Below are positions 1 through 64,000 of a DNA stretch of 64,000 nt, piece by piece. The DNA comes from Acidiphilium rubrum (lineage in GTDB: Bacteria > Pseudomonadota > Alphaproteobacteria > Acetobacterales > Acetobacteraceae). The translations under genes and the position numbers were made by a program. The notes beneath the pieces are model-generated. The model saw nothing but the letters and a program-made list of their open reading frames with translations. It ran no database searches and was not told where the DNA came from. Position 1 is the stretch's first letter. Every line of letters starts with the position of its first letter. The DNA lies in NCBI RefSeq assembly GCF_900156265.1, contig NZ_FTNE01000001.1:243528-307527 (forward strand), written 5' to 3'.

Positions 1-920
1 TGCTGATCCGCCGGTTCGAGGAAAAGGCCGGTCAGCTTTACGGCATGGGGCTGATCGGTGGGTTCTGTCATTTGTATATCGGCCAGGAGGCGGTGGTGAC
101 CGGCATGCAGCTGGCGCTGGAGCCGGGCGACCAGGTGATCACCTCGTATCGCGACCATGGGCACATGATTGCGTGCGACATGGACCCCAAGGGTGTGATG
201 GCGGAGCTGACCGGGCGCGCGGGCGGATATTCGCACGGCAAGGGCGGCTCGATGCACATGTTTTCCAAGGAAAAGGGTTTTTACGGCGGCCATGGCATTG
301 TCGGCGCGCAGGTTTCGCTGGGCGCGGGGCTGGCGTTCGCCAATCATTATCGCGGCAACGACCGGGTGACTTTGGCCTATTTCGGCGAGGGTGCGTCGAA
401 CCAGGGGCAGGTGTTCGAGAGTTTCAATCTGGCGGCGTTGATGAAGCTGCCGGTGGTTTTCATCATCGAGAACAATCGCTACGGCATGGGCACCAGCGTC
501 GAGCGGGCATCGGCCTCGCGCGATCTGAGCCAGAACGGCGCGCCTTGGCATATTCCGGGCATGCAGGTGGACGGCATGGACGTGATGGCTGTGAAGGCGG
601 CGGCGGAGCAGGCGGTGGCGCATTGCCGCGCCGGCAACGGGCCGTATCTGCTGGAGATGAAGACGTATCGGTATCGCGGTCATTCGATGTCGGACCCGGC
701 GAAGTATCGGACGCGCGAGGAGGTGCAGAAGATGCGCACCGAGCATGATTGCATTGATCTGGCGCGCAAGGGGCTCGAGGCGCTGGGTGTTGCCGAGGAT
801 CAGCTCAAGACGATCGATGACGAGATCAAGCAGCGGATTCAGCAAGCGGCGGATTTCGCGCAGGAGAGCCCGGAGCCTGATGAATCCGAGTTGTGGACCG
901 ATATTCTGGTGGAGGCGTAA
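1..920 (+). CDS. pdhA: Pyruvate dehydrogenase E1 component, alpha subunit (5' partial)
   Basis: Thiamine-diphosphate half of the E1 heterotetramer that decarboxylates pyruvate and reductively acetylates E2. The open frame is read from base 3 with no start in view, so the N-terminus lies outside the window; 305 codons are visible. The family pattern is clear: the IGQEA segment, RDHGH, the GGSMHMF stretch, and the ThDP/Mg site followed by the NNRYGMGT asparagines. The Mg motif reads GEG (bases 384-392) instead of the usual GDG. The YRYRGHSMSDP phosphorylation-loop region follows. The stop is 3 bp before pdhB, so the two subunits are co-translated. Identification is secure. Confidence 0.95.
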   Translation, partial: LIRRFEEKAGQLYGMGLIGGFCHLYIGQEAVVTGMQLALEPGDQVITSYRDHGHMIACDMDPKGVMAELTGRAGGYSHGKGGSMHMFSKEKGFYGGHGIVGAQVSLGAGLAFANHYRGNDRVTLAYFGEGASNQGQVFESFNLAALMKLPVVFIIENNRYGMGTSVERASASRDLSQNGAPWHIPGMQVDGMDVMAVKAAAEQAVAHCRAGNGPYLLEMKTYRYRGHSMSDPAKYRTREEVQKMRTEHDCIDLARKGLEALGVAEDQLKTIDDEIKQRIQQAADFAQESPEPDESELWTDILVEA

Positions 921-923
921 GCG

Positions 924-2270
924 ATGAGCACGGACGTTCTGATGCCGGCGCTGAGCCCGACGATGACCGAGGGCAAGCTGGCCAAATGGCTGAAGAAGAT
1001 CGGGGATACGGTGAAATCCGGCGATGTGCTGGCCGAGATCGAGACCGACAAGGCGACCATGGAGGTCGAGGCGGTCGATGAGGGTGAGTTGCTGAAAATC
1101 CTGGTGCCGGAGGGTACCGACAACGTGCCGGTGAATGCGCCGATTGCGGTGCTCGGCACCAAGGGTGAGAGCGTGGCGGCGCCGCAGGTCAAGGCCGAGT
1201 CGCCGAAGGTTGAGGCGAAGGTTGAGGCGAGGGCGGAGACCAAAGCCGCGCCGAAGGCGGCGCCGGTGCCGGACAGCGAGAAGGATTGGGGCCCGACCAG
1301 CGAGATTACGGTGCGCGAGGCGTTGCGCGATGCGATGGCCGCCGAGATGCGCCGCGATGGCGATGTGTTTCTGATGGGTGAGGAGGTGGCGCAGTATCAG
1401 GGCGCCTACAAGATCAGCCAGGGTCTGCTCGATGAGTTCGGCGAGAAGCGCGTGATCGATACGCCGATCACCGAGCACGGGTTCACCGGCATGGCGGTGG
1501 GGGCGGCGATGTCCGGCCTCAAGCCGATCGTCGAATTCATGACGTTCAATTTCGCGATGCAGGCGATCGATCAGATCATCAATTCGGCGGCCAAGACGCT
1601 GTATATGTCGGGTGGGCAGATGGGCTGCCCGATCGTGTTTCGGGGGCCCAATGGTGCGGCGGCACGCGTCGCGGCGCAGCACAGCCAGTGTTATGCCTCG
1701 TGGTACGCGCATTGCCCGGGGTTGAAGGTCGTCGCACCGTATTCGGCGGCCGATGCCAAGGGGTTGCTGCGGGCGGCGATCCGTGATCCGAACCCGGTGA
1801 TCTTTCTCGAGAACGAGATTCTGTACGGGCATAAGTTCGAGGTGCCGACCGATGACGAGTTCATCCTGCCGATCGGCCGCGCCAAAATCGAGCGCGCGGG
1901 CGAGGACGTCACCATCGTTGCGTTTTCGCTGATGGTCGATGTTGCGCTGAAAGCCGCCGAGCTGCTCGACCAGCAGGGGATTTCGGCCGAGGTGATCAAT
2001 CTGCGGACGATTCGCCCGCTCGATATCGAAACCATCGTCGCCTCGGTGAAGAAGACCAGCCGGGTCGTCAGTGTCGAGGAAGGCTGGCCGTTCGCCGGTA
2101 TCGGCGCGGAGATTGCCATGCAGATCACCGAGCACGCGTTCGACTGGCTGGATGCGCCGCCGACCCGGGTTTCCGGCCTCGATGTGCCGATGCCCTATGC
2201 CGCCAATCTGGAAAAACTGGCCTTGCCCCAGCCGAACTGGGTGGTCGATGCCGTGAAAAAACTGTTCTGA
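924..2270 (+). CDS. pdhB: Pyruvate dehydrogenase E1 component, beta subunit with N-terminal lipoyl domain
   Basis: 448 residues. Residues 1-80 form a biotinyl/lipoyl domain with the lipoylated lysine K43 in [11 protein letters not shown]. An Ala/Lys/Glu/Pro-rich linker (about 85-125) leads to the transketolase-like E1-beta body (about 127-448), with [12 protein letters not shown], the [10 protein letters not shown] segment and the RTIRPLD region. A lipoyl domain on E1-beta is a known alphaproteobacterial arrangement; classical E1-beta is about 325 residues and lacks it. It works with PdhA upstream and E2 15 bp downstream. The lipoyl coding DNA shares a 53-bp perfect match with the E2 lipoyl domain. 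Confidence 0.95.
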
Positions 2271-2285
2271 ACCGGGAGCGCTGCC

Positions 2286-3587
2286 ATGGCCACCAACATC
2301 CTGATGCCGGCCCTATCGCCCACCATGACCGAGGGCACCCTCGCGAAATGGCTCAAGAACGAGGGTGATACCATCAAATCCGGCGATGTGATCGCCGAGA
2401 TCGAGACCGACAAGGCGACCATGGAGGTCGAGGCGGTCGATGAGGGCGTGCTTGGCAAGATCCTGGTCGCGGCGGGCACCGAAGGTGTGGCGGTGAACGC
2501 GCCGATCGCCGTGCTGGTCGATGCTGGTGAGGCGGTGCCGAGCGCGGCAGCGGCGCCGGCCCCAAAAGCTGAGGCCCCCGCGCCCAAAGCCGCCGTCGAG
2601 GCGACGCCGGCCCCGGCGCCGCGCGGCGAACCCAAGGCGAACGGGCACGATACCAGCGATCATGGCGCGCGTATTTTTGCCTCGCCGCTGGCGCGCCGCA
2701 TGGCGCAGCAGGCGGGGCTCAATCTGGCGGGCATTACAGGGTCCGGGCCAAACGGGCGCATCGTCAAGGCCGATATCGATGCGGCGCGCGGCCAGACGCC
2801 CGCCGCCCCGGCGGGTGTGCCGCAAGCGGCCGCGGCGCCGGTCGCGGCGCCGGCCGCCTCACTGGCACCGAAACCCGCCGAGATCACCGCGCCGCACGAT
2901 GCGGTGCCGCATTCCTCGATGCGCAAGGTGATCGCCAAGCGGCTCCAGGCCGCCAAGCAGACGATTCCCCATTTCTATCTGTCGATGGATGTCGAACTCG
3001 ATGCGCTGCTGAAACTGCGCGCCGATCTCAATGCCCAGTCGCCTAAGGATGGCGCGGGCGCGTTCAAACTCTCGGTCAACGACCTGATCATCAAGGCCAG
3101 CGCAATCGCGCTGCGGCGCGTGCCCGCAGCCAACGCCAGCTTCACCGATGATGCCATGATCCGCTATCACGACGTGGATATTTCGGTGGCGGTCGCGATT
3201 CCGGATGGGCTGATCACGCCGATCATCCGCAAGGCGGACCAGAAGGGCCTGGCCGCGATCAGCAACGAGATGAAAGACCTCGCCGCCCGGGCGAAATCCG
3301 GCAAGCTGAAACCCGAGGAATTCCAGGGCGGCTCGTTCTCGATTTCGAACCTCGGCATGTTCGGCATCACCAGCTTTTCCGCGATCATCAACCCACCGCA
3401 AGGGGCGATCATCGCGATCGGCGCCGGGGAGAAACGCCCGGTGGTGCGCGGGGCGGAGCTGGCGATCGCCACCGTGATGACCGTGACATTGTCATGCGAT
3501 CATCGCGTGGTCGATGGCGCGATCGGGGCGGAGTTCCTCGCGGCGTTTAAATCGATCGTCGAGGCGCCGCTCAGTTTGATGCTTTAG
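2286..3587 (+). CDS. pdhC: Dihydrolipoyllysine-residue acetyltransferase (PDH E2)
   Basis: Core acetyltransferase of the PDH complex, 433 residues. One lipoyl domain (1-80, K43) is followed by an Ala/Pro linker, a peripheral-subunit-binding domain (about 128-165, ASPLARRMA and [13 protein letters not shown]) that docks E1/E3, a second Ala/Pro linker and the catalytic domain (about 205-433). The chloramphenicol-acetyltransferase-type active site HRVVDG is present (H406, D410). The single lipoyl domain here plus one on E1-beta gives two per E1-E2 pair. It is followed by the AT-rich repeat and then the acetyltransferase gene. Confidence 0.96.
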
Positions 3588-3600
3588 GGGCAGGAAGCAT

Positions 3601-3716
3601 GTTCTTTTTTGAAAAAAAGAACCAAAAAACTTTTTTGAGCTGGGCCATTGGCTTTGGCGATTGTACGCCTCCGGACCAAGCGAATGAGAGTTTTTGCTTC
3701 TTTTTTCAAAAAGAAG
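3601..3716. repeat. AT-rich palindromic element, full copy (family 1, copy A)
   Basis: A full copy of a dispersed element between pdhC and the GNAT gene. It opens with GTTCTTTTTT/AAAAAAGAAC (3601-3610 with 3613-3622, loop GA). The near-palindrome CAAAAAACTTTTTTG (3623-3637) follows, then a GC core with TGGGCC and GATTGTACGCC, and it closes with CTTCTTTTT/AAAAAGAAG (3697-3705 with 3708-3716). The core aligns with the copy at 38342-38458. T-runs of this density contrast sharply with the GC-rich surroundings. Function is unknown; it could act as a terminator or mRNA-processing site. Confidence 0.8.
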
Positions 3717-3729
3717 TCTTCCCTTCCTG

Positions 3730-4224
3730 ATGCCTGATTTTACCCTCCGCGACGCGACTCCCGCCGATACCGACGCCGTGCTCGCTCTGGTGCACGACCT
3801 CGCCGTTTATGAACGCGCGCCGAATGCCGTGGACATGACCGCGCCGATGCTGCACGCGGCGCTGTTCGGCGACAAGCCGCTCGCCCATGCGATCGTTGCC
3901 GAAGATGAAGAACTTCTCGGCTTCGCGCTCTATTTCACCAGTTTTTCGACCTGGACGGGCAAGGCCGGGATTTATCTCGAGGATTTGTTCGTCAAGCCCG
4001 AAGCGCGCGGCAGGGGGATCGGCAAGGCGCTGCTGCAATCTCTCGCGGCGGAGGCGATCCGGCGCGATTGTGCGCGGCTCGAGTGGCAGGTGCTCGATTG
4101 GAACGAACCCGCGATTGCGTTCTACAAATCCCTCGGTGCCGAACCGCTCGATGAATGGACGCGCTATCGCGTCAAAGGCGAGGCGCTCAAAGCGCTGGCC
4201 AAGCAGGAGACCAAACATGGCTGA
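3730..4224 (+). CDS. GNAT-family N-acetyltransferase (diamine acetyltransferase-like)
   Basis: 164 residues from the ATG at 3730. An upstream in-frame TTG at 3694 lies inside the repeat and is unlikely to be used. It acetylates an amine using acetyl-CoA. The acetyl-CoA loop of motif A is clear (RGRGIGKALL), preceded by YLEDLFV and followed by WNEPAIAFYKSLGA, a pattern typical of spermidine/spermine-type acetyltransferases (established family knowledge). The substrate is not known. It overlaps lpd by 8 bp, so it is translated as part of the PDH/lipoate operon, where acetyl-CoA is produced. Confidence 0.85.
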   Translation: MPDFTLRDATPADTDAVLALVHDLAVYERAPNAVDMTAPMLHAALFGDKPLAHAIVAEDEELLGFALYFTSFSTWTGKAGIYLEDLFVKPEARGRGIGKALLQSLAAEAIRRDCARLEWQVLDWNEPAIAFYKSLGAEPLDEWTRYRVKGEALKALAKQETKHG

Positions 4225-5614
4225 TCAGAATTTCGATGTCGTCGTGGTCGGCGGCGGGCCGGGCGGCTACGTCACCGCGATCCGCGCGACGCAGCTTGGC
4301 ATGAAGACCGCGCTGGTCGAGCGTGAGAATTTGGGCGGCATCTGCCTCAACTGGGGCTGTATTCCGACCAAGGCGCTGCTGCGTTCATCGGAAATTAACC
4401 ATTTGCTGCATAATCTCGGCGAATTCGGGTTTGCGGCGGATAATATCAGCTTCGATCTCGCCAAAGTGGTCAAGCGCTCGCGCGGTGTCGCCAAGCAATT
4501 GTCGTCCGGCGTCGCGCATCTGATGAAAAAGAACAAGATCACCGTGTTCGACGGCACTGGCGCCCTCGCCGGGGTCCGCACGCTCAAGGTCGAGAAAGAC
4601 GGCAAACCCGTCGCCACGCTGACCGCGAACCACATCATTTTCGCGACCGGCGCACGGGCCCGCGTGCTGCCCGGTCTGGAGCCGGATGGCAAATTCATCT
4701 GGTCCTATCGCGAGGCGATGGTGCCGGACATGATGCCGAAATCGCTGGTGGTGATCGGGTCTGGTGCGATCGGCATCGAATTCGCCAGTTTCTACCGCAA
4801 CATGGGGGCGGAGGTGACGGTGATCGAAGCCCTGCCGCGGATTCTGCCGGTCGAGGATGAGGAGATCTCGGCCTTCATGCACAAGCAGTTCGAAAAACAG
4901 GGCATGAAACTGCTGACCGGGGCGGTGTTCAAGAGCGCCGAAAAGGGCAAGGACAGCATTACCGTGACCATCGAATCCGGCGGCAAGGAGCACCGGATCA
5001 CGGCGGATCGTGCGATTTCGGCGATCGGCATCGTCGGTAATTTCGAAAACCTCGGGCTCGAGGCGGCGGGTGTGACGATCGAGCGCACGCATGTGGTGGT
5101 CGATGGGTTCGGCCGGACCGGGGTTAACGGCATTTACGCGATCGGCGATCTGACCGGGCCGCCCTGGCTTGCCCACAAGGCCAGCCACGAGGGGATCATC
5201 TGCATCGAGAAAATCGCGGGTCTCAATCCGCATGAATTCGAGACCGGCAATATTCCGGGCTGCACCTATTGCCGCCCGCAGGTTGCTTCGGTGGGCATGA
5301 CCGAGGCGAAGGCCAAGGAATCCGGCCGGAAAATCAAGGTCGGCCGGTTTCCGTTCATCGGCAATGGCAAGGCGATCGCGATGGGCGAGCCTGAGGGTAT
5401 CATCAAGACGATTTTTGACGCCGAAACCGGCGAAATGCTCGGCGCGCACATGGCCGGCGCCGAGGTGACCGAGATGATCCAGGGCTATGTCATCGCGCGG
5501 CAGTTGGAGACGACCGAATCCGATCTGATGCATACGGTCTTCCCCCACCCTACGGTCAGTGAAGCGATGCATGAATCGGTGCTTGACGCCTATGGTCAGG
5601 TCATCCACTTCTGA
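4217..5614 (+). CDS. lpd: Dihydrolipoyl dehydrogenase (E3)
   Basis: FAD-dependent disulfide oxidoreductase that reoxidises the dihydrolipoyl groups of E2 and passes electrons to NAD+. 465 residues from the ATG at 4217. FAD-binding GGGPGG lies near residues 12-17. The redox-active disulfide is C43-C48 in [16 protein letters not shown]. The NAD-binding [14 protein letters not shown] is mid-protein, and the C-terminal [12 protein letters not shown] carries the catalytic His/Glu pair. An open frame extends further upstream, but it runs through the GNAT gene in another frame. It lies 4 bp before lipA, fitting a PDH-lipoate operon. Confidence 0.96.
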
Positions 5615-5618
5615 CCGC

Positions 5619-6566
5619 ATGATGCGTACCGAAATAGATCACCGGGTCAGGCACCCGGAAAAGCAGCACCGGAGCGACAATCCGATCCAGCACAAGCCCG
5701 CCTGGATCCGGGTGAAGGCGCCGACGCACCCGATCTATCTCGAAACCCGCAACCTGATGCGCGCAAGCGGGCTGGTGACGGTGTGCGAGGAAGCCGCCTG
5801 CCCGAACATCGGCGAATGCTGGTCCCAGCGCCATGCGACCATGATGATCATGGGCGAGATCTGCACCCGGGCCTGCGCGTTCTGCAATGTGTCGACCGGT
5901 CATCCCAACCCGCTGGCGGCGGATGAGCCTGAGCGCGTTGCCGCCGCGGTTGCCAAGCTCGGGCTGCGGCATGTGGTGATCACCTCGGTCGATCGGGATG
6001 ATCTGGCGGATGGCGGTGCGGCGCATTTTGCCGCGGTGATCGGCGCGATCCGTGCCGCGACGCCGGCGACCACGATCGAAATTCTGACGCCCGATTTTCT
6101 ACGCAAGCCGGGTGCGATCGAAACCGTGACGATGGCGCAGCCGGATGTGTTCAATCACAATCTGGAGACCGTGCCGCGCCTGTACCCGACCATCCGGCCC
6201 GGCGCGCGGTATTTCCAGTCGCTGCGGCTGCTCGATCGGGTCAAGCAGCTCGATGCCGGCATGTTCACCAAATCGGGCCTGATGGTGGGGCTGGGCGAGA
6301 CCAAGGCTGAGATCGGTCAGGTGATGGATGATCTGCGGATCGCCGATGTCGATTTCCTCACGATCGGGCAATATCTGCAACCAACCGTTAAGCATGCTGC
6401 GGTAGACCGGTTCGTGCCGCCCGATGAATTCGCGGAATTGGCCGCCATGGCGCGTGCGAAAGGGTTTCTGATGGTTTCGGCGACGCCGCTGACCCGATCG
6501 TCCTACCATGCCGATGCGGACTTCGCTTCGTTGCGGGCGGCGCGCGCGGCGAAACTGGTGGCCTGA
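5619..6566 (+). CDS. lipA: Lipoyl synthase (radical SAM)
   Basis: Inserts two sulfur atoms into the octanoyl chain on lipoyl domains, making the cofactor needed by the PDH proteins encoded upstream. 315 residues from the ATG at 5619, with a second ATG adjacent. The auxiliary cluster motif is C56, C61 and C67 ([13 protein letters not shown]). The radical SAM triad is C82, C86 and C89 (CTRACAFC). The C-terminal RSSYHAD serine that ligates the auxiliary cluster is present. The start lies 4 bp after lpd, so expression is coupled to the operon. Confidence 0.96.
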
Positions 6567-6568
6567 CG

Positions 6569-7033
6569 ATGCCCAAGTATTCCGAGCGCAAACTCGTGCC
6601 GTATCGACCGGACCAGATGTTCGAACTGGTTGCCGATGTCGGCAAATATCCGCAGTTTCTGCCGTGGTGCGTTGGCGCGCGGGTGCGCTCGCATATCGGC
6701 AATGATCTGGTGGCCGATCTGACGATCGGGTTCGGGCCGTTCCGGGAGAGTTTCACCTCCCGGGTTACGCTGGAGGCGCCGGAGCGGATTCATGTGCATT
6801 ATGAGAACGGGCCGTTCAAATATCTGCGCAATGAATGGCGGTTCATCGCCGATCCGCGCGGCACGATGATCGATTTTTATGTCGATTTCGAGTTTCGCAG
6901 CTTTATTCTGCAAAAGGCGATCGGCGCGGTGTTTGCCGAGGCGGTGCGGCGGATGGTCGCGGCGTTCCTGACCAGGGCGCGCACAATTTATGGCGCGCCG
7001 CAACTCGCGCAGAGGCAGGAAGTGAAGGTCTGA
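6569..7033 (+). CDS. ratA: RatA / COQ10-like START-domain protein
   Basis: 154-residue single-domain protein of the SRPBCC (START/Bet v 1) superfamily. The N-terminus PYRPDQMFELVADVGKYPQFLPWC is the signature of the COQ10/RatA family. Eukaryotic COQ10 binds ubiquinone and supports respiration, while E. coli RatA is reported to block ribosome association; which role applies here cannot be read from sequence. In alphaproteobacteria a ubiquinone chaperone is plausible. It starts 3 bp after lipA and is the last gene of this operon. Confidence 0.85.
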   Translation: MPKYSERKLVPYRPDQMFELVADVGKYPQFLPWCVGARVRSHIGNDLVADLTIGFGPFRESFTSRVTLEAPERIHVHYENGPFKYLRNEWRFIADPRGTMIDFYVDFEFRSFILQKAIGAVFAEAVRRMVAAFLTRARTIYGAPQLAQRQEVKV

Positions 7034-7090
7034 GGCTGATCTTCTCTAAAAAGAGCAACCTCCCCAAACCGGCACCCACCAACGAATAAA

Positions 7091-7120
7091 AGTTTTTTGA
7101 TTCTTTTTTACAAAAAAGAA
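7091..7120. repeat. AT-rich palindromic element, partial copy (family 1, copy B)
   Basis: Right-end copy of the AT-rich family between ratA and the threonine aldolase gene. AGTTTTTTGA precedes the palindrome TTCTTTTTT/AAAAAAGAA (7101-7109 with 7112-7120, loop AC). The preceding CGAATAAAA resembles the GCGAACAAAA of the full copy at 38342-38458. A degraded left hairpin may survive around 7041-7056 (CTCTAAAAAGAG). The GC core is missing. Confidence 0.7.
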
Positions 7121-7146
7121 CCCTGTCTTCTTCGCAAAGGACGCAC

Positions 7147-8205
7147 ATGTACGCCCCGACCCCCCCCAACCCCGATGCGCCGCCCCTGCGGATCAACCTC
7201 TATTCCGACACCCAGACCCGCCCGACGCGGGCGATGCGCGAGGCGATGCTGAATGCCGAGGTCGGCGATGAGCAGTTGGGGCTCGATCCGACGATCAATG
7301 CGTTGTGCGCGCGGGTGGCGCGGCTGCTCGGCAAGGAGGCGGCGATTTTTCTGCCTTCGGGGGCGATGTGCAATTCGATTGCCATTCTGACCCATTGCCG
7401 GCCGGGTGATGAGATCATCGCCCATGAATCGGCCCATATCATCGAGGCGGAGGGTGGTGCGCCCTGGGCTTTGGCGGGAGCGCGGGTGCATGGGTTGCCG
7501 GGGGCGCGCGGCTTTTTCAGCGCCGATGATCTGCGGGCCAGCCTGCGGGGGGCATCGCGCTATGCGGCGCCGCAGACGCTGCTGGAGATCGAACAGACGT
7601 CGAATTTGGGCGGCGGGGCGGTGTGGCCGTTGGCGACTTTGCAGGAACTCGCCGGCATTGCGCATGAGGCTGGCATGGCGACGCATATGGATGGCGCGCG
7701 GCTAATGAACGCCGTGGTCGCCTCCGGTGTTGCGGCCGCCGATTATGCGGCGCCGTTCGATACGGTGTGGATCGATTTCACCAAGGGGCTCGGCGCGCCG
7801 CTGGGTGCCGTGCTGGCGGGCTCGGCCGCGACGATCGACCAGGCCTGGCACTGGAAGCAGCGGCTCGGTGGGTCGCTGCGCCAGGCGGGGATTTGCGCGG
7901 CCGGGTGCCTTTACGCGCTCGATCATCATGTCGATCGGCTGGCCGAAGATCATGCCAACGCCAAGCGACTGGCCGAAGGGCTGGCCGGGGTGGCGGGGAT
8001 CGTGATCGAGCCGCCGGATACCAATCTGGTCTATGCGGATGTCGCGACCAGCGGCAGAACGCCGGGTGCGTGGGCGGAGTCGCTGCGGGCGCAGGGTATC
8101 ATGGTGTCGGTGATGGGACGCACGCGGCTGCGGCTGTGCACGCATCTCGATGTGTCGGCGGCTGATATCGAGGAGACGATTGCGGCGTTCGCCGCGATCA
8201 ACTGA
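7147..8205 (+). CDS. ltaE: Low-specificity L-threonine aldolase family protein (PLP enzyme)
   Basis: Fold-type I PLP enzyme that cleaves threonine or allo-threonine to glycine and acetaldehyde, or a related beta-hydroxy amino acid. 352 residues. Visible features are the N-terminal SDTQTRPT motif, DEQLGLDPTINALCARVARLLGKEAA, the THMDGARLMNA stretch that contacts the cofactor, and the Schiff-base lysine K213 in DFTKGLGAPLGAVLAG. An AAGGA ribosome site lies about 6 bp before the ATG. Its end overlaps the convergent XRE gene by 8 bp. Exact substrate preference is not readable. Confidence 0.88.
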   Translation: MYAPTPPNPDAPPLRINLYSDTQTRPTRAMREAMLNAEVGDEQLGLDPTINALCARVARLLGKEAAIFLPSGAMCNSIAILTHCRPGDEIIAHESAHIIEAEGGAPWALAGARVHGLPGARGFFSADDLRASLRGASRYAAPQTLLEIEQTSNLGGGAVWPLATLQELAGIAHEAGMATHMDGARLMNAVVASGVAAADYAAPFDTVWIDFTKGLGAPLGAVLAGSAATIDQAWHWKQRLGGSLRQAGICAAGCLYALDHHVDRLAEDHANAKRLAEGLAGVAGIVIEPPDTNLVYADVATSGRTPGAWAESLRAQGIMVSVMGRTRLRLCTHLDVSAADIEETIAAFAAIN

Positions 8206-8620
8206 GCGGTTTGCGTGGCGCGCGCGGTCTTGTGCTGGCATCGGCCGCCCGCGGCCGGGGACCGGCATCAGCGGCGCGCAACAGATCATCGATGGCGGTG
8301 ACGGTTGCAGTCGGCAGATGGCGGAGTTGCCGGGCGAAGCGGTTGGCGAGCGCGGTTTGTTCGGGGGTGAGGCCGGCGCTGTCGAGTTTCGGTTTGGGTT
8401 TCGACAGGCGCGCGAGGTCGGCGAGGTCGTGCGCGTCGTCCCAGATCAGGTCGAATTGTTCGCAGATCTGATGGATCAGCCCTGGTGAGGGCGCGCCGCG
8501 GCGGCCGTGTTCGAGTGCTGAGAGATAGGCGGGCGAGATATCGAGTGCGGTGGCCATAGCGCGCAGGGTGATGTGGCGGTCGGCGCGGAGTTGGCGGAGT
8601 TTTGCGCCGAACGGCGTCAT
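8198..8620 (-). CDS. XRE-family helix-turn-helix transcriptional regulator
   Basis: 140 residues. Residues 1-65 form a Cro/CI-type HTH (LRQLRADRHITLRAMATALDISPAYLSALEHGRRGAPSP split around the recognition helix). The remainder is helical (LTPEQTALANRFARQLRHLP) and ends in an Arg/Pro-rich tail, with no recognised sensor domain. It overlaps the upstream Smr gene by 4 bp (ATGA), so the two are translationally coupled. The target is unknown; autoregulation of the pair is plausible but is inference. Confidence 0.85.
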   Translation of the reverse strand: MTPFGAKLRQLRADRHITLRAMATALDISPAYLSALEHGRRGAPSPGLIHQICEQFDLIWDDAHDLADLARLSKPKPKLDSAGLTPEQTALANRFARQLRHLPTATVTAIDDLLRAADAGPRPRAADASTRPRAPRKPLS

Positions 8621-9168
8621 TCGCGACGGCGGCGGAGCAGCACGCGCAGCGCCCCTTCATTGGCGGCGTGGGGGTGGCAGACCGCGAGGATCATGGCGTG
8701 CAGCGGCGCATCGTTGAGCCAGAACGGCACTTCGCGGCGGAGCACACCTTCGCCGCCGGCGCGCCGGCCGTGGCCGGTGACGATTTCGACACAGCGCATG
8801 CCCTGCGCCGAAGCGCCGGCGATCAACGCCATGACGGCGATATGGGCGTTCGGCTTGGTCATGCCGTGCAGGTCGAGCACGCGTTCGGGGGCGATTTTGC
8901 CGGCGCGGAAGCGTGACCAGGTGGCGCGGTCGAGCCCGGGTGGGGCGGTGCCGATCGACAGGGCGGCGCGGCGGTGCGCTGCGGGTTTCGGTCGTGGGGG
9001 TGGCGGTGCCGGCGGTTCCGGCTTGGTTGGTGCGGCGAGCGGGCGGGGTATTGGTGCGGGCTCGGGCAACACGGGTACGCGCACGCCGGGCAGGGGGGCG
9101 ACATGGCGCAGATAGCGCGCCCAGGCTTCCAGATCAGCCGCAGGAATGATTTTCGTCCTGATTCCCAT
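8617..9168 (-). CDS. Smr/MutS2-type domain protein
   Basis: 183 residues from the ATG at 9168; a TTG two codons upstream is also open. A basic N-terminus and a Pro-rich linker (about 35-70) precede a C-terminal Smr domain (about 95-183). The domain contains LDLHGMTKPNAH, the EIVTGHGRRAGGEGVLRREVP segment with the TGHG signature, and a HPHAANEGALRVLLRR end. Smr domains are nucleases that nick or cleave DNA or RNA. Stand-alone versions are common in alphaproteobacteria, and their role is poorly defined. It is coupled to the XRE gene downstream. Confidence 0.87.
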   Translation of the reverse strand: MGIRTKIIPAADLEAWARYLRHVAPLPGVRVPVLPEPAPIPRPLAAPTKPEPPAPPPPRPKPAAHRRAALSIGTAPPGLDRATWSRFRAGKIAPERVLDLHGMTKPNAHIAVMALIAGASAQGMRCVEIVTGHGRRAGGEGVLRREVPFWLNDAPLHAMILAVCHPHAANEGALRVLLRRRRE

Positions 9169-9184
9169 GACCAAACTAAAAAAG

Positions 9185-9210
9185 TTTTTGCTTCTTTTTA
9201 CAAAAAGAAG
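9185..9210. repeat. AT-rich palindromic element, partial copy (family 1, copy C)
   Basis: Partial copy between lutC and the Smr gene, both on the minus strand. AAAAAAGTTTTTG precedes the palindrome CTTCTTTTT/AAAAAGAAG (9191-9199 with 9202-9210, loop AC). It matches the right end of the full copies. As it sits just past the lutC stop, it may also serve as the 3' end of the lutBC transcript, but the stem is AT-rich and weak for an intrinsic terminator. Confidence 0.7.
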
Positions 9211-9213
9211 CGC

Positions 9214-9912
9214 TTACTCGCTTCGCTGATCATCAGCCCCGACCAGCACGATGTGCAGCCGCCGCGGCCCGTGCGCGCCGAGTTCCAGGGTGCGCTCGAT
9301 ATCGGCCGAGCGCGACGGACCGGTGACCAGCATGACGTTGCGGGGCATCGCGCCGGCCTGGCGCAGACGGTCGAACGCGTCCTCGTACGGGCCGACGATG
9401 TCGTTGGTGTCGAGCACGACGATTTCGGTATCGGGCAGCAGGTTCAGCGTGGTCGGCGTGCCGGCGCCGGAGGGCAGCATCAGGGTGCCGGTTTCCGCGA
9501 TGCCGGCGAATCCGGCCTGGACGGAGACCATATCGCTCGCCGCGGCACGGCCGAAGCGCGTGGTCAGCAGGGTGTTGGCCGACCAGTCGATGTGCTCCAG
9601 CGTCGGGTGCGGCGCGATGGTGAGTTCCATCGGCAGGTTCTGGGCGCGGAGGTAGGTCGCGATGGCTTCGGGCAGGGCGGTACGGTCCTGGATATGATCG
9701 ATCGTTGCAAACTCACGCGTGGCGTTGGCGACGAACAGATCGATCAGCCCGGCATGATCGAGTGCGACGCGGGCGGGTATGATCTGGCGGGGGTGGGCGG
9801 CGATGCGGGCTTGCAGCATCATCGACTGGTCGGCCGGCAGGGCACCGCGGCCGAGGCCGCGGCGGATGGCGGCGAGGATGGCGGCGCGCTGGTCGTTCGA
9901 GGTGGCGTTCAT
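9214..9912 (-). CDS. lutC: Lactate utilization protein C (LUD domain)
   Basis: 232 residues, LUD domain throughout (about 90-225), with AETGTLMLPSGAGTPTTLNLLPDTEIVVLDTNDIV and the closing TGPSRSADIE-to-HGPRRLHIVLV pattern of the YkgG/LutC family. In the three-part LutABC complex this subunit supports oxidation of L-lactate to pyruvate; its precise role is not settled. It overlaps lutB by 4 bp (ATGA). No lutA gene is next to the pair within the window. Confidence 0.92.
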   Translation of the reverse strand: MNATSNDQRAAILAAIRRGLGRGALPADQSMMLQARIAAHPRQIIPARVALDHAGLIDLFVANATREFATIDHIQDRTALPEAIATYLRAQNLPMELTIAPHPTLEHIDWSANTLLTTRFGRAAASDMVSVQAGFAGIAETGTLMLPSGAGTPTTLNLLPDTEIVVLDTNDIVGPYEDAFDRLRQAGAMPRNVMLVTGPSRSADIERTLELGAHGPRRLHIVLVGADDQRSE

Positions 9913-11330
9913 CGGCTGCGCTGCTCCCTGGCATAGCGGGCAAAAAACGTCTCGCCCTCGGGGGCGGGCATGTCACGGTCCTTGGTCCAGGCGCCGGCGA
10001 GCGGCAGGGAGCGGAACGAGCCGCGTTTGCGCCCGGCGAGGCCGAGGCTCCAGGAGGCGATGCGCGTGACGGCGCGGTAAAGCGCGGGCCGGCGGGCGAA
10101 AAATCCCCAGATGCCGATGCCGTAGCGGCCGGTGGCTGGGGAGAGATTGCGCTCGAACGCGCGTTCGCGCCAATGGCGCATCATGCCGGTGAGCGGGATC
10201 TTGACCGGGCAGACGCTCTCGCATTTGCCGCAGAAGGTCGAGGCGCTGGGCAGCAGATGCGCTTGGTCGGCGCCGAAAATCGCCGGGGTCAGCACGCTGC
10301 CCATCGGGCCGGAATACATCGAGCCATAGGCGTGACCGCCGACCGTGAGATAGACCGGGCAATGGTTCATGCAGGCCGAGCAGCGGATGCAGCGCAGCAT
10401 GTCCTGGAACTCGGAGCCGACCATGTTGGAGCGGCCGTTGTCGAGCAGGACGACGTGATATTCCTCCGGCCCGTCGAGATCGCCCGGGCGCTTCGGGCCG
10501 GTGGAAAACGTGGTGTAGACCGAGAATTCCTGACCGGTTGCCGAGCGGGCCAGCACGCGCAGCAGGGAGAGCGTATCCTCGATGGTCGGGACGACTTTTT
10601 CGAGCGATGCCAGCACGATATGCACGCGCGGCAGGGTTTGAGTGAGGTCGCCGTTGCCTTCGTTGGTCACGATGATCGAGGTGCCGGTCTCGGCGATCAG
10701 GAAATTCGCACCGGTGATGCCGACATCGGCGGCGAGGAATTTTTCGCGCAGCACGGCGCGGGCCTCGGCCTGGATGTCGCGTTTTTCGGCGAACACCCGG
10801 TCGGCCGGCAGATGGGTGTGGGCAGCGCGGAAGCTTTCCTCCCAATCCTCGCGGTTGAGGTGAAAGGCCGGGCCGATGATGTGGCTGGGCGCCTCGTTGC
10901 GCAGTTGCAGGATGTATTCGCCAAGATCGGTCTCGATCGGCTCAATACCCTGTTCGGCGAGAAAATCGTTGAGGCCGATTTCCTCGGAGATCATGGACTT
11001 ACCCTTGGTCGCGGTGCGCGCGCCGACGCGCTGGCAGATGCCGAGCACGGCATTGCGCGCATCCTCGGCGGTGCGGCACCAATGGACCTGGCCGCCCTTG
11101 GATTCGACCTGGCTGGTGAAGGCTTCGAGGTAGTAATCGAGATGGGCGATGGTGTGGTTCTTGATGCCCTTGGCGGTTTCGCGCAGGGCTTCGAACTCCG
11201 GCAGGCCGGCGACGGCGTTGGCGCGCGACAGGGCGAAGGGTTTTTTGGCACGGTCGAGCGCCTTTTGCAACCCGGCATCCGCCATGGCGTGGCGGACGTT
11301 TTCCTTGAAATCGGGGCTGGTATTGAGCAT
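9909..11330 (-). CDS. lutB: Lactate utilization iron-sulfur protein B
   Basis: 473 residues from the ATG at 11330, which has a good AAGGAG site 7 bp upstream; a TTG further up is ignored. An N-terminal LUD domain (about 60-300) contains ITGANFLIAETGTSIIVTNEGNGD. A ferredoxin-like segment follows with two cysteine clusters: C314, C317, C320 and C324, then C367, C370 and C374 (CGKCESVCPVKIP). The C-terminus is basic and aromatic. It is the electron-transfer subunit for L-lactate oxidation. A promoter lies at 11370-11397. Confidence 0.93.
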   Translation of the reverse strand: MLNTSPDFKENVRHAMADAGLQKALDRAKKPFALSRANAVAGLPEFEALRETAKGIKNHTIAHLDYYLEAFTSQVESKGGQVHWCRTAEDARNAVLGICQRVGARTATKGKSMISEEIGLNDFLAEQGIEPIETDLGEYILQLRNEAPSHIIGPAFHLNREDWEESFRAAHTHLPADRVFAEKRDIQAEARAVLREKFLAADVGITGANFLIAETGTSIIVTNEGNGDLTQTLPRVHIVLASLEKVVPTIEDTLSLLRVLARSATGQEFSVYTTFSTGPKRPGDLDGPEEYHVVLLDNGRSNMVGSEFQDMLRCIRCSACMNHCPVYLTVGGHAYGSMYSGPMGSVLTPAIFGADQAHLLPSASTFCGKCESVCPVKIPLTGMMRHWRERAFERNLSPATGRYGIGIWGFFARRPALYRAVTRIASWSLGLAGRKRGSFRSLPLAGAWTKDRDMPAPEGETFFARYAREQRSR

Positions 11331-11369
11331 CGGCCACTCCTTGGTGTAGGGCGCTGTTAGGCACAAGGT

Positions 11370-11397
11370 ATTGTAGAGCGTGCCGGCCGTGAAGCAA
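11370..11397 (-). promoter_or_regulatory. Candidate sigma-70-type promoter for lutBC
   Basis: Read on the minus strand: TTGCTT (11397-11392), a 16-bp spacer, then TACAAT (11375-11370). Initiation would fall near 11363, giving a leader of about 33 nt that ends in the AAGGAG site of lutB. It lies downstream of the small-RNA terminator, so lutBC would not need read-through. Confidence 0.5.
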
Positions 11398-11446
11398 AGC
11401 CGCCGAGCGATCGGTCGTGCCGCTTTGAATGATTTCTTTCCAGGTC

Positions 11447-11475
11447 AAAAAAAAGGGCGGCACTTTCGTGCCGCC
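11447..11475 (-). terminator. Intrinsic terminator of the small-RNA gene
   Basis: On the minus strand GGCGGCAC, a GAAA tetraloop and GTGCCGCC form a perfect 8-bp GC-rich stem (11475-11456). One C and then eight T residues follow (11454-11447). This is a textbook factor-independent terminator. It does not follow a protein gene; it lies between two minus-strand promoters, which argues for a short independent transcript. Confidence 0.85.
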
Positions 11476-11533
11476 AAGTTTAGGGAGGAAACGTCCAAGA
11501 AAGCAAACAAAGCGAACTGGTCGCCGTGTTGCT
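11447..11533 (-). ncRNA. Candidate small regulatory RNA (about 87 nt)
   Basis: A short transcription unit defined by a promoter (11540-11568) and a strong terminator (11447-11475), with no credible reading frame between. The predicted RNA begins near 11533 and carries an unpaired-looking TTTCCTCCCTAA segment just before the terminator stem. CCUCC-type motifs complementary to ribosome binding sites are typical of several alphaproteobacterial trans-acting sRNAs (established knowledge). I cannot assign it to a named family. It is on the same strand as lutBC but ends before the lutB promoter. Confidence 0.55.
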
Positions 11534-11539
11534 GAGACG

Positions 11540-11568
11540 GTTATATCCAGGCGAGCAGAATGATGCAA
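11540..11568 (-). promoter_or_regulatory. Sigma-70-type promoter for the small RNA
   Basis: On the minus strand TTGCAT (11568-11563) is separated by exactly 17 bp from TATAAC (11545-11540). Both boxes are close to consensus, and the spacing is optimal. Initiation is expected at the A near 11533. Confidence 0.65.
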
Positions 11569-11698
11569 GAACTTTTTTGCAGTGCAGCATCGCTCATTTG
11601 AGGGCAATCTGGTCCAAGTGGATGCAATTGGAGCACGATGGCGTATTTTCGGTCGGAAATTTATTAAATTTTAATCATCGGGCCTGATACTGCCTGAT
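11569..11698. other. Remainder of the 11331-11698 gene-free stretch
   Basis: The left part of this 368-bp gap holds the lutB promoter, the sRNA terminator, the sRNA and its promoter. From 11569 to 11698 no gene is seen. The 3' half is AT-rich (ATTTATTAAATTTTAATCA, 11660-11678) and probably holds the plus-strand promoter of the lytic transglycosylase, but no clear -35/-10 pair could be fixed. AGGGCAATCTGG (11601-11612) recurs upstream of the TetR gene. Confidence 0.4.
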
Positions 11699-12541
11699 AT
11701 GTATTGCAGACGCGCCGCCGTGATCGCTGTTGTTTGGCTCGCAAGCGTGCTGGCCTGGCCGGTGGTTGCGTGGGCGTTGCCCGCCGGTATCGTGCCGCCG
11801 CTGGGGCCGATCGGCGATCCGTCGGCGTTGTGCGCCGCAGCGCTGAACCTCGCGCAGGGCGTTGCCCATACACCGGCGGGGCTGCTGAACGCCATTGCCA
11901 CGGTGGAATCCGGTCAGCGCGATCGGCAGACCGGGCAGGTGGCACCTTGGCCCTGGACGATCGACGCCAACGGCACCGGCCACACCTATGCGACCGAGGC
12001 GCAGGCGGTGGCGGCGGCGCAGGATTTTGAAAACCAGGGCATCGCTTCGCTCGACATCGGCTGCATGCAGATCAACCTGGAGCATCATCCGACCGCTTTC
12101 GCCACACTTGCTCAGGCGTTCGATCCAGCCTCGAACGCGCTGTACGGCGCGCAATTTCTGCGGCGGCTGAAAACCCGGTTGGGTGGGTGGAATCCAGCGG
12201 TTGGCGCGTATCATTCCGAAACACCCGCGCTCGGGTTGCCCTATGAGCAGAAAGTGCTGGCGGTCTGGCATGGTCAGGGAGGGCCGGCGCCGGTGCTGCT
12301 GCCGGTCGCGGCGGGGATGGCGAGCATTCCGCAACCGGCGAAAACGGACGTGAAACCGGCCCCGGGCGCGATCGCGCTGCGCCAGTTCGGCGTCGGCGGG
12401 TTCGCATTTGCTGGGCTGCACGGCCACCCGCAGATCTTGCCGATCGCCGCACCGGGCGGTGCGGCCCCGCCGGGTGGGATGGCGGGGCGCGGCCTTTCGG
12501 CCTATCGGCGCAATCCGATACCAATCACCGGGGCGAAATGA
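11699..12541 (+). CDS. Lytic transglycosylase, SLT domain
   Basis: 280 residues with an N-terminal Sec signal peptide (RR then a hydrophobic stretch to about residue 26, AWA-LP). The SLT domain follows: PAGLLNAIATVESGQRD with the catalytic glutamate E70, SLDIGCMQINLEHH with the GCMQIN signature, and AVGAYHSE. The enzyme cleaves peptidoglycan glycan strands, forming 1,6-anhydro ends in the periplasm. The C-terminal 80 residues are Pro/Ala/Gly-rich and of unknown function. It converges on tolB with 9 bp between the stops. Confidence 0.85.
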   Translation: MYCRRAAVIAVVWLASVLAWPVVAWALPAGIVPPLGPIGDPSALCAAALNLAQGVAHTPAGLLNAIATVESGQRDRQTGQVAPWPWTIDANGTGHTYATEAQAVAAAQDFENQGIASLDIGCMQINLEHHPTAFATLAQAFDPASNALYGAQFLRRLKTRLGGWNPAVGAYHSETPALGLPYEQKVLAVWHGQGGPAPVLLPVAAGMASIPQPAKTDVKPAPGAIALRQFGVGGFAFAGLHGHPQILPIAAPGGAAPPGGMAGRGLSAYRRNPIPITGAK

Positions 12542-12550
12542 TGCGCCGAT

Positions 12551-13981
12551 TCACGACAGCAGCGGACCCCAGGATGGGTCGGTCGCGTTGGTCGGCGTCG
12601 GCGTGATGCGCTCGTTGAAACCGTCCGTGCCGATCGTGACCAGATGAGACACGTTGCCGACCCGGAGCGGCGTTTGACGATAGAACATGATCACGCGGCC
12701 GTTCGGGCAGAAGGTGGAGCCTTCCTCGAGATAGCCTTGCGAGAGGATGCGCTCGCCCGAGCCATCCGGCTTCATCACGCCGATGCCGAAGCCGCCCGAA
12801 CCCAGGCGGGTGAACGCGATCAGATCGCCGCGCGGCGACCAGTCCGGCTCGGCATAACGGCCGCTGCCGTAGGAAATGCGCTGCACGTTCGAACCATCGG
12901 CACCCATGACGAACAATTGCTGGTCGCCCGAGCCATCGCGGTCCGAGTTGAACACGATCTTGCTGCCGTCCGGGCTGTAGCATGGCGTCACGTTGATCGA
13001 ATTGGCATCGGTCAGTGGCGTCTGGCTGTGGCTGGCCAGATCGTATTTCACGATCATCGCACCACCGCCGCGCGAAACAGACACCAGCAGCGCCGACCCA
13101 TCGGGGCTGAAACGCGGGCCGAAACTCATATCGCCGAAATTGCCGACCACGCTGCGCGCGCCGGTCTGCAGATCGAACAGGAATACCCGCGGATTGTTGT
13201 TCTCGAAACTCACGAACGCCACCTGCTGGCGCGTCGGATTGAACTGCGGCGACAGGGCCATCGAACGACCCGAGGTCAGGAACCGCGTGTTGGCACCATC
13301 GTAATCCATGATCGCCATGCGCCTGGTCGGCCCGGTCGGCGGGCCGGAGACCGAGATATAGGCAACCCTGGTGTCGAAATAGCCCTTCTCACCGATCATC
13401 TGCTGATAGATATCGTCGGCGATGATATGCGCGATCCGCCGCCAGTTACCCGAAGCGGTGGTGTAGGCGGTGCCCTGCAACTGCTTTTGCTGCGACACGC
13501 CCCACAGCCGGTATTCCACCCGCACCTGGCCGCCGCCCTGGTCGGTGACACTGCCGGTCACCAGCGCCTGGGCACCCAGAATGCTCCAGTTCGCCCAGAC
13601 CGGCACACCATTGGCCACCGAATTCGGCACGAAACTGTTCGCATCGATCGAGCGGAACAAGCCGCAATGATCGAGGTCCGATGTGATCACCTGCGCGATC
13701 TGGTCGCCGAGCTCAGATGCCCCGGCGCTTGCGTTGGTGAACGGCGGCAGCGCAATCGGGATCGGCGCGTTATGTGCGCCGGATACGTTGATGGCGTCAC
13801 CCGGGCCATTGCCGGCGGAACCCGCACCGGCCGGCGCACTCTGCGCCCGTGCCAACCCCGGCAGGATCAACCCGGCCGCACCGGCACCGAGCATCAGGCG
13901 ACGCGACAGCGGCGGCAGGCGTTCGACCAGCGTGTTGGGCACACGCAGATGGGGCGCAGGAATGGAGCGATTTGTTGTCAT
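12551..13981 (-). CDS. tolB: Tol-Pal system beta-propeller protein TolB
   Basis: 476 residues from the ATG at 13979-13981. Periplasmic part of the Tol system. The N-terminal D1 domain (about 80-190) includes QIAQVITSDLDHCGLFRSID, and the six-bladed propeller follows with repeated FSPDGS / YSPDGSKIVFNSDRDG / DWSPRGDLIAFTR units. The signal sequence contains SRRLMLGAGAAG followed by LARA, a twin-arginine-like pattern rather than a plain Sec signal. It is the last gene of the tol block; no pal gene follows. Confidence 0.94.
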   Translation of the reverse strand: MTTNRSIPAPHLRVPNTLVERLPPLSRRLMLGAGAAGLILPGLARAQSAPAGAGSAGNGPGDAINVSGAHNAPIPIALPPFTNASAGASELGDQIAQVITSDLDHCGLFRSIDANSFVPNSVANGVPVWANWSILGAQALVTGSVTDQGGGQVRVEYRLWGVSQQKQLQGTAYTTASGNWRRIAHIIADDIYQQMIGEKGYFDTRVAYISVSGPPTGPTRRMAIMDYDGANTRFLTSGRSMALSPQFNPTRQQVAFVSFENNNPRVFLFDLQTGARSVVGNFGDMSFGPRFSPDGSALLVSVSRGGGAMIVKYDLASHSQTPLTDANSINVTPCYSPDGSKIVFNSDRDGSGDQQLFVMGADGSNVQRISYGSGRYAEPDWSPRGDLIAFTRLGSGGFGIGVMKPDGSGERILSQGYLEEGSTFCPNGRVIMFYRQTPLRVGNVSHLVTIGTDGFNERITPTPTNATDPSWGPLLS

Positions 13982-14012
13982 CGATGACCTCTGTCCTGTA
14001 ATTTCGGCGAAG

Positions 14013-14981
14013 TTACGGCGTGAACCGGAAAATGAACGTGTGAACCGAGCCGAGCATATAGGGCGGCAGCGGCAGTTTGGCACATTGATAGTTTTTCACC
14101 GCATCGACAGCCCGTTGGGCGAATGCGCTGAACACGGGATCGCCCAGCTTGCCCTGATCGGCCGGTGCAACCTCGGCTTCGCGCACCACGCCCGAAGCAT
14201 CGGTCACCACCTGCAACAGCACGCTGAAACTGGACACGCCGGGTGCCCCGGCATCGATGCCCCAGCAGGGCTGAACCTCCGAGCCGATCGCGTTGCGCTG
14301 CGCGGCCGATAGGCCGGAATTCGCCGTGCTCATTTTGGTGCCGCCACCCTGCGGTGCGCCGCCCTGGCGCGGATTATACTTCGCGGTCGGCGCTTTTTTC
14401 TGCTTTTCCAGCGAACGCAGCTTGGCAATCGTGTTCAGCACCGATTGGCTCATCGGCGCCGGCGTCTTGACCACATGCTTCTGGCTGGTCGGGCTTTTCT
14501 GCGCCGGCGTCGGCGGCTGCTTTTTGGGCGGCAAGGGCAGCTTCTTGGCCGGCTTGACCTCGGTTTTCTTCTGGGGCGGATGCGGCGGCGGGGGCGGTGG
14601 TGTCGGCAACGGCGTCGGCGCCCGCGTTGGCGGCGGCGGCGGCGGCGGTGGCGCCGGCGCGGGCGGGCGCGGCAGCTTCGGCTGCGCATGCGGGGCCGGT
14701 GGTGGCGGCGGCGGTGGCGGGGGTGGGGCGATCTTCGGCTGGTCCTTCGGCTTTTCCTTGGTCAGATGCGCCTTGTGAACCCGCTTGGTATCGGCCGGTG
14801 CCGGCACCTTGCCTTTGTGCAACGCTTGCTGCGGCACATGCGGACCAATGATCGTGACATCGACCGCCGCCGTCGCCGGTGCCTGCAAATGCTCGGTTGG
14901 CAGCACTACGATCGCCAATAGAATCACGGCCAGATGCACCAGCCCCGACACGATCGCCCCACGCCGTAAACCCCGGTCCAT
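14013..14981 (-). CDS. tolA: TolA-like inner-membrane energy transducer with polyproline linker
   Basis: 322 residues from the ATG at 14981; an upstream in-frame extension lies in the repeat and is ignored. A single N-terminal membrane segment (about 9-28, IVSGLVHLAVILLAIVVL) is followed by a periplasmic region of about 120 residues with runs of 6-10 prolines. The C-terminal domain (about 230-322) contains VQPCWGIDAGAPGVSSFSVLLQV and a TonB/TolA-like ending. It links TolQ/TolR energy to TolB and the outer membrane. The identity rests on position between tolR and tolB as much as on sequence. Confidence 0.88.
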   Translation of the reverse strand: MDRGLRRGAIVSGLVHLAVILLAIVVLPTEHLQAPATAAVDVTIIGPHVPQQALHKGKVPAPADTKRVHKAHLTKEKPKDQPKIAPPPPPPPPPPAPHAQPKLPRPPAPAPPPPPPPPTRAPTPLPTPPPPPPHPPQKKTEVKPAKKLPLPPKKQPPTPAQKSPTSQKHVVKTPAPMSQSVLNTIAKLRSLEKQKKAPTAKYNPRQGGAPQGGGTKMSTANSGLSAAQRNAIGSEVQPCWGIDAGAPGVSSFSVLLQVVTDASGVVREAEVAPADQGKLGDPVFSAFAQRAVDAVKNYQCAKLPLPPYMLGSVHTFIFRFTP

Positions 14982-15019
14982 GGTCAGCTCTGGGGTGGGG
15001 GGTATGGGTGGGAAGAAGG

Positions 15020-15198
15020 CCAGGGGCTCTGCCCCTGGACCCCGCTGGGGCCTGAGGCCCCAGACCCCCGGAGTTTTGGCAGGGGGATGGCGCTCACGGG
15101 CACGGGCGCTTCCAGAGCAGGGGCGCGCCATCCCCCTGCCAAAACTATGGAGGTCCAGGAACTCAGTTCCTGGCGGGGGTCCAGGGGGCAGCGCCCCC
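15020..15198. repeat. GC-rich multi-hairpin element (family 2, copy 1)
   Basis: Lies between tolA and tolR. Short perfect hairpins with 3-nt loops come first: CCAGGGGC/GCCCCTGG (15020-15038) and CTGGGGCC/GGCCCCAG (15045-15063). A perfect 22-bp inverted repeat follows (15072-15093 with 15125-15146) enclosing 31 nt; its left arm begins AGTTTTGGCAGGGG. Two more short hairpins close the element: CCAGGAAC/GTTCCTGG (15155-15173) and GGGGGC/GCCCCC (15184-15198). The copy at 27814-28043 has the same order of parts with different arm sequences. It sits inside an operon, so transcription must pass through it. Confidence 0.85.
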
Positions 15199-15245
15199 CG
15201 GCCTTGTTCCTGCTCATGTCCCTCAACTCCATAGCCGACCCCGGG

Positions 15246-15689
15246 TCAGTGTGCGGACGGGGTGGGTTGTTGGGCGAGGAGGGCGACTTTATCGAACCCG
15301 CCGTTGGTGATTGTGGCCATCACTTTCAGCATGGTGCCGTAGGGCACGCTGGTATCGCCGCGCACGAAGATGCGGCGGTCGGTATTGTTTTTGGCGATTT
15401 GTTGCAGCGTGGCGACCAGATTATCGAGGGCGACCTTAGAATTCTGCAGGTAGACATCGCCAGCCGCGTTGACGGTGATGGTGATGGGGGTTGCGTCGGT
15501 ATTGACCGGTTTGGCGTTGGCGTGGGGCAGGTTGACCGACACGCCGGAGGTGATGAGGGGGGCGGTGATCATGAACACGATCAGCAGCACCAGCATCACG
15601 TCGACCAGCGGGGTGACGTTGATTTCCGCCATCGGGCGGTAGCGGCTGCGCCGGTTACCGCGTTTGTTGTCGAGCAGACCGCCGGCCAT
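15246..15689 (-). CDS. tolR: Tol-Pal system protein TolR
   Basis: 147 residues of the ExbD/TolR family. A short basic cytoplasmic N-terminus leads to one membrane segment (about 24-45) with the conserved aspartate in INVTPLVDVMLVLLIVFM, then a periplasmic domain with RIFVRGDTSVPYGTMLKVM. Together with TolQ it forms the proton channel that drives TolA. Its ATG shares one base with the tolQ stop (TAATG arrangement), so the two are translated in tandem. Confidence 0.95.
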   Translation of the reverse strand: MAGGLLDNKRGNRRSRYRPMAEINVTPLVDVMLVLLIVFMITAPLITSGVSVNLPHANAKPVNTDATPITITVNAAGDVYLQNSKVALDNLVATLQQIAKNNTDRRIFVRGDTSVPYGTMLKVMATITNGGFDKVALLAQQPTPSAH

Positions 15690-16405
15690 TATGCGCGCTC
15701 TTCGGCTTGGCGCGACAGGATGGCGCTGAATTCGGCGCCGAACGCTTCGAGGCGGGCGGCGACGCGGGAAAGGTCGGTCGAGAGCTTGTTATAGGCGAGC
15801 ACGGCCGGGATGGCGGCGACCAGGCCGATCGCGGTGGCGAACAGCGCTTCGGCGATGCCGGGGGCGACGACCGCGAGGTTTGTATTATGCATGGCGGCGA
15901 TGGCGGCGAAGGAGTGCATGATGCCCCAGACGGTGCCGAACAGACCGACGAACGGTGCCACCGCGCCGATCGAGGCGAGGAAGACCATGTGGCGTTCGAG
16001 CCGTTCCATTTCCCGCATGGTGGTGACACCCATGGCGCGATCGACCCGTTCGTTCACGCTCGAGCGCACGATATCGGCGCCGGCGACGCGTGAGGAGCGG
16101 CGCCATTCGCCCATGGCCGCACCGAACACCGCGGCCATCGGGTGGCCGGGCTCGGAGCCTTCCTGTTCGTAGAGTTCATCGAGGCTGCGGCCAGACCAGA
16201 ATTTGTCCTCGAACGCGGTGGCGTCGCGGTTGACCCTGCGGATGGTGATGGTTTTTTCGATGATGATCGCCCACACCCAGATGCTGGCGGCCAGCAGCAG
16301 CAGCATGACGAACTGCACGACGAAGCTCGCCTGCAAAAACAAGCCCAGTAGCGATAAATTCGCACTCGGTGCGGCGAGCCCCGCGGCGTTGACAGCCTGA
16401 TCCAT
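15689..16405 (-). CDS. tolQ: Tol-Pal system protein TolQ
   Basis: 238 residues from the ATG at 16405, preceded by GGAAGGGA. A TTG two codons earlier is open but less likely. This is an ExbB/TolQ family inner-membrane protein with three membrane segments: about 15-40, and the conserved pair around VFLASIGAVAPFVGLFGTVWGIMHSF and VAPGIAEALFATAIGLVAAIPAVLAYN. It forms the stator with TolR, powering constriction of the outer membrane at division and retrograde lipid traffic. It lies directly after ybgC. Confidence 0.95.
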   Translation of the reverse strand: MDQAVNAAGLAAPSANLSLLGLFLQASFVVQFVMLLLLAASIWVWAIIIEKTITIRRVNRDATAFEDKFWSGRSLDELYEQEGSEPGHPMAAVFGAAMGEWRRSSRVAGADIVRSSVNERVDRAMGVTTMREMERLERHMVFLASIGAVAPFVGLFGTVWGIMHSFAAIAAMHNTNLAVVAPGIAEALFATAIGLVAAIPAVLAYNKLSTDLSRVAARLEAFGAEFSAILSRQAEERA

Positions 16406-16407
16406 GT

Positions 16408-16869
16408 TCAAGTCCCTTCCACGGCAACGCGGCCGTCTGCAATTCCGTCCATCCGCATCCGCTCCAGCGCCGTCCGCATCGGCGCCGGCAGCCGTGCGGC
16501 CCTTTGACTGACCGCGTCGATACAGGCAAGCCCGAGTTTGATCCGCACCAGCGCCACATCGTCGCGCCAGATCGTCTGGTCAAGCGTGACCTGCGCCGCC
16601 CCGATGGCGAGCACGGTTGTTGCCACCACCAGCCAGTCATCGAGTCGCGCGGGCCGCTCATAGTCGATATTGGCCCGGCGCACCACGAACATCCTGCCAT
16701 GCGTGGCGATCATTTCCGCGTGGGGTACGCCGAGGCTGCGCAGGGCTTCGGAGCGACCGCGTTCGGCGTAGCGCAGATAATTCGCGTGATAAACAATGCC
16801 ACCGGCATCGGTATCCTCGAAATAGATCCGCAACCCCAGGCGGTGGGTGCCGTGGTGCAGCGCGTTCAT
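16408..16869 (-). CDS. ybgC: Tol-Pal-associated acyl-CoA thioesterase YbgC
   Basis: 153-residue hotdog-fold thioesterase. The family signature [34 protein letters not shown] holds the catalytic aspartate (D20 in EDTDAGG) and the Y-H-A-N-Y stretch. It hydrolyses acyl-CoA or acyl-ACP thioesters in the cytoplasm. In many proteobacteria it is the first gene of the tol operon, as here. Its start overlaps the ruvB stop by 4 bp, joining the repair and envelope genes in one transcript. Confidence 0.93.
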
Positions 16870-17909
16870 GGTTCGAACAGCAGATCATGCTGGCCGTTGG
16901 GTGATGGTGGCGGCAGGATGCCGAGATGGGCCCAGGCGTCGCGCCCGAGCATCCGCCCGCGCGAGGTGCGGGTGAGGAAGGCTTCCTGGATCAGGAAGGG
17001 TTCCACCACGTCTTCCAGCGTATCGCGCGGTTCGGACAGCGCGGCGGCGAGGGTTTCGATACCGACCGGGCCGCCGTTATGGTGTTCGGCGATGCGGCGG
17101 AGATAGCGCCGGTCCATCGCATCGAGCCCGCGCTGATCGACGTCGAGCCGCCTCAACGCTGCGTCGGCCGCGGCGCTGTCGATGATGGCGGTGCCAGCGA
17201 CGGTTGCAAAATCGCGGATCCGGCGGGTGAGGCGGCCGGCGATGCGGGGCGTGCCGCGCGAGCGTTTGGCGATTTCGGCGGCACCATCCGGGGTCAGGTT
17301 CATGCCCAGCAGATGGGCTGCACGGGTTACAATCCGTGTCAATTCTTCCGGCGTGTAGAAAATCAGTCGGAGCGGGATGCCGAACCGGTCGCGCAGCGGG
17401 TTGGCGAGCAGGCCGGAGCGGGTGGTGGCGCCGATCAGCGTGAAGCGGGGCAGGTCGATGCGGACCGAGCGCGCGCCCGGGCCTTCGCCGATGATCAGGT
17501 CGAGCACGAAATCCTCCATCGCGGGGTAGAGCACCTCCTCGATCGCCGGTTGCAGGCGGTGGATTTCATCGATGAACAGCACGTCCTTCGGCTGCAGATT
17601 GGTCAGGATGGCGGCGAGATCGCCGGCTTTCTGGATGATCGGGCCGGAGGTCGCGCGGAAACCGACACCCATTTCGCGCGCGATGATCTGCGCCAGCGTG
17701 GTCTTGCCGAGGCCGGGCGGGCCGTGCAGCAGCACGTGGTCGAGCGGATCACCGCGGCCGCGGGCGGCTTCGATGAAGATGGCAAGGTTTTCCCGGCTGG
17801 CCTGCTGGCCGGTGAAATCGGCCAGGGTCTGCGGGCGGAGTGCGGCTTCGGGACCGTCTTCGGCGTCGCGCGCGCCGGAGAGCAGGCGGGAGTCTTCATC
17901 ATCAATCAT
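16866..17909 (-). CDS. ruvB: Holliday junction branch migration helicase RuvB
   Basis: 347 residues. AAA+ motor that drives branch migration with RuvA. Walker A is at about 63-70 (GPPGLGKT), Walker B at LFIDEIHRL, sensor 1 around [10 protein letters not shown], and the arginine finger lies in the [11 protein letters not shown] region. The C-terminal winged helix contains [36 protein letters not shown]. The length is typical. It overlaps ruvA by 4 bp. Confidence 0.97.
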
Positions 17910-18517
17910 CGGGCCAACCGGCGCAAACCGTCGCGGATCAGCGCATCGAGCGCGGTTTCGGCGCCGAGGGCGGCGAGCGTGGCGGCGACCGCCTGTTCGG
18001 CCTCGCTGCGCCGGTAGCCGAGGTTGGTGAGGGCGGAAATCGCATCGCCCGCGATACTGGGTGCGGCTGGGGCTGGTGCGATCGACACGACGCCGAACGC
18101 GCCGCTGGTCGGCATGGCGGCGATGCGTTCGCGCAATTCGGCGATCAGCCGTGCCGCGAGTTTCGGGCCGACGCCGGGGGCGCGGGTGATCGCCGCGCGA
18201 TCGGATGATGCGATGGCACCGGCCAGCCGGTCGGGCGGCAGGGCGGACAGCAGGGCGAGGGCGACTTTCGCGCCGACGCCCTGCACCGTGGTGAGCAGGC
18301 GGAACCAGTCGCGTTCCGCGCCGTCGATGAAGCCGTACAGGGTGATGGCGTCTTCGCGCACCTGGGTTTCGATCAGCACGCTCGCCCGCGCCGGCGGGGC
18401 GGGCAGGGCGGCGAGGCTGCGCGAGGATAGGAACACGACGTAGCCGACGCCGTTGACATCGATCAGGCAGCGCCCGTCCTCGATCTGTTCGGCAAGGCCG
18501 GTCAGTTTGCCGATCAT
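17906..18517 (-). CDS. ruvA: Holliday junction DNA-binding protein RuvA
   Basis: 203 residues. Domain I is an OB fold ([30 protein letters not shown]). Domain II has helix-hairpin-helix motifs ([18 protein letters not shown] and [23 protein letters not shown]). Domain III is the C-terminal helical part ([20 protein letters not shown]) that contacts RuvB. It binds four-way junctions as a tetramer. It is coupled by 4-bp overlaps to ruvC upstream and ruvB downstream. Confidence 0.96.
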
Positions 18518-19032
18518 GCGGCCCCGGTCAGCAAGCTGGGCATCACGGATGCGGTGGCCAGATGATGCGCGTGGCAGATTGCGACGGCGAGGGCATCGGC
18601 GGCGTCGGCGCGCCGGATCGCGGCACCGGGCAGCAGGCGGCGCACCATCAGCGCGACCTGGGATTTTTCGGCATTGCCGGTGCCGACCACCGAGCGTTTG
18701 ACGGTTTTCGCGCCATATTCGGCGACCGGCACGCCGGCCCGGGCGGGTGCCAGCAAAGCCACACCGCGCGCGTAGCCGAGTTTCAGCGTCGCGGTGGCGT
18801 TGCGGTTGACATAGGTTTCCTCGACCGCGGCGTAATCGGGCGTGTAGTCGCGCAGCAACTGGTTCAGCGCGGCATCGAGCACGCGCAGGCGCTCGGCCAC
18901 CGAGGCATCGCCGTCGGTTGCGATCACGCCGTCCGCCACATGGCGCAGGCGGTTGCCATCGACCTCGATGATACCGAATCCGGTGAACCGTAGTCCCGGA
19001 TCGATGCCCAGAATGCGCGCGCGAATCGCCAT
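18514..19032 (-). CDS. ruvC: Crossover junction endodeoxyribonuclease RuvC
   Basis: 172 residues from the ATG at 19032. The frame opens further upstream, but the family start [13 protein letters not shown] is clear. Resolves Holliday junctions by paired nicks. The four acidic active-site residues are D11 (GIDPG), E71 (AVEET), D143 and D146 ([14 protein letters not shown]). It is the first gene of ruvCAB, followed by ybgC-tolQRAB on the same strand. Confidence 0.96.
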
Positions 19033-19143
19033 CGCCCTGTTATACGCGCGCCCCACCGCGGACCCAAACAACCGGACGTTCAGCACGGCTGTTTTTTCGA
19101 AGACCCAGCGCCTGATCATGCGCGACGGCCGGAAATCGGCTGA

Positions 19144-19893
19144 TCAGGCGTCCAGCGCCTGCATGACCGCTTCGGGGATTTCGAAATTGGCGTAGACGTT
19201 CTGGACATCGTCGCTGTCATCGAGCGCGTCGATCAGTTTGAGCACGGCGCGGGCGGCGTCTTCATCGAGCGTTGTGGTGGTGGTCGGCCGCCAGTCCAGT
19301 TTGGCTGTCTCGGGCTCGCCGAAGCGTTGTTCCAGCGCATCGCGCACGGCGAAGAATTCATCGATCGCGCAGATCACCTCATGGCCGTCGGGGCTGCTCA
19401 GCACATCATCGGCGCCGGCCTCGATCGCGGCTTCGAGCATAGCGTCCGCGCTCGCCGCTGCGGCGGGGTAGCGCACCAGGCCGATGCGGTCGAACATGAA
19501 GGAGACCGAATTGCTTTCGCCGAGCGAGCCGCCGTGCTTGGAAAACGCGGTCCGCACGTCCGACGCGGTGCGGTTGCGGTTATCGGTCAGGGCTTCGACG
19601 ATGATGGCGATGCCGGCCGGGCCATAGCCCTCGTAACGCACCTCGACATAATCCTCCGAGCCGCCGACGCCGGCGGCTTTTTTGATGGCGCGCTCGATCG
19701 TGTCGCGCGGCATGTTCGACTGGCGGGCGGCGGCACAGGCGGCGCGCAGGCGCGGGTTGGCGGCCGGGTCGGGCAGGCCCTGCTTGGCCGAGACGGTGAT
19801 TTCGCGGATCAGCTTGGCGAATTGCCGCGCGCGGCGGATATCCTGCGCCCCCTTGCGGTGCATGATGTTCTTGAATTGGGAATGTCCAGCCAT
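19144..19893 (-). CDS. yebC: YebC/PmpR-family protein
   Basis: 249 residues, the usual length for this family. The N-terminus [32 protein letters not shown], the [30 protein letters not shown] segment and the [16 protein letters not shown] region are diagnostic. Members act as DNA-binding regulators, and recent work links YebC to relief of ribosome stalling at proline runs. The second role is notable because TolA in the same gene block is rich in proline runs. It precedes ruvC by 111 bp. Confidence 0.95.
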
Positions 19894-19958
19894 GGTCCGC
19901 CTGCGTGATCAGTGTTTCGGGTCGCGATGGCGCGACATAGCAGTGGTGCCGCGAAATG

Positions 19959-21125
19959 TCAGCGTGCCGCGATGCTGCGGATGGCGGCGGCGAGGCGCGG
20001 CGCGGTGGCTTGCAGCGCATAATCGGCGGCGACGCGCAGGCGTGCGGCGCTGCCCATGGCCTGGCGGCGGGGCGGATCGTCGCGCAGGCGGCGCAACCGG
20101 TCGGCCCAGGTGGCGGCGGGGCCGGCCAGGAATCCGGTGACACCATCCTCGACGATCGTGGTATTGGCCCCCACCGGGCTGCCGATGGTCGGCCGACCGG
20201 CGGCCATGTACTGGATCAGCTTGTAGCCCGATTTGCCGCGCGCCCAGGCATCGTCCGGCAGCGGCATGATGCCGACGTCGCACTGGCTGATCATGGCCGC
20301 CTCGGTCGCCTCGCTCCAGGGCAGATGGCGGCAAGTGACGCCGGGCAGGGTGAAATCGGGCGCGCCGATCACCAGCAATTCGAGCGGTGCCTCCGCCGAT
20401 AGCTGGCGCAGCGGCTCGGCGAGGCGTGCGAGATAGGGTGCCGTAACCGGCGTGCCGATCCAGCCGATGGTGAAGACCGGGTTGGTGGGCATGGCGGTTG
20501 GCGGATAATGATCGAGATCGACCACGGTGGGCAGCAGCAGGACATTGGCCGCCCCCGCACGTAGCGCCCAGTCGCGCAGGGTTTCGTTGGCGACGATGGT
20601 GAGTGCGGCGCGCCGCAGCAGGGTGGGGAATTTGCCGCCGAGCAGGGTGCGGACCAGACGGTTGCGGCCGCCCGCTTCGCCCTCGCCGCCGTAGCGCAGG
20701 AACCACGCATCGTCGAAATCGAGGATGAATTTCTTGTTTGCGCCGAGCAGCGCGCGTTCGAACAAGGCCGGCAGAAACGGCAGCAATTCCTTCTCGATCC
20801 AGACGATGTCGTGCTCCTGCACCGCCGCCCGCAGTGCGGGCGCGCGGGCATAGGCGGCAAGCACGGCGGGCAGGCGGCTGCGGCCTTCATAAAGCGCCTT
20901 GACGTAATTATCGGACAGGAACGGCCGGGCCGTGGATAAAATGCCCTGCTCGGCCAGCGGTTCGGCGTATTGCAACAGGCGGAGCCGGCTGCTGGCCCCA
21001 AGCCGGCCGTAGCGGGTGGCCATCAACACGCGCAATTCGGGCTGGCGCACCGATGAGCCGGCGTGCCGCTCGTCCTGCGCTACGATCGGGTCGGTGATGC
21101 GGTCAAGATGGACGCTGATGGACAT
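19959..21125 (-). CDS. Glycosyltransferase, GT4-like
   Basis: 388 residues with the two-Rossmann GT-B layout. The N-terminal half begins VLMATRYGRLGASSRLRLLQYAEPL. The C-terminal nucleotide-sugar site includes FTIGWIGTPVTAPYL, CDVGIMPLPDDAWARGKSGYKLIQYMAAGRPTIGSPVG and DGVTGFLA. It probably adds one sugar in polysaccharide or glycolipid assembly on the cytoplasmic side. Donor and acceptor cannot be inferred. It is separated from the rhamnose genes by an exporter and a membrane protein. A second open frame at 19909-20706 on the same strand is a shadow. Confidence 0.85.
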   Translation of the reverse strand: MSISVHLDRITDPIVAQDERHAGSSVRQPELRVLMATRYGRLGASSRLRLLQYAEPLAEQGILSTARPFLSDNYVKALYEGRSRLPAVLAAYARAPALRAAVQEHDIVWIEKELLPFLPALFERALLGANKKFILDFDDAWFLRYGGEGEAGGRNRLVRTLLGGKFPTLLRRAALTIVANETLRDWALRAGAANVLLLPTVVDLDHYPPTAMPTNPVFTIGWIGTPVTAPYLARLAEPLRQLSAEAPLELLVIGAPDFTLPGVTCRHLPWSEATEAAMISQCDVGIMPLPDDAWARGKSGYKLIQYMAAGRPTIGSPVGANTTIVEDGVTGFLAGPAATWADRLRRLRDDPPRRQAMGSAARLRVAADYALQATAPRLAAAIRSIAAR

Positions 21126-21252
21126 GTTCCGCCATGAAGAGGTGATACGCGTTTACCGCTTACCCGTGTAATGATCAAAAGCTGAAAGCGGGTTAACGTT
21201 GCAGGTCGCGCTGAAATCGGCGCTGATCAGGTTGATGAGCGCGGCGCGTTCG

Positions 21253-22455
21253 TCATTTTTCGGCGCGCGTCTTGCTGGTTCGGGGGGCCGACGTCAGGAT
21301 CAGCCATGCCGCGCCGACCAGCATTGCGCTGACCATCACGAACGGCGCGCCGGGCAGCCGCCAGGGGACGTTGCGGCTGAACAGATCGAACACGAAGGCG
21401 CCGGTCAGCGGAGCCACGATGGCGGTGAGGCCTTCGATCGAGGCGAGCGCACCGGCGGCGCGGCCCTGTTGATCGGCCGGCAAGGCGCGCGAGATCATGC
21501 TGCGGATCGCGGGGTTGGCGACCGAGCCGAGCGAGGTGAACGCAATGCCGACGAACAGCCACACCGGGCTTGGCGCGAGGCCGAACATCATGAAGCCGAT
21601 CGCGCTGGCGCCGAAGCCGACCAGCGCCGCACCGCGCTCGCCGAACAGCGTGACCGCCCGCTTGACCAAGGTGAATTGCACGATTGTCGATGCGACGCCG
21701 ACGGCGGCGAACAGAATGCCGTTCTGCTGCGGCCCCCAGCCGAAGCGCAACTCGGTGAACAGCACCAGCACCGCCTGCAAAGCGCCCAGCCCGAACCAGC
21801 GCACGCTCCACGCTGCCGCCAGACGCCAGAGGCGGGGTACCGTCGTCAACAGGCGCATGGCACCCAGGGGGGTCGCATCGCGCAGGCGGAGCGGGCGGCG
21901 TTTTTCAACCGGCAGGGATTCCGGCAGGACGAAAATGCCGTAGATCACGTTCACCGCAACCAGCCCGGCCGAGACCAGAAACGGCAGGCGCAGGTTAATG
22001 GCTCCCAGAAACCCGCCCAGCATCGGGCCTGCCATGAACCCGAGGCCAAAGGCGGCGCCGATCATGCCGAAGCGCTGCGCGCGTTGTTCAGGCGGCGTGA
22101 TGTCCGCGATGTAGGCGCTGGCGGCGGAGACGTTGCCGGCGGTGGCACCCGCGATCAGCCGGCCGATGAACAGCCAGCCGATGGTGGGTGCAAATGCCAG
22201 GAGGATATAGTTGGCAGCACTGCCCGACAATGAAATCAGGATCAGCCGGCGGCGGCCGAACCGGTCGCTCAACTGGCCCAGCACCGGGGATGCGAAAAAC
22301 TGGGTGGCGGCGAAGGTCATGCTGAGCGTGCCGACCCAGAGTGCTGCGTGCGACAGCGGCACATGCGCGAGTTTTTGCACCAAGTCCGGCAGGATCGGCG
22401 CGATCAGCCCGAAGCCCAGCGAATCGATCACCAGAACCGCAAAAATGAAACCCAT
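21253..22455 (-). CDS. MFS transporter, tetracycline-resistance-protein-like (DHA1 type)
   Basis: 400 residues from the ATG at 22455; a GTG 18 codons upstream is the alternative start. Twelve predicted membrane segments. The DHA1 signatures are visible: GFGLIAPILPDLV at the first helix, the loop 2-3 motif GQLSDRFGRRRLIL, and the motif-C-like GAAFGLGFMAGPMLGGFLG. The layout resembles TetA and MdtG drug/H+ antiporters. The exported compound is unknown. It is divergent from the AI-2E gene, with a 142-bp shared upstream region. Confidence 0.88.
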   Translation of the reverse strand: MGFIFAVLVIDSLGFGLIAPILPDLVQKLAHVPLSHAALWVGTLSMTFAATQFFASPVLGQLSDRFGRRRLILISLSGSAANYILLAFAPTIGWLFIGRLIAGATAGNVSAASAYIADITPPEQRAQRFGMIGAAFGLGFMAGPMLGGFLGAINLRLPFLVSAGLVAVNVIYGIFVLPESLPVEKRRPLRLRDATPLGAMRLLTTVPRLWRLAAAWSVRWFGLGALQAVLVLFTELRFGWGPQQNGILFAAVGVASTIVQFTLVKRAVTLFGERGAALVGFGASAIGFMMFGLAPSPVWLFVGIAFTSLGSVANPAIRSMISRALPADQQGRAAGALASIEGLTAIVAPLTGAFVFDLFSRNVPWRLPGAPFVMVSAMLVGAAWLILTSAPRTSKTRAEK

Positions 22456-22597
22456 GATGAACGTTCGATCCCGTCGTTCGCGCGGCGTGGATGCGCCCGC
22501 GCGGAGCACGGCTCGTGCCCGGTTTTCCTTTTGCTGTCACCTGCATGCTTTTTTCGGGCGATGCGCCCCCCATATCAGCGAAAACGGGGATTCAGAT

Positions 22598-24625
22598 ATG
22601 CGAACAATGCGACCGACGCCGGTTACGGACGGCCCGGTCACGATTCCGCCGGCCGAAACACCCGGGTTACGCGGGTTGTTGTCGCTCGCGGTGGCCGTGG
22701 TCGTGATATCTGCACTCTATTTCGCGCGGGACGTGCTGATCCCGATCACGCTGGCGGTGTTGCTGAGCTTTCTGGTCGCACCGATCGCTGCGTTTCTGCG
22801 GCGTTGGTACTGCGGGCGCGTGGGTTCGGTGATGCTGGCGATGGCGTTGCCGTTGGTGGTTCTGCTCGGGCTTGGTGCGATCATCGGCACGCAGGTGACC
22901 GCGCTGGTGCGCGAAGTGCCTGCGGAGCAGACCATCATTGTGCAGAAGATCGATATGATCCGCCATGCGACGGTCGGGAATTTCAACAGTTTCGTGAAAC
23001 AGGCCGGCAAGGAATTGCAGCATGCCGCGGCACCGAAAGCCGAGCACCACTCCGCGGATCGCGCGCCGCCGCCCGAGCGCGTTTCGGTCGTGCCGGCACC
23101 GATTTCGCCGACCGATGTCGCCAAGGGCATCATCGGGCCAATGCTCGATCCGCTCGCGATCATGTTCATTGTGTTCACGGTCGCGAGCTTCATTCTCTTG
23201 TATCGCGAGGATCTGCGCGATCGCATGATCCGGCTGTTCGGCTCGACCGATCTGCACCGCACGACCACCGCGCTCGATGACGCGGCCGACCGGCTCAGCC
23301 GGTATTTCCTGACCAAGTTTCTGATCAACGCTGGATTTGGCGTGGTGGTGGGGCTCGGGTTGTTCGCGATCGGCGTGCCGGGGGCGATCCTGTGGGGCGT
23401 GCTGACCGCGCTGGCCCGGTTCATTCCCTATATCGGCAGCTTCATCGCCGCCGTGCCGCCGCTGCTGCTGGCGGCGGCGGTCGACCCCGACTGGTCGATG
23501 GCGATCTGGACGCTGGTGCTGTTCGTCGTCGGCGAGACAGTGGTGGGGCAGGTGGTCGAGCCGATGGTGTATGGCCGGACGACCGGGCTTTCGCCAATCT
23601 CGGTCGTGGTCGCGGCGATTTTCTGGGGGTGGCTGTGGGGGCCGGTCGGCCTGTTGTTATCAACGCCGCTCACCCTGTGTTTCGTGGTTCTCGGCCGCCA
23701 TGTCGAGCGGCTGGAGTTTCTTGATGTGCTGCTGGGCGATCGGCCCGCGCTGACGCCGGTCGAGACGTTCTATCAAAGGGCGCTTGCCGGCGATCCGGAT
23801 GAGGCGCTGGACCAGGCGGAGGTTTTGCTGCGGGACCGCACACTGTGCGGCTATTACGACAGCGTTGTGCTGCCGGCCTTGCGGCTTGCCGCCGGCGATG
23901 CGGTGCGGGGCGCGCTGTACCCCGGCCAGCTCGATCGCATCACCGATACCGTCGCCGAATTGATCGATGGGCTCGACGATCAGGTGGACAGCGAAAAACC
24001 CGTGCGCCCGTCCCCGGCGGGAACGGATCAGGCGGGAACCGATCAGGTGGGAACGGATCAGGTGGGCCCGCCCGCGGTGCCCGCGCGGTTGGTGATGCCG
24101 CCGCGCGGGCAATTGGCGCCGGTCTGGCAGGGTGAGGCACCGGTGATGTGCATCGCCGGGCGCGGCGCGCTCGATCGCGAGGGCTGCGCCATCATGGCCC
24201 AGCTGCTGGCCCGCCATGGCATTGGAACGCGCATCGTGCCGCATGAGGCCGCGGCGCGGACGCATGTCGCGAGCCTCGATATGGACGGGATTGCAATGAT
24301 CTTTCTGTGTTACCTGGATATTGCGGCAGCACCTTCGAGCGTGCGCTATCTGGTACGGCGGTTGCGCCGGGCATCGCCCGATGTGCCGATTGCGGTCGGG
24401 TTCTGGACCACCAAGGCGGATTACGAACGCTATGGTGATTTCCAGGCGGCGATCGGGGCGAGCCTCTATCCGACCTCGCTGCGGGACGCGGTGGATCAGA
24501 TCATGGCGCAGGCGATCGCGACGGCGCAGGTGGCGCCGGTTGAGTCGCGATCAGCCGATCATGAACCAGAGGCGGAAGAGCATGTTTTCAAGCTCGGTCT
24601 GCCGCTTCAGCCCGGGGCAGCGTAG
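22598..24625 (+). CDS. AI-2E-family transporter with long soluble C-terminal extension
   Basis: 675 residues from the ATG at 22598; the frame opens well upstream, but that part lies opposite the MFS gene. Residues 20-375 form the AI-2E/PerM-type membrane domain (helices about 28-68, 77-100, 185-201, 240-365), with the conserved LARFIPYIGSFIAAVPP and EPMVYGRTTGLSP segments. Residues 385-465 are helical. Three GTDQ(A/V) repeats (475-489) form a linker. Residues 513-640 form an alpha/beta, Rossmann-like domain (PVMCIAGRGALDREGCAIMAQLL). The family average is about 350 residues. The substrate is unknown. The 3' end overlaps the convergent GT2 gene by 75 bp. Confidence 0.85.
   Translation: MRTMRPTPVTDGPVTIPPAETPGLRGLLSLAVAVVVISALYFARDVLIPITLAVLLSFLVAPIAAFLRRWYCGRVGSVMLAMALPLVVLLGLGAIIGTQVTALVREVPAEQTIIVQKIDMIRHATVGNFNSFVKQAGKELQHAAAPKAEHHSADRAPPPERVSVVPAPISPTDVAKGIIGPMLDPLAIMFIVFTVASFILLYREDLRDRMIRLFGSTDLHRTTTALDDAADRLSRYFLTKFLINAGFGVVVGLGLFAIGVPGAILWGVLTALARFIPYIGSFIAAVPPLLLAAAVDPDWSMAIWTLVLFVVGETVVGQVVEPMVYGRTTGLSPISVVVAAIFWGWLWGPVGLLLSTPLTLCFVVLGRHVERLEFLDVLLGDRPALTPVETFYQRALAGDPDEALDQAEVLLRDRTLCGYYDSVVLPALRLAAGDAVRGALYPGQLDRITDTVAELIDGLDDQVDSEKPVRPSPAGTDQAGTDQVGTDQVGPPAVPARLVMPPRGQLAPVWQGEAPVMCIAGRGALDREGCAIMAQLLARHGIGTRIVPHEAAARTHVASLDMDGIAMIFLCYLDIAAAPSSVRYLVRRLRRASPDVPIAVGFWTTKADYERYGDFQAAIGASLYPTSLRDAVDQIMAQAIATAQVAPVESRSADHEPEAEEHVFKLGLPLQPGAA
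24020..24064 (+). repeat. 15-bp tandem repeat, three units, in frame
   Basis: Three consecutive 15-bp units (GGAACGGATCAGGCG, then variants) encode GTDQA, GTDQV and GTDQV inside the linker of the AI-2E-family protein. Being a multiple of three, copy-number changes would lengthen or shorten the linker without breaking the frame. Confidence 0.85.
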
Positions 24626-25456
24626 CGCGCGCGAGCGCGGCGCCACGCCGCCGCGCAGGCCTTCGCCGATCCGCGCCACGTCGCCGCGCGCTTGTTCGGT
24701 CAGGAATTCGGTGTGGGCGGCGAGTTGCCCGACATGGCGGCGCATCATGGTCATGAAAATCCCCGGACCGCGGCGTAGGGCAGCGACCGCGCGGGCCAGG
24801 GTGGAGGGTGGCGAGCCGATCAGGTTTTCGCGGTGCTGGCGGTAGAGCACCACCGGTTTCGGGTCGATCAGCACCACGCCGCCGCACGCCGTGATCACGA
24901 TATAGCTCCACCAATCATGCACCGTGCCGGGCGGGCCGGGAATGCGCGCGACCAGGTCGGCCGCCGCCCGGTTCATCACCATGGTATTGCCGTGCACGAT
25001 GTTCTGCGTGAGGCTGGCGGGGAACCCCGGCTTGTCGCCCGGCAGGATCGACAGATTGTGGCCCTGTAGATGCTCATCGACCAGATATTGCCGGGCGCAA
25101 TACAGCATGGCCTGGTTGCCGGCGGATTTCAGTGCCTCGCGCGCGCGGGCCAGCTTGTCGGGCAGCCAGACGTCGTCCTGATCGGCGAAGGCGACCGAAT
25201 CGGCGTCGGCCGCTTCGGGCAGCAATGACAGGAAGCTCTGTGCCGCGCCGAGATGTGCGCCAGACCCGGCGGTTTCGCGGCACCGCGCCGGGCCGATCTT
25301 CGCCGTGAAACGGGCCATGATGCTGCGGGTCTCGTCGGTCGAGCCGTCATCGCGCCATACCACGCGCCAGTCGCTGTCGGTCTGCCGCTCGAAACTCTCC
25401 AACTGCTCGGGCAGGAAGCGCGCGCCGTTATAGGTGGAGAGCAGGATCGCGATCAT
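24551..25456 (-). CDS. Glycosyltransferase family 2, rhamnosyltransferase-like
   Basis: 301 residues from the ATG at 25456. GT-A fold: MIAILLSTYNGARFLPEQLESF at the N-terminus, WRDDGSTDETRSI, and the metal-binding region FADQDDVWLPDKL, a pattern common in rhamnosyltransferases. It likely transfers a sugar, plausibly the dTDP-rhamnose made by the next genes, onto a cell-surface polysaccharide (inference from context). It overlaps rfbD by 4 bp and overlaps the opposite AI-2E gene by 75 bp at its 3' end. Confidence 0.88.
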   Translation of the reverse strand: MIAILLSTYNGARFLPEQLESFERQTDSDWRVVWRDDGSTDETRSIMARFTAKIGPARCRETAGSGAHLGAAQSFLSLLPEAADADSVAFADQDDVWLPDKLARAREALKSAGNQAMLYCARQYLVDEHLQGHNLSILPGDKPGFPASLTQNIVHGNTMVMNRAAADLVARIPGPPGTVHDWWSYIVITACGGVVLIDPKPVVLYRQHRENLIGSPPSTLARAVAALRRGPGIFMTMMRRHVGQLAAHTEFLTEQARGDVARIGEGLRGGVAPRSRALRCPGLKRQTELENMLFRLWFMIG

Positions 25457-26349
25457 GGCGATCGGTCTGCCGTGAGCATCGTGGTGATCACCCGCTCCGT
25501 CGCATCGTGCCAAGCGGGCAGGCGCAGGCCGAACACCGTGGCGAGTTTGGTGCCGTCCAGCCGGGAATCGGCGGGGCGCTTCACCGGTGTCGGCCAGTCG
25601 GCGGTGGTGATCGCGGTAACCACCGGGCGAGTTTCGCCCTGGGCCGCGGCGATGTCGAAAATCGCTTCGGCAAATCCGTGCCAGGTGGTTTCGCCGGTAT
25701 TGGTCGCGTGGAAAAGACCCTGGAACGAGGATTGCCAGCCGCCATTCTGAATTTGCCCGGCAATCGCGAGAATCGCCGCCGCCAGATCCTCGGCCGCCGT
25801 CGGCGTGCCGCGCTGGTCGCCCACCACGCGCAACGCACGGGTCTTGCGTGCGGCGTTGATCATGGTGCGTGCGAAATTCTTGCCGCGGGCGGAAAACACC
25901 CAGGAGGTGCGCAGCACGATCGCCATCGCGCCCGACTCCAGCACCGCGCGCTCGCCCGCCTCCTTGCTGGCGCCATAAACGCCCAACGGTGCCACCGGAT
26001 CGGTTTCGATATAGGGCGCGCCCTTGTCGCCATCGAATACGTAATCGGTCGAGACATGGATCAGCGGAATCCCGGCATCACGGCAGAGACCGGCCAGAAT
26101 CCCCGGCCCGTCGCGGTTGGCGCGAAACGCGGCATCGTGATTCTGCTCGGCCGCGTCCACCGCCGTCCACGCCGCGGCGTTGATCACCAGCGATGGCGCG
26201 GCACCCGCAAAACACGACGTGATCGTCGCGGGGCGCTCGAAATCGAACACCGGCCGCCCCACCGCCTCGAACGCCAGCTTCGCCTGCGCGGCGAGCGCCA
26301 TGCCGAGTTGCCCGGTCGCGCCAGTGATCAGGATCGGGCGGTCTGTCAT
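25453..26349 (-). CDS. rfbD: dTDP-4-dehydrorhamnose reductase
   Basis: Last step of dTDP-L-rhamnose synthesis: NAD(P)H reduction of dTDP-4-keto-L-rhamnose. 298 residues from the ATG at 26349. An extended SDR with GATGQLG at the N-terminus, INAAAWTAVDAAE, STDYVFDGDKGAPYIETD, the catalytic Tyr-Lys in VYGASKEAGE, and RTSWVFSARGKNF. It is followed by the GT2 gene (4-bp overlap) and preceded by rfbC with 1 bp between. Confidence 0.95.
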   Translation of the reverse strand: MTDRPILITGATGQLGMALAAQAKLAFEAVGRPVFDFERPATITSCFAGAAPSLVINAAAWTAVDAAEQNHDAAFRANRDGPGILAGLCRDAGIPLIHVSTDYVFDGDKGAPYIETDPVAPLGVYGASKEAGERAVLESGAMAIVLRTSWVFSARGKNFARTMINAARKTRALRVVGDQRGTPTAAEDLAAAILAIAGQIQNGGWQSSFQGLFHATNTGETTWHGFAEAIFDIAAAQGETRPVVTAITTADWPTPVKRPADSRLDGTKLATVFGLRLPAWHDATERVITTMLTADRSP

Positions 26350-26350
26350 G

Positions 26351-26905
26351 TCAGAACACGAACCAGGAATCGCACGACGCCAGCCGCGGCAGCAACACAT
26401 CCTTGTCCGACAGCACCGCATGTTCGGGTGAGACCGGCCAGGGCAGCGCAAGGTCGGGGTCGTTCCAGATCACACCCCGCTCCGAGCCTTTGTCATACCC
26501 GGCGGTTACCTTGTAGATCACCTCGGTATCCGGCTCGAGCGTGCAGAACCCGTGCAGAAAACCCCCGGGGATCCATAATTGCCGCCCGTTGGCGGCCGAC
26601 AACTCGGCTGCGACGAATTTACCGAAATCGGGCGAGCCCTTGCGAATATCGATCGCGACATCCCAGATCGATCCCCGCACGCAGCGCACCAATTTGCCCT
26701 GGACGAACGGCAGCACTTGGCAATGCAGGCCACGGATCGTGCCGGTTTGGGCGGAGTAGGAATGATTGTCCTGCACGAACTCGTGGTGAAAGCCGAGCGA
26801 GGCCAGCTTGGCCTGATTCCAGCTTTCACTGAACCAGCCGCGCTGATCGGCAAACCGCGGCGGTGAGATCAGCAGAACATCCGCAATCGCCTGCGCCTCG
26901 ATCAT
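26351..26905 (-). CDS. rfbC: dTDP-4-dehydrorhamnose 3,5-epimerase
   Basis: 184 residues from the ATG at 26905; the longer open frame upstream runs through rfbA. Cupin-fold epimerase acting on dTDP-4-keto-6-deoxyglucose. The signatures are [29 protein letters not shown] with the catalytic histidine, [22 protein letters not shown], and [12 protein letters not shown]. It overlaps rfbA by 4 bp. Length and motifs are normal. Confidence 0.95.
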
Positions 26906-27783
26906 TGGTGCATCCCATCCGCCAGTTCGATCAACACACGCCCCAGTTCCGTCTTGCCCAGTTTCAAGGCCCGCCCCCGCAACGTCGCCGCATCGATGAA
27001 CCCCATCCGGAACGCGACCTCCTCCGGACAGCCGACCAGATTGCCCTGCCGCTGCTGGATCGTCTGCACGAACGTTGCCGCCTGCAACAAGGAGTCCGGC
27101 GTGCCGGCATCCAGCCACGCGGTACCGCGTCCCAATCTTTCGACGTGCAGCGAGCCGTTTTCAAGATAAATCCGGTTAAGGTCGGTGATTTCCAACTCGC
27201 CCCGCGGCGATGGCCTGATCGCATGGGCAAACTGCGTCACCCGATCGTCATAAAAATACAGCCCGGTCACCGCCCAATTCGACAACGGCACCGCCGGTTT
27301 CTCGACGATCTCGACCGCCCGACCCTCGCCGTCGAAACTCACCACGCCATACCGCTCGGGATCGCGCACCTGATAGGCAAACACCGTCGCCCCCTCCGGC
27401 CGCGCCGCAGCCGCACGCAACGAGACCGACAAATGATCCGCATGAATCAGATTATCGCCCAGCGCCAACGCACAGGCCTGACCCGCCAGCCACGCCTCGC
27501 CAATCAGAAACGCCTGCGCCAAACCATCCGGCGACGCCTGCTCGGCATAGGTGATGGTGACGCCGAACTGCCCCCCATCCCCCAACAAACGCTGAAACTG
27601 CGGCAAATCCGCCGGCGTCGAAATCAACAGAATGTCGCGAATCCCCGCCAGCAACAAAGTCGATAACGGATAGTAAACCATCGGCTTGTCATAAACCGGC
27701 AACAACTGCTTCGACGTCGCCTGCGTCGTCGGATGCAGCCGCGTCCCCGACCCACCGGCCAGGATAATGCCCTTGGTGATCAT
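26902..27783 (-). CDS. rfbA: Glucose-1-phosphate thymidylyltransferase
   Basis: First step of dTDP-rhamnose synthesis: joins dTTP and glucose-1-phosphate. 293 residues from the ATG at 27783. The nucleotide-binding loop [29 protein letters not shown], the [10 protein letters not shown] segment, and [19 protein letters not shown] are all present. It is separated from rfbB by the 286-bp gap that holds the GC-rich repeat. The order after it is rfbC, rfbD, GT2. Confidence 0.96.
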
Positions 27784-27813
27784 GGTGTGAGGGCCGTGCT
27801 GATGTGAGACAGG

Positions 27814-28043
27814 TTGGGGCTTCGCCCCAAGCCCCACCAAGGGGCGCTGCCCCTTGGAACCCCGTTAAAGGCGGAGCCTTTAAAATCCATTAGTTTTAGG
27901 AAAGGGGTGGGCGATCCAGTCCATAGACGTGACAAATGCGAGGCAGCGCCCACCCCTTTCCTAAAACTCCGGGTTCTAAGGGCTGCGCCCTTAGCGGAGG
28001 TCCAGGAGGCGGCGCCTCCTGGTGGGGTCTGGGGCGAAGCCCC
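27814..28043. repeat. GC-rich multi-hairpin element (family 2, copy 2)
   Basis: Fills the gap between rfbB and rfbA. In order: TTGGGGC/GCCCCAA (27814-27830), CCAAGGGGC/GCCCCTTGG (27837-27857) and TTAAAGGC/GCCTTTAA (27865-27883). A perfect 22-bp inverted repeat follows (27892-27913 with 27947-27968) around a 33-nt loop; its left arm begins AGTTTTAGGAAAGGGG. Then come CTAAGGGC/GCCCTTAG (27976-27994), CCAGGAGGC/GCCTCCTGG (28002-28022) and GGGGC/GCCCC (28031-28043). All short hairpins have 3-nt loops. GGAGGTCCAGGA is shared with copy 1. Confidence 0.85.
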
Positions 28044-28069
28044 GGCCTTTCTCGCAACCGGCACGGCCC

Positions 28070-29125
28070 TCATGCCGCGGTCCCCAGGCGTTGGCCGGCG
28101 TAGCGTGCGGCGCGGATGGGTTGCCACCAGGCGGTGTGGGCGAGGTACCAGTCGATGGTGCGGGCGATGCCGGTTTCGAAATTATGGGTGGCGTGCCAGT
28201 GGAGTGCGGTTTCGGATGTGGTGGGGTCGATTTCGTAGCGGAAATCGTGACCGGGCCGATCGGTGACGAAGCGGATCAGGCGGCTGCGCGGGCCGGCGGG
28301 GTCGGGGATTTTTTCGTCGAGAATTCGGCAGATGGTGGTGACGACGTCGAGGTTGGTGCGGGGCTGGCGGGCGCCGATGGCGTAGGTGGCGCCGGGTGTG
28401 CCGTTCAGCGCGATGAGGGCGAGGGCTTCGGCGTGGTCATCGACGAACAGCCAGTCGCGCATGTTCGAGCCATCGCCGTAGACGGGCAGGGGTTTGCCAT
28501 CGAGCGCGTTGAGCAGGACGAGCGGGATGAGTTTTTCCGGGAACTGCCAGGGGCCGTAGTTGTTGGTAGTGTTGGAGACGATGGTGGGCATGCCGTAGGT
28601 GTGGTGCCAGGCGCGGACCAGGTGATCGGAGGCGGCTTTGCTGGCGGAGTAGGGGCTGCGCGGATCGTAGGGTGTGGTTTCGGTGAAGGGTGGGTCGGTG
28701 GCTTCGAGGGCACCGAACACTTCATCGGTCGAGATGTGGTGGAACCGGAAGGCGGATTTGCGCGGTTCGGGCAGGGCTGACCAGTAGGTACGGGCGGCTT
28801 CGAGCAGGATGAAGGTGCCGGTGATATTGGTGTTGATGAAATCGGCCGGGCCATCGATCGAGCGATCGACGTGGGATTCCGCGGCGAGGTGCATGACCAG
28901 ATCGGGCTGGTGGCTTGCGAAGGCGCTGCGCATGGCGGCGGCATCGGTGATATCGGCGCGGATCAGCGTGTGGCGCGGGCTCGATCGTGCCGCATCGAGC
29001 GCGTCTTCCGAGGCGGCGTAGGTCATTTTGTCAATATTGATAACGTCATGACCGGTCGTTGCGATCAGGTGCCGGATAACCGCGGAACCGATGAAGCCGC
29101 AGCCACCGGTAATCAAAATCTTCAT
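28070..29125 (-). CDS. rfbB: dTDP-glucose 4,6-dehydratase
   Basis: Second step of dTDP-rhamnose synthesis. 351 residues. An extended SDR with the NAD motif [15 protein letters not shown], the [15 protein letters not shown] substrate segment, STDEVFG, catalytic [12 protein letters not shown], and [15 protein letters not shown]. The [16 protein letters not shown] region completes the family signature. It is transcribed in the same direction as the rest of the cluster and lies 75 bp after the large glycosyltransferase gene. Confidence 0.96.
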
Positions 29126-29200
29126 GTAAAATACCCAGTTTGTCTGGCGTGATGCGATTGATTGGTCGTTAGAGCAGACGGTGGAAGCCTTAAGGTATAG

Positions 29201-32200
29201 TTAAGCAGGCCCGGTAAAATTGTGCAACGCAATGTCGGTTATTGCCACGCCGAAACGGTCGGCGAGGGCGGCGAGGTCGGTGGCTTGGTGTTGCCGCGCG
29301 GCGTCATCGAGATCCAGCGCTGTCGCCGCGATTTCGTGCATGCCGGCAATCTCCGCCAGATGGCGCCGGGCGTTGAGGGCCGCGGTCATGCCGCGGTCAT
29401 GGCGGCGGTGGATGTTCAAGGGTTCGGCGAGCCAGACGACGCTGGCATCGGTCGTGGTCAGAATTTCGAGATAGAGCCGCCAGTCGCCGGCGAGTTTCCA
29501 GTCCAGCAGTTCAGGCCCCAGGCGGTCGAGGGCGGCGAGCAGGGCGCTGCGGCGGAACAGGACAGCGCTGACGTTCAGGATCAGGTTGCGGGTGGCAAGG
29601 AAGCGGGTGGCGAAATCGCGTCCGCTCATCACGAATGACCGATCGAGGTCCGGTGCGCCGGATTCGACATAGTAGTTCTGATAGTCGGGCATCAGGGTGG
29701 TGCCGGTGGCGTCGATCGCGCGGGAATCCGCGATCGCCATGACGGCGTCGGGCGCGTGGGTGAGGGCGTCGGCGAGGCGGCCGATCATGCGGGGGTCGGC
29801 CTGATCATCGGCTTCGGCGATCCAAACGTAGTCCCCGGTTGCAAGTGTTGCGGCGCGCCGCCATTGGGCGAACACCGAACCACCGTTGGTGGCGTTGCGA
29901 TGCAGCGCGATGCTGCGCCGCCAATCCGCGGCAAGACGCAGGGCTTCGGTGACCGAGCCATCGGTCGAGGCGTCGTCGAGCAGCAGGATTTCGGTGAGCG
30001 GGTAGGTCTGGCCGAACACCGAGCCGAGCCGGTCGGCGAGGTAATCGCGGTAATTATAGCTCAACACGGCGCATGAAATGCCGATGAGGGAAGGGTGGGC
30101 GATGCGGAGCAATTGCGCGGCGTAGGCCGGGAAATCGAAATGCCGCTCGGCGATCGCGGCGAGGCGCCGGCGGTCGGATTCGAGCGCGGTATGGTCGAGC
30201 CGGTCGAGGATGGCGGATGCGAAGGCTGTGACATCGCCCATCGGCACGACGGCGCCTGTTTCGCTCGCGCGCAGCAGATCGGGGATGCCACCGGCGCCCT
30301 CGAAGGCGATGCTCGGCACGCCGGCGGCCATCGCTTCGATCACGGTGCTCGGCAGCGGGTCCTCGCGCGAGGTGAGGGCGTAGAGGTCGGCACCGGCATA
30401 GGCGGTCGCGACGTCATCATCGAACGCCACCATATGAAACCGCCCGGTCGCGGTCGCGGCGGCGATTTCCAGGCCGAGGTAGTCGCGAATCCACAAATGC
30501 GCCTCGCCCATCCAGAAAAAATGCACGTCGTCGCGCACCGCCGCGATCTGGCGAAACACCTGCAGGAACAGGTCGAATCCTTTGCGCAGATCGGCGAAGC
30601 CGACGCCGAGCACGACGTAATCGCTGGTTTCGAGGGCGTGCTGCGTGCGGAACGTGGCGCGTGCGGCGTTGGAAAACCGCACACCCTGGTAGTTGCCCTG
30701 GGCCAACACGTGCGTGTTCGGCGGCGTCAGTTCGAGGGCGGCGCACAGCGCGTCGCGCACGAAGGCGGATGAGAAAACCGTGGCGCTGGCCGCGGCCATG
30801 CCCTGGCGGGTGACGCCGCGCAGCGCGCGTTCCTGCACCAGGCGCGGCATTTCGTGGATCAACAGGGTGGACGCGATACCGGCTTTGGCGAGCAGGGTGC
30901 AGACGCGTGAGGAGGCGGCGCTGTTGACGATGGCGGTTGCGATGCCCCGTGCGCGGTAGCGGGCGATATGCGCGAGCAGCGCGCCTTCGTCCGGCGCGAC
31001 ATCGGTAATGCCCTCGGCCTGATAGGCGCCGATCAATTCGCCACCGCCGAGCAGCAGAATGCGCGGCACCATGCCGTGGTTGCGCCGCAGGGTGCGCGCC
31101 AGGTGCAGCAGGAGCAATTGCGCGCCGTGGTTGAGCGCGTCATGGCCGACCAGCAGGATGTTGCGTGCGGTGTCGCTGTCCTGCAGCCCGCTCGCGGCGC
31201 GGCCGGTCGCGTTGAGGAAGGCGGCGCCGAAATGCAGATCGGGTTCGAGATAGGCGCCCTCCGCCCATTCGTTCCAGGCATTGATGCAGACAATCGCCTC
31301 GCCGAACACCGGCCGGCGGCGCGCGCGGTCGATCAGGCTGGCGAGCCAGGTCTGATACGCGGTGGGGGTTGCGTCCTGCAAGATAACGCCGCCCTTGCCT
31401 TCGCGCCGCGCATCGTTGTCCCAGCCCGGCACGACGGTGCGGATCAGCGGATAGGCGGGGTCGGGGTCTGCGAGCGAGATGGCGGCAATATCATTGTAGT
31501 TGAACACGTCGCTGGTGAATTCGGGGTCGAAATTATCGAGAGTCGCGTTGATCTTGGGCGCGTCGACCACGAGTTTATGCGGCGGGAACTCGACGGCACC
31601 ATCCAGCCCGTGGCGGGCAGGGTCGTAGTCGTGAAAGCTCTGGGCCATGAACATCAGCGGATTTTCGCCGTGGCGTTCAGCGAACAGGGCACGCCAGCGC
31701 GCGATCGTGGCCGGGCCATCCGGGATCAGGGCGGCGCGATAGATCATCAGCAGCGGCCGGCCCTCGAGGCGGATGTAGCGCGGGTCAATGAAATGCCGGG
31801 CGAAATCATCGACCAGGGCGATATCGTCCTCCGGTTCATAGTCCTGGGCGAGCAGGATTTCGCGTTCCTGGCCGTCCCACCGGCGGGTCCAATTCTCGTT
31901 GGCCCACATCAGGCAGAAGCGCGTGTCGAGCGTAGGGTCGGCGAGCAGACGTTCCAGCGGGTTTTGCAGCAGGCGCTTGCGGTTGAACCAGTAGTAATAG
32001 AACACGAAACCGCCGATGCCGGCCGCGCGCGCCAGTTCGATCTGGCGGGGCAGGGTTGCCGGGTCTTGCAACGAATAATAGCCAAGATCGCGCGGCACGC
32101 GGGGCTGGTAATGCCCGGCGAAGCGCGGGGTTGCGCGGGCGAGGTTGGTCCAGTCGGTAAAGCCGGTGCCCCACCACGCGTCGTTTTCCGCAATTGGATG

Positions 32201-32980
32201 AAACTGCGGCAGGTAGTAGGCGAGCAGCGTGGCCAGGCGCGGGGTGCCGGCGGGCAAGGGCTGGATGGTTTCGAACGCGGGCGATGGCCGTGTGGCGGTG
32301 CGAACCGCGCCGGCGATCAGGCGCTCGTGCAGCGGGCGTTTGGGCAGAAATCGCCCGCCCCGGTTTGCGATATAGTGCAGCAGCGGGTTCTGCCCGCCGA
32401 TATCCTCGGCATAACGGCCCCGATAGAAGCCGATATCGAAATCGGGTGAGGGGTCGCGCGATTCGACGACGCCGAAGGCGCAGAAATGTTCGAACGGGTC
32501 GGATTTGGTCGCCGCGACATCCGGGTTCTGCTCGAGGTACCAGGTCGGGTTGAACACCGGCACCGGACTGACCTGGCCGGTGCGTCGGCGGTTCAGAAAA
32601 TCGGCGAGCGCGAGCTGAGATTGCGGCACGCCATAGGCGCCACGATACCATAGCGCGTGAAACATCGGTGACGGGTCGCGGCCCTCGTGGTCGCCGAATT
32701 CGATGTAATGGACCAGCGGGTTGAGGTCGGCGGCGGCGATGTCGGGGTTCGTGCTGCGGTAATAATCCGGGTCGAAATATGGATTGGGTTTACGCCCGGT
32801 TCGCCAGCCGATCACGCAGAAATGCACCATGGGATCGGCATCGGTCGGCAGATCGGGGCGCTGGGCGGCGTAGAATCCGGCGTCGAACAGGCCGCTCGCG
32901 AGGATGATCGCGATCTCACGTGCGAGTTCCGGCGCGATATCGACGAGCCGAGGTCCGGTCTGATCCATTCTAGCGAGCAT
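29201..32980 (-). CDS. Multi-domain glycosyltransferase (WbsX-like, GT4 and GT2 modules)
   Basis: 1259 residues. Residues 30-215 hold about four degenerate repeats with F(D/N)P..Y....PD....PL.HY...G..EGRDPSP. Residues 248-590 match the WbsX-type glycosyltransferase-associated domain (LLAYYLPQFHPIAENDAWWGTGFTDWTNL, WANENWTRRWDG, NAWNEWAEGAYLEPD). Residues about 606-960 are a GT-B/GT4 module (NILLVGHDALNHGAQLLLLHLART, ALTSREDPLPSTVIEAMAAGVPSIAFEGAGG). Residues about 970-1180 are a GT2 module (CAVLSYNYRDYLADRLGSVFGQ, LLLDDASTDGS). The start could be the ATG at 32980 or the one at 32968; the AGGGAG site suits neither ideally. It probably builds a rhamnose-containing polysaccharide. Confidence 0.88.
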   Translation of the reverse strand: MLARMDQTGPRLVDIAPELAREIAIILASGLFDAGFYAAQRPDLPTDADPMVHFCVIGWRTGRKPNPYFDPDYYRSTNPDIAAADLNPLVHYIEFGDHEGRDPSPMFHALWYRGAYGVPQSQLALADFLNRRRTGQVSPVPVFNPTWYLEQNPDVAATKSDPFEHFCAFGVVESRDPSPDFDIGFYRGRYAEDIGGQNPLLHYIANRGGRFLPKRPLHERLIAGAVRTATRPSPAFETIQPLPAGTPRLATLLAYYLPQFHPIAENDAWWGTGFTDWTNLARATPRFAGHYQPRVPRDLGYYSLQDPATLPRQIELARAAGIGGFVFYYYWFNRKRLLQNPLERLLADPTLDTRFCLMWANENWTRRWDGQEREILLAQDYEPEDDIALVDDFARHFIDPRYIRLEGRPLLMIYRAALIPDGPATIARWRALFAERHGENPLMFMAQSFHDYDPARHGLDGAVEFPPHKLVVDAPKINATLDNFDPEFTSDVFNYNDIAAISLADPDPAYPLIRTVVPGWDNDARREGKGGVILQDATPTAYQTWLASLIDRARRRPVFGEAIVCINAWNEWAEGAYLEPDLHFGAAFLNATGRAASGLQDSDTARNILLVGHDALNHGAQLLLLHLARTLRRNHGMVPRILLLGGGELIGAYQAEGITDVAPDEGALLAHIARYRARGIATAIVNSAASSRVCTLLAKAGIASTLLIHEMPRLVQERALRGVTRQGMAAASATVFSSAFVRDALCAALELTPPNTHVLAQGNYQGVRFSNAARATFRTQHALETSDYVVLGVGFADLRKGFDLFLQVFRQIAAVRDDVHFFWMGEAHLWIRDYLGLEIAAATATGRFHMVAFDDDVATAYAGADLYALTSREDPLPSTVIEAMAAGVPSIAFEGAGGIPDLLRASETGAVVPMGDVTAFASAILDRLDHTALESDRRRLAAIAERHFDFPAYAAQLLRIAHPSLIGISCAVLSYNYRDYLADRLGSVFGQTYPLTEILLLDDASTDGSVTEALRLAADWRRSIALHRNATNGGSVFAQWRRAATLATGDYVWIAEADDQADPRMIGRLADALTHAPDAVMAIADSRAIDATGTTLMPDYQNYYVESGAPDLDRSFVMSGRDFATRFLATRNLILNVSAVLFRRSALLAALDRLGPELLDWKLAGDWRLYLEILTTTDASVVWLAEPLNIHRRHDRGMTAALNARRHLAEIAGMHEIAATALDLDDAARQHQATDLAALADRFGVAITDIALHNFTGPA

Positions 32981-33048
32981 GCTCCCTGATCACGCTATTC
33001 TCATTTTCAGCCAAGCGATCTCCTTTATGATACATCTTCATCGATTTG

Positions 33049-34719
33049 TCAGGGGGACGTCGCAGTGCGCGCGGGCGGCCGCAGCGCGAGGCCAAGGCGT
33101 GATTCGAGCGCGCGCCCCAGCGCCAGCATCGGCGCCTCGTCGAACAGGCGGCCCCACAGGCTGGAGGCATGCGGCACATGATGCGTCGGCGCATCGGTCG
33201 CGGTGCGGGTGCCGGCCAGCGTATCGGCGATCCGGCTCGGCGAGGCGATGAAGCCGGAGGGCAGGCACAGGCAGGGGTGGCCGGTGAAATTGGTGATGCC
33301 GAGCATCGGGCCGGCCAAAGCAGGCCCGATCATGACATCGACCTCGGTGAACAATGTGTCCATCGCGATCATCACGCGGCGGCGCAACCGGTCGAGCTGG
33401 ATATGATCGACCGCGGAGAGAAACCGCGCCATGCGAAACTGGTTCGGCCAGGCATCGGCATCCTGCCAGGTCAGCAGATCGTCGCGATCGCTCAGCGTCA
33501 GCGGCTCGAACAGGGCAGCGGCTTCGGCCATCAGGATCGAGGTCAGGCTGTCGTACGGCAGGTCGGGTCGGGTCAGCGCGACCAGATGCACGCCCAGCGC
33601 GCGGCAGTGCTCGAGAATCGCACGATCCTGATCGAGCGAGCCCTCGCCCTCGACATCGGCCGGGAAATACCCGACCCGCAGCGTGGTAAGGTCACGCGCC
33701 AGATCGCCGCCGAACGGCGCCTCGATGCTGGAAACATCGGTCGCATCGGCGCCGTTGATCACCGCCATCACGAGCGCGCAATCATCGACGCTGCGGCCGA
33801 TCGGGCCGATCTTGTCGAGGCTGGGGCACAGCGACATCACGCCGCTGCGCGCAACACGGCCGAAACTCGGCCGCAGGCCGACCGTGCCGCAGCGGGTCGA
33901 GGGTGACACGATCGAGCCATAGGTCTCGGTGCCGAGCGAGAATCCGCACAAGCCCGCCGCGGTGGCCGAGGCGGAGCCGGCCGAGGAACCCGATGACCCT
34001 TCCGCGGGATTCCACGGGTTGCGGGTTTGCCCGCCGTGCCAGATATCGCCATAGGCCAGCGCGCCGACGGTGGATTTGCCGAGAATGATCGCCCCGGCAG
34101 CGCGCAGGCGCCGTACCACGATGGCGTCGGCCACCGGCACGCGCCCCTCGAACGGTTGGGCACCCCAGTCGGTCGCGAGACCGGCGGTGTCGATGATGTC
34201 CTTGCACGCATAGGGAATGCCGTGCAGCGGTCCCGCCCAGTCGCCCCGCACGCCGCGCGCATCGAGCGCTGCGGCCTCATCGAGTGCCGTCGGATTAAGC
34301 CGCGCATAGCAATGCAGCACGGGGTTCTGCTGCGCGATTCGGTCGAGATAAATCTGGGTCAGCCGCGTCGCGGTCAGCGATCCCGCGCGGATCCAGCCGA
34401 TCTGCGCGGTGATCGGCGCGAAGGCGATATCGATATCATCGTCCGGCAGCGGCAGCATGGTGCTCGGCAGGTGCAGCGGCGCGGATTCGGGCATGCGGAA
34501 CCCGGGCAGCCGCGGGTCGAACACCGTCGCCGGCGGCATGTCCTCGTCATCGCGGTTGCGCCGCATGGTATCGGCGCGGCGCGCGGCGGCGAGGCCGATC
34601 TGCTCGGCGATTTCGGCGGCGACCAGCGCGCGCTCCGCCGGCGTATAGCACACGCCGACCACGCGTTCCGCCGCCTCGATATCCTGTGCCGTCACGATCG
34701 GCTGTACTGCCTGATCCAT
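33049..34719 (-). CDS. Amidase signature-family enzyme
   Basis: 556 residues from the ATG at 34719, with AGGAGC 5 bp upstream. Hydrolyses an amide bond; substrate unknown. The Ser-cisSer-Lys triad is visible: K173 in PLHGIPYACKDIIDT, the cis-serine in GSSGSSAGSASATAAG (about 245-246), and the nucleophile S269 in GTETYGSIVSPSTRCG. The N-terminal 100 residues contain a helical segment typical of the AmiD/AtzF-like long members. There is no signal peptide, so it is cytoplasmic. It is divergent from the photolyase-like gene by 73 bp. Confidence 0.9.
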   Translation of the reverse strand: MDQAVQPIVTAQDIEAAERVVGVCYTPAERALVAAEIAEQIGLAAARRADTMRRNRDDEDMPPATVFDPRLPGFRMPESAPLHLPSTMLPLPDDDIDIAFAPITAQIGWIRAGSLTATRLTQIYLDRIAQQNPVLHCYARLNPTALDEAAALDARGVRGDWAGPLHGIPYACKDIIDTAGLATDWGAQPFEGRVPVADAIVVRRLRAAGAIILGKSTVGALAYGDIWHGGQTRNPWNPAEGSSGSSAGSASATAAGLCGFSLGTETYGSIVSPSTRCGTVGLRPSFGRVARSGVMSLCPSLDKIGPIGRSVDDCALVMAVINGADATDVSSIEAPFGGDLARDLTTLRVGYFPADVEGEGSLDQDRAILEHCRALGVHLVALTRPDLPYDSLTSILMAEAAALFEPLTLSDRDDLLTWQDADAWPNQFRMARFLSAVDHIQLDRLRRRVMIAMDTLFTEVDVMIGPALAGPMLGITNFTGHPCLCLPSGFIASPSRIADTLAGTRTATDAPTHHVPHASSLWGRLFDEAPMLALGRALESRLGLALRPPARTATSP

Positions 34720-34792
34720 ATTTGCTCCTGCAACCTCTGCGTCAGTAGCATAAGGGCGTTGCGGATCGCGACAAGCGGGCCATGTCGCGCGC

Positions 34793-35986
34793 ATGGAATT
34801 ATTCACCCCGACGCGCAACGCCGGCCTCGCCCGTCTCGCTGAGTTTCTGCCCCACGCCGGCCGCGCCTATGCCGAGGGACGCAATACCGACCCCGGACCC
34901 GGCCGGCACAGCGCGGTTTCCCACCTCTCGCCCTATCTGCGCCACCGCCTGATCACCGAAGCCGAGGTGACGCAGGCGGTCTTCGCCGCCCACGGCGAGG
35001 CGGCGATGAAATTCATCGAGGAGGTTTGCTGGCGCAGCTATTGGAAAGGCTGGCTGGAGCATCGCCCCGCGGTCTGGGCCAATTATCGCGCCGGTGTGCG
35101 CCGCGGCGAAAACCGGCTGGCCACGTCCGGCGGCCTGCGCCGGGAATTTCACGATGCCTGCGCGGGGCAGACCGGTATCGATTGTTTCGATGCCTGGGCA
35201 CAGGAACTGGTGGCCCATGGCTATCTGCACAACCACGCGCGGATGTGGTTCGCCTCGATCTGGATCTTCACGCTGCGCCTGCCGTGGGAGCTCGGGGCTG
35301 ATTTCTTTCTGCGCCATCTCCACGATGGCGATGTCGCGTCGAACACGCTGTCGTGGCGCTGGGTCGCCGGCCTGCACACGCCGGGCAAACACTACCTCGC
35401 CCGGGCCGAAAACATCGCGCGCTACACCAACGCCAGGTTCGATCCACGTGGCCAACTCGACGAAACCGCCGAGTCGCTGACCGAAGAGATCCCGCCCCCA
35501 CGACCGGTGCCCCCGGTGTTCGACAAGCCGATCAACGGCGATGTCGCGCTGCTGCTCCACGACGATGATTGCGACCCCGGCAGCCTCGATCTCGCCGGAT
35601 GCACCGTGCGCGCAGTGGCCGGTCTCGCCATGCCGGCGCCGCGCGCGACACGTGGCGTCGCCCCGCCGGTTGCCGCATTCGCCCATGGCGCGGTCGAGGA
35701 CGCGCTGTGCCGCGCCGAGCGCCGGTTCGGCGTCGCGGCGGTGCGGCTGGACGACAGTGCCGCTATCACCGCCTGGTCGTCCGAGCACGATCTGCCGGTG
35801 ATCACACCCTACGCACCGGTCGGCCCGGTCGCCGATGCGCTCGCGGTTCTGCCAACGCCACCCCGCGCGGTGCCGCGCGCCTGGGATCGCCATTTCTGGC
35901 CCCACGCCACCAAAGGGTTCTTCCAACTGCGCCAACACATCCCGGCGTATCTGGCCAGCGCACCGATGGGCCCGCCCGCGCCATGA
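34793..35986 (+). CDS. Photolyase/cryptochrome-like FAD protein with permuted domains
   Basis: 397 residues. Residues 1-215 match the helical FAD-binding domain of photolyases: LSPYLRHRLITEAEV, FIEEVCWRSYWKGWLEHRP, MWFASIWIFTLRLPWELGADFFLRHLHDGDVASNTLSWRWVAGLHTPGKHY. In normal photolyases an alpha/beta antenna domain precedes this. Here an alpha/beta segment (about 245-350: VALLLHDDDCDPGSL, then TAWSSEHDLPVITPYAPVGPVAD) comes after it, so the order looks permuted. It could repair UV damage or act as a blue-light sensor. The FAD-domain call is firm and the permutation is my inference. Confidence 0.8.
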   Translation: MELFTPTRNAGLARLAEFLPHAGRAYAEGRNTDPGPGRHSAVSHLSPYLRHRLITEAEVTQAVFAAHGEAAMKFIEEVCWRSYWKGWLEHRPAVWANYRAGVRRGENRLATSGGLRREFHDACAGQTGIDCFDAWAQELVAHGYLHNHARMWFASIWIFTLRLPWELGADFFLRHLHDGDVASNTLSWRWVAGLHTPGKHYLARAENIARYTNARFDPRGQLDETAESLTEEIPPPRPVPPVFDKPINGDVALLLHDDDCDPGSLDLAGCTVRAVAGLAMPAPRATRGVAPPVAAFAHGAVEDALCRAERRFGVAAVRLDDSAAITAWSSEHDLPVITPYAPVGPVADALAVLPTPPRAVPRAWDRHFWPHATKGFFQLRQHIPAYLASAPMGPPAP

Positions 35987-36089
35987 TAATTCGTGAAACC
36001 TTCACACCGATCGTTGCCAATCCGGCGATTACGCCTTGCAGACCCGTTACAATTCCCGCTAGTTCAAACGATACACGGGAGGTTTTTTA

Positions 36090-36881
36090 ATGTCTGAGAT
36101 CGTCAACCGTCTGCGGCATCCGAAGGAGCGCATTTACAGCGCCATGATCCTGACCGCCGGCATCGTGCTGTGGACGCTGTTTTTTTTCATCATAATTGCG
36201 TCGCTGTTTTTGAAACCGTTCAATGCTATCATCGATATATTGGAAATCATCGTCATCGTCCTGGTCGTGATGGCCGCCGGCGCCTGGTATCGCGCCAGGG
36301 CGTTCGGCAACATGATCATGCTTGGGACCGAGCAATGCCCGACCCTCTATAATATGGTGGCCGAGGGCGCGCGCAGCCTCGGCCTCGCGCAGACGCCAAC
36401 GACATTCCTCTACAATTCGCATGGTCTGGTCAATGCGATGGCAAGGCGCTTGTTCGGCCGGCGCTACGTTTTTTTGACCTCAGCTCTGGTCGAAATCGAG
36501 ACCGACGAGCAGGTGAAATTCGTGATCGGCCATGAACTGGGCCACCATGCCGCCGGGCACCTCAACCCGATGCAGTATATTCTGAAACTTCCGGGCCATT
36601 TCGTGCCGTTTCTTGGGCCGGCCTATTCGCGGGCGCGCGAATATACCTGCGACAGCATAGGCGCCCACCTGTCGCAGGATTTCGAAGCATCGCGCACCGC
36701 CCTGCAAATGCTCGGCTGCGGCTGCAAACGGCTGAACAATCAGATGAATTGCGACGCCTTCATCGCCCAGGAAGCGATGGTACCCTCGATATTCGGCTTC
36801 ATTTCCGAGATTTTTCGCAGCCATCCGCGACTGACACGGCGGGTCGGCGCGATCCGTCAGGGCCTCGAACGACAATTTTAG
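36090..36881 (+). CDS. M48-family membrane metalloprotease
   Basis: 263 residues. Two N-terminal membrane segments (about 17-41 and 48-66) precede a zinc-protease domain. The zinc motif is H148-E149-L-G-H152 (IGHELGHHAAGH), and the likely third ligand is E184 in SRAREYTCD. It resembles HtpX/STE24-type proteases that degrade misfolded membrane proteins. GGAGG lies before the start. The C-terminal SHPRLTRRVGAIRQ segment fits the family. The DNA of the membrane region has more T-runs than its neighbours. Confidence 0.87.
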   Translation: MSEIVNRLRHPKERIYSAMILTAGIVLWTLFFFIIIASLFLKPFNAIIDILEIIVIVLVVMAAGAWYRARAFGNMIMLGTEQCPTLYNMVAEGARSLGLAQTPTTFLYNSHGLVNAMARRLFGRRYVFLTSALVEIETDEQVKFVIGHELGHHAAGHLNPMQYILKLPGHFVPFLGPAYSRAREYTCDSIGAHLSQDFEASRTALQMLGCGCKRLNNQMNCDAFIAQEAMVPSIFGFISEIFRSHPRLTRRVGAIRQGLERQF

Positions 36882-36945
36882 GAAACGATCGCCACCAACG
36901 ACGATTTGAGTTGCCGCGATGCCGGCGGTTTGGCAGCGTGCGACC

Positions 36946-37395
36946 ATGAAAGACCCGATCGGCTTTCTGGCATCCCGCGCCGGGCGCTATTCCGGTCCCG
37001 GCGTCGCGCACGACACGCGGGCGTTCACCGGTGTTCTGATCATCGATCCGCCGCTGAACCCGGCCAATCTGAGCTACCGGTTCACCGCAACCGCCACTGA
37101 TGGCGAATTGCTGCACACCGAAATCGCCTGCCTCGGCCGCAACCAGGGCGACGAGATCGAAATCGTCCACATCAGCAACAATATCCCGGGCCTCCAACAT
37201 TTCCAGCTTGCGCAATCCGCCGATCACGATCTGGTCCTGCACCACGGCAATCTGGCCGATCCGCAATCGTTCCGCGAAATCGTGCACCTGGCGTTCTCGA
37301 GCGAAACCACAGCCCGGCTGAGTTACGATTGGGCCCGCCCCGGAGAGGCAATCGTGCCGCAAAGCTGGGTCGAACTGGTGAAAGATTCCCCGTGA
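36946..37395 (+). CDS. Hypothetical protein, possibly calycin-like beta fold
   Basis: 149 residues from the ATG at 36946; an in-frame ATG at 36919 would add 9. I do not recognise a named family. Alternating hydrophobic segments (FTGVLIIDPPL, LSYRFTATATDGELLHTEIACLG, DEIEIVHISNNIPGLQHFQLAQ) suggest a beta-barrel domain. No signal peptide, membrane segment or metal motif is seen. The stop overlaps the GTG of the next gene (GTGA), so both are translated together. Confidence 0.7.
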   Translation: MKDPIGFLASRAGRYSGPGVAHDTRAFTGVLIIDPPLNPANLSYRFTATATDGELLHTEIACLGRNQGDEIEIVHISNNIPGLQHFQLAQSADHDLVLHHGNLADPQSFREIVHLAFSSETTARLSYDWARPGEAIVPQSWVELVKDSP

Positions 37396-37760
37396 GCAAC
37401 CAACAACGCGTCTTCCCCACCCTGCGCATCACCGATGAAGCGAAAGCCCGCCAATTCTATCTCGACTCGCTCGGCTTCACGCTGGACTGGGAGCACCGCT
37501 TCGCGCCCCACTATCCGGTGTTCATGCAAGTCTCGAAAGAAGGCCTCGCGATCCGCCTGTCAGCCCATGAGGGAGACGGCGCCGTCGCCGGCAACGCGCA
37601 TCTCGACGTCGCGGACGTCGACGCCTGGTATCGCGACGCCACCGCGCACGGCGTAACAACAAGCCGGCCACCGGCCGATCAGCCCTGGGGCGTGCGCGAC
37701 GTGCGGTTCCGCGATCCGGATGGCAATCAACTGGTGGTCGCGACGCGCCAGGGCGCCTGA
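37392..37760 (+). CDS. VOC-superfamily (glyoxalase/bleomycin-resistance-like) protein
   Basis: 122 residues from the GTG at 37392, chosen because it overlaps the preceding stop and starts the domain (VFPTLRITDEAKARQFYLDSLGFTLDWEHRF). The second beta-alpha-beta unit (NAHLDVADVDAWYRDATAHGV) and the closing VRDVRFRDPDGNQLVVAT with DPDGN are typical of antibiotic-binding or dioxygenase-like VOC proteins. Whether it binds a metal or a drug cannot be told. It forms a pair with the hypothetical protein upstream. Confidence 0.85.
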   Translation: MSNQQRVFPTLRITDEAKARQFYLDSLGFTLDWEHRFAPHYPVFMQVSKEGLAIRLSAHEGDGAVAGNAHLDVADVDAWYRDATAHGVTTSRPPADQPWGVRDVRFRDPDGNQLVVATRQGA

Positions 37761-37776
37761 GCCCTGCGGAGTAAAG

Positions 37777-37804
37777 AAGGCCAAGGGGCAGAACCCCTGG
37801 CCTT
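37777..37804. repeat. Single GC-rich hairpin, possible remnant of family 2
   Basis: AAGGCCAAGGGG and CCCCTGGCCTT form an imperfect hairpin between the convergent VOC and cyanase genes. The text resembles the start of copy 1 at 15018-15038 (AAGGCCAGGGGC...). The large inverted repeat is absent. It may serve as a bidirectional transcript end. Confidence 0.5.
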
Positions 37805-37865
37805 GTTGACTATGGCGGAATCACCCGTGCGGATCGCCGTTCGATCAGGATGGTTGCGGCGGTCA

Positions 37866-38315
37866 TCAATAGCGTTTGTAGGGTAGGAACTTGCCGCTCA
37901 TGGTGAGTTTGACCCGGTCGCCCTTCTGGTCGGGCTGGCGCTCCATCGTCATGTCGAAATCGATCGCGCTCATGATGCCGTCGCCGAACTCTTCGTGGAT
38001 CATTTCCTTCCAGGTCGTGCCGTAGACCGAGACGAGCTCGTAGAAGCGGTAGATCAGCGGGTCGGTGGGGACAGCGGTGGGCAGGGAGCCGCGATAAGGC
38101 GCCTGGGCGAGCAGGGCGGCCTCTTCATCGTCGAGGCCGAACAGGGCGGCGGTTTTTTCGGCGGTTTCCGGAGTCATGGACATCTGGCCCATGCAGGCGG
38201 CGCAGACCCAGACCGGGGCGTGGCCGAGCTTCGCGGCGATTTCGGTCCAGGTGAGGTTTTTGGTTTTCTTGATCTTGAGGATTTTCTGGCCGAGAGCCGT
38301 TTTTTCGTCGTTCAT
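37866..38315 (-). CDS. cynS: Cyanate hydratase (cyanase)
   Basis: Bicarbonate-dependent enzyme converting cyanate to carbamate and CO2, and so to ammonia. 149 residues, full length. The N-terminal helical domain (LTWTEIAAKLGHAPVWVCAACMGQMSM) is followed by the decamer-forming catalytic domain. Catalytic residues correspond to R90, E93 and S116 (LIYRFYELVSVYG and GDGIMSAIDF), with the closing KLTMSGKFLPYKRY. No carbonic anhydrase (cynT) or cyanate transporter (cynX) is adjacent. It lies downstream of the rhodanese gene, separated by 153 bp holding the AT-rich repeat. Confidence 0.96.
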   Translation of the reverse strand: MNDEKTALGQKILKIKKTKNLTWTEIAAKLGHAPVWVCAACMGQMSMTPETAEKTAALFGLDDEEAALLAQAPYRGSLPTAVPTDPLIYRFYELVSVYGTTWKEMIHEEFGDGIMSAIDFDMTMERQPDQKGDRVKLTMSGKFLPYKRY

Positions 38316-38341
38316 TGTTGTTCCTGTTAAGTTAAGGAAGC

Positions 38342-38458
38342 GCTTCTTTTTGAAAAAAGAAGCAAAAACTTTTTTGACTCTGGGCCTGGGCCGCTCGGAT
38401 TGTGCGCCCCAGGCCCAGCGAACAAAAGTTTTTTGGTTCTTTTTTACAAAAAAGAACC
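38342..38458. repeat. AT-rich palindromic element, best full copy (family 1, copy D)
   Basis: Lies between the rhodanese and cyanase genes. The left hairpin is GCTTCTTTTT/AAAAAGAAGC (38342-38351 with 38354-38363, loop GA). The centre is an 11-bp GC stem, CTGGGCCTGGG with CCCAGGCCCAG (38380-38390 with 38408-38418). The right hairpin is GGTTCTTTTTT/AAAAAAGAACC (38435-38445 with 38448-38458, loop AC). The core GATTGTGCGCC matches GATTGTACGCC of copy A. Left arms here read GCTTC...GAAGC and in copy A GTTC...GAAC, a paired change. Confidence 0.85.
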
Positions 38459-38468
38459 CTTTTTTATC

Positions 38469-39359
38469 TTACTCAGCGGCAACCGCCAATTCCGCCGTGC
38501 CGAACGGCAGGCCTTCCTCGATCGGTAGCGACGGATCGCGGCTCCATTCGTTCCAGGAGCCGAAATAGATCGCGGTGTTGGTGATGCCGGCTTCGGCGAG
38601 GGCGACGTAGCTGTTCGAGGCGCGGGCACCCTTGAAGCAGTAGATATAGACTTTCGAGGCCGGGGTGACGCCGACGGTTGCGCATTCGGCGAGGATTTCG
38701 TTTTTGGATTTCAGCATCGGGCCGGCGGCGGTCGGTTTCATCATGCGGTACCATTCGATCCAGCGCGCACCGGGCAGGCGGCCTTTGCGGGGGCAGAAAT
38801 CCGGGCCGTAGGGCGAGGAGCTTTCGCCGACCCATTCATCGACATCGCGCACGTCGAGCAGGACGATCGATTTGTCATCGAGGGCGGCAAGAACATCGTC
38901 CTTGGTCAGGATCAGGTCCTTGCCGGCGTCGGTCATCGGGAAGGTGGCGGCGGTCGGTGTGGCGGCTTCGGTGCTGATCGGCATGCCGGCCGCGGTCCAG
39001 GCGGCGAGGCCGCCGTGGAGGATTTTGGCGTGTTTGTAGCCGAGGTATTGCAACAGGAAAAAGCCGCGGCAGGATTGGCCGAAGCCGGAGTTCATCGAAC
39101 CTTCGTAGAGCACGGCGGTCTCGCTGCCGGACAGGCCGAGGGCGCCGAACGCATCGGCGAATTTGCTGCGCAGTTCCGCCATGCCTTCGGGGGTCGAGGT
39201 GGCGAGATAGGTGAAGATGTCGTGCAGATTGACCGCGCCGGGGATGTGCCCTTCGGCATAGGCGGCGGGGTTGCGGGTATCGATCACGACGATGCCGCCG
39301 GATGACATGCCGGATGACATGGCGGTATCGAGTTCGGCGGGGGAGATGAGCACGGTCAT
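38469..39359 (-). CDS. Two-domain rhodanese (thiosulfate/3-mercaptopyruvate sulfurtransferase)
   Basis: 296 residues. The N-terminal rhodanese domain (1-130) lacks an active-site cysteine. The C-terminal domain (about 150-296) carries C241 in the active-site loop CFKGARAS. It transfers sulfane sulfur to a thiophilic acceptor such as cyanide, giving thiocyanate, or to a protein thiol. The loop is not the CGSGVTA form usual in mercaptopyruvate sulfurtransferases. It is flanked by ferredoxin upstream and cyanase downstream on the same strand, which suggests sulfur/cyano-compound chemistry. Confidence 0.9.
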   Translation of the reverse strand: MTVLISPAELDTAMSSGMSSGGIVVIDTRNPAAYAEGHIPGAVNLHDIFTYLATSTPEGMAELRSKFADAFGALGLSGSETAVLYEGSMNSGFGQSCRGFFLLQYLGYKHAKILHGGLAAWTAAGMPISTEAATPTAATFPMTDAGKDLILTKDDVLAALDDKSIVLLDVRDVDEWVGESSSPYGPDFCPRKGRLPGARWIEWYRMMKPTAAGPMLKSKNEILAECATVGVTPASKVYIYCFKGARASNSYVALAEAGITNTAIYFGSWNEWSRDPSLPIEEGLPFGTAELAVAAE

Positions 39360-39393
39360 GGTCTGGCCTCCTGGGGGGTTGGGGTGCGGCAGA

Positions 39394-39714
39394 TCAGCGT
39401 TTGGGTAGGCTTAGTTCCAGCCCATCCAGCGCCGCGGTGATCTCGATCTGGCAGCCGAGGCGGGATGTGGGGGAGAGATTGAACAGAGTGTCGAGCGTTG
39501 CGTCCTCGTCCTCGCCGATCGGTGGCAGGCGGTCGGCCCAGGCGGGGGCGACGATGACGTGGCAGGTGGCGCAGGCCATCGAGCCGTTACATTCGCCGAT
39601 GATCGGCAGCCCGGCGGCGCGGCCGATCTGCATCACGGTTTCACCCTGTTTTGCCGTGATCCGGTGTTCGGCGCCGGACTGATCGACGATGATGATGGTG
39701 GCGATGGCGCTCAT
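39394..39714 (-). CDS. 2Fe-2S ferredoxin (adrenodoxin/putidaredoxin type)
   Basis: 106 residues from the ATG at 39714. The cluster ligands are C42, C48, C51 and C88 (ECNGSMACATCHV and RLGCQI), matching the vertebrate-type spacing C-x5-C-x2-C-x36-C. Such ferredoxins pass single electrons to oxygenases or take part in Fe-S assembly. It overlaps the flavoprotein gene upstream by 4 bp, so that protein is its likely partner. No ferredoxin reductase is adjacent. Confidence 0.92.
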   Translation of the reverse strand: MSAIATIIIVDQSGAEHRITAKQGETVMQIGRAAGLPIIGECNGSMACATCHVIVAPAWADRLPPIGEDEDATLDTLFNLSPTSRLGCQIEITAALDGLELSLPKR

Positions 39715-40841
39715 GAGGCCGAAAGTGCCGCGATTTCGCGCCGCAACTGGCGGATCGAGGGGGTGATGATCGCGACGAACCAGGCCTCGCGGATGCGCCG
39801 ATCGACCGGTGAGCCGTGGATGTAGCCGCAGGCGCCCCAATGCAGCATGGCGGATTGGGTGGCTTCGAGGCTGAGTTCCGAAACATCGACGCGCACTTGC
39901 AGCACGGACCGGATATAGTCGCGGTCGCGTTCCAGCGGCGTGGCGGCGAGGGTTGCGAGGCGTTCACGGATGGCGCTGACCTTGTCGGTCGCTTCGCCCG
40001 CGCCGAATCGCTGGTGGGTGTTGCAATGCGCCTGGGTGCGGTTGGCTTCGTGCATCAGGTCGATCGCGGCATCGATCACGCCGAGTCCCATGCCGGTTTG
40101 CAGCATGACGAAGCCCGGGCGGATGCGGGCGACCATGGCGCCGAGCGGATCGGCGAGCAATTGGTCATCGGCGATGAAGGCGCGGCGGAATAGCACGGCG
40201 TAGGTGCCGGTGCCTTCGAGGGCGACGAAATGCGCGTTCTGCTTGATCGAGACGCCGTCCTGACCGATCTGCACCATCGCCATGGCGCGGTGGCTGGCAT
40301 CGTCGGCGTTTTCGAACATGGTGCCGAACCAATGGCCGTCGCCGAGGTTGGAGACCCAGGGCAGGATGCCGGAGACGAGGTAGCCGCCGGCGACGCGTTT
40401 GCCGCGCAGGCGGAACTCTTCGGTGCCGGACAGCGCCTTCATCGCGTTGGACAGGCCGGTGCCGGCCATCACTGTGCCGGCGGCGATGTCGGGCTGCAAT
40501 TTCGCGCGCAGGGCAGCGTTTTCGGTCTGTTCGAGATACCAGCCGGCGGAATCCTGGCACCAGACGCAGAAACCGCTCGACATGCAGGTGGCGGAGACCA
40601 CGGCCATCGCCTCGATCGCGTCTATCAGCGAGGGGCGGCCGAGTTTGCTGTGGGCGGCGAGGTGGAGGCCGTAGGTGCCGGCATCGCCCAGGCCGCGCAG
40701 CTGCGCGCCTGGGTAGATGCCGTCCTGGTCGATGGTGGCGGCGAGCCCGGCCAGCGCCGCGGTTTCAGCCGCGACGGCGTCGCGCGCTTCGGTGCTGGTG
40801 AGCGAGCCATGCCGGCTGATCAGTCCGATGCCGCCATCCAT
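39711..40841 (-). CDS. Acyl-CoA-dehydrogenase-fold flavoprotein (dehydrogenase or monooxygenase)
   Basis: 376 residues with the acyl-CoA dehydrogenase plan: a helical N-terminus, a middle beta domain (GTGLSNAMKALSGTEEFRLRGKRVAGGYLVSGILPWVSN) and helical C-terminal flavin domain. The typical signatures of CoA-acting enzymes are weak, and no clear catalytic Glu motif is seen. Some members of this fold are flavin monooxygenases acting on sulfur or aromatic compounds (DszC type). With a ferredoxin 4 bp overlapped and OsmC 1 bp away, a non-CoA role is quite possible. Substrate unknown. Confidence 0.82.
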   Translation of the reverse strand: MDGGIGLISRHGSLTSTEARDAVAAETAALAGLAATIDQDGIYPGAQLRGLGDAGTYGLHLAAHSKLGRPSLIDAIEAMAVVSATCMSSGFCVWCQDSAGWYLEQTENAALRAKLQPDIAAGTVMAGTGLSNAMKALSGTEEFRLRGKRVAGGYLVSGILPWVSNLGDGHWFGTMFENADDASHRAMAMVQIGQDGVSIKQNAHFVALEGTGTYAVLFRRAFIADDQLLADPLGAMVARIRPGFVMLQTGMGLGVIDAAIDLMHEANRTQAHCNTHQRFGAGEATDKVSAIRERLATLAATPLERDRDYIRSVLQVRVDVSELSLEATQSAMLHWGACGYIHGSPVDRRIREAWFVAIITPSIRQLRREIAALSAS

Positions 40842-40842
40842 G

Positions 40843-41388
40843 TCAGGCCGCCTTCACGTCGAGGGCGACGGGTTTGGTGAAGGTGTTGGCGACCGGAGAC
40901 CATTTGGTGGCGTGGGCGATCAGCGCGTCGATCTGGTCCTGCGGGGCGTCGGCGATCAGGTTGACCTTGACGCGGACGGCATCGAAGCCGACCGGCTTGG
41001 GCGATGTGTCGCCGGTGCCCCAGACGGCGGTGATGTTGATGTCCGCCTCGAGTTCGAGTTCGAGCGACTGAATCGTGAGATTTTGTGCGACGGCGTTGGC
41101 GTGGATGCCGACGGCGAGGCAGGAGCCGAGGGCGGCGAGCGAGGCTTCGGAGGGGTTGGGTGCGGTGTCGTCACCCAGCAATCCGGGGGGCTCGTCGACG
41201 ATGTAGGGCGGGAGGTTGCGGATCATGTTCAGGTGGCGGAAGCGGCCTTCGGCGATCGTTTTGCATTTCAGCGTTTTGATCGCGGTGGGGTCGGCCTTGC
41301 CCTTTTCGATCAGGGCTTCGAGGCCGGTGCGATCGATCGGTTGGAGGCAGGAGATCATGGCGGTTGGTGCGGTGGCTGACTGGCTCAT
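40843..41388 (-). CDS. OsmC-family protein
   Basis: 181 residues from the ATG at 41388. The OsmC/Ohr fold is suggested by PPGLLGDDTAPNPSEASLAALGSCLAVGIHANAVAQNLTIQSLELELEAD, with the conserved Cys in GSCLAVG. Classical Ohr/OsmC enzymes reduce organic hydroperoxides with two cysteines. A second cysteine at the Ohr position (C75 region, KTLKCKTIAEGRF) is present but off-pattern. It is the first gene of the five-gene operon; the palindrome at 41426-41449 lies 38 bp upstream. Confidence 0.87.
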   Translation of the reverse strand: MSQSATAPTAMISCLQPIDRTGLEALIEKGKADPTAIKTLKCKTIAEGRFRHLNMIRNLPPYIVDEPPGLLGDDTAPNPSEASLAALGSCLAVGIHANAVAQNLTIQSLELELEADINITAVWGTGDTSPKPVGFDAVRVKVNLIADAPQDQIDALIAHATKWSPVANTFTKPVALDVKAA

Positions 41389-41425
41389 CGTGGATCCTTT
41401 TCGGGCTGGTCCGGTTCGGAGAGGA

Positions 41426-41449
41426 GCAAGACAGAACGGTCTGTCTTGC
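41426..41449. promoter_or_regulatory. Near-perfect 24-bp palindrome, candidate TetR-family operator
   Basis: GCAAGACAGA, four bases, TCTGTCTTGC: ten perfectly paired positions on each side with one mismatch in the centre. It lies 38 bp upstream of the OsmC start. Symmetric sites with AGAC/GTCT half-sites in front of a target operon are typical for TetR-family repressors. The TetR gene at 41765 is the obvious candidate to bind it. Confidence 0.75.
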
Positions 41450-41764
41450 TTACCGGATGTCTGTTGCAAACCCCGTGCCATAACCGCGCCGCCGGGTGCG
41501 GCGAGTGATGGTGTGTTAGGCTGTCAGTGAGCAGTGGTGCGTCTTGTGGCTGCGCATGTCGGGTCCAGCGCCTTGTTTTATCCAGTGATTCGGGAGGTTG
41601 GTGTGCGGTTGGAGGGTGGTTTGGGGCTGGATTTTTCGAATTCAATTAACCGGGGATTTTCTGGCAGAATTTGTGTAGACTGCGACTCGCTATCCGCCTC
41701 AAGGGCAATCTGGCGTGGTGGTTGTGTTATATTTTAATCAGATGCCTGGAGAGTTGACGATTTT
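41450..41764. other. Gene-free stretch upstream of the TetR gene
   Basis: No credible gene is seen; a 67-codon open frame at 41534-41737 has no ribosome site or recognisable content. An AT-rich part (41630-41660 and TTATATTTTAATCA at 41727-41740) probably holds the TetR promoter, but no consensus pair is clear. AGGGCAATCTGG (41702-41713) also occurs upstream of the lytic transglycosylase. GGAGAG at 41748 can serve as the TetR ribosome site. Confidence 0.4.
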
Positions 41765-42397
41765 ATGGGCAAAGCGAAGGCGGCTATGCTGTTGAAGGCG
41801 GCAGAAGGTAGTCCGGCATCGCCGCAGACGCGTATTCTGGACGTCGCGCGCGAGTTGTTCTGCCGGGACGGGATCCATGCGACCGGGATCGACCGGATTC
41901 TGGCGGAGGCCGGCGCGTCGAAAATGACGCTGTATGCCCGCTATGGCTCGAAGGACGCCTTGCTGCGCGCGGTGCTGACCGAGGAGGGCGAGGACTGGCG
42001 CCAGCGGTTTTTCGACCGGCTCGATGAGGCGGGGACGGTGCCGGCGGCACGGCTGCGCGCGATCGTGCCGGCGCTCGGCGACTGGTTCAGTGGCGGTAAA
42101 TTCTATGGCTGCGCGTTCATGAACGCGGTCTCGGAGCATCGCAAGAACGAGGTCTGGCTGCGCGAGATGGCGGCGGCGCATCATCGTGAGATTCTGGCGC
42201 GGTTTACCCTGATCGGAGCAGACGCCGGGTATGGCGAGCCGGCGACGCTCGCGCGGCAGCTTTTGTTGCTGATCGACGGCACCATCGCGGCGCTGATGGT
42301 GAGCGGTGATGCGAGCGTGCTGGACATCGCGCGGCGCAACCTCGATGCGATCCTGAGCGCGGCGCCGCTGGCTGATGAGGCTGGCGCGCCCGCGTGA
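41765..42397 (+). CDS. TetR-family transcriptional regulator
   Basis: 210 residues. The N-terminal HTH (about 20-68: RILDVARELFCRDGIHATGIDRILAEAGASKMTLYARYGSKDALLRAVL) is the classic TetR form. The ligand-binding C-terminus contains FYGCAFMNAVSEHRKNEVWL, similar to regulators of redox or electrophile stress. It is divergent from the OsmC operon, whose palindrome it may bind. It is also followed by lptF after only 21 bp, so the LPS genes could be read from its promoter. Confidence 0.92.
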   Translation: MGKAKAAMLLKAAEGSPASPQTRILDVARELFCRDGIHATGIDRILAEAGASKMTLYARYGSKDALLRAVLTEEGEDWRQRFFDRLDEAGTVPAARLRAIVPALGDWFSGGKFYGCAFMNAVSEHRKNEVWLREMAAAHHREILARFTLIGADAGYGEPATLARQLLLLIDGTIAALMVSGDASVLDIARRNLDAILSAAPLADEAGAPA

Positions 42398-42418
42398 GCG
42401 GGGAGCCTTGCCATCCGC

Positions 42419-43579
42419 GTGGCCCGCCGCCAAAAGACCGGCATGCAAAAGACCGGCATGCGCTCGCCCTTCACCATATCCCGGCTCGACCGCTATGTGT
42501 TCGGCCAGCTTGCCCTGGGGCTGGCGGTGACGACGATTGGCCTCGTGGCGCTGATCTGGCTGACCCAGTCGCTACGGTTCATTCAATTGATCATCCAGCG
42601 TGGGCTGTCGCCCTTCGTGTTCGTGCATCTGACCGGGTTGCTCCTGCCCAGTTTTGTCGCGGTGATCCTGCCGATCACTGTCTTTATTGTGACAATGTTT
42701 GTCTATACCCGGCTTACGACCGATCGCGAGTTGGTGGTGATGCGGGCGAGCGGGATGTCGGATGGTTCGATCGCGCGCCCGGCGCTTGCGATGGCCGCGC
42801 TGGCGATGGTGGTGTGCTTTGTGCTCAACGTGTGGCTGGTGCCGGCGAGCCTGCATGATTTCAGCAAGTTCGAATTCCAGATCCGCAACAAGGTGGCGGC
42901 GTTTCTGCTGGAGCCGGGCGTGTTCACGCCGATTCCCGGCCATATCACCGTGTATATTCAAAGCCGGGACAAGCATTCGGTGCTGCATGGCATTTTGATC
43001 GAGGATTCCCGGCAGAAGGGGGAACCCGCGACGATTCTGGCACGGACGGGGCGGCTGGTCGCCGGGCCGAACGGGCCGGAGGTGCTGTTGCGCGATGGGT
43101 CGCGCGAGCAGATCGACCCCAAGACCGGCCGGCTCAACGTGCTGAGCTTTCAGCGCAATCTGATCGATCTGGCGCAGTCGAGCACCGAGACCGACAAATC
43201 GGCGCCGAAAACCTCGGAGGCGACGATCTGGCAGTTGTTTCACCCGAACCCCGCGCAGATCCCCCCGGCGACACGGCTGAAATGGCATGCCGAGGCGTGG
43301 CGCCGGCTGGTGACTCCGTTTGCGGTCATGTCGTACACGTTGATCGCGCTGCTCGCGGTGCTGCGCAGCCCGTTCCGTCGGCAATCGGGCATCATTGCGC
43401 TGGCCGGTGCGGTGCTTGGTGTGATGGCGCTGGTGGCGCTGGGCATTGGCGTCGATAGTCTGGCGGCGCGACAGAATGGCTTGATCCCGCTGATCTTCGT
43501 GGTCGCGGCCGGCCCCGCTGTGGTGGGCACCGTGCTGCTGCTGCGCGGCGAGCGCTACACGCGGGCCCAGCCGGCATGA
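42419..43579 (+). CDS. lptF: LPS export permease LptF
   Basis: 386 residues from the GTG at 42419; ATGs at 42443 and 42458 are alternative starts, both created by a tandem 15-bp repeat. Inner-membrane half of the LptB2FG transporter that extracts LPS. Three N-terminal membrane helices (SRLDRYVFGQLALGLAVTTIGLVALIWLTQSLRFI and following), a periplasmic jellyroll (about 140-260) and three C-terminal helices are seen. The YTRLTTDRELVVMRASGMS coupling-helix region is typical. It overlaps lptG by 4 bp. Confidence 0.94.
   Translation: MARRQKTGMQKTGMRSPFTISRLDRYVFGQLALGLAVTTIGLVALIWLTQSLRFIQLIIQRGLSPFVFVHLTGLLLPSFVAVILPITVFIVTMFVYTRLTTDRELVVMRASGMSDGSIARPALAMAALAMVVCFVLNVWLVPASLHDFSKFEFQIRNKVAAFLLEPGVFTPIPGHITVYIQSRDKHSVLHGILIEDSRQKGEPATILARTGRLVAGPNGPEVLLRDGSREQIDPKTGRLNVLSFQRNLIDLAQSSTETDKSAPKTSEATIWQLFHPNPAQIPPATRLKWHAEAWRRLVTPFAVMSYTLIALLAVLRSPFRRQSGIIALAGAVLGVMALVALGIGVDSLAARQNGLIPLIFVVAAGPAVVGTVLLLRGERYTRAQPA
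42431..42460 (+). repeat. Perfect 15-bp tandem duplication at the lptF start
   Basis: CAAAAGACCGGCATG occurs twice in a row (42431-42445, 42446-42460). It encodes repeated QKTGM and supplies two in-frame ATG codons downstream of the GTG start. Confidence 0.9.
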
Positions 43580-44706
43580 GGCGGCCGCGGGTGCTGTCGA
43601 TCCCGATCACGCTGTCGCTCTATGTCGGGCGGCGCTTTTTGTTCGCGGTACTGGGCATGCAGGCGGGGTTGACGGCGATCGGGTCGCTGTTTGATTTTCT
43701 CGATCTGCTGCGCCAGGCATCCGACAAGCCGCACGCCACCTTCGGCCGGGTGCTGGCGATGGAGATTCTGCGGGTGCCTTGGCTGGGGATGCAGATTTTG
43801 CCGTTTGCGGTGCTGCTGGGCGGGATTTTCGCCTTCTGGCGGCTGACCCGGAGTTCGGAGCTGGTAGTGGCGCGCGCGAGCGGGGTTTCGGCGTGGCAGT
43901 TTCTGGCGATGCCGGTGATCTGTGCCGCGCTGGTCGGCGCGGTGACCACCACCATGGTCAGCCCGCTTTCGGCCGTGATGTTTGCGCGGGCGGAGACGCT
44001 GTATTCGATGTATCTGCAGGTCGGCTCGGGCCCGTTGTCACTGACCGGCGGGCAGCTGTGGCTGCGCCAGGCCGATCCGGCGAGCGGGGCGGGCGGCGTT
44101 GCTATTCTGCACGCGCGGGATGTGCATCTGAAGGGCAAGGAACTGACGACCGGGCATGTCACCGTGCTGCGGCTCGATCGGCATACCAGCCTGCACGACC
44201 GGATCGAGGCGCGGAGCGGCGTGCTGCGGCCCGGCGGCTGGACACTCGATCACGTCGCGGTGCTCAAGGCCGATGCTGCGCCGGATTTGAGGGCGACGAT
44301 GCGGTTTCCGACCGATCTGACGGTCGGGCGCGTGCAGGAGAGTTTTGCGAGCCCCAGCGCGCTGTCGTTCTGGGCGCTGCCGCGATTCATTACTTTGCTC
44401 GAGCGATCCGGGTTTTCGCCGACGCGCCATGAACTCGCGTTTCAGAGCCTGCTGGCGCTGCCGTTGCTGTGTGCGACGATGGCGCTGGTCGCGGCCGGGT
44501 TTTCGATGCGCCCGGCGCGGCGCGGCGGAGCGGGGCAGATGCTGGGTGCGGGGCTGGTGTTCGGGTTTATTTTGTTCATGCTGTCGGATGTGGCCGAGCA
44601 GTTCGGCAAATCCGGCGCGCTGCCGGTGATATTGGCGGCCTGGGCACCGGCGGCGGCCGGGCTGATGCTCGCGCTTGCGTTACTGCTGCATCTGGAGGAT
44701 GGCTGA
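43576..44706 (+). CDS. lptG: LPS export permease LptG
   Basis: 376 residues. Partner of LptF in the LPS transporter. The same six-helix plan: PITLSLYVGRRFLFAVLGMQAGLTAIGSLFDFLDLLRQ at the start, the SELVVARASGVSAWQFL coupling helix, a periplasmic domain (about 135-260), and C-terminal helices ending LGAGLVFGFILFMLSDVAEQFGKSG. Its start overlaps lptF, and its stop is 3 bp before lptD. LptB, the ATPase, is not in the window. Confidence 0.94.
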   Translation: MRRPRVLSIPITLSLYVGRRFLFAVLGMQAGLTAIGSLFDFLDLLRQASDKPHATFGRVLAMEILRVPWLGMQILPFAVLLGGIFAFWRLTRSSELVVARASGVSAWQFLAMPVICAALVGAVTTTMVSPLSAVMFARAETLYSMYLQVGSGPLSLTGGQLWLRQADPASGAGGVAILHARDVHLKGKELTTGHVTVLRLDRHTSLHDRIEARSGVLRPGGWTLDHVAVLKADAAPDLRATMRFPTDLTVGRVQESFASPSALSFWALPRFITLLERSGFSPTRHELAFQSLLALPLLCATMALVAAGFSMRPARRGGAGQMLGAGLVFGFILFMLSDVAEQFGKSGALPVILAAWAPAAAGLMLALALLLHLEDG

Positions 44707-44709
44707 GCC

Positions 44710-46950
44710 ATGAAGGGTGCCCATCACCGCCGTCACCGGCAATGCCATATCGTCGGGCTCGGTCTGGCGATTGCCAGCCTCGCCGGTGCGCCGCAGGCAC
44801 GGGCACAGATGGCCGGGTTGATCGCCGGGCCGGAGCGGCCGATTTCCAAGACCGCGCCGGTCACGTTTCTGGCCGATCAGGTCTCCTACGATCGCCAGAC
44901 CGGCATCGTCACCGCGACCGGCGATGTCCAGGCGTGGCAGAACGGCCATGTGCTCTATGCGGACAAGGTGGTGATCGATCGCAATCACAATACCGCCACC
45001 GCGATCGGGCATGTGGTGATGATGGAGCCTTCGGGCGAAATCGCCTTCGCCAAACGGGCCGATCTGTCGAACGGCATGAAGAACGCGGTGATGAGCGATG
45101 TCGCGACCATGCTCGCCGAGAACGGCCGCATCGTTGCCAACGGCGCCCGGCGCTACGGCGGCGTGCTCAATGAATTGTCCAAGCCGGTGTATTCCACCTG
45201 CGATCTGTGCAAGCACGACCCGACCGCGGCACCCCTGTGGCAGATCAAGGCGCGCAGCGCGGTCGAGGATCTGCAGCACAAGGTCATCGAATATCACGAC
45301 GCCGAACTGGAGATTTATGGATTTCCGGTGTTCTATCTGCCCTATATTTCGCAGCCCGACCCCTCGGTGCGGCGCCAGAGCGGCCTGCTGATCCCCTCGT
45401 TCGGCTCATCGACCCACATCGGCACGTTTTTCGCGATCCCGTATTTCTGGGACATCAGCAAGTCGCAGGACGCGACCATCGTGCCGATCATCGCGACCAA
45501 GGCCGGCCCGGTGTTGGATGTGAAGTACCGCCAGGCGCTGAACAACGGCAAGCTGACGGTGAACATCTCGGCCGGGCATGATCGCTACGCGCAGAACTCC
45601 GGCCTGTCGGATGCAATTTTTTCCAACGGCGTGTTTGATCTGAACAACACCTGGCGGGCCGGGTTTTCCTACAACCACACATCGAGCACGCAATATCTGA
45701 ACGATTTCCGATATCTGCCGAACCAGAATTTCCTGGCCTCGAACGCCTATCTCGAAGGGTTCGGCGTCGGTTCCTATGCGAAGATCAGCGCGGACACCTA
45801 TCAAGGCCTGGTCGCGACCGTCACCCAGAGCAATGTGCCGATCGTCGCGCCCTATGCGCGCTATGATTATTTCGGCGCGCCGGATCAATGGGGCGGGCGG
45901 TTCTCGATGGATGCCAGCGCCTATAATATCGCGCGCCAGGTCGGGACCAGCAGCCGCAGGGTGGCTGTGGTGTCGAACTACGATCTGCCGGCGACCGGGC
46001 CGGATGGGATTTTGTTCGACAGCCGGGTGCGGTTGATCGCGGCGGGTTACGATTCCTCCAAGCTCAACGAACAGCCGAATTATTCGAATGTCGGCTCGGC
46101 CGAGACCGCGCGCGCCATTCCGATCGGCGCGATTTCGGCGCGCTGGCCGCTGGAACGCAGCGCAGGCGATTGGGGCGAACAGATCATCGAGCCGCGCGTG
46201 CAGCTCGAGGTGGCACCGAATTACGGCGTGACGCAGAATCAGCTGATCCCGAACGAAGACAGTCTCGATTTCCAGTTCAGCGACGCCAATCTGTTCAGCC
46301 TGCAACGCTTCGGTGGGATCGACCGCTTTGCCGGTGGGTCGCGCGTCGATTATGCGTTGCAGGGGGCGTGGTATCTGCCGAACGGCGCCTATGCGACCGG
46401 TTTGATCGGTCAGTCCTACGCGTTTCACAAATCGCTGGTGTATCCGGTCGATAGCGGCCTGAACGACAACGTGTCCGACATCGTCGGGCGGGCGACGCTC
46501 GCACCGGTGTCGTGGCTCAGTTTTACGTATCGGACGCGCCTGTCGCATCAGGATCTGGGCGCGCGAATGATCGACGCCTATGCCACCGTGGGCAACAAGG
46601 CGCTGCGGCTCAGCGGTGGGTATTTTTACAGCGCCACCAATCCGTATTACCTGTTCACCCAGGCGGGGGCGCCACCGGCGTCGTATTTCGTGCCGCAGCG
46701 TGAAATCACGCTCGGGGCTGCGACCTCGCTGATCCCGCATTGGACCTTCTCGGGTGCCACCCAGCGCAACATCGCCACCGGCAAGTTCGACAACGCGGCC
46801 CTTGCCGCCACCTGGCAGAACGAATGCACGGCGGTGAACGTCAGCTTCTACCGCTCGTTCACCTCCTTCAACTACGATCACGGCACCACCACGCTGCTGA
46901 TCAACATCACGCTCAAAACGCTCGGCAACATCGGATTCAGTGCCCTATGA
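44710..46950 (+). CDS. lptD: LPS-assembly protein LptD
   Basis: 746 residues. Outer-membrane barrel that, with LptE, inserts LPS. A basic N-terminus and signal peptide (to about 32, ARAQ) precede an OstA/jellyroll domain (about 45-190) with VTFLADQVSYDRQTGIVTATGDVQAWQ. The YSTCDLCKHDP cysteine pair and a later NECTAVN cysteine may form the disulfides. The barrel extends from about 220, with alternating aromatic strands. The RRQSGLLIPSFGSSTHIGTFFAIPYFW segment is a family hallmark. The stop overlaps surA. Confidence 0.93.
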   Translation: MKGAHHRRHRQCHIVGLGLAIASLAGAPQARAQMAGLIAGPERPISKTAPVTFLADQVSYDRQTGIVTATGDVQAWQNGHVLYADKVVIDRNHNTATAIGHVVMMEPSGEIAFAKRADLSNGMKNAVMSDVATMLAENGRIVANGARRYGGVLNELSKPVYSTCDLCKHDPTAAPLWQIKARSAVEDLQHKVIEYHDAELEIYGFPVFYLPYISQPDPSVRRQSGLLIPSFGSSTHIGTFFAIPYFWDISKSQDATIVPIIATKAGPVLDVKYRQALNNGKLTVNISAGHDRYAQNSGLSDAIFSNGVFDLNNTWRAGFSYNHTSSTQYLNDFRYLPNQNFLASNAYLEGFGVGSYAKISADTYQGLVATVTQSNVPIVAPYARYDYFGAPDQWGGRFSMDASAYNIARQVGTSSRRVAVVSNYDLPATGPDGILFDSRVRLIAAGYDSSKLNEQPNYSNVGSAETARAIPIGAISARWPLERSAGDWGEQIIEPRVQLEVAPNYGVTQNQLIPNEDSLDFQFSDANLFSLQRFGGIDRFAGGSRVDYALQGAWYLPNGAYATGLIGQSYAFHKSLVYPVDSGLNDNVSDIVGRATLAPVSWLSFTYRTRLSHQDLGARMIDAYATVGNKALRLSGGYFYSATNPYYLFTQAGAPPASYFVPQREITLGAATSLIPHWTFSGATQRNIATGKFDNAALAATWQNECTAVNVSFYRSFTSFNYDHGTTTLLINITLKTLGNIGFSAL

Positions 46951-48230
46951 AATCTTTGCGACCTTATGGTTTTCTGCTCGGCCTCGGGGCTATGGTTGTG
47001 GCGTCGCCCGGGATCGCGCGCGCGCAGGATGCGCGGATTGCGGTGGTGGTGAACGGCACGGTCATCACCAACCAGGATGTCGATGCGCGGGCACGGTTGT
47101 TTGCCCTCTCGGCCGGGCTGCCACCGACATCGCAGACGCTCGAGCATCTGAAACCACAGATTACCAGCGAATTGATCGACCAGGCGTTGCAGCTGCAGGC
47201 GATCGAGCAGAACAAGATCGTCGTGTCGCAGGCGGATATCGCAGCGGCGCTGGCGCGGATCGACAAGGCAAACGGCCTGCCGCCCGACGGGTTGCAGAAA
47301 AAGCTCGAAGCATCCGGTGTGCCGTACTCCACCCTGGTCGGTCAGTTTCGCACTGAACTCGGCTGGACCGATGTGTTGAAAAAGAAACTCGGCCCCGATC
47401 TGCGGCCGACCAAGGAAGACGTGCTCGCCGAACAGCGCGCGATGAAACGCGAACTCGGCGAGACGCAATATCATATCGCCGAGATTTTCATCCCGATCGA
47501 ACGGCCGTCGGACGAAGGCAACGCGAAACTGTTCGCCCAGACCGTGATCAAGCAGTTGCGCAACGGCGCGCCGTTCCCAGTGGTCGCCGCGCAGTTCAGC
47601 CAGAGCCAGAGCGCGCTGACCGGGGGTGACCGCGGCTGGGTCGAGCCCGACCTGCTCGACCCGGCGGTGCGCGCCATCGTGCAGCGGATGCCCGCGGGTG
47701 CGATCAGCGATCCGGTGCGGGTGGCCGGTGGTTTCGAAATCGTCAACCTGCTCGGCACGCGCAAATTCGGCGAGGTGAAGGAAACCATCCTGAACATCCG
47801 CCAGGTGTTTCTACCGTTCCCGAGCCCGTTCCAGGGTGGTCAGCCCAGTCCGGCCCAGTTGGCGGTGTTGACCCATGCCAACGCGCTACGCGGCGGGTTG
47901 CACGATTGTGATGCGGTTTCGGCGGCCAATGCGGCGGTCGGGAACGTTCGCAAGGCCGATCCCGGTCCGGTCAACCTCGCGACCGTGCAGCCGGCGGCAT
48001 TCCAATCCCTGCTGTCCAGCTTGCCGATCGGGCAGATCAGCCAGCCGCTGGTCTCCCAGCACGGCGTCGCGATGGTGATGGTGTGCAAGCGCGCGACGAG
48101 CACAACCGGATTGCCGTCAATTCCCGCGATCGCCAACATCCTGGTGCAGCGCCGCGTTGCGCTCGAATCGCAACAATTGATGGACGCGCTGCATCGCAAC
48201 GCCGTGATCGAGCGCGATCAGGCGAGCTGA
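46947..48230 (+). CDS. surA: Periplasmic chaperone/peptidyl-prolyl isomerase SurA
   Basis: 427 residues from the ATG at 46947, overlapping the lptD stop (ATGA). A signal peptide (to about 26, ARAQ) is followed by the SurA N domain (RIAVVVNGTVITNQDVDARARL; helices to about 165). One clear parvulin domain follows (about 170-265: YHIAEIFIPIERPSDEGNAKLFAQ and QSQSALTGGDRGWVEPDLL). A degenerate second one ends around 400. It escorts outer-membrane proteins, LptD among them, to the BAM complex. The next gene, rsmA, is 4 bp away. Confidence 0.92.
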   Translation: MKSLRPYGFLLGLGAMVVASPGIARAQDARIAVVVNGTVITNQDVDARARLFALSAGLPPTSQTLEHLKPQITSELIDQALQLQAIEQNKIVVSQADIAAALARIDKANGLPPDGLQKKLEASGVPYSTLVGQFRTELGWTDVLKKKLGPDLRPTKEDVLAEQRAMKRELGETQYHIAEIFIPIERPSDEGNAKLFAQTVIKQLRNGAPFPVVAAQFSQSQSALTGGDRGWVEPDLLDPAVRAIVQRMPAGAISDPVRVAGGFEIVNLLGTRKFGEVKETILNIRQVFLPFPSPFQGGQPSPAQLAVLTHANALRGGLHDCDAVSAANAAVGNVRKADPGPVNLATVQPAAFQSLLSSLPIGQISQPLVSQHGVAMVMVCKRATSTTGLPSIPAIANILVQRRVALESQQLMDALHRNAVIERDQAS

Positions 48231-48234
48231 CACC

Positions 48235-49041
48235 ATGGCACTGGACCCGCTGCGCGATGTGATCGCGCGGCATGGTCTGGCGACCCGCAAATCGCTCGGG
48301 CAGCATTTTCTGCTCGATGGCAATTTGCTGGCCCGCATCGTCCGGGTCGCCGGGCCGCTCGCTGGCGTCAACGTGATCGAGGTGGGGCCGGGGCCGGGCG
48401 GCTTGACGCGCGCCATACTCGACACCAAAGCCGCGCATATCACCGCCATCGAGATCGATCCGCGCGCAATTGCCGCGACATCCGAATTATTGGCCGTGGC
48501 GGGCGGACGATTGCACGTGGTCGCCGGCGACGCCCTCGCGATCGACCTGCGCGCGATCACCGACGCGCCACGGATCATCATCGCCAACCTGCCCTATAAC
48601 GCCGGCACCGCCATGCTGGTCCGCTGGCTGCATCAGGCGGCGGATTTTCAGGCGATGGTCCTGATGTTCCAGCACGAGGTGGCGGAACGCATTATCGCCG
48701 CACCCGGTACGCCACACTACGGCCGCCTCGCGGTTCTCGCGGCACTCACGGTCGATGGCAGCATCGCCATGTCCGTGCCCGCCGCAGCATTTTCGCCGCC
48801 GCCGAAAGTAGAATCGGCCGTGGTCCGCCTGATCCCGCACCCCACCCAGCCGACACCAGCACTTCTCACCCGCGTCGGCACCGTCACCGCCGCCGCCTTC
48901 GGCCAACGACGCAAAATGCTGCGCGGCTCCCTGAAATCCTTGGGCGGCGCCAATCTGCTCAACCGCGTCGGCATCGACCCCGAACGCCGCGCCGAAACCC
49001 TCACCCCCGCCGAATACGTCCGGCTGGCCGAGGCACTGTAG
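48235..49041 (+). CDS. rsmA: 16S rRNA (adenine1518/1519-N6)-dimethyltransferase
   Basis: 268 residues. Dimethylates two adjacent adenines near the 3' end of 16S rRNA. The N-terminal HGLATRKSLGQHFLLDGNLL, the SAM-binding motif VIEVGPGPGGLT, DAL in the acidic loop, catalytic NLPYN (ANLPYNAGTAML), and the C-terminal FGQRRKMLRGSLKSL are all typical of KsgA. It ends the lpt-surA run. In many alphaproteobacteria pdxA lies between surA and rsmA; it is missing here. Confidence 0.95.
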   Translation: MALDPLRDVIARHGLATRKSLGQHFLLDGNLLARIVRVAGPLAGVNVIEVGPGPGGLTRAILDTKAAHITAIEIDPRAIAATSELLAVAGGRLHVVAGDALAIDLRAITDAPRIIIANLPYNAGTAMLVRWLHQAADFQAMVLMFQHEVAERIIAAPGTPHYGRLAVLAALTVDGSIAMSVPAAAFSPPPKVESAVVRLIPHPTQPTPALLTRVGTVTAAAFGQRRKMLRGSLKSLGGANLLNRVGIDPERRAETLTPAEYVRLAEAL

Positions 49042-49107
49042 GGCTCTGGTGGGGCGCTGAGGGAAAGCCCCCCGCCTTGCTTACGCCCCACGCCCCGCGC
49101 CCGTGCG

Positions 49108-49887
49108 TCACACCACCATTGTACCGCCGTCGATGGCGAGGATCTGGCCGGTAATGTGGCCGGAGGCTGCCGAGCAGAACAGCAGGGCGGCGCCTTTCAT
49201 GTCGTCGTTATTGCCGAGTTTGCCGAGCGGCGTGTGGTGCAGCACCTGTGTTTCGAACTGGCCGAGAATGCCTTTGGTCATTTTCGAGGGGAAGAACCCG
49301 GGGGCGATGGCGTTGACCGTAATGTTGTGCGGCCCCCATTCGGCCGCGAGCGCGCGGGTCAGGTTCACCACCGCGCCTTTCGATGTGTTGTAGGGGATGG
49401 TGCCGGTAATATCCGGGTGGTGCCCGCGCAGCCCGGCGATCGAGGCGATGTTGAGGATTTTGCCGGCGCGGCGGGGGATCATCGAGCGGCGGGCGATCTC
49501 CTGGGTCAGGAAGAACAGATTATTGACGTTGAGGTTCATCACCCGCGCCCAGGCTTCCGGCGTGACATCGGCGGCGGGCGCGCCCCAGGTGGCGCCGGCG
49601 TTGTTGACCAGGATATCGACCTCGCTGTGCAAGGCGAGCACGGCATCGGCCAGCGCTTTCGGCCCTTCTGGCTTGCCGAGATCGACGATATGCGCGGTCG
49701 CGGCGATGCCTTTGCTCGCCAGGTGGCGCACCGCCTCGTCCAACTCATCGGCCTTGCGGGCGGAAATCGCGATTGTGGCGCCGTATTCGCCCAGCGCCTC
49801 GGCGATCTGCAGCCCCAGCCCGCGGGAGCCGCCGGTGATCAGGGCGCGTTTGCCGGTCAGGTCGAACAGGGATTTCAGTGCGGTCAT
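49108..49887 (-). CDS. SDR-family oxidoreductase
   Basis: 259 residues, classical short-chain dehydrogenase. The cofactor motif TGGSRGLGLQIAEALG is near the N-terminus; NNAGATWGAPA and the active-site YNTSKGAVVNLTRALAAEWGPHNI with Tyr/Lys follow. The C-terminal GAALLFCSAASGHITGQILAIDGG is typical of 3-oxoacyl-ACP or gluconate-5-dehydrogenase relatives. The substrate is unknown. It is divergent from the CoA ligase gene by 124 bp, which suggests a shared fatty-acid theme. Confidence 0.88.
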   Translation of the reverse strand: MTALKSLFDLTGKRALITGGSRGLGLQIAEALGEYGATIAISARKADELDEAVRHLASKGIAATAHIVDLGKPEGPKALADAVLALHSEVDILVNNAGATWGAPAADVTPEAWARVMNLNVNNLFFLTQEIARRSMIPRRAGKILNIASIAGLRGHHPDITGTIPYNTSKGAVVNLTRALAAEWGPHNITVNAIAPGFFPSKMTKGILGQFETQVLHHTPLGKLGNNDDMKGAALLFCSAASGHITGQILAIDGGTMVV

Positions 49888-50011
49888 TTCGTTTCCTCGG
49901 CTGGTTTTCCGCCCCCCTCTTGGGACGCATATTGACGGGCGCGATACGCTCCTATCCTATAGCGTTCAAGTCCTGGCGTGAACCGGGGCGCCCATTCGGA
50001 GGAAACGAATC

Positions 50012-51667
50012 ATGAGTGCCGCCCAAGCGCCGTTTCAGTATCAGTTGTTGATCAAACAGATCCTGAAAATGCCGATCGCGCAGGCCAGCCGGCGGCAGAT
50101 CGTGTATCGCGGCGACCTGCGCTTCAGCTATCCGCAGTTCGTCGAGCGGGTGCACCGGCTCGGCGGCGCGCTGGCGGCGCTGGGGGCCGGCATGGGCAGC
50201 CGCGTTGCCGTGATGGATTGGGACAGTCACCGCTATCTCGAATCCTATTTTGCGGTGCCGATGCTGGGATCGGTGCTGATGATGGTCAACATCCGGCTCA
50301 GCCCCGACCAGATCGCCTACACGATCGATCATTCCGGCGCCGAAATTCTTTTGGTCAACGTCGATTTCCTGCCCGTGCTCGATGCGATCCGCGATCGATT
50401 GCCGAACTTGCGCGAAGTCGTGGTGATGAGCGATGCCGCAGCGCCGCCCGCGGTGGCCGGCAGCGCGGGCGATTACGAAACCCTGCTCGCTTCGGTGCCG
50501 GCCCATCGGGACTTCCCCGATTTCGATGAAAACACCCAGGCCACCACCTTCTACACCACCGGCACCACCGGCCTGCCCAAGGGCGTGATGTTCAGCCACC
50601 GTCAACTGGTGCTGCACACGCTGGCGCTGATGTCGACGCTGATGATGGCCGGGCTGAACGGGCGGATTTCGCGCGAAGACGTCTATATGCCGCTCACCCC
50701 GATGTTTCATGTCCACGCCTGGGGGTTTCCCTATGTCGCGACCATGATGGGCATGCAGCAGGTCTATATCGGGCGGTTCCTGCCCGATGTGGTATGCCAT
50801 CTGTTGCGCACCGAACATGTCACCGTGTCGCATTGCGTGCCGACCATCATGCACATGATCCTGAATGCGCCGGCGGCGAAGGATATCGATCTCACCGGCT
50901 GGCGCGTGATCATCGGGGGCTCCGCCTTGCCGCGCGCGCTGTGCGAGGCGGCACTTGCGCGCGGCGTCGATATCTATGCCGCCTACGGCATGTCGGAAAC
51001 CTGCCCGATCATGACGATGACGCAACTGCGCGGCGATATTCTCGATACCGAAGCCGATCGCCCCGAGGCCGAAATCCGCATGCGCCTGTCGGCCGGCATG
51101 CCTGGCGTGCTGTGCGAGGTGCGGGTGGTGGATGAAGCGATGAACGATGTGCCGCACGATGGCGCCTCGGTCGGTGAGGTGGTCGCCCGGTCGCCCTGCC
51201 TGACGCCGGGTTACGCCGGCAATGCCGAGGCCTCGGCCGCGCTCTGGCGTGGCGGCTGGCTGCATACCGGCGATATCGGCACCATCGATCGCGATGGGTT
51301 TCTGCGCATCGTCGATCGGGTCAAGGATGTCATCAAAACCGGCGGTGAATGGATCTCCTCGATCGGGCTCGAGGATATCGTGCTGACCCATCCCGCGATT
51401 TCCGAGGTCGCGGTCGTCGGCATCGCCGATGATCGCTGGGGCGAACGCCCGGTCGCCTTCGTGGTCGCCAAGCCCGATCGGCTGGTCGATGAGGAGGCGG
51501 TGCGTGCGCATGTGCGGGCGCATGCCGATGCAGGGGCCATTTCCCGCTTCGCCGTGCCGGACCGCATCATCGTGGTCGATGCGCTCGATAAAACCTCGGT
51601 CGGTAAGCTCGACAAGAAAGTGATGCGGACCAAAGCCACCGCGATGATCACGCCGGCCAGCGTCTGA
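50012..51667 (+). CDS. AMP-forming acyl-CoA synthetase, fatty-acid CoA ligase type
   Basis: 551 residues. Activates a carboxylic acid to its acyl-CoA through an acyl-adenylate. The P-loop-like motif TTFYTTGTTGLPKGVMFSHRQL, the AYGMSETCPIMT motif, GWLHTGDIGTIDRDGFLRIVDRVKDVIKTGGEWISS and a C-terminal catalytic lysine (TSVGKLDKKVMR) are present. It resembles medium/long-chain ligases of the AlkK type. A strong ribosome site (GGAGGAAACG) precedes the ATG. A terminator follows. Confidence 0.92.
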   Translation: MSAAQAPFQYQLLIKQILKMPIAQASRRQIVYRGDLRFSYPQFVERVHRLGGALAALGAGMGSRVAVMDWDSHRYLESYFAVPMLGSVLMMVNIRLSPDQIAYTIDHSGAEILLVNVDFLPVLDAIRDRLPNLREVVVMSDAAAPPAVAGSAGDYETLLASVPAHRDFPDFDENTQATTFYTTGTTGLPKGVMFSHRQLVLHTLALMSTLMMAGLNGRISREDVYMPLTPMFHVHAWGFPYVATMMGMQQVYIGRFLPDVVCHLLRTEHVTVSHCVPTIMHMILNAPAAKDIDLTGWRVIIGGSALPRALCEAALARGVDIYAAYGMSETCPIMTMTQLRGDILDTEADRPEAEIRMRLSAGMPGVLCEVRVVDEAMNDVPHDGASVGEVVARSPCLTPGYAGNAEASAALWRGGWLHTGDIGTIDRDGFLRIVDRVKDVIKTGGEWISSIGLEDIVLTHPAISEVAVVGIADDRWGERPVAFVVAKPDRLVDEEAVRAHVRAHADAGAISRFAVPDRIIVVDALDKTSVGKLDKKVMRTKATAMITPASV

Positions 51668-51674
51668 CCGGCGT

Positions 51675-51704
51675 GCAACCCTCGGGTTCGTGACCGGGGG
51701 TTGC
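51675..51704 (+). terminator. Hairpin downstream of the acyl-CoA synthetase gene
   Basis: GCAACCCTCGG and CCGGGGGTTGC pair over 11 positions (one T-G wobble) around an 8-nt loop, followed by GTTTGT. It starts 8 bp past the stop. The T-run is short, so termination is likely but not certain. Confidence 0.5.
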
Positions 51705-51775
51705 GTTTGTGGCCGGTTGGGGCGCATTCAGAGCATAAGCATATAGTGTAAACGATACCAAGACGAAAGTAATCA

Positions 51776-53281
51776 ATGTCCATGAAGCTGCATGAGGTCC
51801 GCGTCCATCCTTCGAAATCGCTGCTCAAGCGTGACGATCAACTGGCGTGGAAAATCGCCGGCGTCGCGGCGGACAAGGTGGCGGTGGAAAAAGACGTCAC
51901 CGCCATGATCATCAACCGCATCATCGACAATGCCGCGGTCGCGATCGCCTCGATCAATCGCGGCCCGGTGGTCTCGGCACGCGGCATGGCGCTCGGCCAC
52001 ACCAAGCGCGGCGGTGCGACGCTGTTCGGCCTGCCCGGCCGCAAGACGGTCAGCCCCGAATGGGCCGCCTGGGCCAACGGCACCGCGGTGCGCGAACTCG
52101 ATTATCACGACACGTTTCTCGCCGCCGATTATTCGCATCCCGGCGATAACATTCCGCCGATCCTCGCGGTCGCGCAGGCGATGGAGCGCACCGGGCGCGA
52201 CCTGATCCGCGGCATCGCCACCGGCTATGAAATCCAGATCGATCTGGTCAAGGCGATTTGCCTGCATGAATGGAAAAAAGACCATATCGCGCATCTGGCA
52301 CCGGCCCAGGCGGCCGGCATCGGCGCGCTGCTCGGCCTGAAGCAGGAGGTGATCTTTCAGGCGGTGCAGCAGGCGGTGCATGTCAGCTTCACCACCCGCC
52401 AGTCGCGCAAGGGCGAAATCAGCTCCTGGAAAGCGTTCGCCCCCGCCCATGCCGGCAAGCTCGCGATCGAGGCGGTCGATCGCGCGATGCGCGGCGAAGG
52501 CGCGCCGAGCCCGGTGTATGAAGGCGAAGACAGCGTGATCGCCTGGATGCTCGGCGGCAAGAACGCGGTGTATCACGTGCCGCTGCCCGATAAAGGCGAG
52601 CCCAAACGCGCCATCATGGACAGCTACACCAAGGAGCACTCAGCGGAATATCAGAGCCAGGCGCTGATCGACCTCGCGTTCCGGATGCGTGAAAGCATCG
52701 AGGATTTCAACGCGATCAAAAAAATCATCATCCACACCTCGCATCACACCCATTACGTGATCGGCACGGGTGCGAACGATCCGCAGAAAATGGACCCGAA
52801 AGCCTCGCGCGAAACGCTCGATCATTCGATCATGTATATCGTTGCGGTGGCGTTGCAGGATGGCAGCTGGAGCCATGTCGACAGCTACGCGCCGCAGCGC
52901 GCCCAGCGGGCCGATACGGTGGCCCTGTGGCACAAGATCGAAACCCGCGAAGACAAGGAATGGACGCGAAGGTATCACACGGCCGACCCCAGCGAAAAGG
53001 CGTTCGGCGGGCGAATCGAAATCCAGTTCAAGAACGGCAAGACGCTGATCGATGAAATGGCCGTGGCCAACGCCCATTCGCTCGGCGCCCGGCCGTTCGG
53101 CCGGCCGGATTACATCAATAAATTCGAGATGCTGACATCGGGCGTCATTTCGCCCCGCGAATCCGCGCGGTTTCTCGATGCGGTGCAGGACTTGCCGAAA
53201 CTCCCCGCGGGCGAGCTCGATCGTTTGAACGTGGCCGTGCCCGGCGGGGCCTTGCTCGAAAGCAAGCCAGGCATTTTCTGA
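51776..53281 (+). CDS. prpD: MmgE/PrpD-family 2-methylcitrate dehydratase
   Basis: 501 residues from the ATG at 51776; a second ATG two codons later may be used. Dehydrates 2-methylcitrate to methylaconitate in propionate oxidation. Family landmarks: [19 protein letters not shown], the [40 protein letters not shown] segment, [18 protein letters not shown], and the [16 protein letters not shown] stretch. It is the first gene of an eight-gene operon with prpC and prpB directly after. Confidence 0.93.
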
Positions 53282-53323
53282 GCGCCGCACCCCGCTCCAT
53301 CAGGTGACTGAAAGGATGATGCA

Positions 53324-54472
53324 ATGAACGAGGCGGTTTTGCCAAAGCCGAAAAAATCGGTCGCCCTGTCAGGGGTGGCCGCCGGCAACACGGCGTTGTG
53401 CAGCGTCGGGCGCACCGGCAATGATCTGCATTATCGCGGCTATGATATTCTCGATGTGGCGGAGAGCTGCACCTTCGAGGAAATCGCCCATCTGCTGGTC
53501 CACGGCACGCTGCCCAACCAGGCGGAATCGCGGGCCTATCAGGCGAAGCTCGTGCAGTTGCGCGGCATTCCGGCCGCGGTGCGCCGCGTGCTCGAGGCGA
53601 TACCCGCCGCCGCCCACCCGATGGATGTGATGCGCAGCGCGGTCTCCGCCCTCGGCTGCGTGCTGCCCGAAGCGCATGACCACAACCCGGCCGGCGCGCG
53701 CGACATCGCGGACCGGTTGATGGCCTCGCTCGGCTCGATGCTGCTCTATTGGTATCACTACGCGACCAACGGAAAGCGGATCGATGTCGAAACGGATGAC
53801 ATCTCGATCGGCGGCCATTTCCTGCATCTGCTGCACGGCAAGGCGCCGGACGAACTCTGGGTGCGCGCGATGCACACCTCGCTGATCCTCTATGCCGAAC
53901 ACGAGTTCAATGCCTCGACCTTCGCGGCACGCGTCGTCGCCGGCACCGGGTCGGATATGTATTCCGCAATCACCGCCGGCATCGGCGCCCTGCGCGGCCC
54001 CAAGCACGGCGGTGCCAATGAAGCGGCGTTCGACATCCAGAAACGCTATGCAACGCCCGATCAGGCGGAAGCCGATATCCGCCGCCGCGTCGAAGCGCGC
54101 GAGGTGGTGATCGGCTTCGGTCATCCGGTCTACACCGTGTCCGACCCGCGCAACGAGGTGATCAAGCGCGTCGCCCGCACGCTCTCCGAACACGCCGGCG
54201 CACCCCGCATGTTTTCGATCGCCGAGCGCATCGAAAGCGTGATGCACGACGCCAAGAAAATGTTTCCCAATCTCGATTGGTTCAGCGCTGTGTCCTACCA
54301 CATGATGGGCGTGCCGACCGCCATGTTCACGCCGCTGTTCGTCATCTCCCGCACATCGGGTTGGAGCGCGCACGTGATCGAACAGCGGATCGACAACAAG
54401 ATCATCCGGCCCTCGGCCAACTACACCGGCCCGGAAGATCTGCAATTCGTTCCGATCGATCAACGGCATTGA
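53324..54472 (+). CDS. prpC: 2-Methylcitrate synthase (citrate synthase family)
   Basis: 382 residues. Condenses propionyl-CoA with oxaloacetate. The short N-terminus, [21 protein letters not shown], catalytic histidines in [11 protein letters not shown] and [13 protein letters not shown], and the aspartate in [31 protein letters not shown] are all in place. The length and start (no long N-terminal domain) fit PrpC better than housekeeping citrate synthase, and its position between prpD and prpB supports that. Confidence 0.93.
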
Positions 54473-54482
54473 GGAGGGCAGC

Positions 54483-55403
54483 ATGACCTATTTACGGGCC
54501 GACGATCTGCCCCACCGCCCGGCGGGCGAGCGGTTTCGCGCCTTGCTCGACCGTCCCGGCATTCTGCGCATCCCCGGCGCGCACAACGGCCTCGCCGCGC
54601 GCCAGGCGATGCGCGCCGGGTTCGAAGCGTGCTATCTCTCCGGTGCGGCGATGACTGCCTCGATGGGCCTGCCCGATCTCGGCATCATCACCGTCGATGA
54701 AGTGTGTTTCTTCGTCCGCCAGGCGGCGCGCGCATCGGGCCTGCCGGTCCTGGTCGATGGCGACACCGGCTATGGCGAGGCGCTCAACGTGATGCACATG
54801 GTGCGCAGCTTCGAGGATGCGGGTGCCGCTGCCGTGCATATCGAAGACCAGTTGCTGCCGAAAAAATGCGGTCATCTGAACGATAAAAAACTCGCGACCC
54901 CGCATGACATGGCAGCCAAGGTCGCCGCCGCCGCCCACGCCCGCCGCCACCTCTACGTCATCGCCCGCACCGATGCCGCGGCGAGCGAAGGGATCGACGG
55001 CGCGGTGGCACGCGCGAAGCTCTATGTCGAAGCCGGCGCCGATGCGATCTTTCCCGAAGCCCTGCACAGCGCCGAGATGTTCCGCGAATTCGCCCGCCGC
55101 ATGCCCGGCGTGCCGCTGCTCGCCAACATGACCGAATTCGGCCACACCCCGTTCTTCACCGCCGCCGAATTCGAGGCGATGGGGTTTCGCATGGTGATGT
55201 GGCCGGTCACCTCCCTGCGCGTCTCGGCCAAGGCGGTCGGCAGACTCTACGACGCGATCAAGCAGGACGACGGCGCGCAGAACTGCGTCGAAGCGATGCA
55301 GACCCGCGCCGAGCTTTACGAAACGATCGACTACGCCGGTTTCGAGGCGCTGGACGCCACGATCGTCAAGACAATCGTGCCGCAAGGAATGCCGCAGGCC
55401 TGA
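54483..55403 (+). CDS. prpB: 2-Methylisocitrate lyase
   Basis: 306 residues of the isocitrate lyase/PEP mutase superfamily. Cleaves methylisocitrate to pyruvate and succinate. The metal site LVDGDTGYGEALNV, the EDQLLPKKCGH loop with catalytic C129, and RTDAAASEGIDGAVARA are diagnostic. The C-terminal NMTEFGHTPFFTAAEFEAMGFRMVMWPVTSLR is also typical. It lies 10 bp after prpC and 14 bp before the acyl-CoA dehydrogenase. Confidence 0.94.
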   Translation: MTYLRADDLPHRPAGERFRALLDRPGILRIPGAHNGLAARQAMRAGFEACYLSGAAMTASMGLPDLGIITVDEVCFFVRQAARASGLPVLVDGDTGYGEALNVMHMVRSFEDAGAAAVHIEDQLLPKKCGHLNDKKLATPHDMAAKVAAAAHARRHLYVIARTDAAASEGIDGAVARAKLYVEAGADAIFPEALHSAEMFREFARRMPGVPLLANMTEFGHTPFFTAAEFEAMGFRMVMWPVTSLRVSAKAVGRLYDAIKQDDGAQNCVEAMQTRAELYETIDYAGFEALDATIVKTIVPQGMPQA

Positions 55404-55417
55404 ACAAGGACAGCATC

Positions 55418-56590
55418 ATGGACGCCGTGACGGAGATTGACCCGACCAGCCCATTTGAATTGTCCGAGGCACAGCGCGCGATCGCCGAGATGGCTCGCGC
55501 TTTCGCGGATGCCCGGCTCGCACCGCACGCGCTCGATTGGGATGAGCGGAAAATCTTCCCGCTCGACGTCATCCGTGAAACCGCATCGCTCGGCATGGGC
55601 GGCATCTATGTGCGCGAAGCCAGCGGCGGCAGCGGCCTGACCCGGCTCGACGCCGCGTTGATTTTCGAGGCGCTGGCCACCGGCTGCCCGGCCATCGCCG
55701 CCTATATCTCGATCCATAACATGGTCGCCTGGATGATCGACCGCTACGGCGATCAATCCCAGCGCGACCGCTTCCTGCCCGATCTGGTCAGCATGAAAAC
55801 GCTCGCGAGCTATTGCTTGACCGAGCCCGCCTCCGGCTCCGATGCGGCGGCACTCACCACGCGGGCGCAGCCCGACGGCGATGAGTATGTGCTCGACGGT
55901 ACCAAGCAATTCATCTCGGGCGCCGGCGAGACCGATCTCTATCTGATCATGGCGCGCACCGGCGGCAGCGGCGCCGGCGGCGTTTCGTGCTTCATCGTGC
56001 CGCGCGATGCCGCCGGCCTGTCGTTCGGTGCCAACGAGCGCAAAATGGGCTGGAACGCCCAGCCAACCCGCCAGGTGGTGCTCGATGCGGTGCGCGTGCC
56101 GGCCGCCAACCGGCTCGGCGGGGTGGGCGAGGGGTTCCGCATCGCCATGAGCGGTCTCGATGGCGGGCGGCTGAACATCGGCGCCTGTTCGCTCGGCGGT
56201 GCCCAGAAGGCGCTGGAGGCAACCATTGCCTACATGAAACAACGCACCGCCTTCGGCAAACGGCTCGATGAATTCCAGGCGCTGCAGTTCCGCCTCGCGG
56301 ACATGGCAACCGAACTCGAAGCCGCGCGCGTCTTCCTGTGGTACGCCGCCGCAGCGCTCGACCGCCGCGCGCCCAACGCAACGTCGCTGTGCGCCATGGC
56401 CAAGCGCGTCGCGACCGACACCGGTTTTGATGTTGCCAATCAGGCGCTGCAACTGCACGGCGGCTACGGCTATCTGGCTGATTACGGCATCGAAAAGATC
56501 GTACGCGATCTGCGCGTGCATCAAATCCTGGAAGGCACCAACGAGATCATGCGCCTGATCGTCGCGCGCGGCCTGATCGCGGACCGATGA
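55418..56590 (+). CDS. Acyl-CoA dehydrogenase, isobutyryl-CoA dehydrogenase-like
   Basis: 390 residues from the ATG at 55418. Typical signatures: YCLTEPASGSDAAALTTRA, the GTKQFISGAGETDLYLIMART beta domain, and the C-terminal QALQLHGGYGYLADYGIEKIVRDLRVHQILEGTNEIMRLIVARGL. Its neighbours, a hydroxyisobutyryl-CoA hydrolase and mmsB, point to isobutyryl-CoA as substrate in valine breakdown (inference from context). It overlaps the next gene by 4 bp (ATGA). Confidence 0.92.
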   Translation: MDAVTEIDPTSPFELSEAQRAIAEMARAFADARLAPHALDWDERKIFPLDVIRETASLGMGGIYVREASGGSGLTRLDAALIFEALATGCPAIAAYISIHNMVAWMIDRYGDQSQRDRFLPDLVSMKTLASYCLTEPASGSDAAALTTRAQPDGDEYVLDGTKQFISGAGETDLYLIMARTGGSGAGGVSCFIVPRDAAGLSFGANERKMGWNAQPTRQVVLDAVRVPAANRLGGVGEGFRIAMSGLDGGRLNIGACSLGGAQKALEATIAYMKQRTAFGKRLDEFQALQFRLADMATELEAARVFLWYAAAALDRRAPNATSLCAMAKRVATDTGFDVANQALQLHGGYGYLADYGIEKIVRDLRVHQILEGTNEIMRLIVARGLIADR

Positions 56591-57633
56591 TGGATGCGCC
56601 GGACGTTCTGATCCGCACCGAAGGCCGGTGGGGCCACATCACGCTCAACCGCCCGCGCGCCCTCAACGCGCTCAGCTACGAAATGTGCTGCGCGATCGAC
56701 GATGCGCTCGCCGCCTGGCGTAGCGATGCCACGATCATCGGCGTGCTGATCGATGGCGCCGGTGAGCGCGGCTTCTGCGCCGGCGGCGACATTCGCGCGC
56801 TGTACCAGGCCGCCATCGGCGGCGACGCCGCATCGTCGGATATTTTTTTCGCCCGTGAATACCGGCTGAATGCGCGGATCGCGAATTTCCCCAAACCCTA
56901 TGTCGCCCTGATGGACGGCATCACCATGGGCGGCGGCGTCGGGCTGTCGGCGCACGGGTCGCACCGCATCGTCACCGAACGTACCATGCTCGCCATGCCG
57001 GAAGTCGGCATCGGCTTCATCCCGGATGTCGGCGCCACCCATCTGCTCGGCCGCGTACCCGATCAACTCGGCACCCATGTCGCCCTGACGGCAATGCGCC
57101 TCAGCCCAGCGGATGCATTGGCGATCGACCTCGCCGATCATCAAATCCCCGCATCCCGCCTCGATGATCTGCGCCATGATATCTTCGCGAGCGACACGAT
57201 CACCGAACTCGACCCGATCATCCAACGGTACGCCACCCTTCCAGCGCCCAGCGCCCTGCTCGCCCAGCGCGCCTGGATAAAAAAGTGTTATCAACATGAA
57301 TCGATAACCGAAATCCTCCACCACCTCGGCACCGCCGGCCCCGCCGCAGCCGCCACGCTCATCGCCGCCCAGTCGCCAACCGCGGTTCGCCTCGCCCTGC
57401 GTGCGTTGCGCGAGGCCCGCGCGTTCGGCGCGCTCGAACCCTGCCTGCAACAGGAATATCGCCTCGCGGTGCGCTGCACCCGCGCGCATGATTTCATCGA
57501 AGGCGTCCGCGCCGCCGTGGTCGACAAGGATCGCAACCCGCAGTGGCAGCCGCGCTCCGACCACGACATCGACGACGCCACGATCGATGAATATTTCGCG
57601 CCGCTCGGTGCCGCGGAGCTGCAGTTCGACTAA
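56587..57633 (+). CDS. 3-Hydroxyisobutyryl-CoA hydrolase (enoyl-CoA hydratase fold)
   Basis: 348 residues, longer than true enoyl-CoA hydratases (about 260) and matching HIBCH enzymes. Crotonase core: ITLNRPRALNALSYEM, FCAGGDIRALY oxyanion loop, and MDGITMGGGVGLSAHGSHRIVTERTMLAMPEVGIGFIPDVGATHLL, with the conserved glutamate in MPEVGIGF. It removes CoA from 3-hydroxyisobutyryl-CoA, supplying the acid used by the next gene product. A separate enoyl-CoA hydratase is not in this cluster. Confidence 0.93.
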   Translation: MMDAPDVLIRTEGRWGHITLNRPRALNALSYEMCCAIDDALAAWRSDATIIGVLIDGAGERGFCAGGDIRALYQAAIGGDAASSDIFFAREYRLNARIANFPKPYVALMDGITMGGGVGLSAHGSHRIVTERTMLAMPEVGIGFIPDVGATHLLGRVPDQLGTHVALTAMRLSPADALAIDLADHQIPASRLDDLRHDIFASDTITELDPIIQRYATLPAPSALLAQRAWIKKCYQHESITEILHHLGTAGPAAAATLIAAQSPTAVRLALRALREARAFGALEPCLQQEYRLAVRCTRAHDFIEGVRAAVVDKDRNPQWQPRSDHDIDDATIDEYFAPLGAAELQFD

Positions 57634-57653
57634 CAAAAATACGGGAGAACATC

Positions 57654-58550
57654 ATGTCCATCATCGGCTTCATCGGCTTGGGCAACATGGGCGGGCCGAT
57701 GGCGGCAAATCTGGTGCGCGCCGGCCATCGTGTCCAGGGCTACGATCTGGTGCCCGCCGCCTGCACAACCGCGGCAGCCCAAGGTGTGAGCATCATGCCC
57801 GATCTCCGCACCACCGCCGCCGGCTGCGATGCGGTCATTACCATGCTCCCCGCCGGTGCCGCGGTGCGTGCGCTCTACGACGATCCGTCCGGGATTCTCG
57901 AGACAGCGCCTGAAACCTGCCTGATGATCGATTGTTCGACCATCGATGTCGAATCCGCCTGCGCCGCCCACGCCATGGCGCAGCAATCCGGCCGGTGCGC
58001 GATCGATGCACCGGTCTCCGGCGGCGTCGGCGGCGCGGTGGCGGGAACCCTTACCTTCATGGCCGGCGGCACCCAAGCCGCCTTCGCCGCAGCGCAGCCC
58101 TTGCTCGCGGTCATGGGCACGCGCGTCGTTCACTGCGGTGCGGCCGGCGCCGGCCAGGCCGCGAAAATCTGCAACAACATGATCCTCGGCATTTCCATGA
58201 TCGCTGTCAGCGAGGCGTTCGCCCTGGCCGACCGCCTCGGCCTCGCCCGCCAGGCGCTGTTCGACGTCGCATCCACCGCATCGGGCCAGTGCTGGTCGCT
58301 CACCAGCTATTGCCCGGTGCCCGGTCCGGTGCCGGCCAGCCCGGCCAATCACGGCTACCGCCCGGGATTTTCCGCGGGCCTGATGCTGAAGGACCTGCAA
58401 TTGTCGCAAACCGCCGCCGCCCAATCCGGCGCGGTGACCGAACTCGGTGCCCACGCCGCGCGCATGTATCAGGCATTCGCCGAAGCCGGCCACGCGCAGG
58501 ATGATTTCTCCGCGATTTTCCGCATGATCGCGGAACGGTCCGCGTCATGA
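57654..58550 (+). CDS. mmsB: 3-Hydroxyisobutyrate dehydrogenase
   Basis: 298 residues. Oxidises 3-hydroxyisobutyrate to methylmalonate semialdehyde with NAD+. The N-terminal IGFIGLGNMGGPMAANLVRAGHRVQGYD, APVSGGVGGAVAGTLTFMAGG, catalytic lysine in GAGQAAKICNNMILGISMIAVSEAF, and the C-terminal GFSAGLMLKDLQLSQ are typical of the beta-hydroxyacid dehydrogenase family. The next enzyme of the pathway, MmsA, is not encoded nearby. Its stop overlaps the CoA ligase start by 4 bp. Confidence 0.94.
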   Translation: MSIIGFIGLGNMGGPMAANLVRAGHRVQGYDLVPAACTTAAAQGVSIMPDLRTTAAGCDAVITMLPAGAAVRALYDDPSGILETAPETCLMIDCSTIDVESACAAHAMAQQSGRCAIDAPVSGGVGGAVAGTLTFMAGGTQAAFAAAQPLLAVMGTRVVHCGAAGAGQAAKICNNMILGISMIAVSEAFALADRLGLARQALFDVASTASGQCWSLTSYCPVPGPVPASPANHGYRPGFSAGLMLKDLQLSQTAAAQSGAVTELGAHAARMYQAFAEAGHAQDDFSAIFRMIAERSAS

Positions 58551-60247
58551 CCGGTTTTGCCGCCGCAAGGCAATTCCTGCTCGAGCACCGCACCGATTAC
58601 GAAACCGCCTACACTGGCTTCCAACCGCCCGCGCCCGTGCCGTTCAACTGGGCGCTGGACTGGTTCGATGCCGTGCTGGCGACCGACGCCGCGCTGCGCG
58701 ACCGTCCCGCCCTGCTGATCGACGATCCATCGAGCGGCGAGCAACTCAGCGTCAGCTTCAGCGCCATGGCGGCGCGCTCCAACCAGGCCGCGAATTTCCT
58801 GCGCAGCCTCGGCGTTGCGCGCGGCGACCGCATCCTGCTGCTGCTCGGCAACATCGCACCACTCTGGGAATTGATGCTCGCCGCCATGAAACTCGGCGCC
58901 GTCGTCATCCCCGCCACAATGCTGCTCACCGCCGAGGAATTGCGCGACCGCGTCGCGCGCGGCGGCGGCCGCTTCGTGGTCACCACGCCCGATCAGGTCG
59001 AAAAATACGATGGTCTGGGCTTGAACACCGTCAACATCGTGGTCGATGGCAACGACCGCCCCGGCTGGACACCCTACGCACCGCAGGCCCACGCAACCAG
59101 CCTCGCCCCCACCGGCGCAACCCAGGCCGATGACCCGCTGCTGCTCTATTTCACCTCAGGCACCACCGCCAAACCGAAACTCGTTCTGCATTCGCATTAT
59201 TCCTACCCGGTCGGCAGCCTCTCGACGATGTATTGGATCGGCCTGCAACCCGGCGATATCCATTTGAACATTTCCTCGCCCGGCTGGGCGAAACACGCGT
59301 GGAGCAGTTTCTTCGCGCCCTGGAGCGCCGGTGCCACCATCTGCATCGTCCGTCAGGCGAAATTCGATGCGCCCGCCCTGCTCGCCGCCATCGCGCGCTG
59401 CGCCGTCACCACGCTCTGCGCCCCGCCCACGGTCTGGCGCCATCTGGTCCAGCACGATCTGCGCGCCCATTCCAACCGGCTGCGTGAAATCGTCAGCGCC
59501 GGCGAACCGCTCAACCCCGAAATCATCGAACAGATCCGCGCCGCCTGGGGCATCACCATCCGCGACGGCTACGGCCAGACCGAAACCACCGCCCAAATCG
59601 GCAATCCCCCCGGCGCGCTGCTCAAACCCGGCGCCATGGGCCGCCCGCTGCCCGGCTATCGTGTCGCTTTGCACGACGGTGCCGATGGTGTGGTGGGCGA
59701 GGGCGAGGTCACCTTGGTCTGCACCCCATCCCGCCCGCTCGGCCTGATGCGCGGCTATCTCGATCCCGCAACCACCAGCCTGTTCGGTGCTGACCAACCC
59801 TGGTACCGCACCGGCGATGTCGCAACCATCGATGCCGATGGCTACCTCACCTTCGTCGGCCGCGCCGATGATGTGTTCAAATCATCGGACTACCGGATCA
59901 GCCCGTTCGAACTCGAAAGCGTCCTGATCGAACACCCAGCCGTCGCGGAAGCCGCGGTCGTGCCCCGGCCGGATGACGTCCGCCTCGCGGTCCCCGTTGC
60001 CTATGTCTCGCTGATCGCCGGCGCCCCGGCCGATGCCGCCACCGCCCGCTCGATCTTCGCGCATCTGCAATCCCGCGTCGCGCCGTTCAAACGCATCCGC
60101 GCGCTGGTGTTCGTCGATGATCTGCCCAAAACCATCTCGGGCAAAATCCGCCGCGTCCAGCTCCGCGCGGACGAGGTCAGCGGCACTTCGACGGGCATCC
60201 GATTCGACGAAGCCATCCTCACCGCGCCAAGCGGAGCCATCCCATGA
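58547..60247 (+). CDS. AMP-dependent acyl-CoA synthetase
   Basis: 566 residues. The adenylate-forming core is clear: [26 protein letters not shown], the A5-type motif [17 protein letters not shown], and [42 protein letters not shown]. The C-terminal lysine lies in [14 protein letters not shown]. The pattern resembles acetyl/propionyl/benzoate-type synthetases. In this operon a short branched acid (isobutyrate, methacrylate or propionate) is a plausible substrate (inference). It overlaps the SDR gene by 4 bp. Confidence 0.92.
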
Positions 60248-61011
60248 ACCTCACCGGCAAAACCGCCCTGGTCACCGGCGGCGGCTCCGGTCTCGGCGAA
60301 GCCACCGTCGCCATGCTGGTCGAGTCCGGCGCCCGCGTTCTGATCGCCGATATCGACGATGCCAAGGGCCGCGCCACCGCCGCCCGCTTCGCCGCCGCCA
60401 CCCGGTTTCACCGCACCGATGTCGCGCGCGAGGACGAGGCGGCGGCGGCAATCGCCGAAGCCACCGCCGCGTTCGGGGCGCTGGACATCCTGGTCAATTG
60501 CGCCGGCATCGCCCCCGGCGAACGCGTTCTGGGGCGCGACGCCCCGCACGATCTGGCGCGCTTCACCCGCGCCGTCACGATCAATCTGATCGGCACGTTC
60601 AACATGATCCGCCTCGCCGCCGCCGCCATGGCGGACAATCCACCGGATGAATCCGGCACGCGCGGCCTGATCGTCAACACCGCCTCGATCGCCGCGTTCG
60701 ACGGTCAGATCGGCCAGGCTGCCTATGCCGCCTCCAAGGCCGGCGTCGTCGGCATGACCCTGCCGATCGCACGCGAACTCGCCCGCTCCGCCATCCGGGT
60801 GATGACGATCGCCCCCGGCCTGTTCGCAACGCCCATGATGGCAGGCCTGCCCGCCGCGGTGCAGGACTCGTTGGGCAGTTCGGTCCCGTTCCCGTCGCGC
60901 CTCGGCCAACCCGCCGAATTCGCGTCCCTGGTCCGCCATATCTGCGAGAACGACATGCTGAACGGCGAGACCATCCGCCTCGACGGCGCCTTGCGCATGC
61001 CGCCACGCTGA
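60244..61011 (+). CDS. SDR oxidoreductase, 3-hydroxyacyl-CoA dehydrogenase type II-like
   Basis: 255 residues. N-terminal [86 protein letters not shown] with catalytic Ser/Tyr/Lys, and C-terminal [42 protein letters not shown]. This is the HSD17B10-like pattern, an enzyme that oxidises 3-hydroxy-2-methylbutyryl-CoA in isoleucine breakdown. It closes the branched-chain operon. Confidence 0.9.
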
Positions 61012-61018
61012 TCCCGGC

Positions 61019-61047
61019 TTGCGTATCCGCGCGACCGAAGCTATGAC
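61019..61047 (+). promoter_or_regulatory. Candidate promoter of tRNA-Val
   Basis: TTGCGT (61019-61024), 17-bp spacer, TATGAC (61042-61047). Initiation near 61054 would leave a short leader before the tRNA at 61061. The SDR stop is at 61011, so the promoter fills the gap. Confidence 0.55.
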
Positions 61048-61060
61048 CGCCCGATCAAGT

Positions 61061-61135
61061 GGGCGCGTAGCTCAGCGGTAGAGCATCGCCTTGACATGGC
61101 GGGGGTCACAGGTTCAATCCCTGTCGCGCCCACCA
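61061..61135 (+). tRNA. tRNA-Val (anticodon GAC)
   Basis: A 75-nt cloverleaf with the CCA end encoded. The acceptor arms GGGCGCG/CGCGCCC pair perfectly, the D arm is GCTC/GAGC, the anticodon stem TCGCC/GGCGG closes the loop TTGACAT with GAC at positions 34-36, and the T arm ACAGG/CCTGT encloses TTCAATC. GAC reads GUC and GUU valine codons. Confidence 0.95.
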
Positions 61136-61176
61136 GATTTTTCGAAGTGAATACAATCACTTATCAGGAAATCTGG
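61133..61176 (+). other. Long stem-loop starting at the tRNA CCA end
   Basis: CCAGATTT (61133-61140) pairs with AAATCTGG (61169-61176), and AAGTGA (61145-61150) with TCACTT (61157-61162), around the loop ATACAA. The outer stem uses the CCA of the tRNA itself. There is no T-run after it, so it may guide 3' processing or weak termination. Confidence 0.5.
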
Positions 61177-61256
61177 CCCCGCCTTCCAATTCCAGCGCCA
61201 ACCGGCGGACCACGCCACCAACGCCGCCGCATCATCCACGGGAGTCAACCATCATT

Positions 61257-62294
61257 ATGCGTGCCCTGATCGTTGAGCGTAAAGGCGTTCTGTCGCTCCG
61301 TGACATCAACCTGCCCGACACGCTCGGCCCGCACGACGTGCGGATCGCGATCGACACGGTCGGCATCTGCGCGAGCGACGTGCATTACTACACCCACGGC
61401 CGCATCGGGTCCTACGTCGTCAACGAGCCGATGGTACTCGGCCACGAAGCCGCCGGCACCATCACCGAAATCGGCACCGCGGTGCACGGCCTCGCCGCCG
61501 GCGATCGCGTCTGCATGGAGCCTGGCGTGCCGGACGCCAATTCCCGCGCCGCCAAACTCGGCATCTACAACGTCGACCCCGCGGTGCGCTTCTGGGCAAC
61601 CCCGCCGGTCCACGGCGTCCTCACCGCCGCGGTCGTCCACCCCGCCGCCTACACCTATAAACTGCCCGACAACGTCAGCTTCGCCGAAGGGGCCATGATC
61701 GAACCCTTCGCCATCGGCATGCAGGCGGCCACACGCGCCCGCATCGTCCCCGGCGATGTCGCCGCGGTGATCGGCGCCGGCACCATCGGCATCATGATCG
61801 CCCTGGCCGCGCTGGCCGGCGGCTGTTCGCGCGTGCTGATCGCCGATTTCAGCGCGGAAAAACTCGCCATCGCCGGCCAGTATCCCGGCATCACGCCGGT
61901 CAATATCGCAACCGAACCCTTCCGCGCCGCCATCGCGCGCGAAACCGCCGGCTGGGGGGCCGATATCGTCTTCGAGGCGAGCGGCAGCGCCAAAGCCTAT
62001 GCCGACATCATCGACCTGGTCCGCCCCGGCGGCGCCCTCGTGCTGGTCGGCCTGCCGGTCGACACAGTGACGCTCGCGGTCCCCGAAGCCATCGCCAAGG
62101 AACTCCGCATCGAAACCGTGTTCCGCTACGCCAACGTGTTCGACCGCGCCCTCGCCCTGGTCGCCTCGGGCAAGGTCGATCTGAAACCGCTGGTCAGCGC
62201 AACCTTCCCCTTCGAAGACGCCATCGCCGCCTTCGAACGCGCCGCCGCCGGCCGCCCCACCGACATCAAACTGCAAATCCGCATCCCCGCGTAA
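61257..62294 (+). CDS. Zinc-type polyol dehydrogenase (xylitol/L-iditol dehydrogenase-like)
   Basis: 345 residues. MDR family: catalytic zinc ligands around C38 ([11 protein letters not shown]), GHEAAGTI and E in MEPGVP; NAD site [14 protein letters not shown]. The structural-zinc cysteines usual in alcohol dehydrogenases are absent in the [30 protein letters not shown] region, a sorbitol/xylitol dehydrogenase trait. It probably oxidises a sugar alcohol to a ketose. It is followed by the peptidase remnant after 34 bp. Confidence 0.9.
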
Positions 62295-62328
62295 CGGCTC
62301 GGACCAGCCGGATGCCTCAAAAGGACCG

Positions 62329-62625
62329 ATGATGCCCGATGATGTCTCCGCCCGCTTCGCCGAACATTTCGCCGCCACGCTGACCGGCCTGACCGGCGTG
62401 GCGATCGAAACCGCCCCCCACGTCACCGGCGGCAGCGAAGACGCGACATTCTTCATGCGCCGCGTCCAGGAACGCGGCGGCCAGGCGATCTACGCCGTGG
62501 TGGGATCGGATATTCCCTCTGGCCACCACACGCCGGAATTCGATATCAACGAGGCTGATTTTCCCTGGGTGATCGAAGCCCTGGCAACCGGCATCATGGG
62601 CCTCGGCAGGAAATCGCCCGATTGA
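62329..62625 (+). pseudogene. C-terminal remnant of an M20-family metallopeptidase/amidohydrolase
   Basis: 98 codons. From about residue 30 the text matches the end of M20 peptidases: GGSEDATFFMRRVQERGG and GSDIPSGHHTPEFDINEADFPWVIEALATGI, which in full enzymes (about 390-450 residues) follow the metal and dimerisation domains. The N-terminal metal-binding part is missing. An AAGGA site before the ATG means it might still be translated as a small protein. The call as a fragment is firm; loss of function is inference. Confidence 0.75.
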
Positions 62626-62690
62626 ACGGGCGAGATCGGGCAGGGAGGGTCATGCTGACCGACTGCCGTTCAGATTGATTGACAAATACT

Positions 62691-62728
62691 CTGGAGCGTC
62701 GTGCTTTGAGCTTAACGCTCCAGTTTTT
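62691..62728 (+). terminator. Intrinsic terminator after the peptidase remnant
   Basis: CTGGAGCGT (62691-62699) pairs with ACGCTCCAG (62715-62723) around a 15-nt loop, directly followed by TTTTTGTTTT. It ends the plus-strand run from the polyol dehydrogenase. Confidence 0.75.
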
Positions 62729-62877
62729 GTTTTATCGCCCGGTTTCATGCGATCACGATGCCGCTCCCGCGTCAACCTGATCGCATATCGCTGTGAAGCG
62801 CCACAACGCTGTAGTCTTCCCCTGGATGTGGAAAGACTACGAGCGTCGTGAGAACCACTGAGCAAGAAATCCGGAGC

Positions 62878-64000
62878 TCAGCCCTGCGTGTTCTGCTTCA
62901 CGCCGGTGTCTGCCTGATCGGCCTTGTGCGAGTAGTCGAGCCCGTTGCGCCCCGGATAGGGCTTGCCCGGCATCATGCCTTCCCAGAGGATGTGATCATA
63001 GGCGAGGGCGGGGATCTTGTCCTCGACCTTCCAGTCATAGCCTTTGGTCTTGGCCGACCACCAGGCCGCGTTGTGCATGTCGTGCCACAACGGTTCGCGC
63101 ATCGCCTGGCTGGTCATCGGCAGGGTCGTCGCGGTCAGCGGTGCCGGTTCGGTCGCGTTGAACGTCCAGTTCTTGTCCTTGCGGCTGAACACATGGGCCA
63201 TCGGGCGTTCATAGGCGTCGTTCAGCGTCATCGGCGCCATGCCCATCACGTCCTCGATCGTGCGGATCATATTGACCGTGGTGTAGCGCGCATCGACCAC
63301 GGCGTGGTGCTTGACGTAGGGCCCGACGATGAACGCCTCGCTGCGGTGCGCATCGACATGGTCCGGCCCGTCCTGCGCATCGTCCTCGATCACGAAGATC
63401 AGGGTATTCTTGGCGTAGGGCGAATGCGCCACCGTCTGGATCAGCTTGCCCACGGCGTAGTCATTGTCGGCAATCTGCAAGGCCGGGGTATTCACCCCAT
63501 CGATCGCGGTCGAGAAACTGCCGGTATGGTCGTGCATGAAGCGAACGAACTCGACCGAGGGCAGCTTGCCGTTCTTGACATAACCCTGGAACTCGCGTGC
63601 CCACTCGGCCTCGCGGAAGTAATCGGGCAGCGCGTTGTCAAAGCCGCGGAAATACGGATCGGTGTATTTCGCGAGCACCGGGTTGGTGCTGAACGACACC
63701 TGGGTCTTGCTGGCGTAGGGATCGGTCAGCAGCGGAATGCCGCCTTTGGAGGTCGGCAGGCCGTAACGATCGAGATCGATGAAGAAACCGTAGTTGCGAA
63801 TGGTCAACCCCGCGCGCAGCGCATTGTCCCAGATATAGCCCTGCTGGAACTGACCCTTGGGACCATCCGGCGCGGCCACGTTGTTCTGGCCCGGCAGCAG
63901 GTTGGGATCGTTCGGGTAGAGCGGGTTTTCCGCCATGCGCGCGGCAAGCGTGGGCTCGGCGACCACCACGTTGCGGTTGTTGCCTTCCCAATCGTACGAC
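62878..64000 (-). CDS. Phosphoesterase-family protein (alkaline phosphatase superfamily), N-terminus outside window
   Basis: 373 codons are visible, and the frame is open to the window end (…SYDWEGNNRNVVVAEP), so the N-terminal part is missing. The visible part resembles the phospholipase C/acid phosphatase A-type phosphoesterases: IWDNALRAGLTIRNYGFFID, FVRFMHDHTGSFS, the metal-site region FVIEDDAQDGPDHVDAHRSEAFIVGPYVK, and TVNMIRTIEDVMGMAPMTLNDA. In related proteins this part follows a beta-propeller. Exported location and substrate cannot be judged from this fragment. Confidence 0.82.
   Translation of the reverse strand, partial: SYDWEGNNRNVVVAEPTLAARMAENPLYPNDPNLLPGQNNVAAPDGPKGQFQQGYIWDNALRAGLTIRNYGFFIDLDRYGLPTSKGGIPLLTDPYASKTQVSFSTNPVLAKYTDPYFRGFDNALPDYFREAEWAREFQGYVKNGKLPSVEFVRFMHDHTGSFSTAIDGVNTPALQIADNDYAVGKLIQTVAHSPYAKNTLIFVIEDDAQDGPDHVDAHRSEAFIVGPYVKHHAVVDARYTTVNMIRTIEDVMGMAPMTLNDAYERPMAHVFSRKDKNWTFNATEPAPLTATTLPMTSQAMREPLWHDMHNAAWWSAKTKGYDWKVEDKIPALAYDHILWEGMMPGKPYPGRNGLDYSHKADQADTGVKQNTQG

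Follow-up and report, generated by a model that had tools for sequence, protein, structure and literature searches.

Within a 64,000-nt stretch of Acidiphilium rubrum DNA (the window), five genes encoding an OsmC-like protein, an acyl-CoA-dehydrogenase-fold (ACAD-fold) flavoprotein, a 2Fe-2S ferredoxin, a two-domain rhodanese and a cyanase lie on the same strand (Table 1). Their coordinates confirmed what a sequence-only reading of this DNA had described, namely five same-strand genes, three of them tightly coupled, with a palindrome in front and a divergent TetR gene. The OsmC and flavoprotein genes are separated by a 1-bp gap, the flavoprotein and ferredoxin genes overlap by 4 bp, and the following spacings amount to 34 bp (ferredoxin/rhodanese) and 153 bp (rhodanese/cyanase).

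Table 1 Genes and sequence elements of the operon and its flanks
Feature	Position in window	Strand	Remarks
OsmC-like protein gene	40843-41388	minus	PF02566 1.5e-18, 67.5 bits (cut-off 27.5)
ACAD-fold flavoprotein gene	39711-40841	minus	T360-P361, Cys86/Cys95; proposed key oxidoreductase
2Fe-2S ferredoxin gene	39394-39714	minus	Fer2 2.7e-07
Two-domain rhodanese-type sulfurtransferase gene	38469-39359	minus	PF00581 4.8e-33, two stretches; loop C241-F-K-G-A-R
Cyanase (CynS) gene	37866-38315	minus	NCBIfam TIGR00673 and NF002773 above cut-off
TetR-family regulator gene, divergent, 210 aa	41765-42397	plus	TetR_N 5.7e-14
Operator-like palindrome AGCAAGACAGA-N4-TCTGTCTTGCT	41425-41450	strandless	11-bp perfect arms around 4 bp
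Imperfect inverted-repeat element, dispersed	38347-38451	strandless	between rhodanese and cyanase

The OsmC gene starts 36 bp downstream of the near end of the palindrome, and the TetR gene starts 314 bp away. When the 376-bp intergenic stretch was shuffled 500 times by mononucleotides, no shuffle reached arms of 11 bp, and the pattern AGACAG-N6-CTGTCT occurs at a single place in the genome assembly (reversed-pattern control, 0). Inspection of 34 upstream regions by eye revealed a related palindrome in 13, among them that of the window. Two cysteines of the regulator, C33 and C116, are kept in 37/37 aligned relatives. TetR may repress the operon as long as neither the substrate nor a thiol-reactive product is present.

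The gap between the rhodanese and cyanase genes contains an inverted repeat (48 nt, 79% complementary). Its motif AAAAGAAGCAAAAA has six matches in the window at up to one mismatch, two of them inside the repeat (shuffle mean, 0.01), and because the motif recurs elsewhere in the window, we regard the repeat as a dispersed element that probably has no role in the pathway. Cyanase is a candidate member of the transcript that carries the four upstream genes.

The four cysteines of the ferredoxin are conserved in 15/15 aligned relatives, and Cys241 of the rhodanese in 31 of 32, its solved relatives being sulfurtransferases. The cyanase scored 180.4 bits against TIGR00673 (cut-off 113.3) and 219.9 bits against NF002773 (cut-off 150). 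In the OsmC-like protein, C90 is invariant (45/45 rows in one alignment, at least 97% of 64 in another). Ohr/OsmC peroxidases carry two redox cysteines; at what we take to be the position of the second, the protein has Ser164-Pro165, and the solved relative 2opl aligns with S-P at the same place. Since C90 is the sole invariant cysteine, a classical peroxidase role is doubtful.

The flavoprotein displays the three-domain ACAD fold in both fold and family searches. However, T360-P361 replaces the catalytic glutamate in 58/58 aligned flavoprotein rows and none has Glu at position 240, as compared to ACAD reference rows with Glu at 360 in 12/17 and at 240 in 3/17. Phylogenetic analysis placed the 58 rows in one clade (support 98/98), apart from four SfnB-like rows (100/100), one of which exceeds the SfnB cut-off. 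The tree proposed by the sequence-only reading for separating dehydrogenases from DszC-type monooxygenases did not go against that reading: the flavoprotein stands outside the CoA-acting dehydrogenases, the glutamate being absent throughout, but does not join the SfnB-like rows. On account of the lost glutamate and the separate clade, we rejected an acyl-CoA dehydrogenase proper; the tree lends no support to membership in the DszC/SfnB group. It contains no certain DszC sequence, and L145, HsaA-like by our reading, took a position without firm support. Because the reference rows L175 and L183 were apparently misread, and the EGT motif marks many MO-labelled rows as ordinary ACADs, we drew on nothing in this tree but the four SfnB-like rows and the FAM+TB clade.

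In model searches, SfnB was matched by 4/38 flavoproteins and DszC by 3/38, weakly. Fold searches returned acyl-CoA dehydrogenases almost throughout: the 50 structural matches listed were nearly all ACADs, plus ColB1 and PigA, and included no SfnB/DszC-type (class D) monooxygenase. The predominance of acyl-CoA dehydrogenases counts against the reading, developed below, that the flavoprotein oxidises thiocyanate (SCN-); the lack of a class D monooxygenase among the matches listed proves nothing either way. An ordinary acyl-CoA dehydrogenase among unrelated neighbours would explain the fold and the mostly ACAD-like weak family matches, but is hardly tenable in view of the missing glutamate, the well-supported clade and a conserved, non-lipid neighbourhood.

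To survey this neighbourhood, we collected 67 loci that carry a close relative of the flavoprotein (clade A) and searched within 9 kb (tblastn, E ≤ 1e-8). An OsmC or AhpD-like protein accompanied the flavoprotein in 67/67 loci, an ABC importer (at least two subunits) in 53, a ferredoxin or FAD reductase in 52, cyanase in 41 and rhodanese in 30. The neighbourhood is therefore not due to chance: many bacteria that are not related to one another have the gene set, in most cases next to an importer of its own and frequently next to cyanase. Co-occurrence of all five genes, the check proposed earlier, gave a mixed result, with nine of the 67 loci (window counted) having the full set and subsets being common; two Helicobacter loci have OsmC and flavoprotein only. 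In Caballeronia, a metallo-beta-lactamase-fold protein adjoins cyanase, again a sulfur context. Before counting, we left out L049 and L117, whose contigs equal those of L030 and L068, respectively, in length, L046/L047 (short versions of L143/L142) and the weak relatives L043-L045, while the near-duplicates L038/L112 and L041/L042 were retained; L189-L196 were obtained later. Loci outside the tree were assigned to clades by similarity, and the ABC, TetR and sigma-54 counts, being based on tblastn to large families, may include unrelated genes.

Cyanase is tied to the flavoprotein at the level of whole genomes. In an order-wide sample, it was present in 16/16 genomes with a close flavoprotein versus 91/283 without (p = 3e-8), and in a phylum-wide sample in 13/16 genomes with a clade-A flavoprotein (absent from three) versus 51/374 (p = 8e-9). 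Of seven genomes of the window's own genus in the order sample, three have both genes and four have neither. Several observations count against a thiocyanate pathway, among them the 26/67 clade-A loci without cyanase nearby (an upper bound, because some locus stretches end early), the three clade-A genomes of the phylum sample that lack it, the presence of rhodanese near fewer than half of the loci, the two Helicobacter loci reduced to OsmC and flavoprotein, and the frequency of cyanase in the absence of the flavoprotein. Moreover, readers are cautioned in print against relying on cyanase to recognise a thiocyanate pathway (PMC6504805). In sister clade B, which combines an AhpD-like protein, a flavoprotein and a related importer, none of 13 loci has cyanase nearby.

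The same survey bears on cyanide defence, in which the flavoprotein would oxygenate cyanide to cyanate for cyanase, with rhodanese turning part of it into thiocyanate. Such a role would account for the adjacency of rhodanese and cyanase in the window and for a Bradyrhizobium sp. CW1 stretch, where an importer-binding protein of the HPCC type described below has a CN_hydrolase gene and a sulfite-oxidase-type gene close by but no flavoprotein in the stretch. But HCN requires no ABC importer, which most loci have, and 37/67 loci have no rhodanese nearby, making this explanation very unlikely.

The importer's binding protein (SBP) matches NMT1_2 and belongs to the nitrate/bicarbonate (NrtA/CmpA) class, the nearest solved relatives including NrtC, CmpC and NrtA. 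The L035-type ATPase exceeds the ntrCD cut-off (313.9 bits; cut-off 291.8) and its permease falls just under that of ntrB (203.8; cut-off 209.05). Two SBP subfamilies, 26-30% alike, share a His-Pro-Cys-Cys (HPCC) motif where the SBP of a nitrate cluster has HPEK. HPCC is found in 53/55 clade-A loci versus 0/12 of sister clade B; given also that cyanase is missing nearby in all 13 clade-B loci, at least some members of the family may have a different substrate. The lack of a transporter remarked on earlier is peculiar to the window, where the 9 kb around the flavoprotein yielded no importer gene, and to its nearest kin, since 53 of the 67 loci have an ABC importer. The missing importer counts against the thiocyanate reading, as do the L066-type importer proteins, which score below every curated cut-off shown and whose SBP best matches the SsuA (sulfonate) family.

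This SsuA kinship, below the family cut-off, raises the alternative of a different substrate, likewise a small sulfur compound, that contains or gives rise to a cyano or isocyanate group—an isothiocyanate, organic thiocyanate, thiocarbamate or sulfonate-like anion—which the flavoprotein would monooxygenate while cyanase and rhodanese clear the by-products. The scattered SfnB and DszC matches and the importer of clade B with no cyanase nearby are in its favour. The ntrCD-level ATPase and the NrtC/CmpC/NrtA kinship instead favour a small inorganic anion, and no organic-residue hydrolase occurs among the recurrent neighbour families identified in the larger clusters; we rate this alternative as rather unlikely.

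Alternatively, a cassette for cyanate uptake and cyanase could have come to lie by chance beside a distinct module of OsmC, flavoprotein and rhodanese that deals with thiol or peroxide stress. L119, L120, L142 and L143 indeed show an importer-cyanase block next to an OsmC-flavoprotein-rhodanese block, and the many cyanase genomes lacking the flavoprotein fit as well. However, L066 and L072 are examples of loci where all genes form a single colinear run. On plasmids, at least 33 of 46 L066-type SBP records fell among the flavoprotein records, of which 40 out of 47 were listed; this co-travel and the clade-B pairing of importer and flavoprotein with no cyanase nearby argue that the importer belongs with the flavoprotein, leaving two unrelated modules improbable.

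We thus propose, with a probability of about 0.5, that the operon represents, in reduced form, a widespread oxidative route from thiocyanate to cyanate and sulfane sulfur, the substrate being inferred. In most relatives, an NrtA/CmpA-class importer, linked to the other genes, would bring the anion in. The flavoprotein, with electrons from the 2Fe-2S ferredoxin or else a rubredoxin or ferredoxin reductase, would oxidise SCN- at sulfur, most simply via a flavin hydroperoxide, to OSCN-. The single-cysteine OsmC, or its AhpD-like substitute, could capture the oxidised thiocyanate in the form of a sulfenyl thiocyanate, from which water would free cyanate and leave a persulfide. Rhodanese, or in a few loci a metallo-beta-lactamase-fold enzyme, would then move or oxidise the sulfane sulfur, and cyanase would convert cyanate and bicarbonate to ammonia and CO2, its established reaction. 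The original core idea—flavoprotein and ferredoxin acting on a sulfur or cyano compound, rhodanese and cyanase clearing the products—is partly supported, fitting the importer class and the flavoprotein-cyanase association.

In acidophiles, the inside-positive membrane potential may draw permeant SCN- inward; the Acidiphilium operon, with no importer beside it, may for this reason serve detoxification. More tentatively, the missing heterotrophic thiocyanate-to-cyanate pathway might consist of an ACAD-fold flavoenzyme that has two conserved cysteines and is driven by ferredoxin, a single-cysteine OsmC (or an AhpD-like protein) that keeps the sulfur as a persulfide, and an importer in which a nitrate-type site has been remade to His-Pro-Cys-Cys. 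Acidophiles, into which the membrane potential would pull thiocyanate, would on that account have lost the importer, and what was a nutrient pathway would have become an operon for detoxification.

The open-licence literature, represented mostly by titles and abstract openings, yielded no description of this gene set, and the pathway is undescribed as far as could be found. If true, its occurrence in Celeribacter, Roseibium, Halomonas, Methylocystis, acetic acid bacteria and Acidiphilium would provide one gene marker joining marine and soil sulfur/nitrogen cycling, as well as a gene target for cleaning thiocyanate-rich mining effluents. It would also extend the redox chemistry known for the ACAD fold and make the swap of OsmC for an AhpD-like protein a testable question.

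With the TcDH cyanate pathway, the proposed route shares its net chemistry, SCN- to cyanate and zero-valent sulfur. TcDH (thiocyanate dehydrogenase), a copper enzyme that bears a Tat signal, is reported from copper-gene contexts in Thioalkalivibrio (PMC5328954) and in Thiohalobacter and Guyparkeria (PMC6504805); it neighbours ABC transporter subunits, for which the authors suggest copper uptake, and a sigma-54-responsive regulator (PMC5328954). Instead of the copper enzyme, the operon has the ACAD-fold flavoprotein, an OsmC or AhpD-like protein and ferredoxin, and a general family scan of its proteins found no copper TcDH among them. As for the COS pathway, Thiobacillus thioparus has a NitT/TauT-type ABC transporter after the thiocyanate hydrolase genes (ScnABC) and cyanase upstream (PMC5328954), a resemblance in gene company that favours the thiocyanate reading. 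ScnABC, however, is hydrolytic, belongs to the nitrile-hydratase family and is absent from the operon. Another contig of the Acidiphilium genome carries a three-gene nitrile-hydratase-like set, closer to nitrile hydratase (208.8 bits; cut-off 249.85) than to thiocyanate hydrolase (157.3; cut-off 291.45) and below both cut-offs.

Classical cyn operons and cynABD-cynS cassettes combine cyanase with a small-anion importer. Cyanase is common to both arrangements, as is, among relatives, an ABC importer for small anions, whereas the operon shows no carbonic anhydrase or CynR-type regulator; its constant partners are the flavoprotein and OsmC or an AhpD-like protein, under a TetR or sigma-54 type regulator. 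That this is not the classical cyn operon, as first proposed, is borne out by the eight operon and flanking proteins scanned, which include neither carbonic anhydrase nor transporter.

SfnB, DszC and HsaA likewise have the ACAD fold and lack the catalytic glutamate, with Pro at 361 in 4/5 reference rows, and SfnB and DszC share the sulfur context. They differ from the flavoprotein, which forms a separate clade and whose gene adjoins a ferredoxin, rubredoxin or ferredoxin reductase gene rather than a flavin reductase gene. The pANL cluster of Synechococcus elongatus, near cysK, resembles the gene set in combining a DUF4242 protein, a clade-B flavoprotein and a related ATPase-SBP-permease, but it belongs to clade B and has no HPCC and no cyanase on the stretch; cyanase is present in the S. 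elongatus control genome. The pANL cluster is presumably sulfur-regulated, and older work in J. Bacteriol. is said to concern Synechococcus pANL, CysR and thiocyanate.

Searches with the flavoprotein, the operon's acyl-CoA-dehydrogenase (ACAD)-fold protein without the catalytic glutamate, gave matches in 26 of 299 order genomes (E up to 1e-20) and 3 of 385 class genomes (E up to 1e-30); a family profile (E up to 1e-70) gave matches in 24 of 398 phylum genomes. The own genome is included in each of these counts, and 47 plasmid records carry a relative as well (E up to 1e-20). Genome contigs supplied 32 named loci. We assigned 80 neighbourhoods to the flavoprotein clade that includes the window (clade A, 67) or to its sister (clade B, 13) and counted partners within 9 kb by tblastn. 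With absences being upper bounds, since some loci are incomplete, and with near-duplicates among the loci, clade A had OsmC in 63 neighbourhoods, an AhpD-like protein in 5 and one or the other in all 67; an ABC importer of at least two subunits in 53; cyanase in 41 and rhodanese in 30; ferredoxin in 15, an FAD reductase in 44 and either reductant in 52; and a TetR or sigma-54 regulator in 36 and 21, respectively. In clade B, the same search returned AhpD-like proteins (11 of 13), the importer (12) and rhodanese (1), and neither OsmC nor cyanase (0 of 13 each). The counts thus define a core of thiol protein, flavoprotein and importer, often accompanied in clade A by cyanase, sulfurtransferase and reductants. 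The expectation that all five genes of the operon stay together held for smaller sets but not for the full one, as OsmC, ferredoxin, rhodanese and cyanase accompany the flavoprotein at only 9 of 67 loci. The module itself is well supported.

Its fullest versions (L066, L068, L069 and L072) begin with TetR, ATPase, substrate-binding protein (SBP), permease, OsmC and flavoprotein, followed by rhodanese, cyanase, ferredoxin reductase and ferredoxin. In some loci of the Halomonas type, importer and regulator come between OsmC and the flavoprotein, which are ~5 kb apart. Plasmids from Synechococcus, Deinococcus, Thermomicrobium, Agrobacterium and Corynebacterium carry sets that resemble the core and include a gene with an acyl-CoA dehydrogenase annotation. 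Two Helicobacter loci (L053, L056) carry an OsmC–flavoprotein pair with no other partners found nearby.

The association of flavoprotein and cyanase exceeds chance. Taking p-values as guides, given that the order and phylum samples overlap in the window's genome and a few of its kin and that related genomes are not independent, cyanase was present in 16 of 16 order genomes whose flavoprotein is a close match (E up to 1e-60) versus 91 of 283 others (Fisher p 3e-8), and in 13 of 16 clade-A (E up to 1e-110; p 8e-9) and 4 of 8 clade-B-only phylum genomes (p 0.017) versus 51 of 374 others. The two genes lie within ~10 kb of each other in 12 of these 16 order genomes. The order sample as a whole lists seven genomes of the window's own genus, of which three have both and four neither.

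Of all the parts, the importer is the most informative about the substrate. Its genes belong to the nitrate/bicarbonate class, clearly so for one type (L035) and below the cut-offs shown for the other (L066), and the two SBP subfamilies, mutually 26–30% alike, both carry a His-Pro-Cys-Cys (HPCC) motif. Leaving out the duplicate L117, HPCC was present at 53 of 55 clade-A loci with an aligned SBP, the exceptions being L128 and L078, the latter containing broken genes. It was absent from all 12 clade-B SBPs, despite 44–51% identity to the L066 type, and from four more plasmid loci (L192, L193, L194, L196), and present in L195, a Corynebacterium locus with OsmC. An SBP linked to nitrate reductase has HPEK at this place, its lysine presumably contacting nitrate; HPEK is also found in the one protein of the window's genome that matches a cluster SBP (26% identity). 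Clade A thus combines HPCC with the flavoprotein cysteines and cyanase. This combination points to thiocyanate (SCN-), a small anion that has a soft sulfur end and would give cyanate as product.

On plasmids, at least 33 of 46 records with an L066-type SBP also have the flavoprotein, as judged from 40 of the 47 flavoprotein records. For two plasmid HPCC-type SBPs, no flavoprotein match was seen in their stretches. One is on a Bradyrhizobium sp. CW1 plasmid (L189), where SBP and importer adjoin a sulfite-oxidase-type molybdoenzyme and a CN_hydrolase and no flavoprotein is annotated in the stretch; this set may represent a different enzymatic route for handling the same anion after its import.

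Clade B and its look-alikes (L114, L130–L134, L136–L141, L192–L194) range over Proteobacteria, Deinococcota, Thermomicrobiota and cyanobacteria and share the order AhpD-like or DUF4242 protein, flavoprotein, ATPase, SBP and permease. Neither cyanase nor HPCC was seen nearby, and they form a second, perhaps sulfur-related module.

In the window, the sequence-only reading was borne out on all five genes and their order, on the gap of 1 bp and the overlap of 4 bp, and on the palindrome ahead of the operon and the divergent TetR gene. Its perfect arms of 11 bp were never reached when the intergenic stretch was shuffled 500 times; the core AGACAG-N6-CTGTCT occurs at a single place in the 4-Mb own genome; and inspection by eye of 34 upstream regions, window included, showed related palindromes (ACAGA-/TCTGT-like arms, ~4 bases between) in 13. 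The palindrome is probably a dedicated local switch. Rhodanese and cyanase genes are separated by one copy of a dispersed inverted-repeat element, whose unit has 6 matches in the window at up to one mismatch (shuffles average 0.01). Beyond cyanase lie a 158-aa ORF that matches no Pfam or NCBIfam model (E up to 0.001) and a glyoxalase-superfamily gene.

Coordinates of features in the window and at two further loci
Feature	Location	Positions
Dispersed A/T-rich inverted-repeat element, based on AAAAGAAGCAAAAA	window	3615-3704, 7094, 9185, 38347-38451
Plus-strand neighbours past cyanase: 158-aa ORF, then glyoxalase-superfamily gene	window	36919-37395, 37329-37760
HPCC-type SBP and importer with molybdoenzyme and CN_hydrolase	L189	8647-15046
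Nitrile-hydratase-like three-gene set	L198 (own genome, contig C43)	2910-4074

No importer lies beside the operon in four close relatives (the window, L029, L030 and L048); in two MAGs, one more from Acidiphilium (L050) and one from Acidocella (L051), an importer follows cyanase. Acidophiles maintain an inside-positive potential, of which SCN- serves as a permeant probe, and SCN- harms them. Uptake would hence be free, needing no importer, and the operon's role would be protection.

On the sulfur side, 31 of 32 aligned rhodanese relatives keep the motif C241-F-K-G-A-R. Cyanase is followed in Caballeronia by a metallo-beta-lactamase-fold protein that has counterparts at two more loci; Pfam gives the superfamily only, and we read it as persulfide-dioxygenase-like. 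OsmC conserves one cysteine, with Ser-Pro at the second position, and an AhpD-like protein (PF02627) replaces it in Neisseria, Moraxella and most of clade B. This replaceability suggests that OsmC acts as a thiol relay rather than in OsmC-specific peroxide removal. In clade A, the AhpD-like (CMD family) protein stands beside the flavoprotein at L111, L113, L127 and L128 (Neisseria, Moraxella and two further). The N. gonorrhoeae stretch has this pair and then just a short rubredoxin-reductase remnant; importer and cyanase were not found in it.

Gene content, conservation, the missing ACAD base, cysteine patterns, importer class and cyanase association are the observations from which a mechanism can be proposed. 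Electrons would pass from NAD(P)H through a reductase and ferredoxin or rubredoxin to the flavoprotein, which would take SCN- as substrate and transfer oxygen to its sulfur; an OsmC-bound sulfenyl thiocyanate would then yield cyanate and a persulfide, whose sulfur would be handed to rhodanese. In a variant of the same reading, the flavoprotein would be a dehydrogenase passing electrons from SCN- to ferredoxin without oxygen. We give thiocyanate as the operon's substrate about even odds.

As far as could be found, the module is undescribed: no account of the gene cluster turned up among titles and abstract openings of the open-licence literature, a scope that takes in few subscription papers. 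The own genome also holds, beside a kynureninase-like gene, a nitrile-hydratase-like set whose beta chain is split into two genes (102 and 93 aa) adjoining alpha (198 aa); it scores higher as nitrile hydratase than as thiocyanate hydrolase, below both cut-offs. According to two papers (PMC5328954, PMC6504805), thiocyanate serves heterotrophs as a nitrogen source and is broken down by two routes, via COS or via cyanate, the latter through the copper enzyme thiocyanate dehydrogenase. They warn that cyanase by itself is no marker, and they describe a NitT/TauT ABC transporter following the thiocyanate hydrolase genes, with cyanase upstream, in Thiobacillus thioparus.
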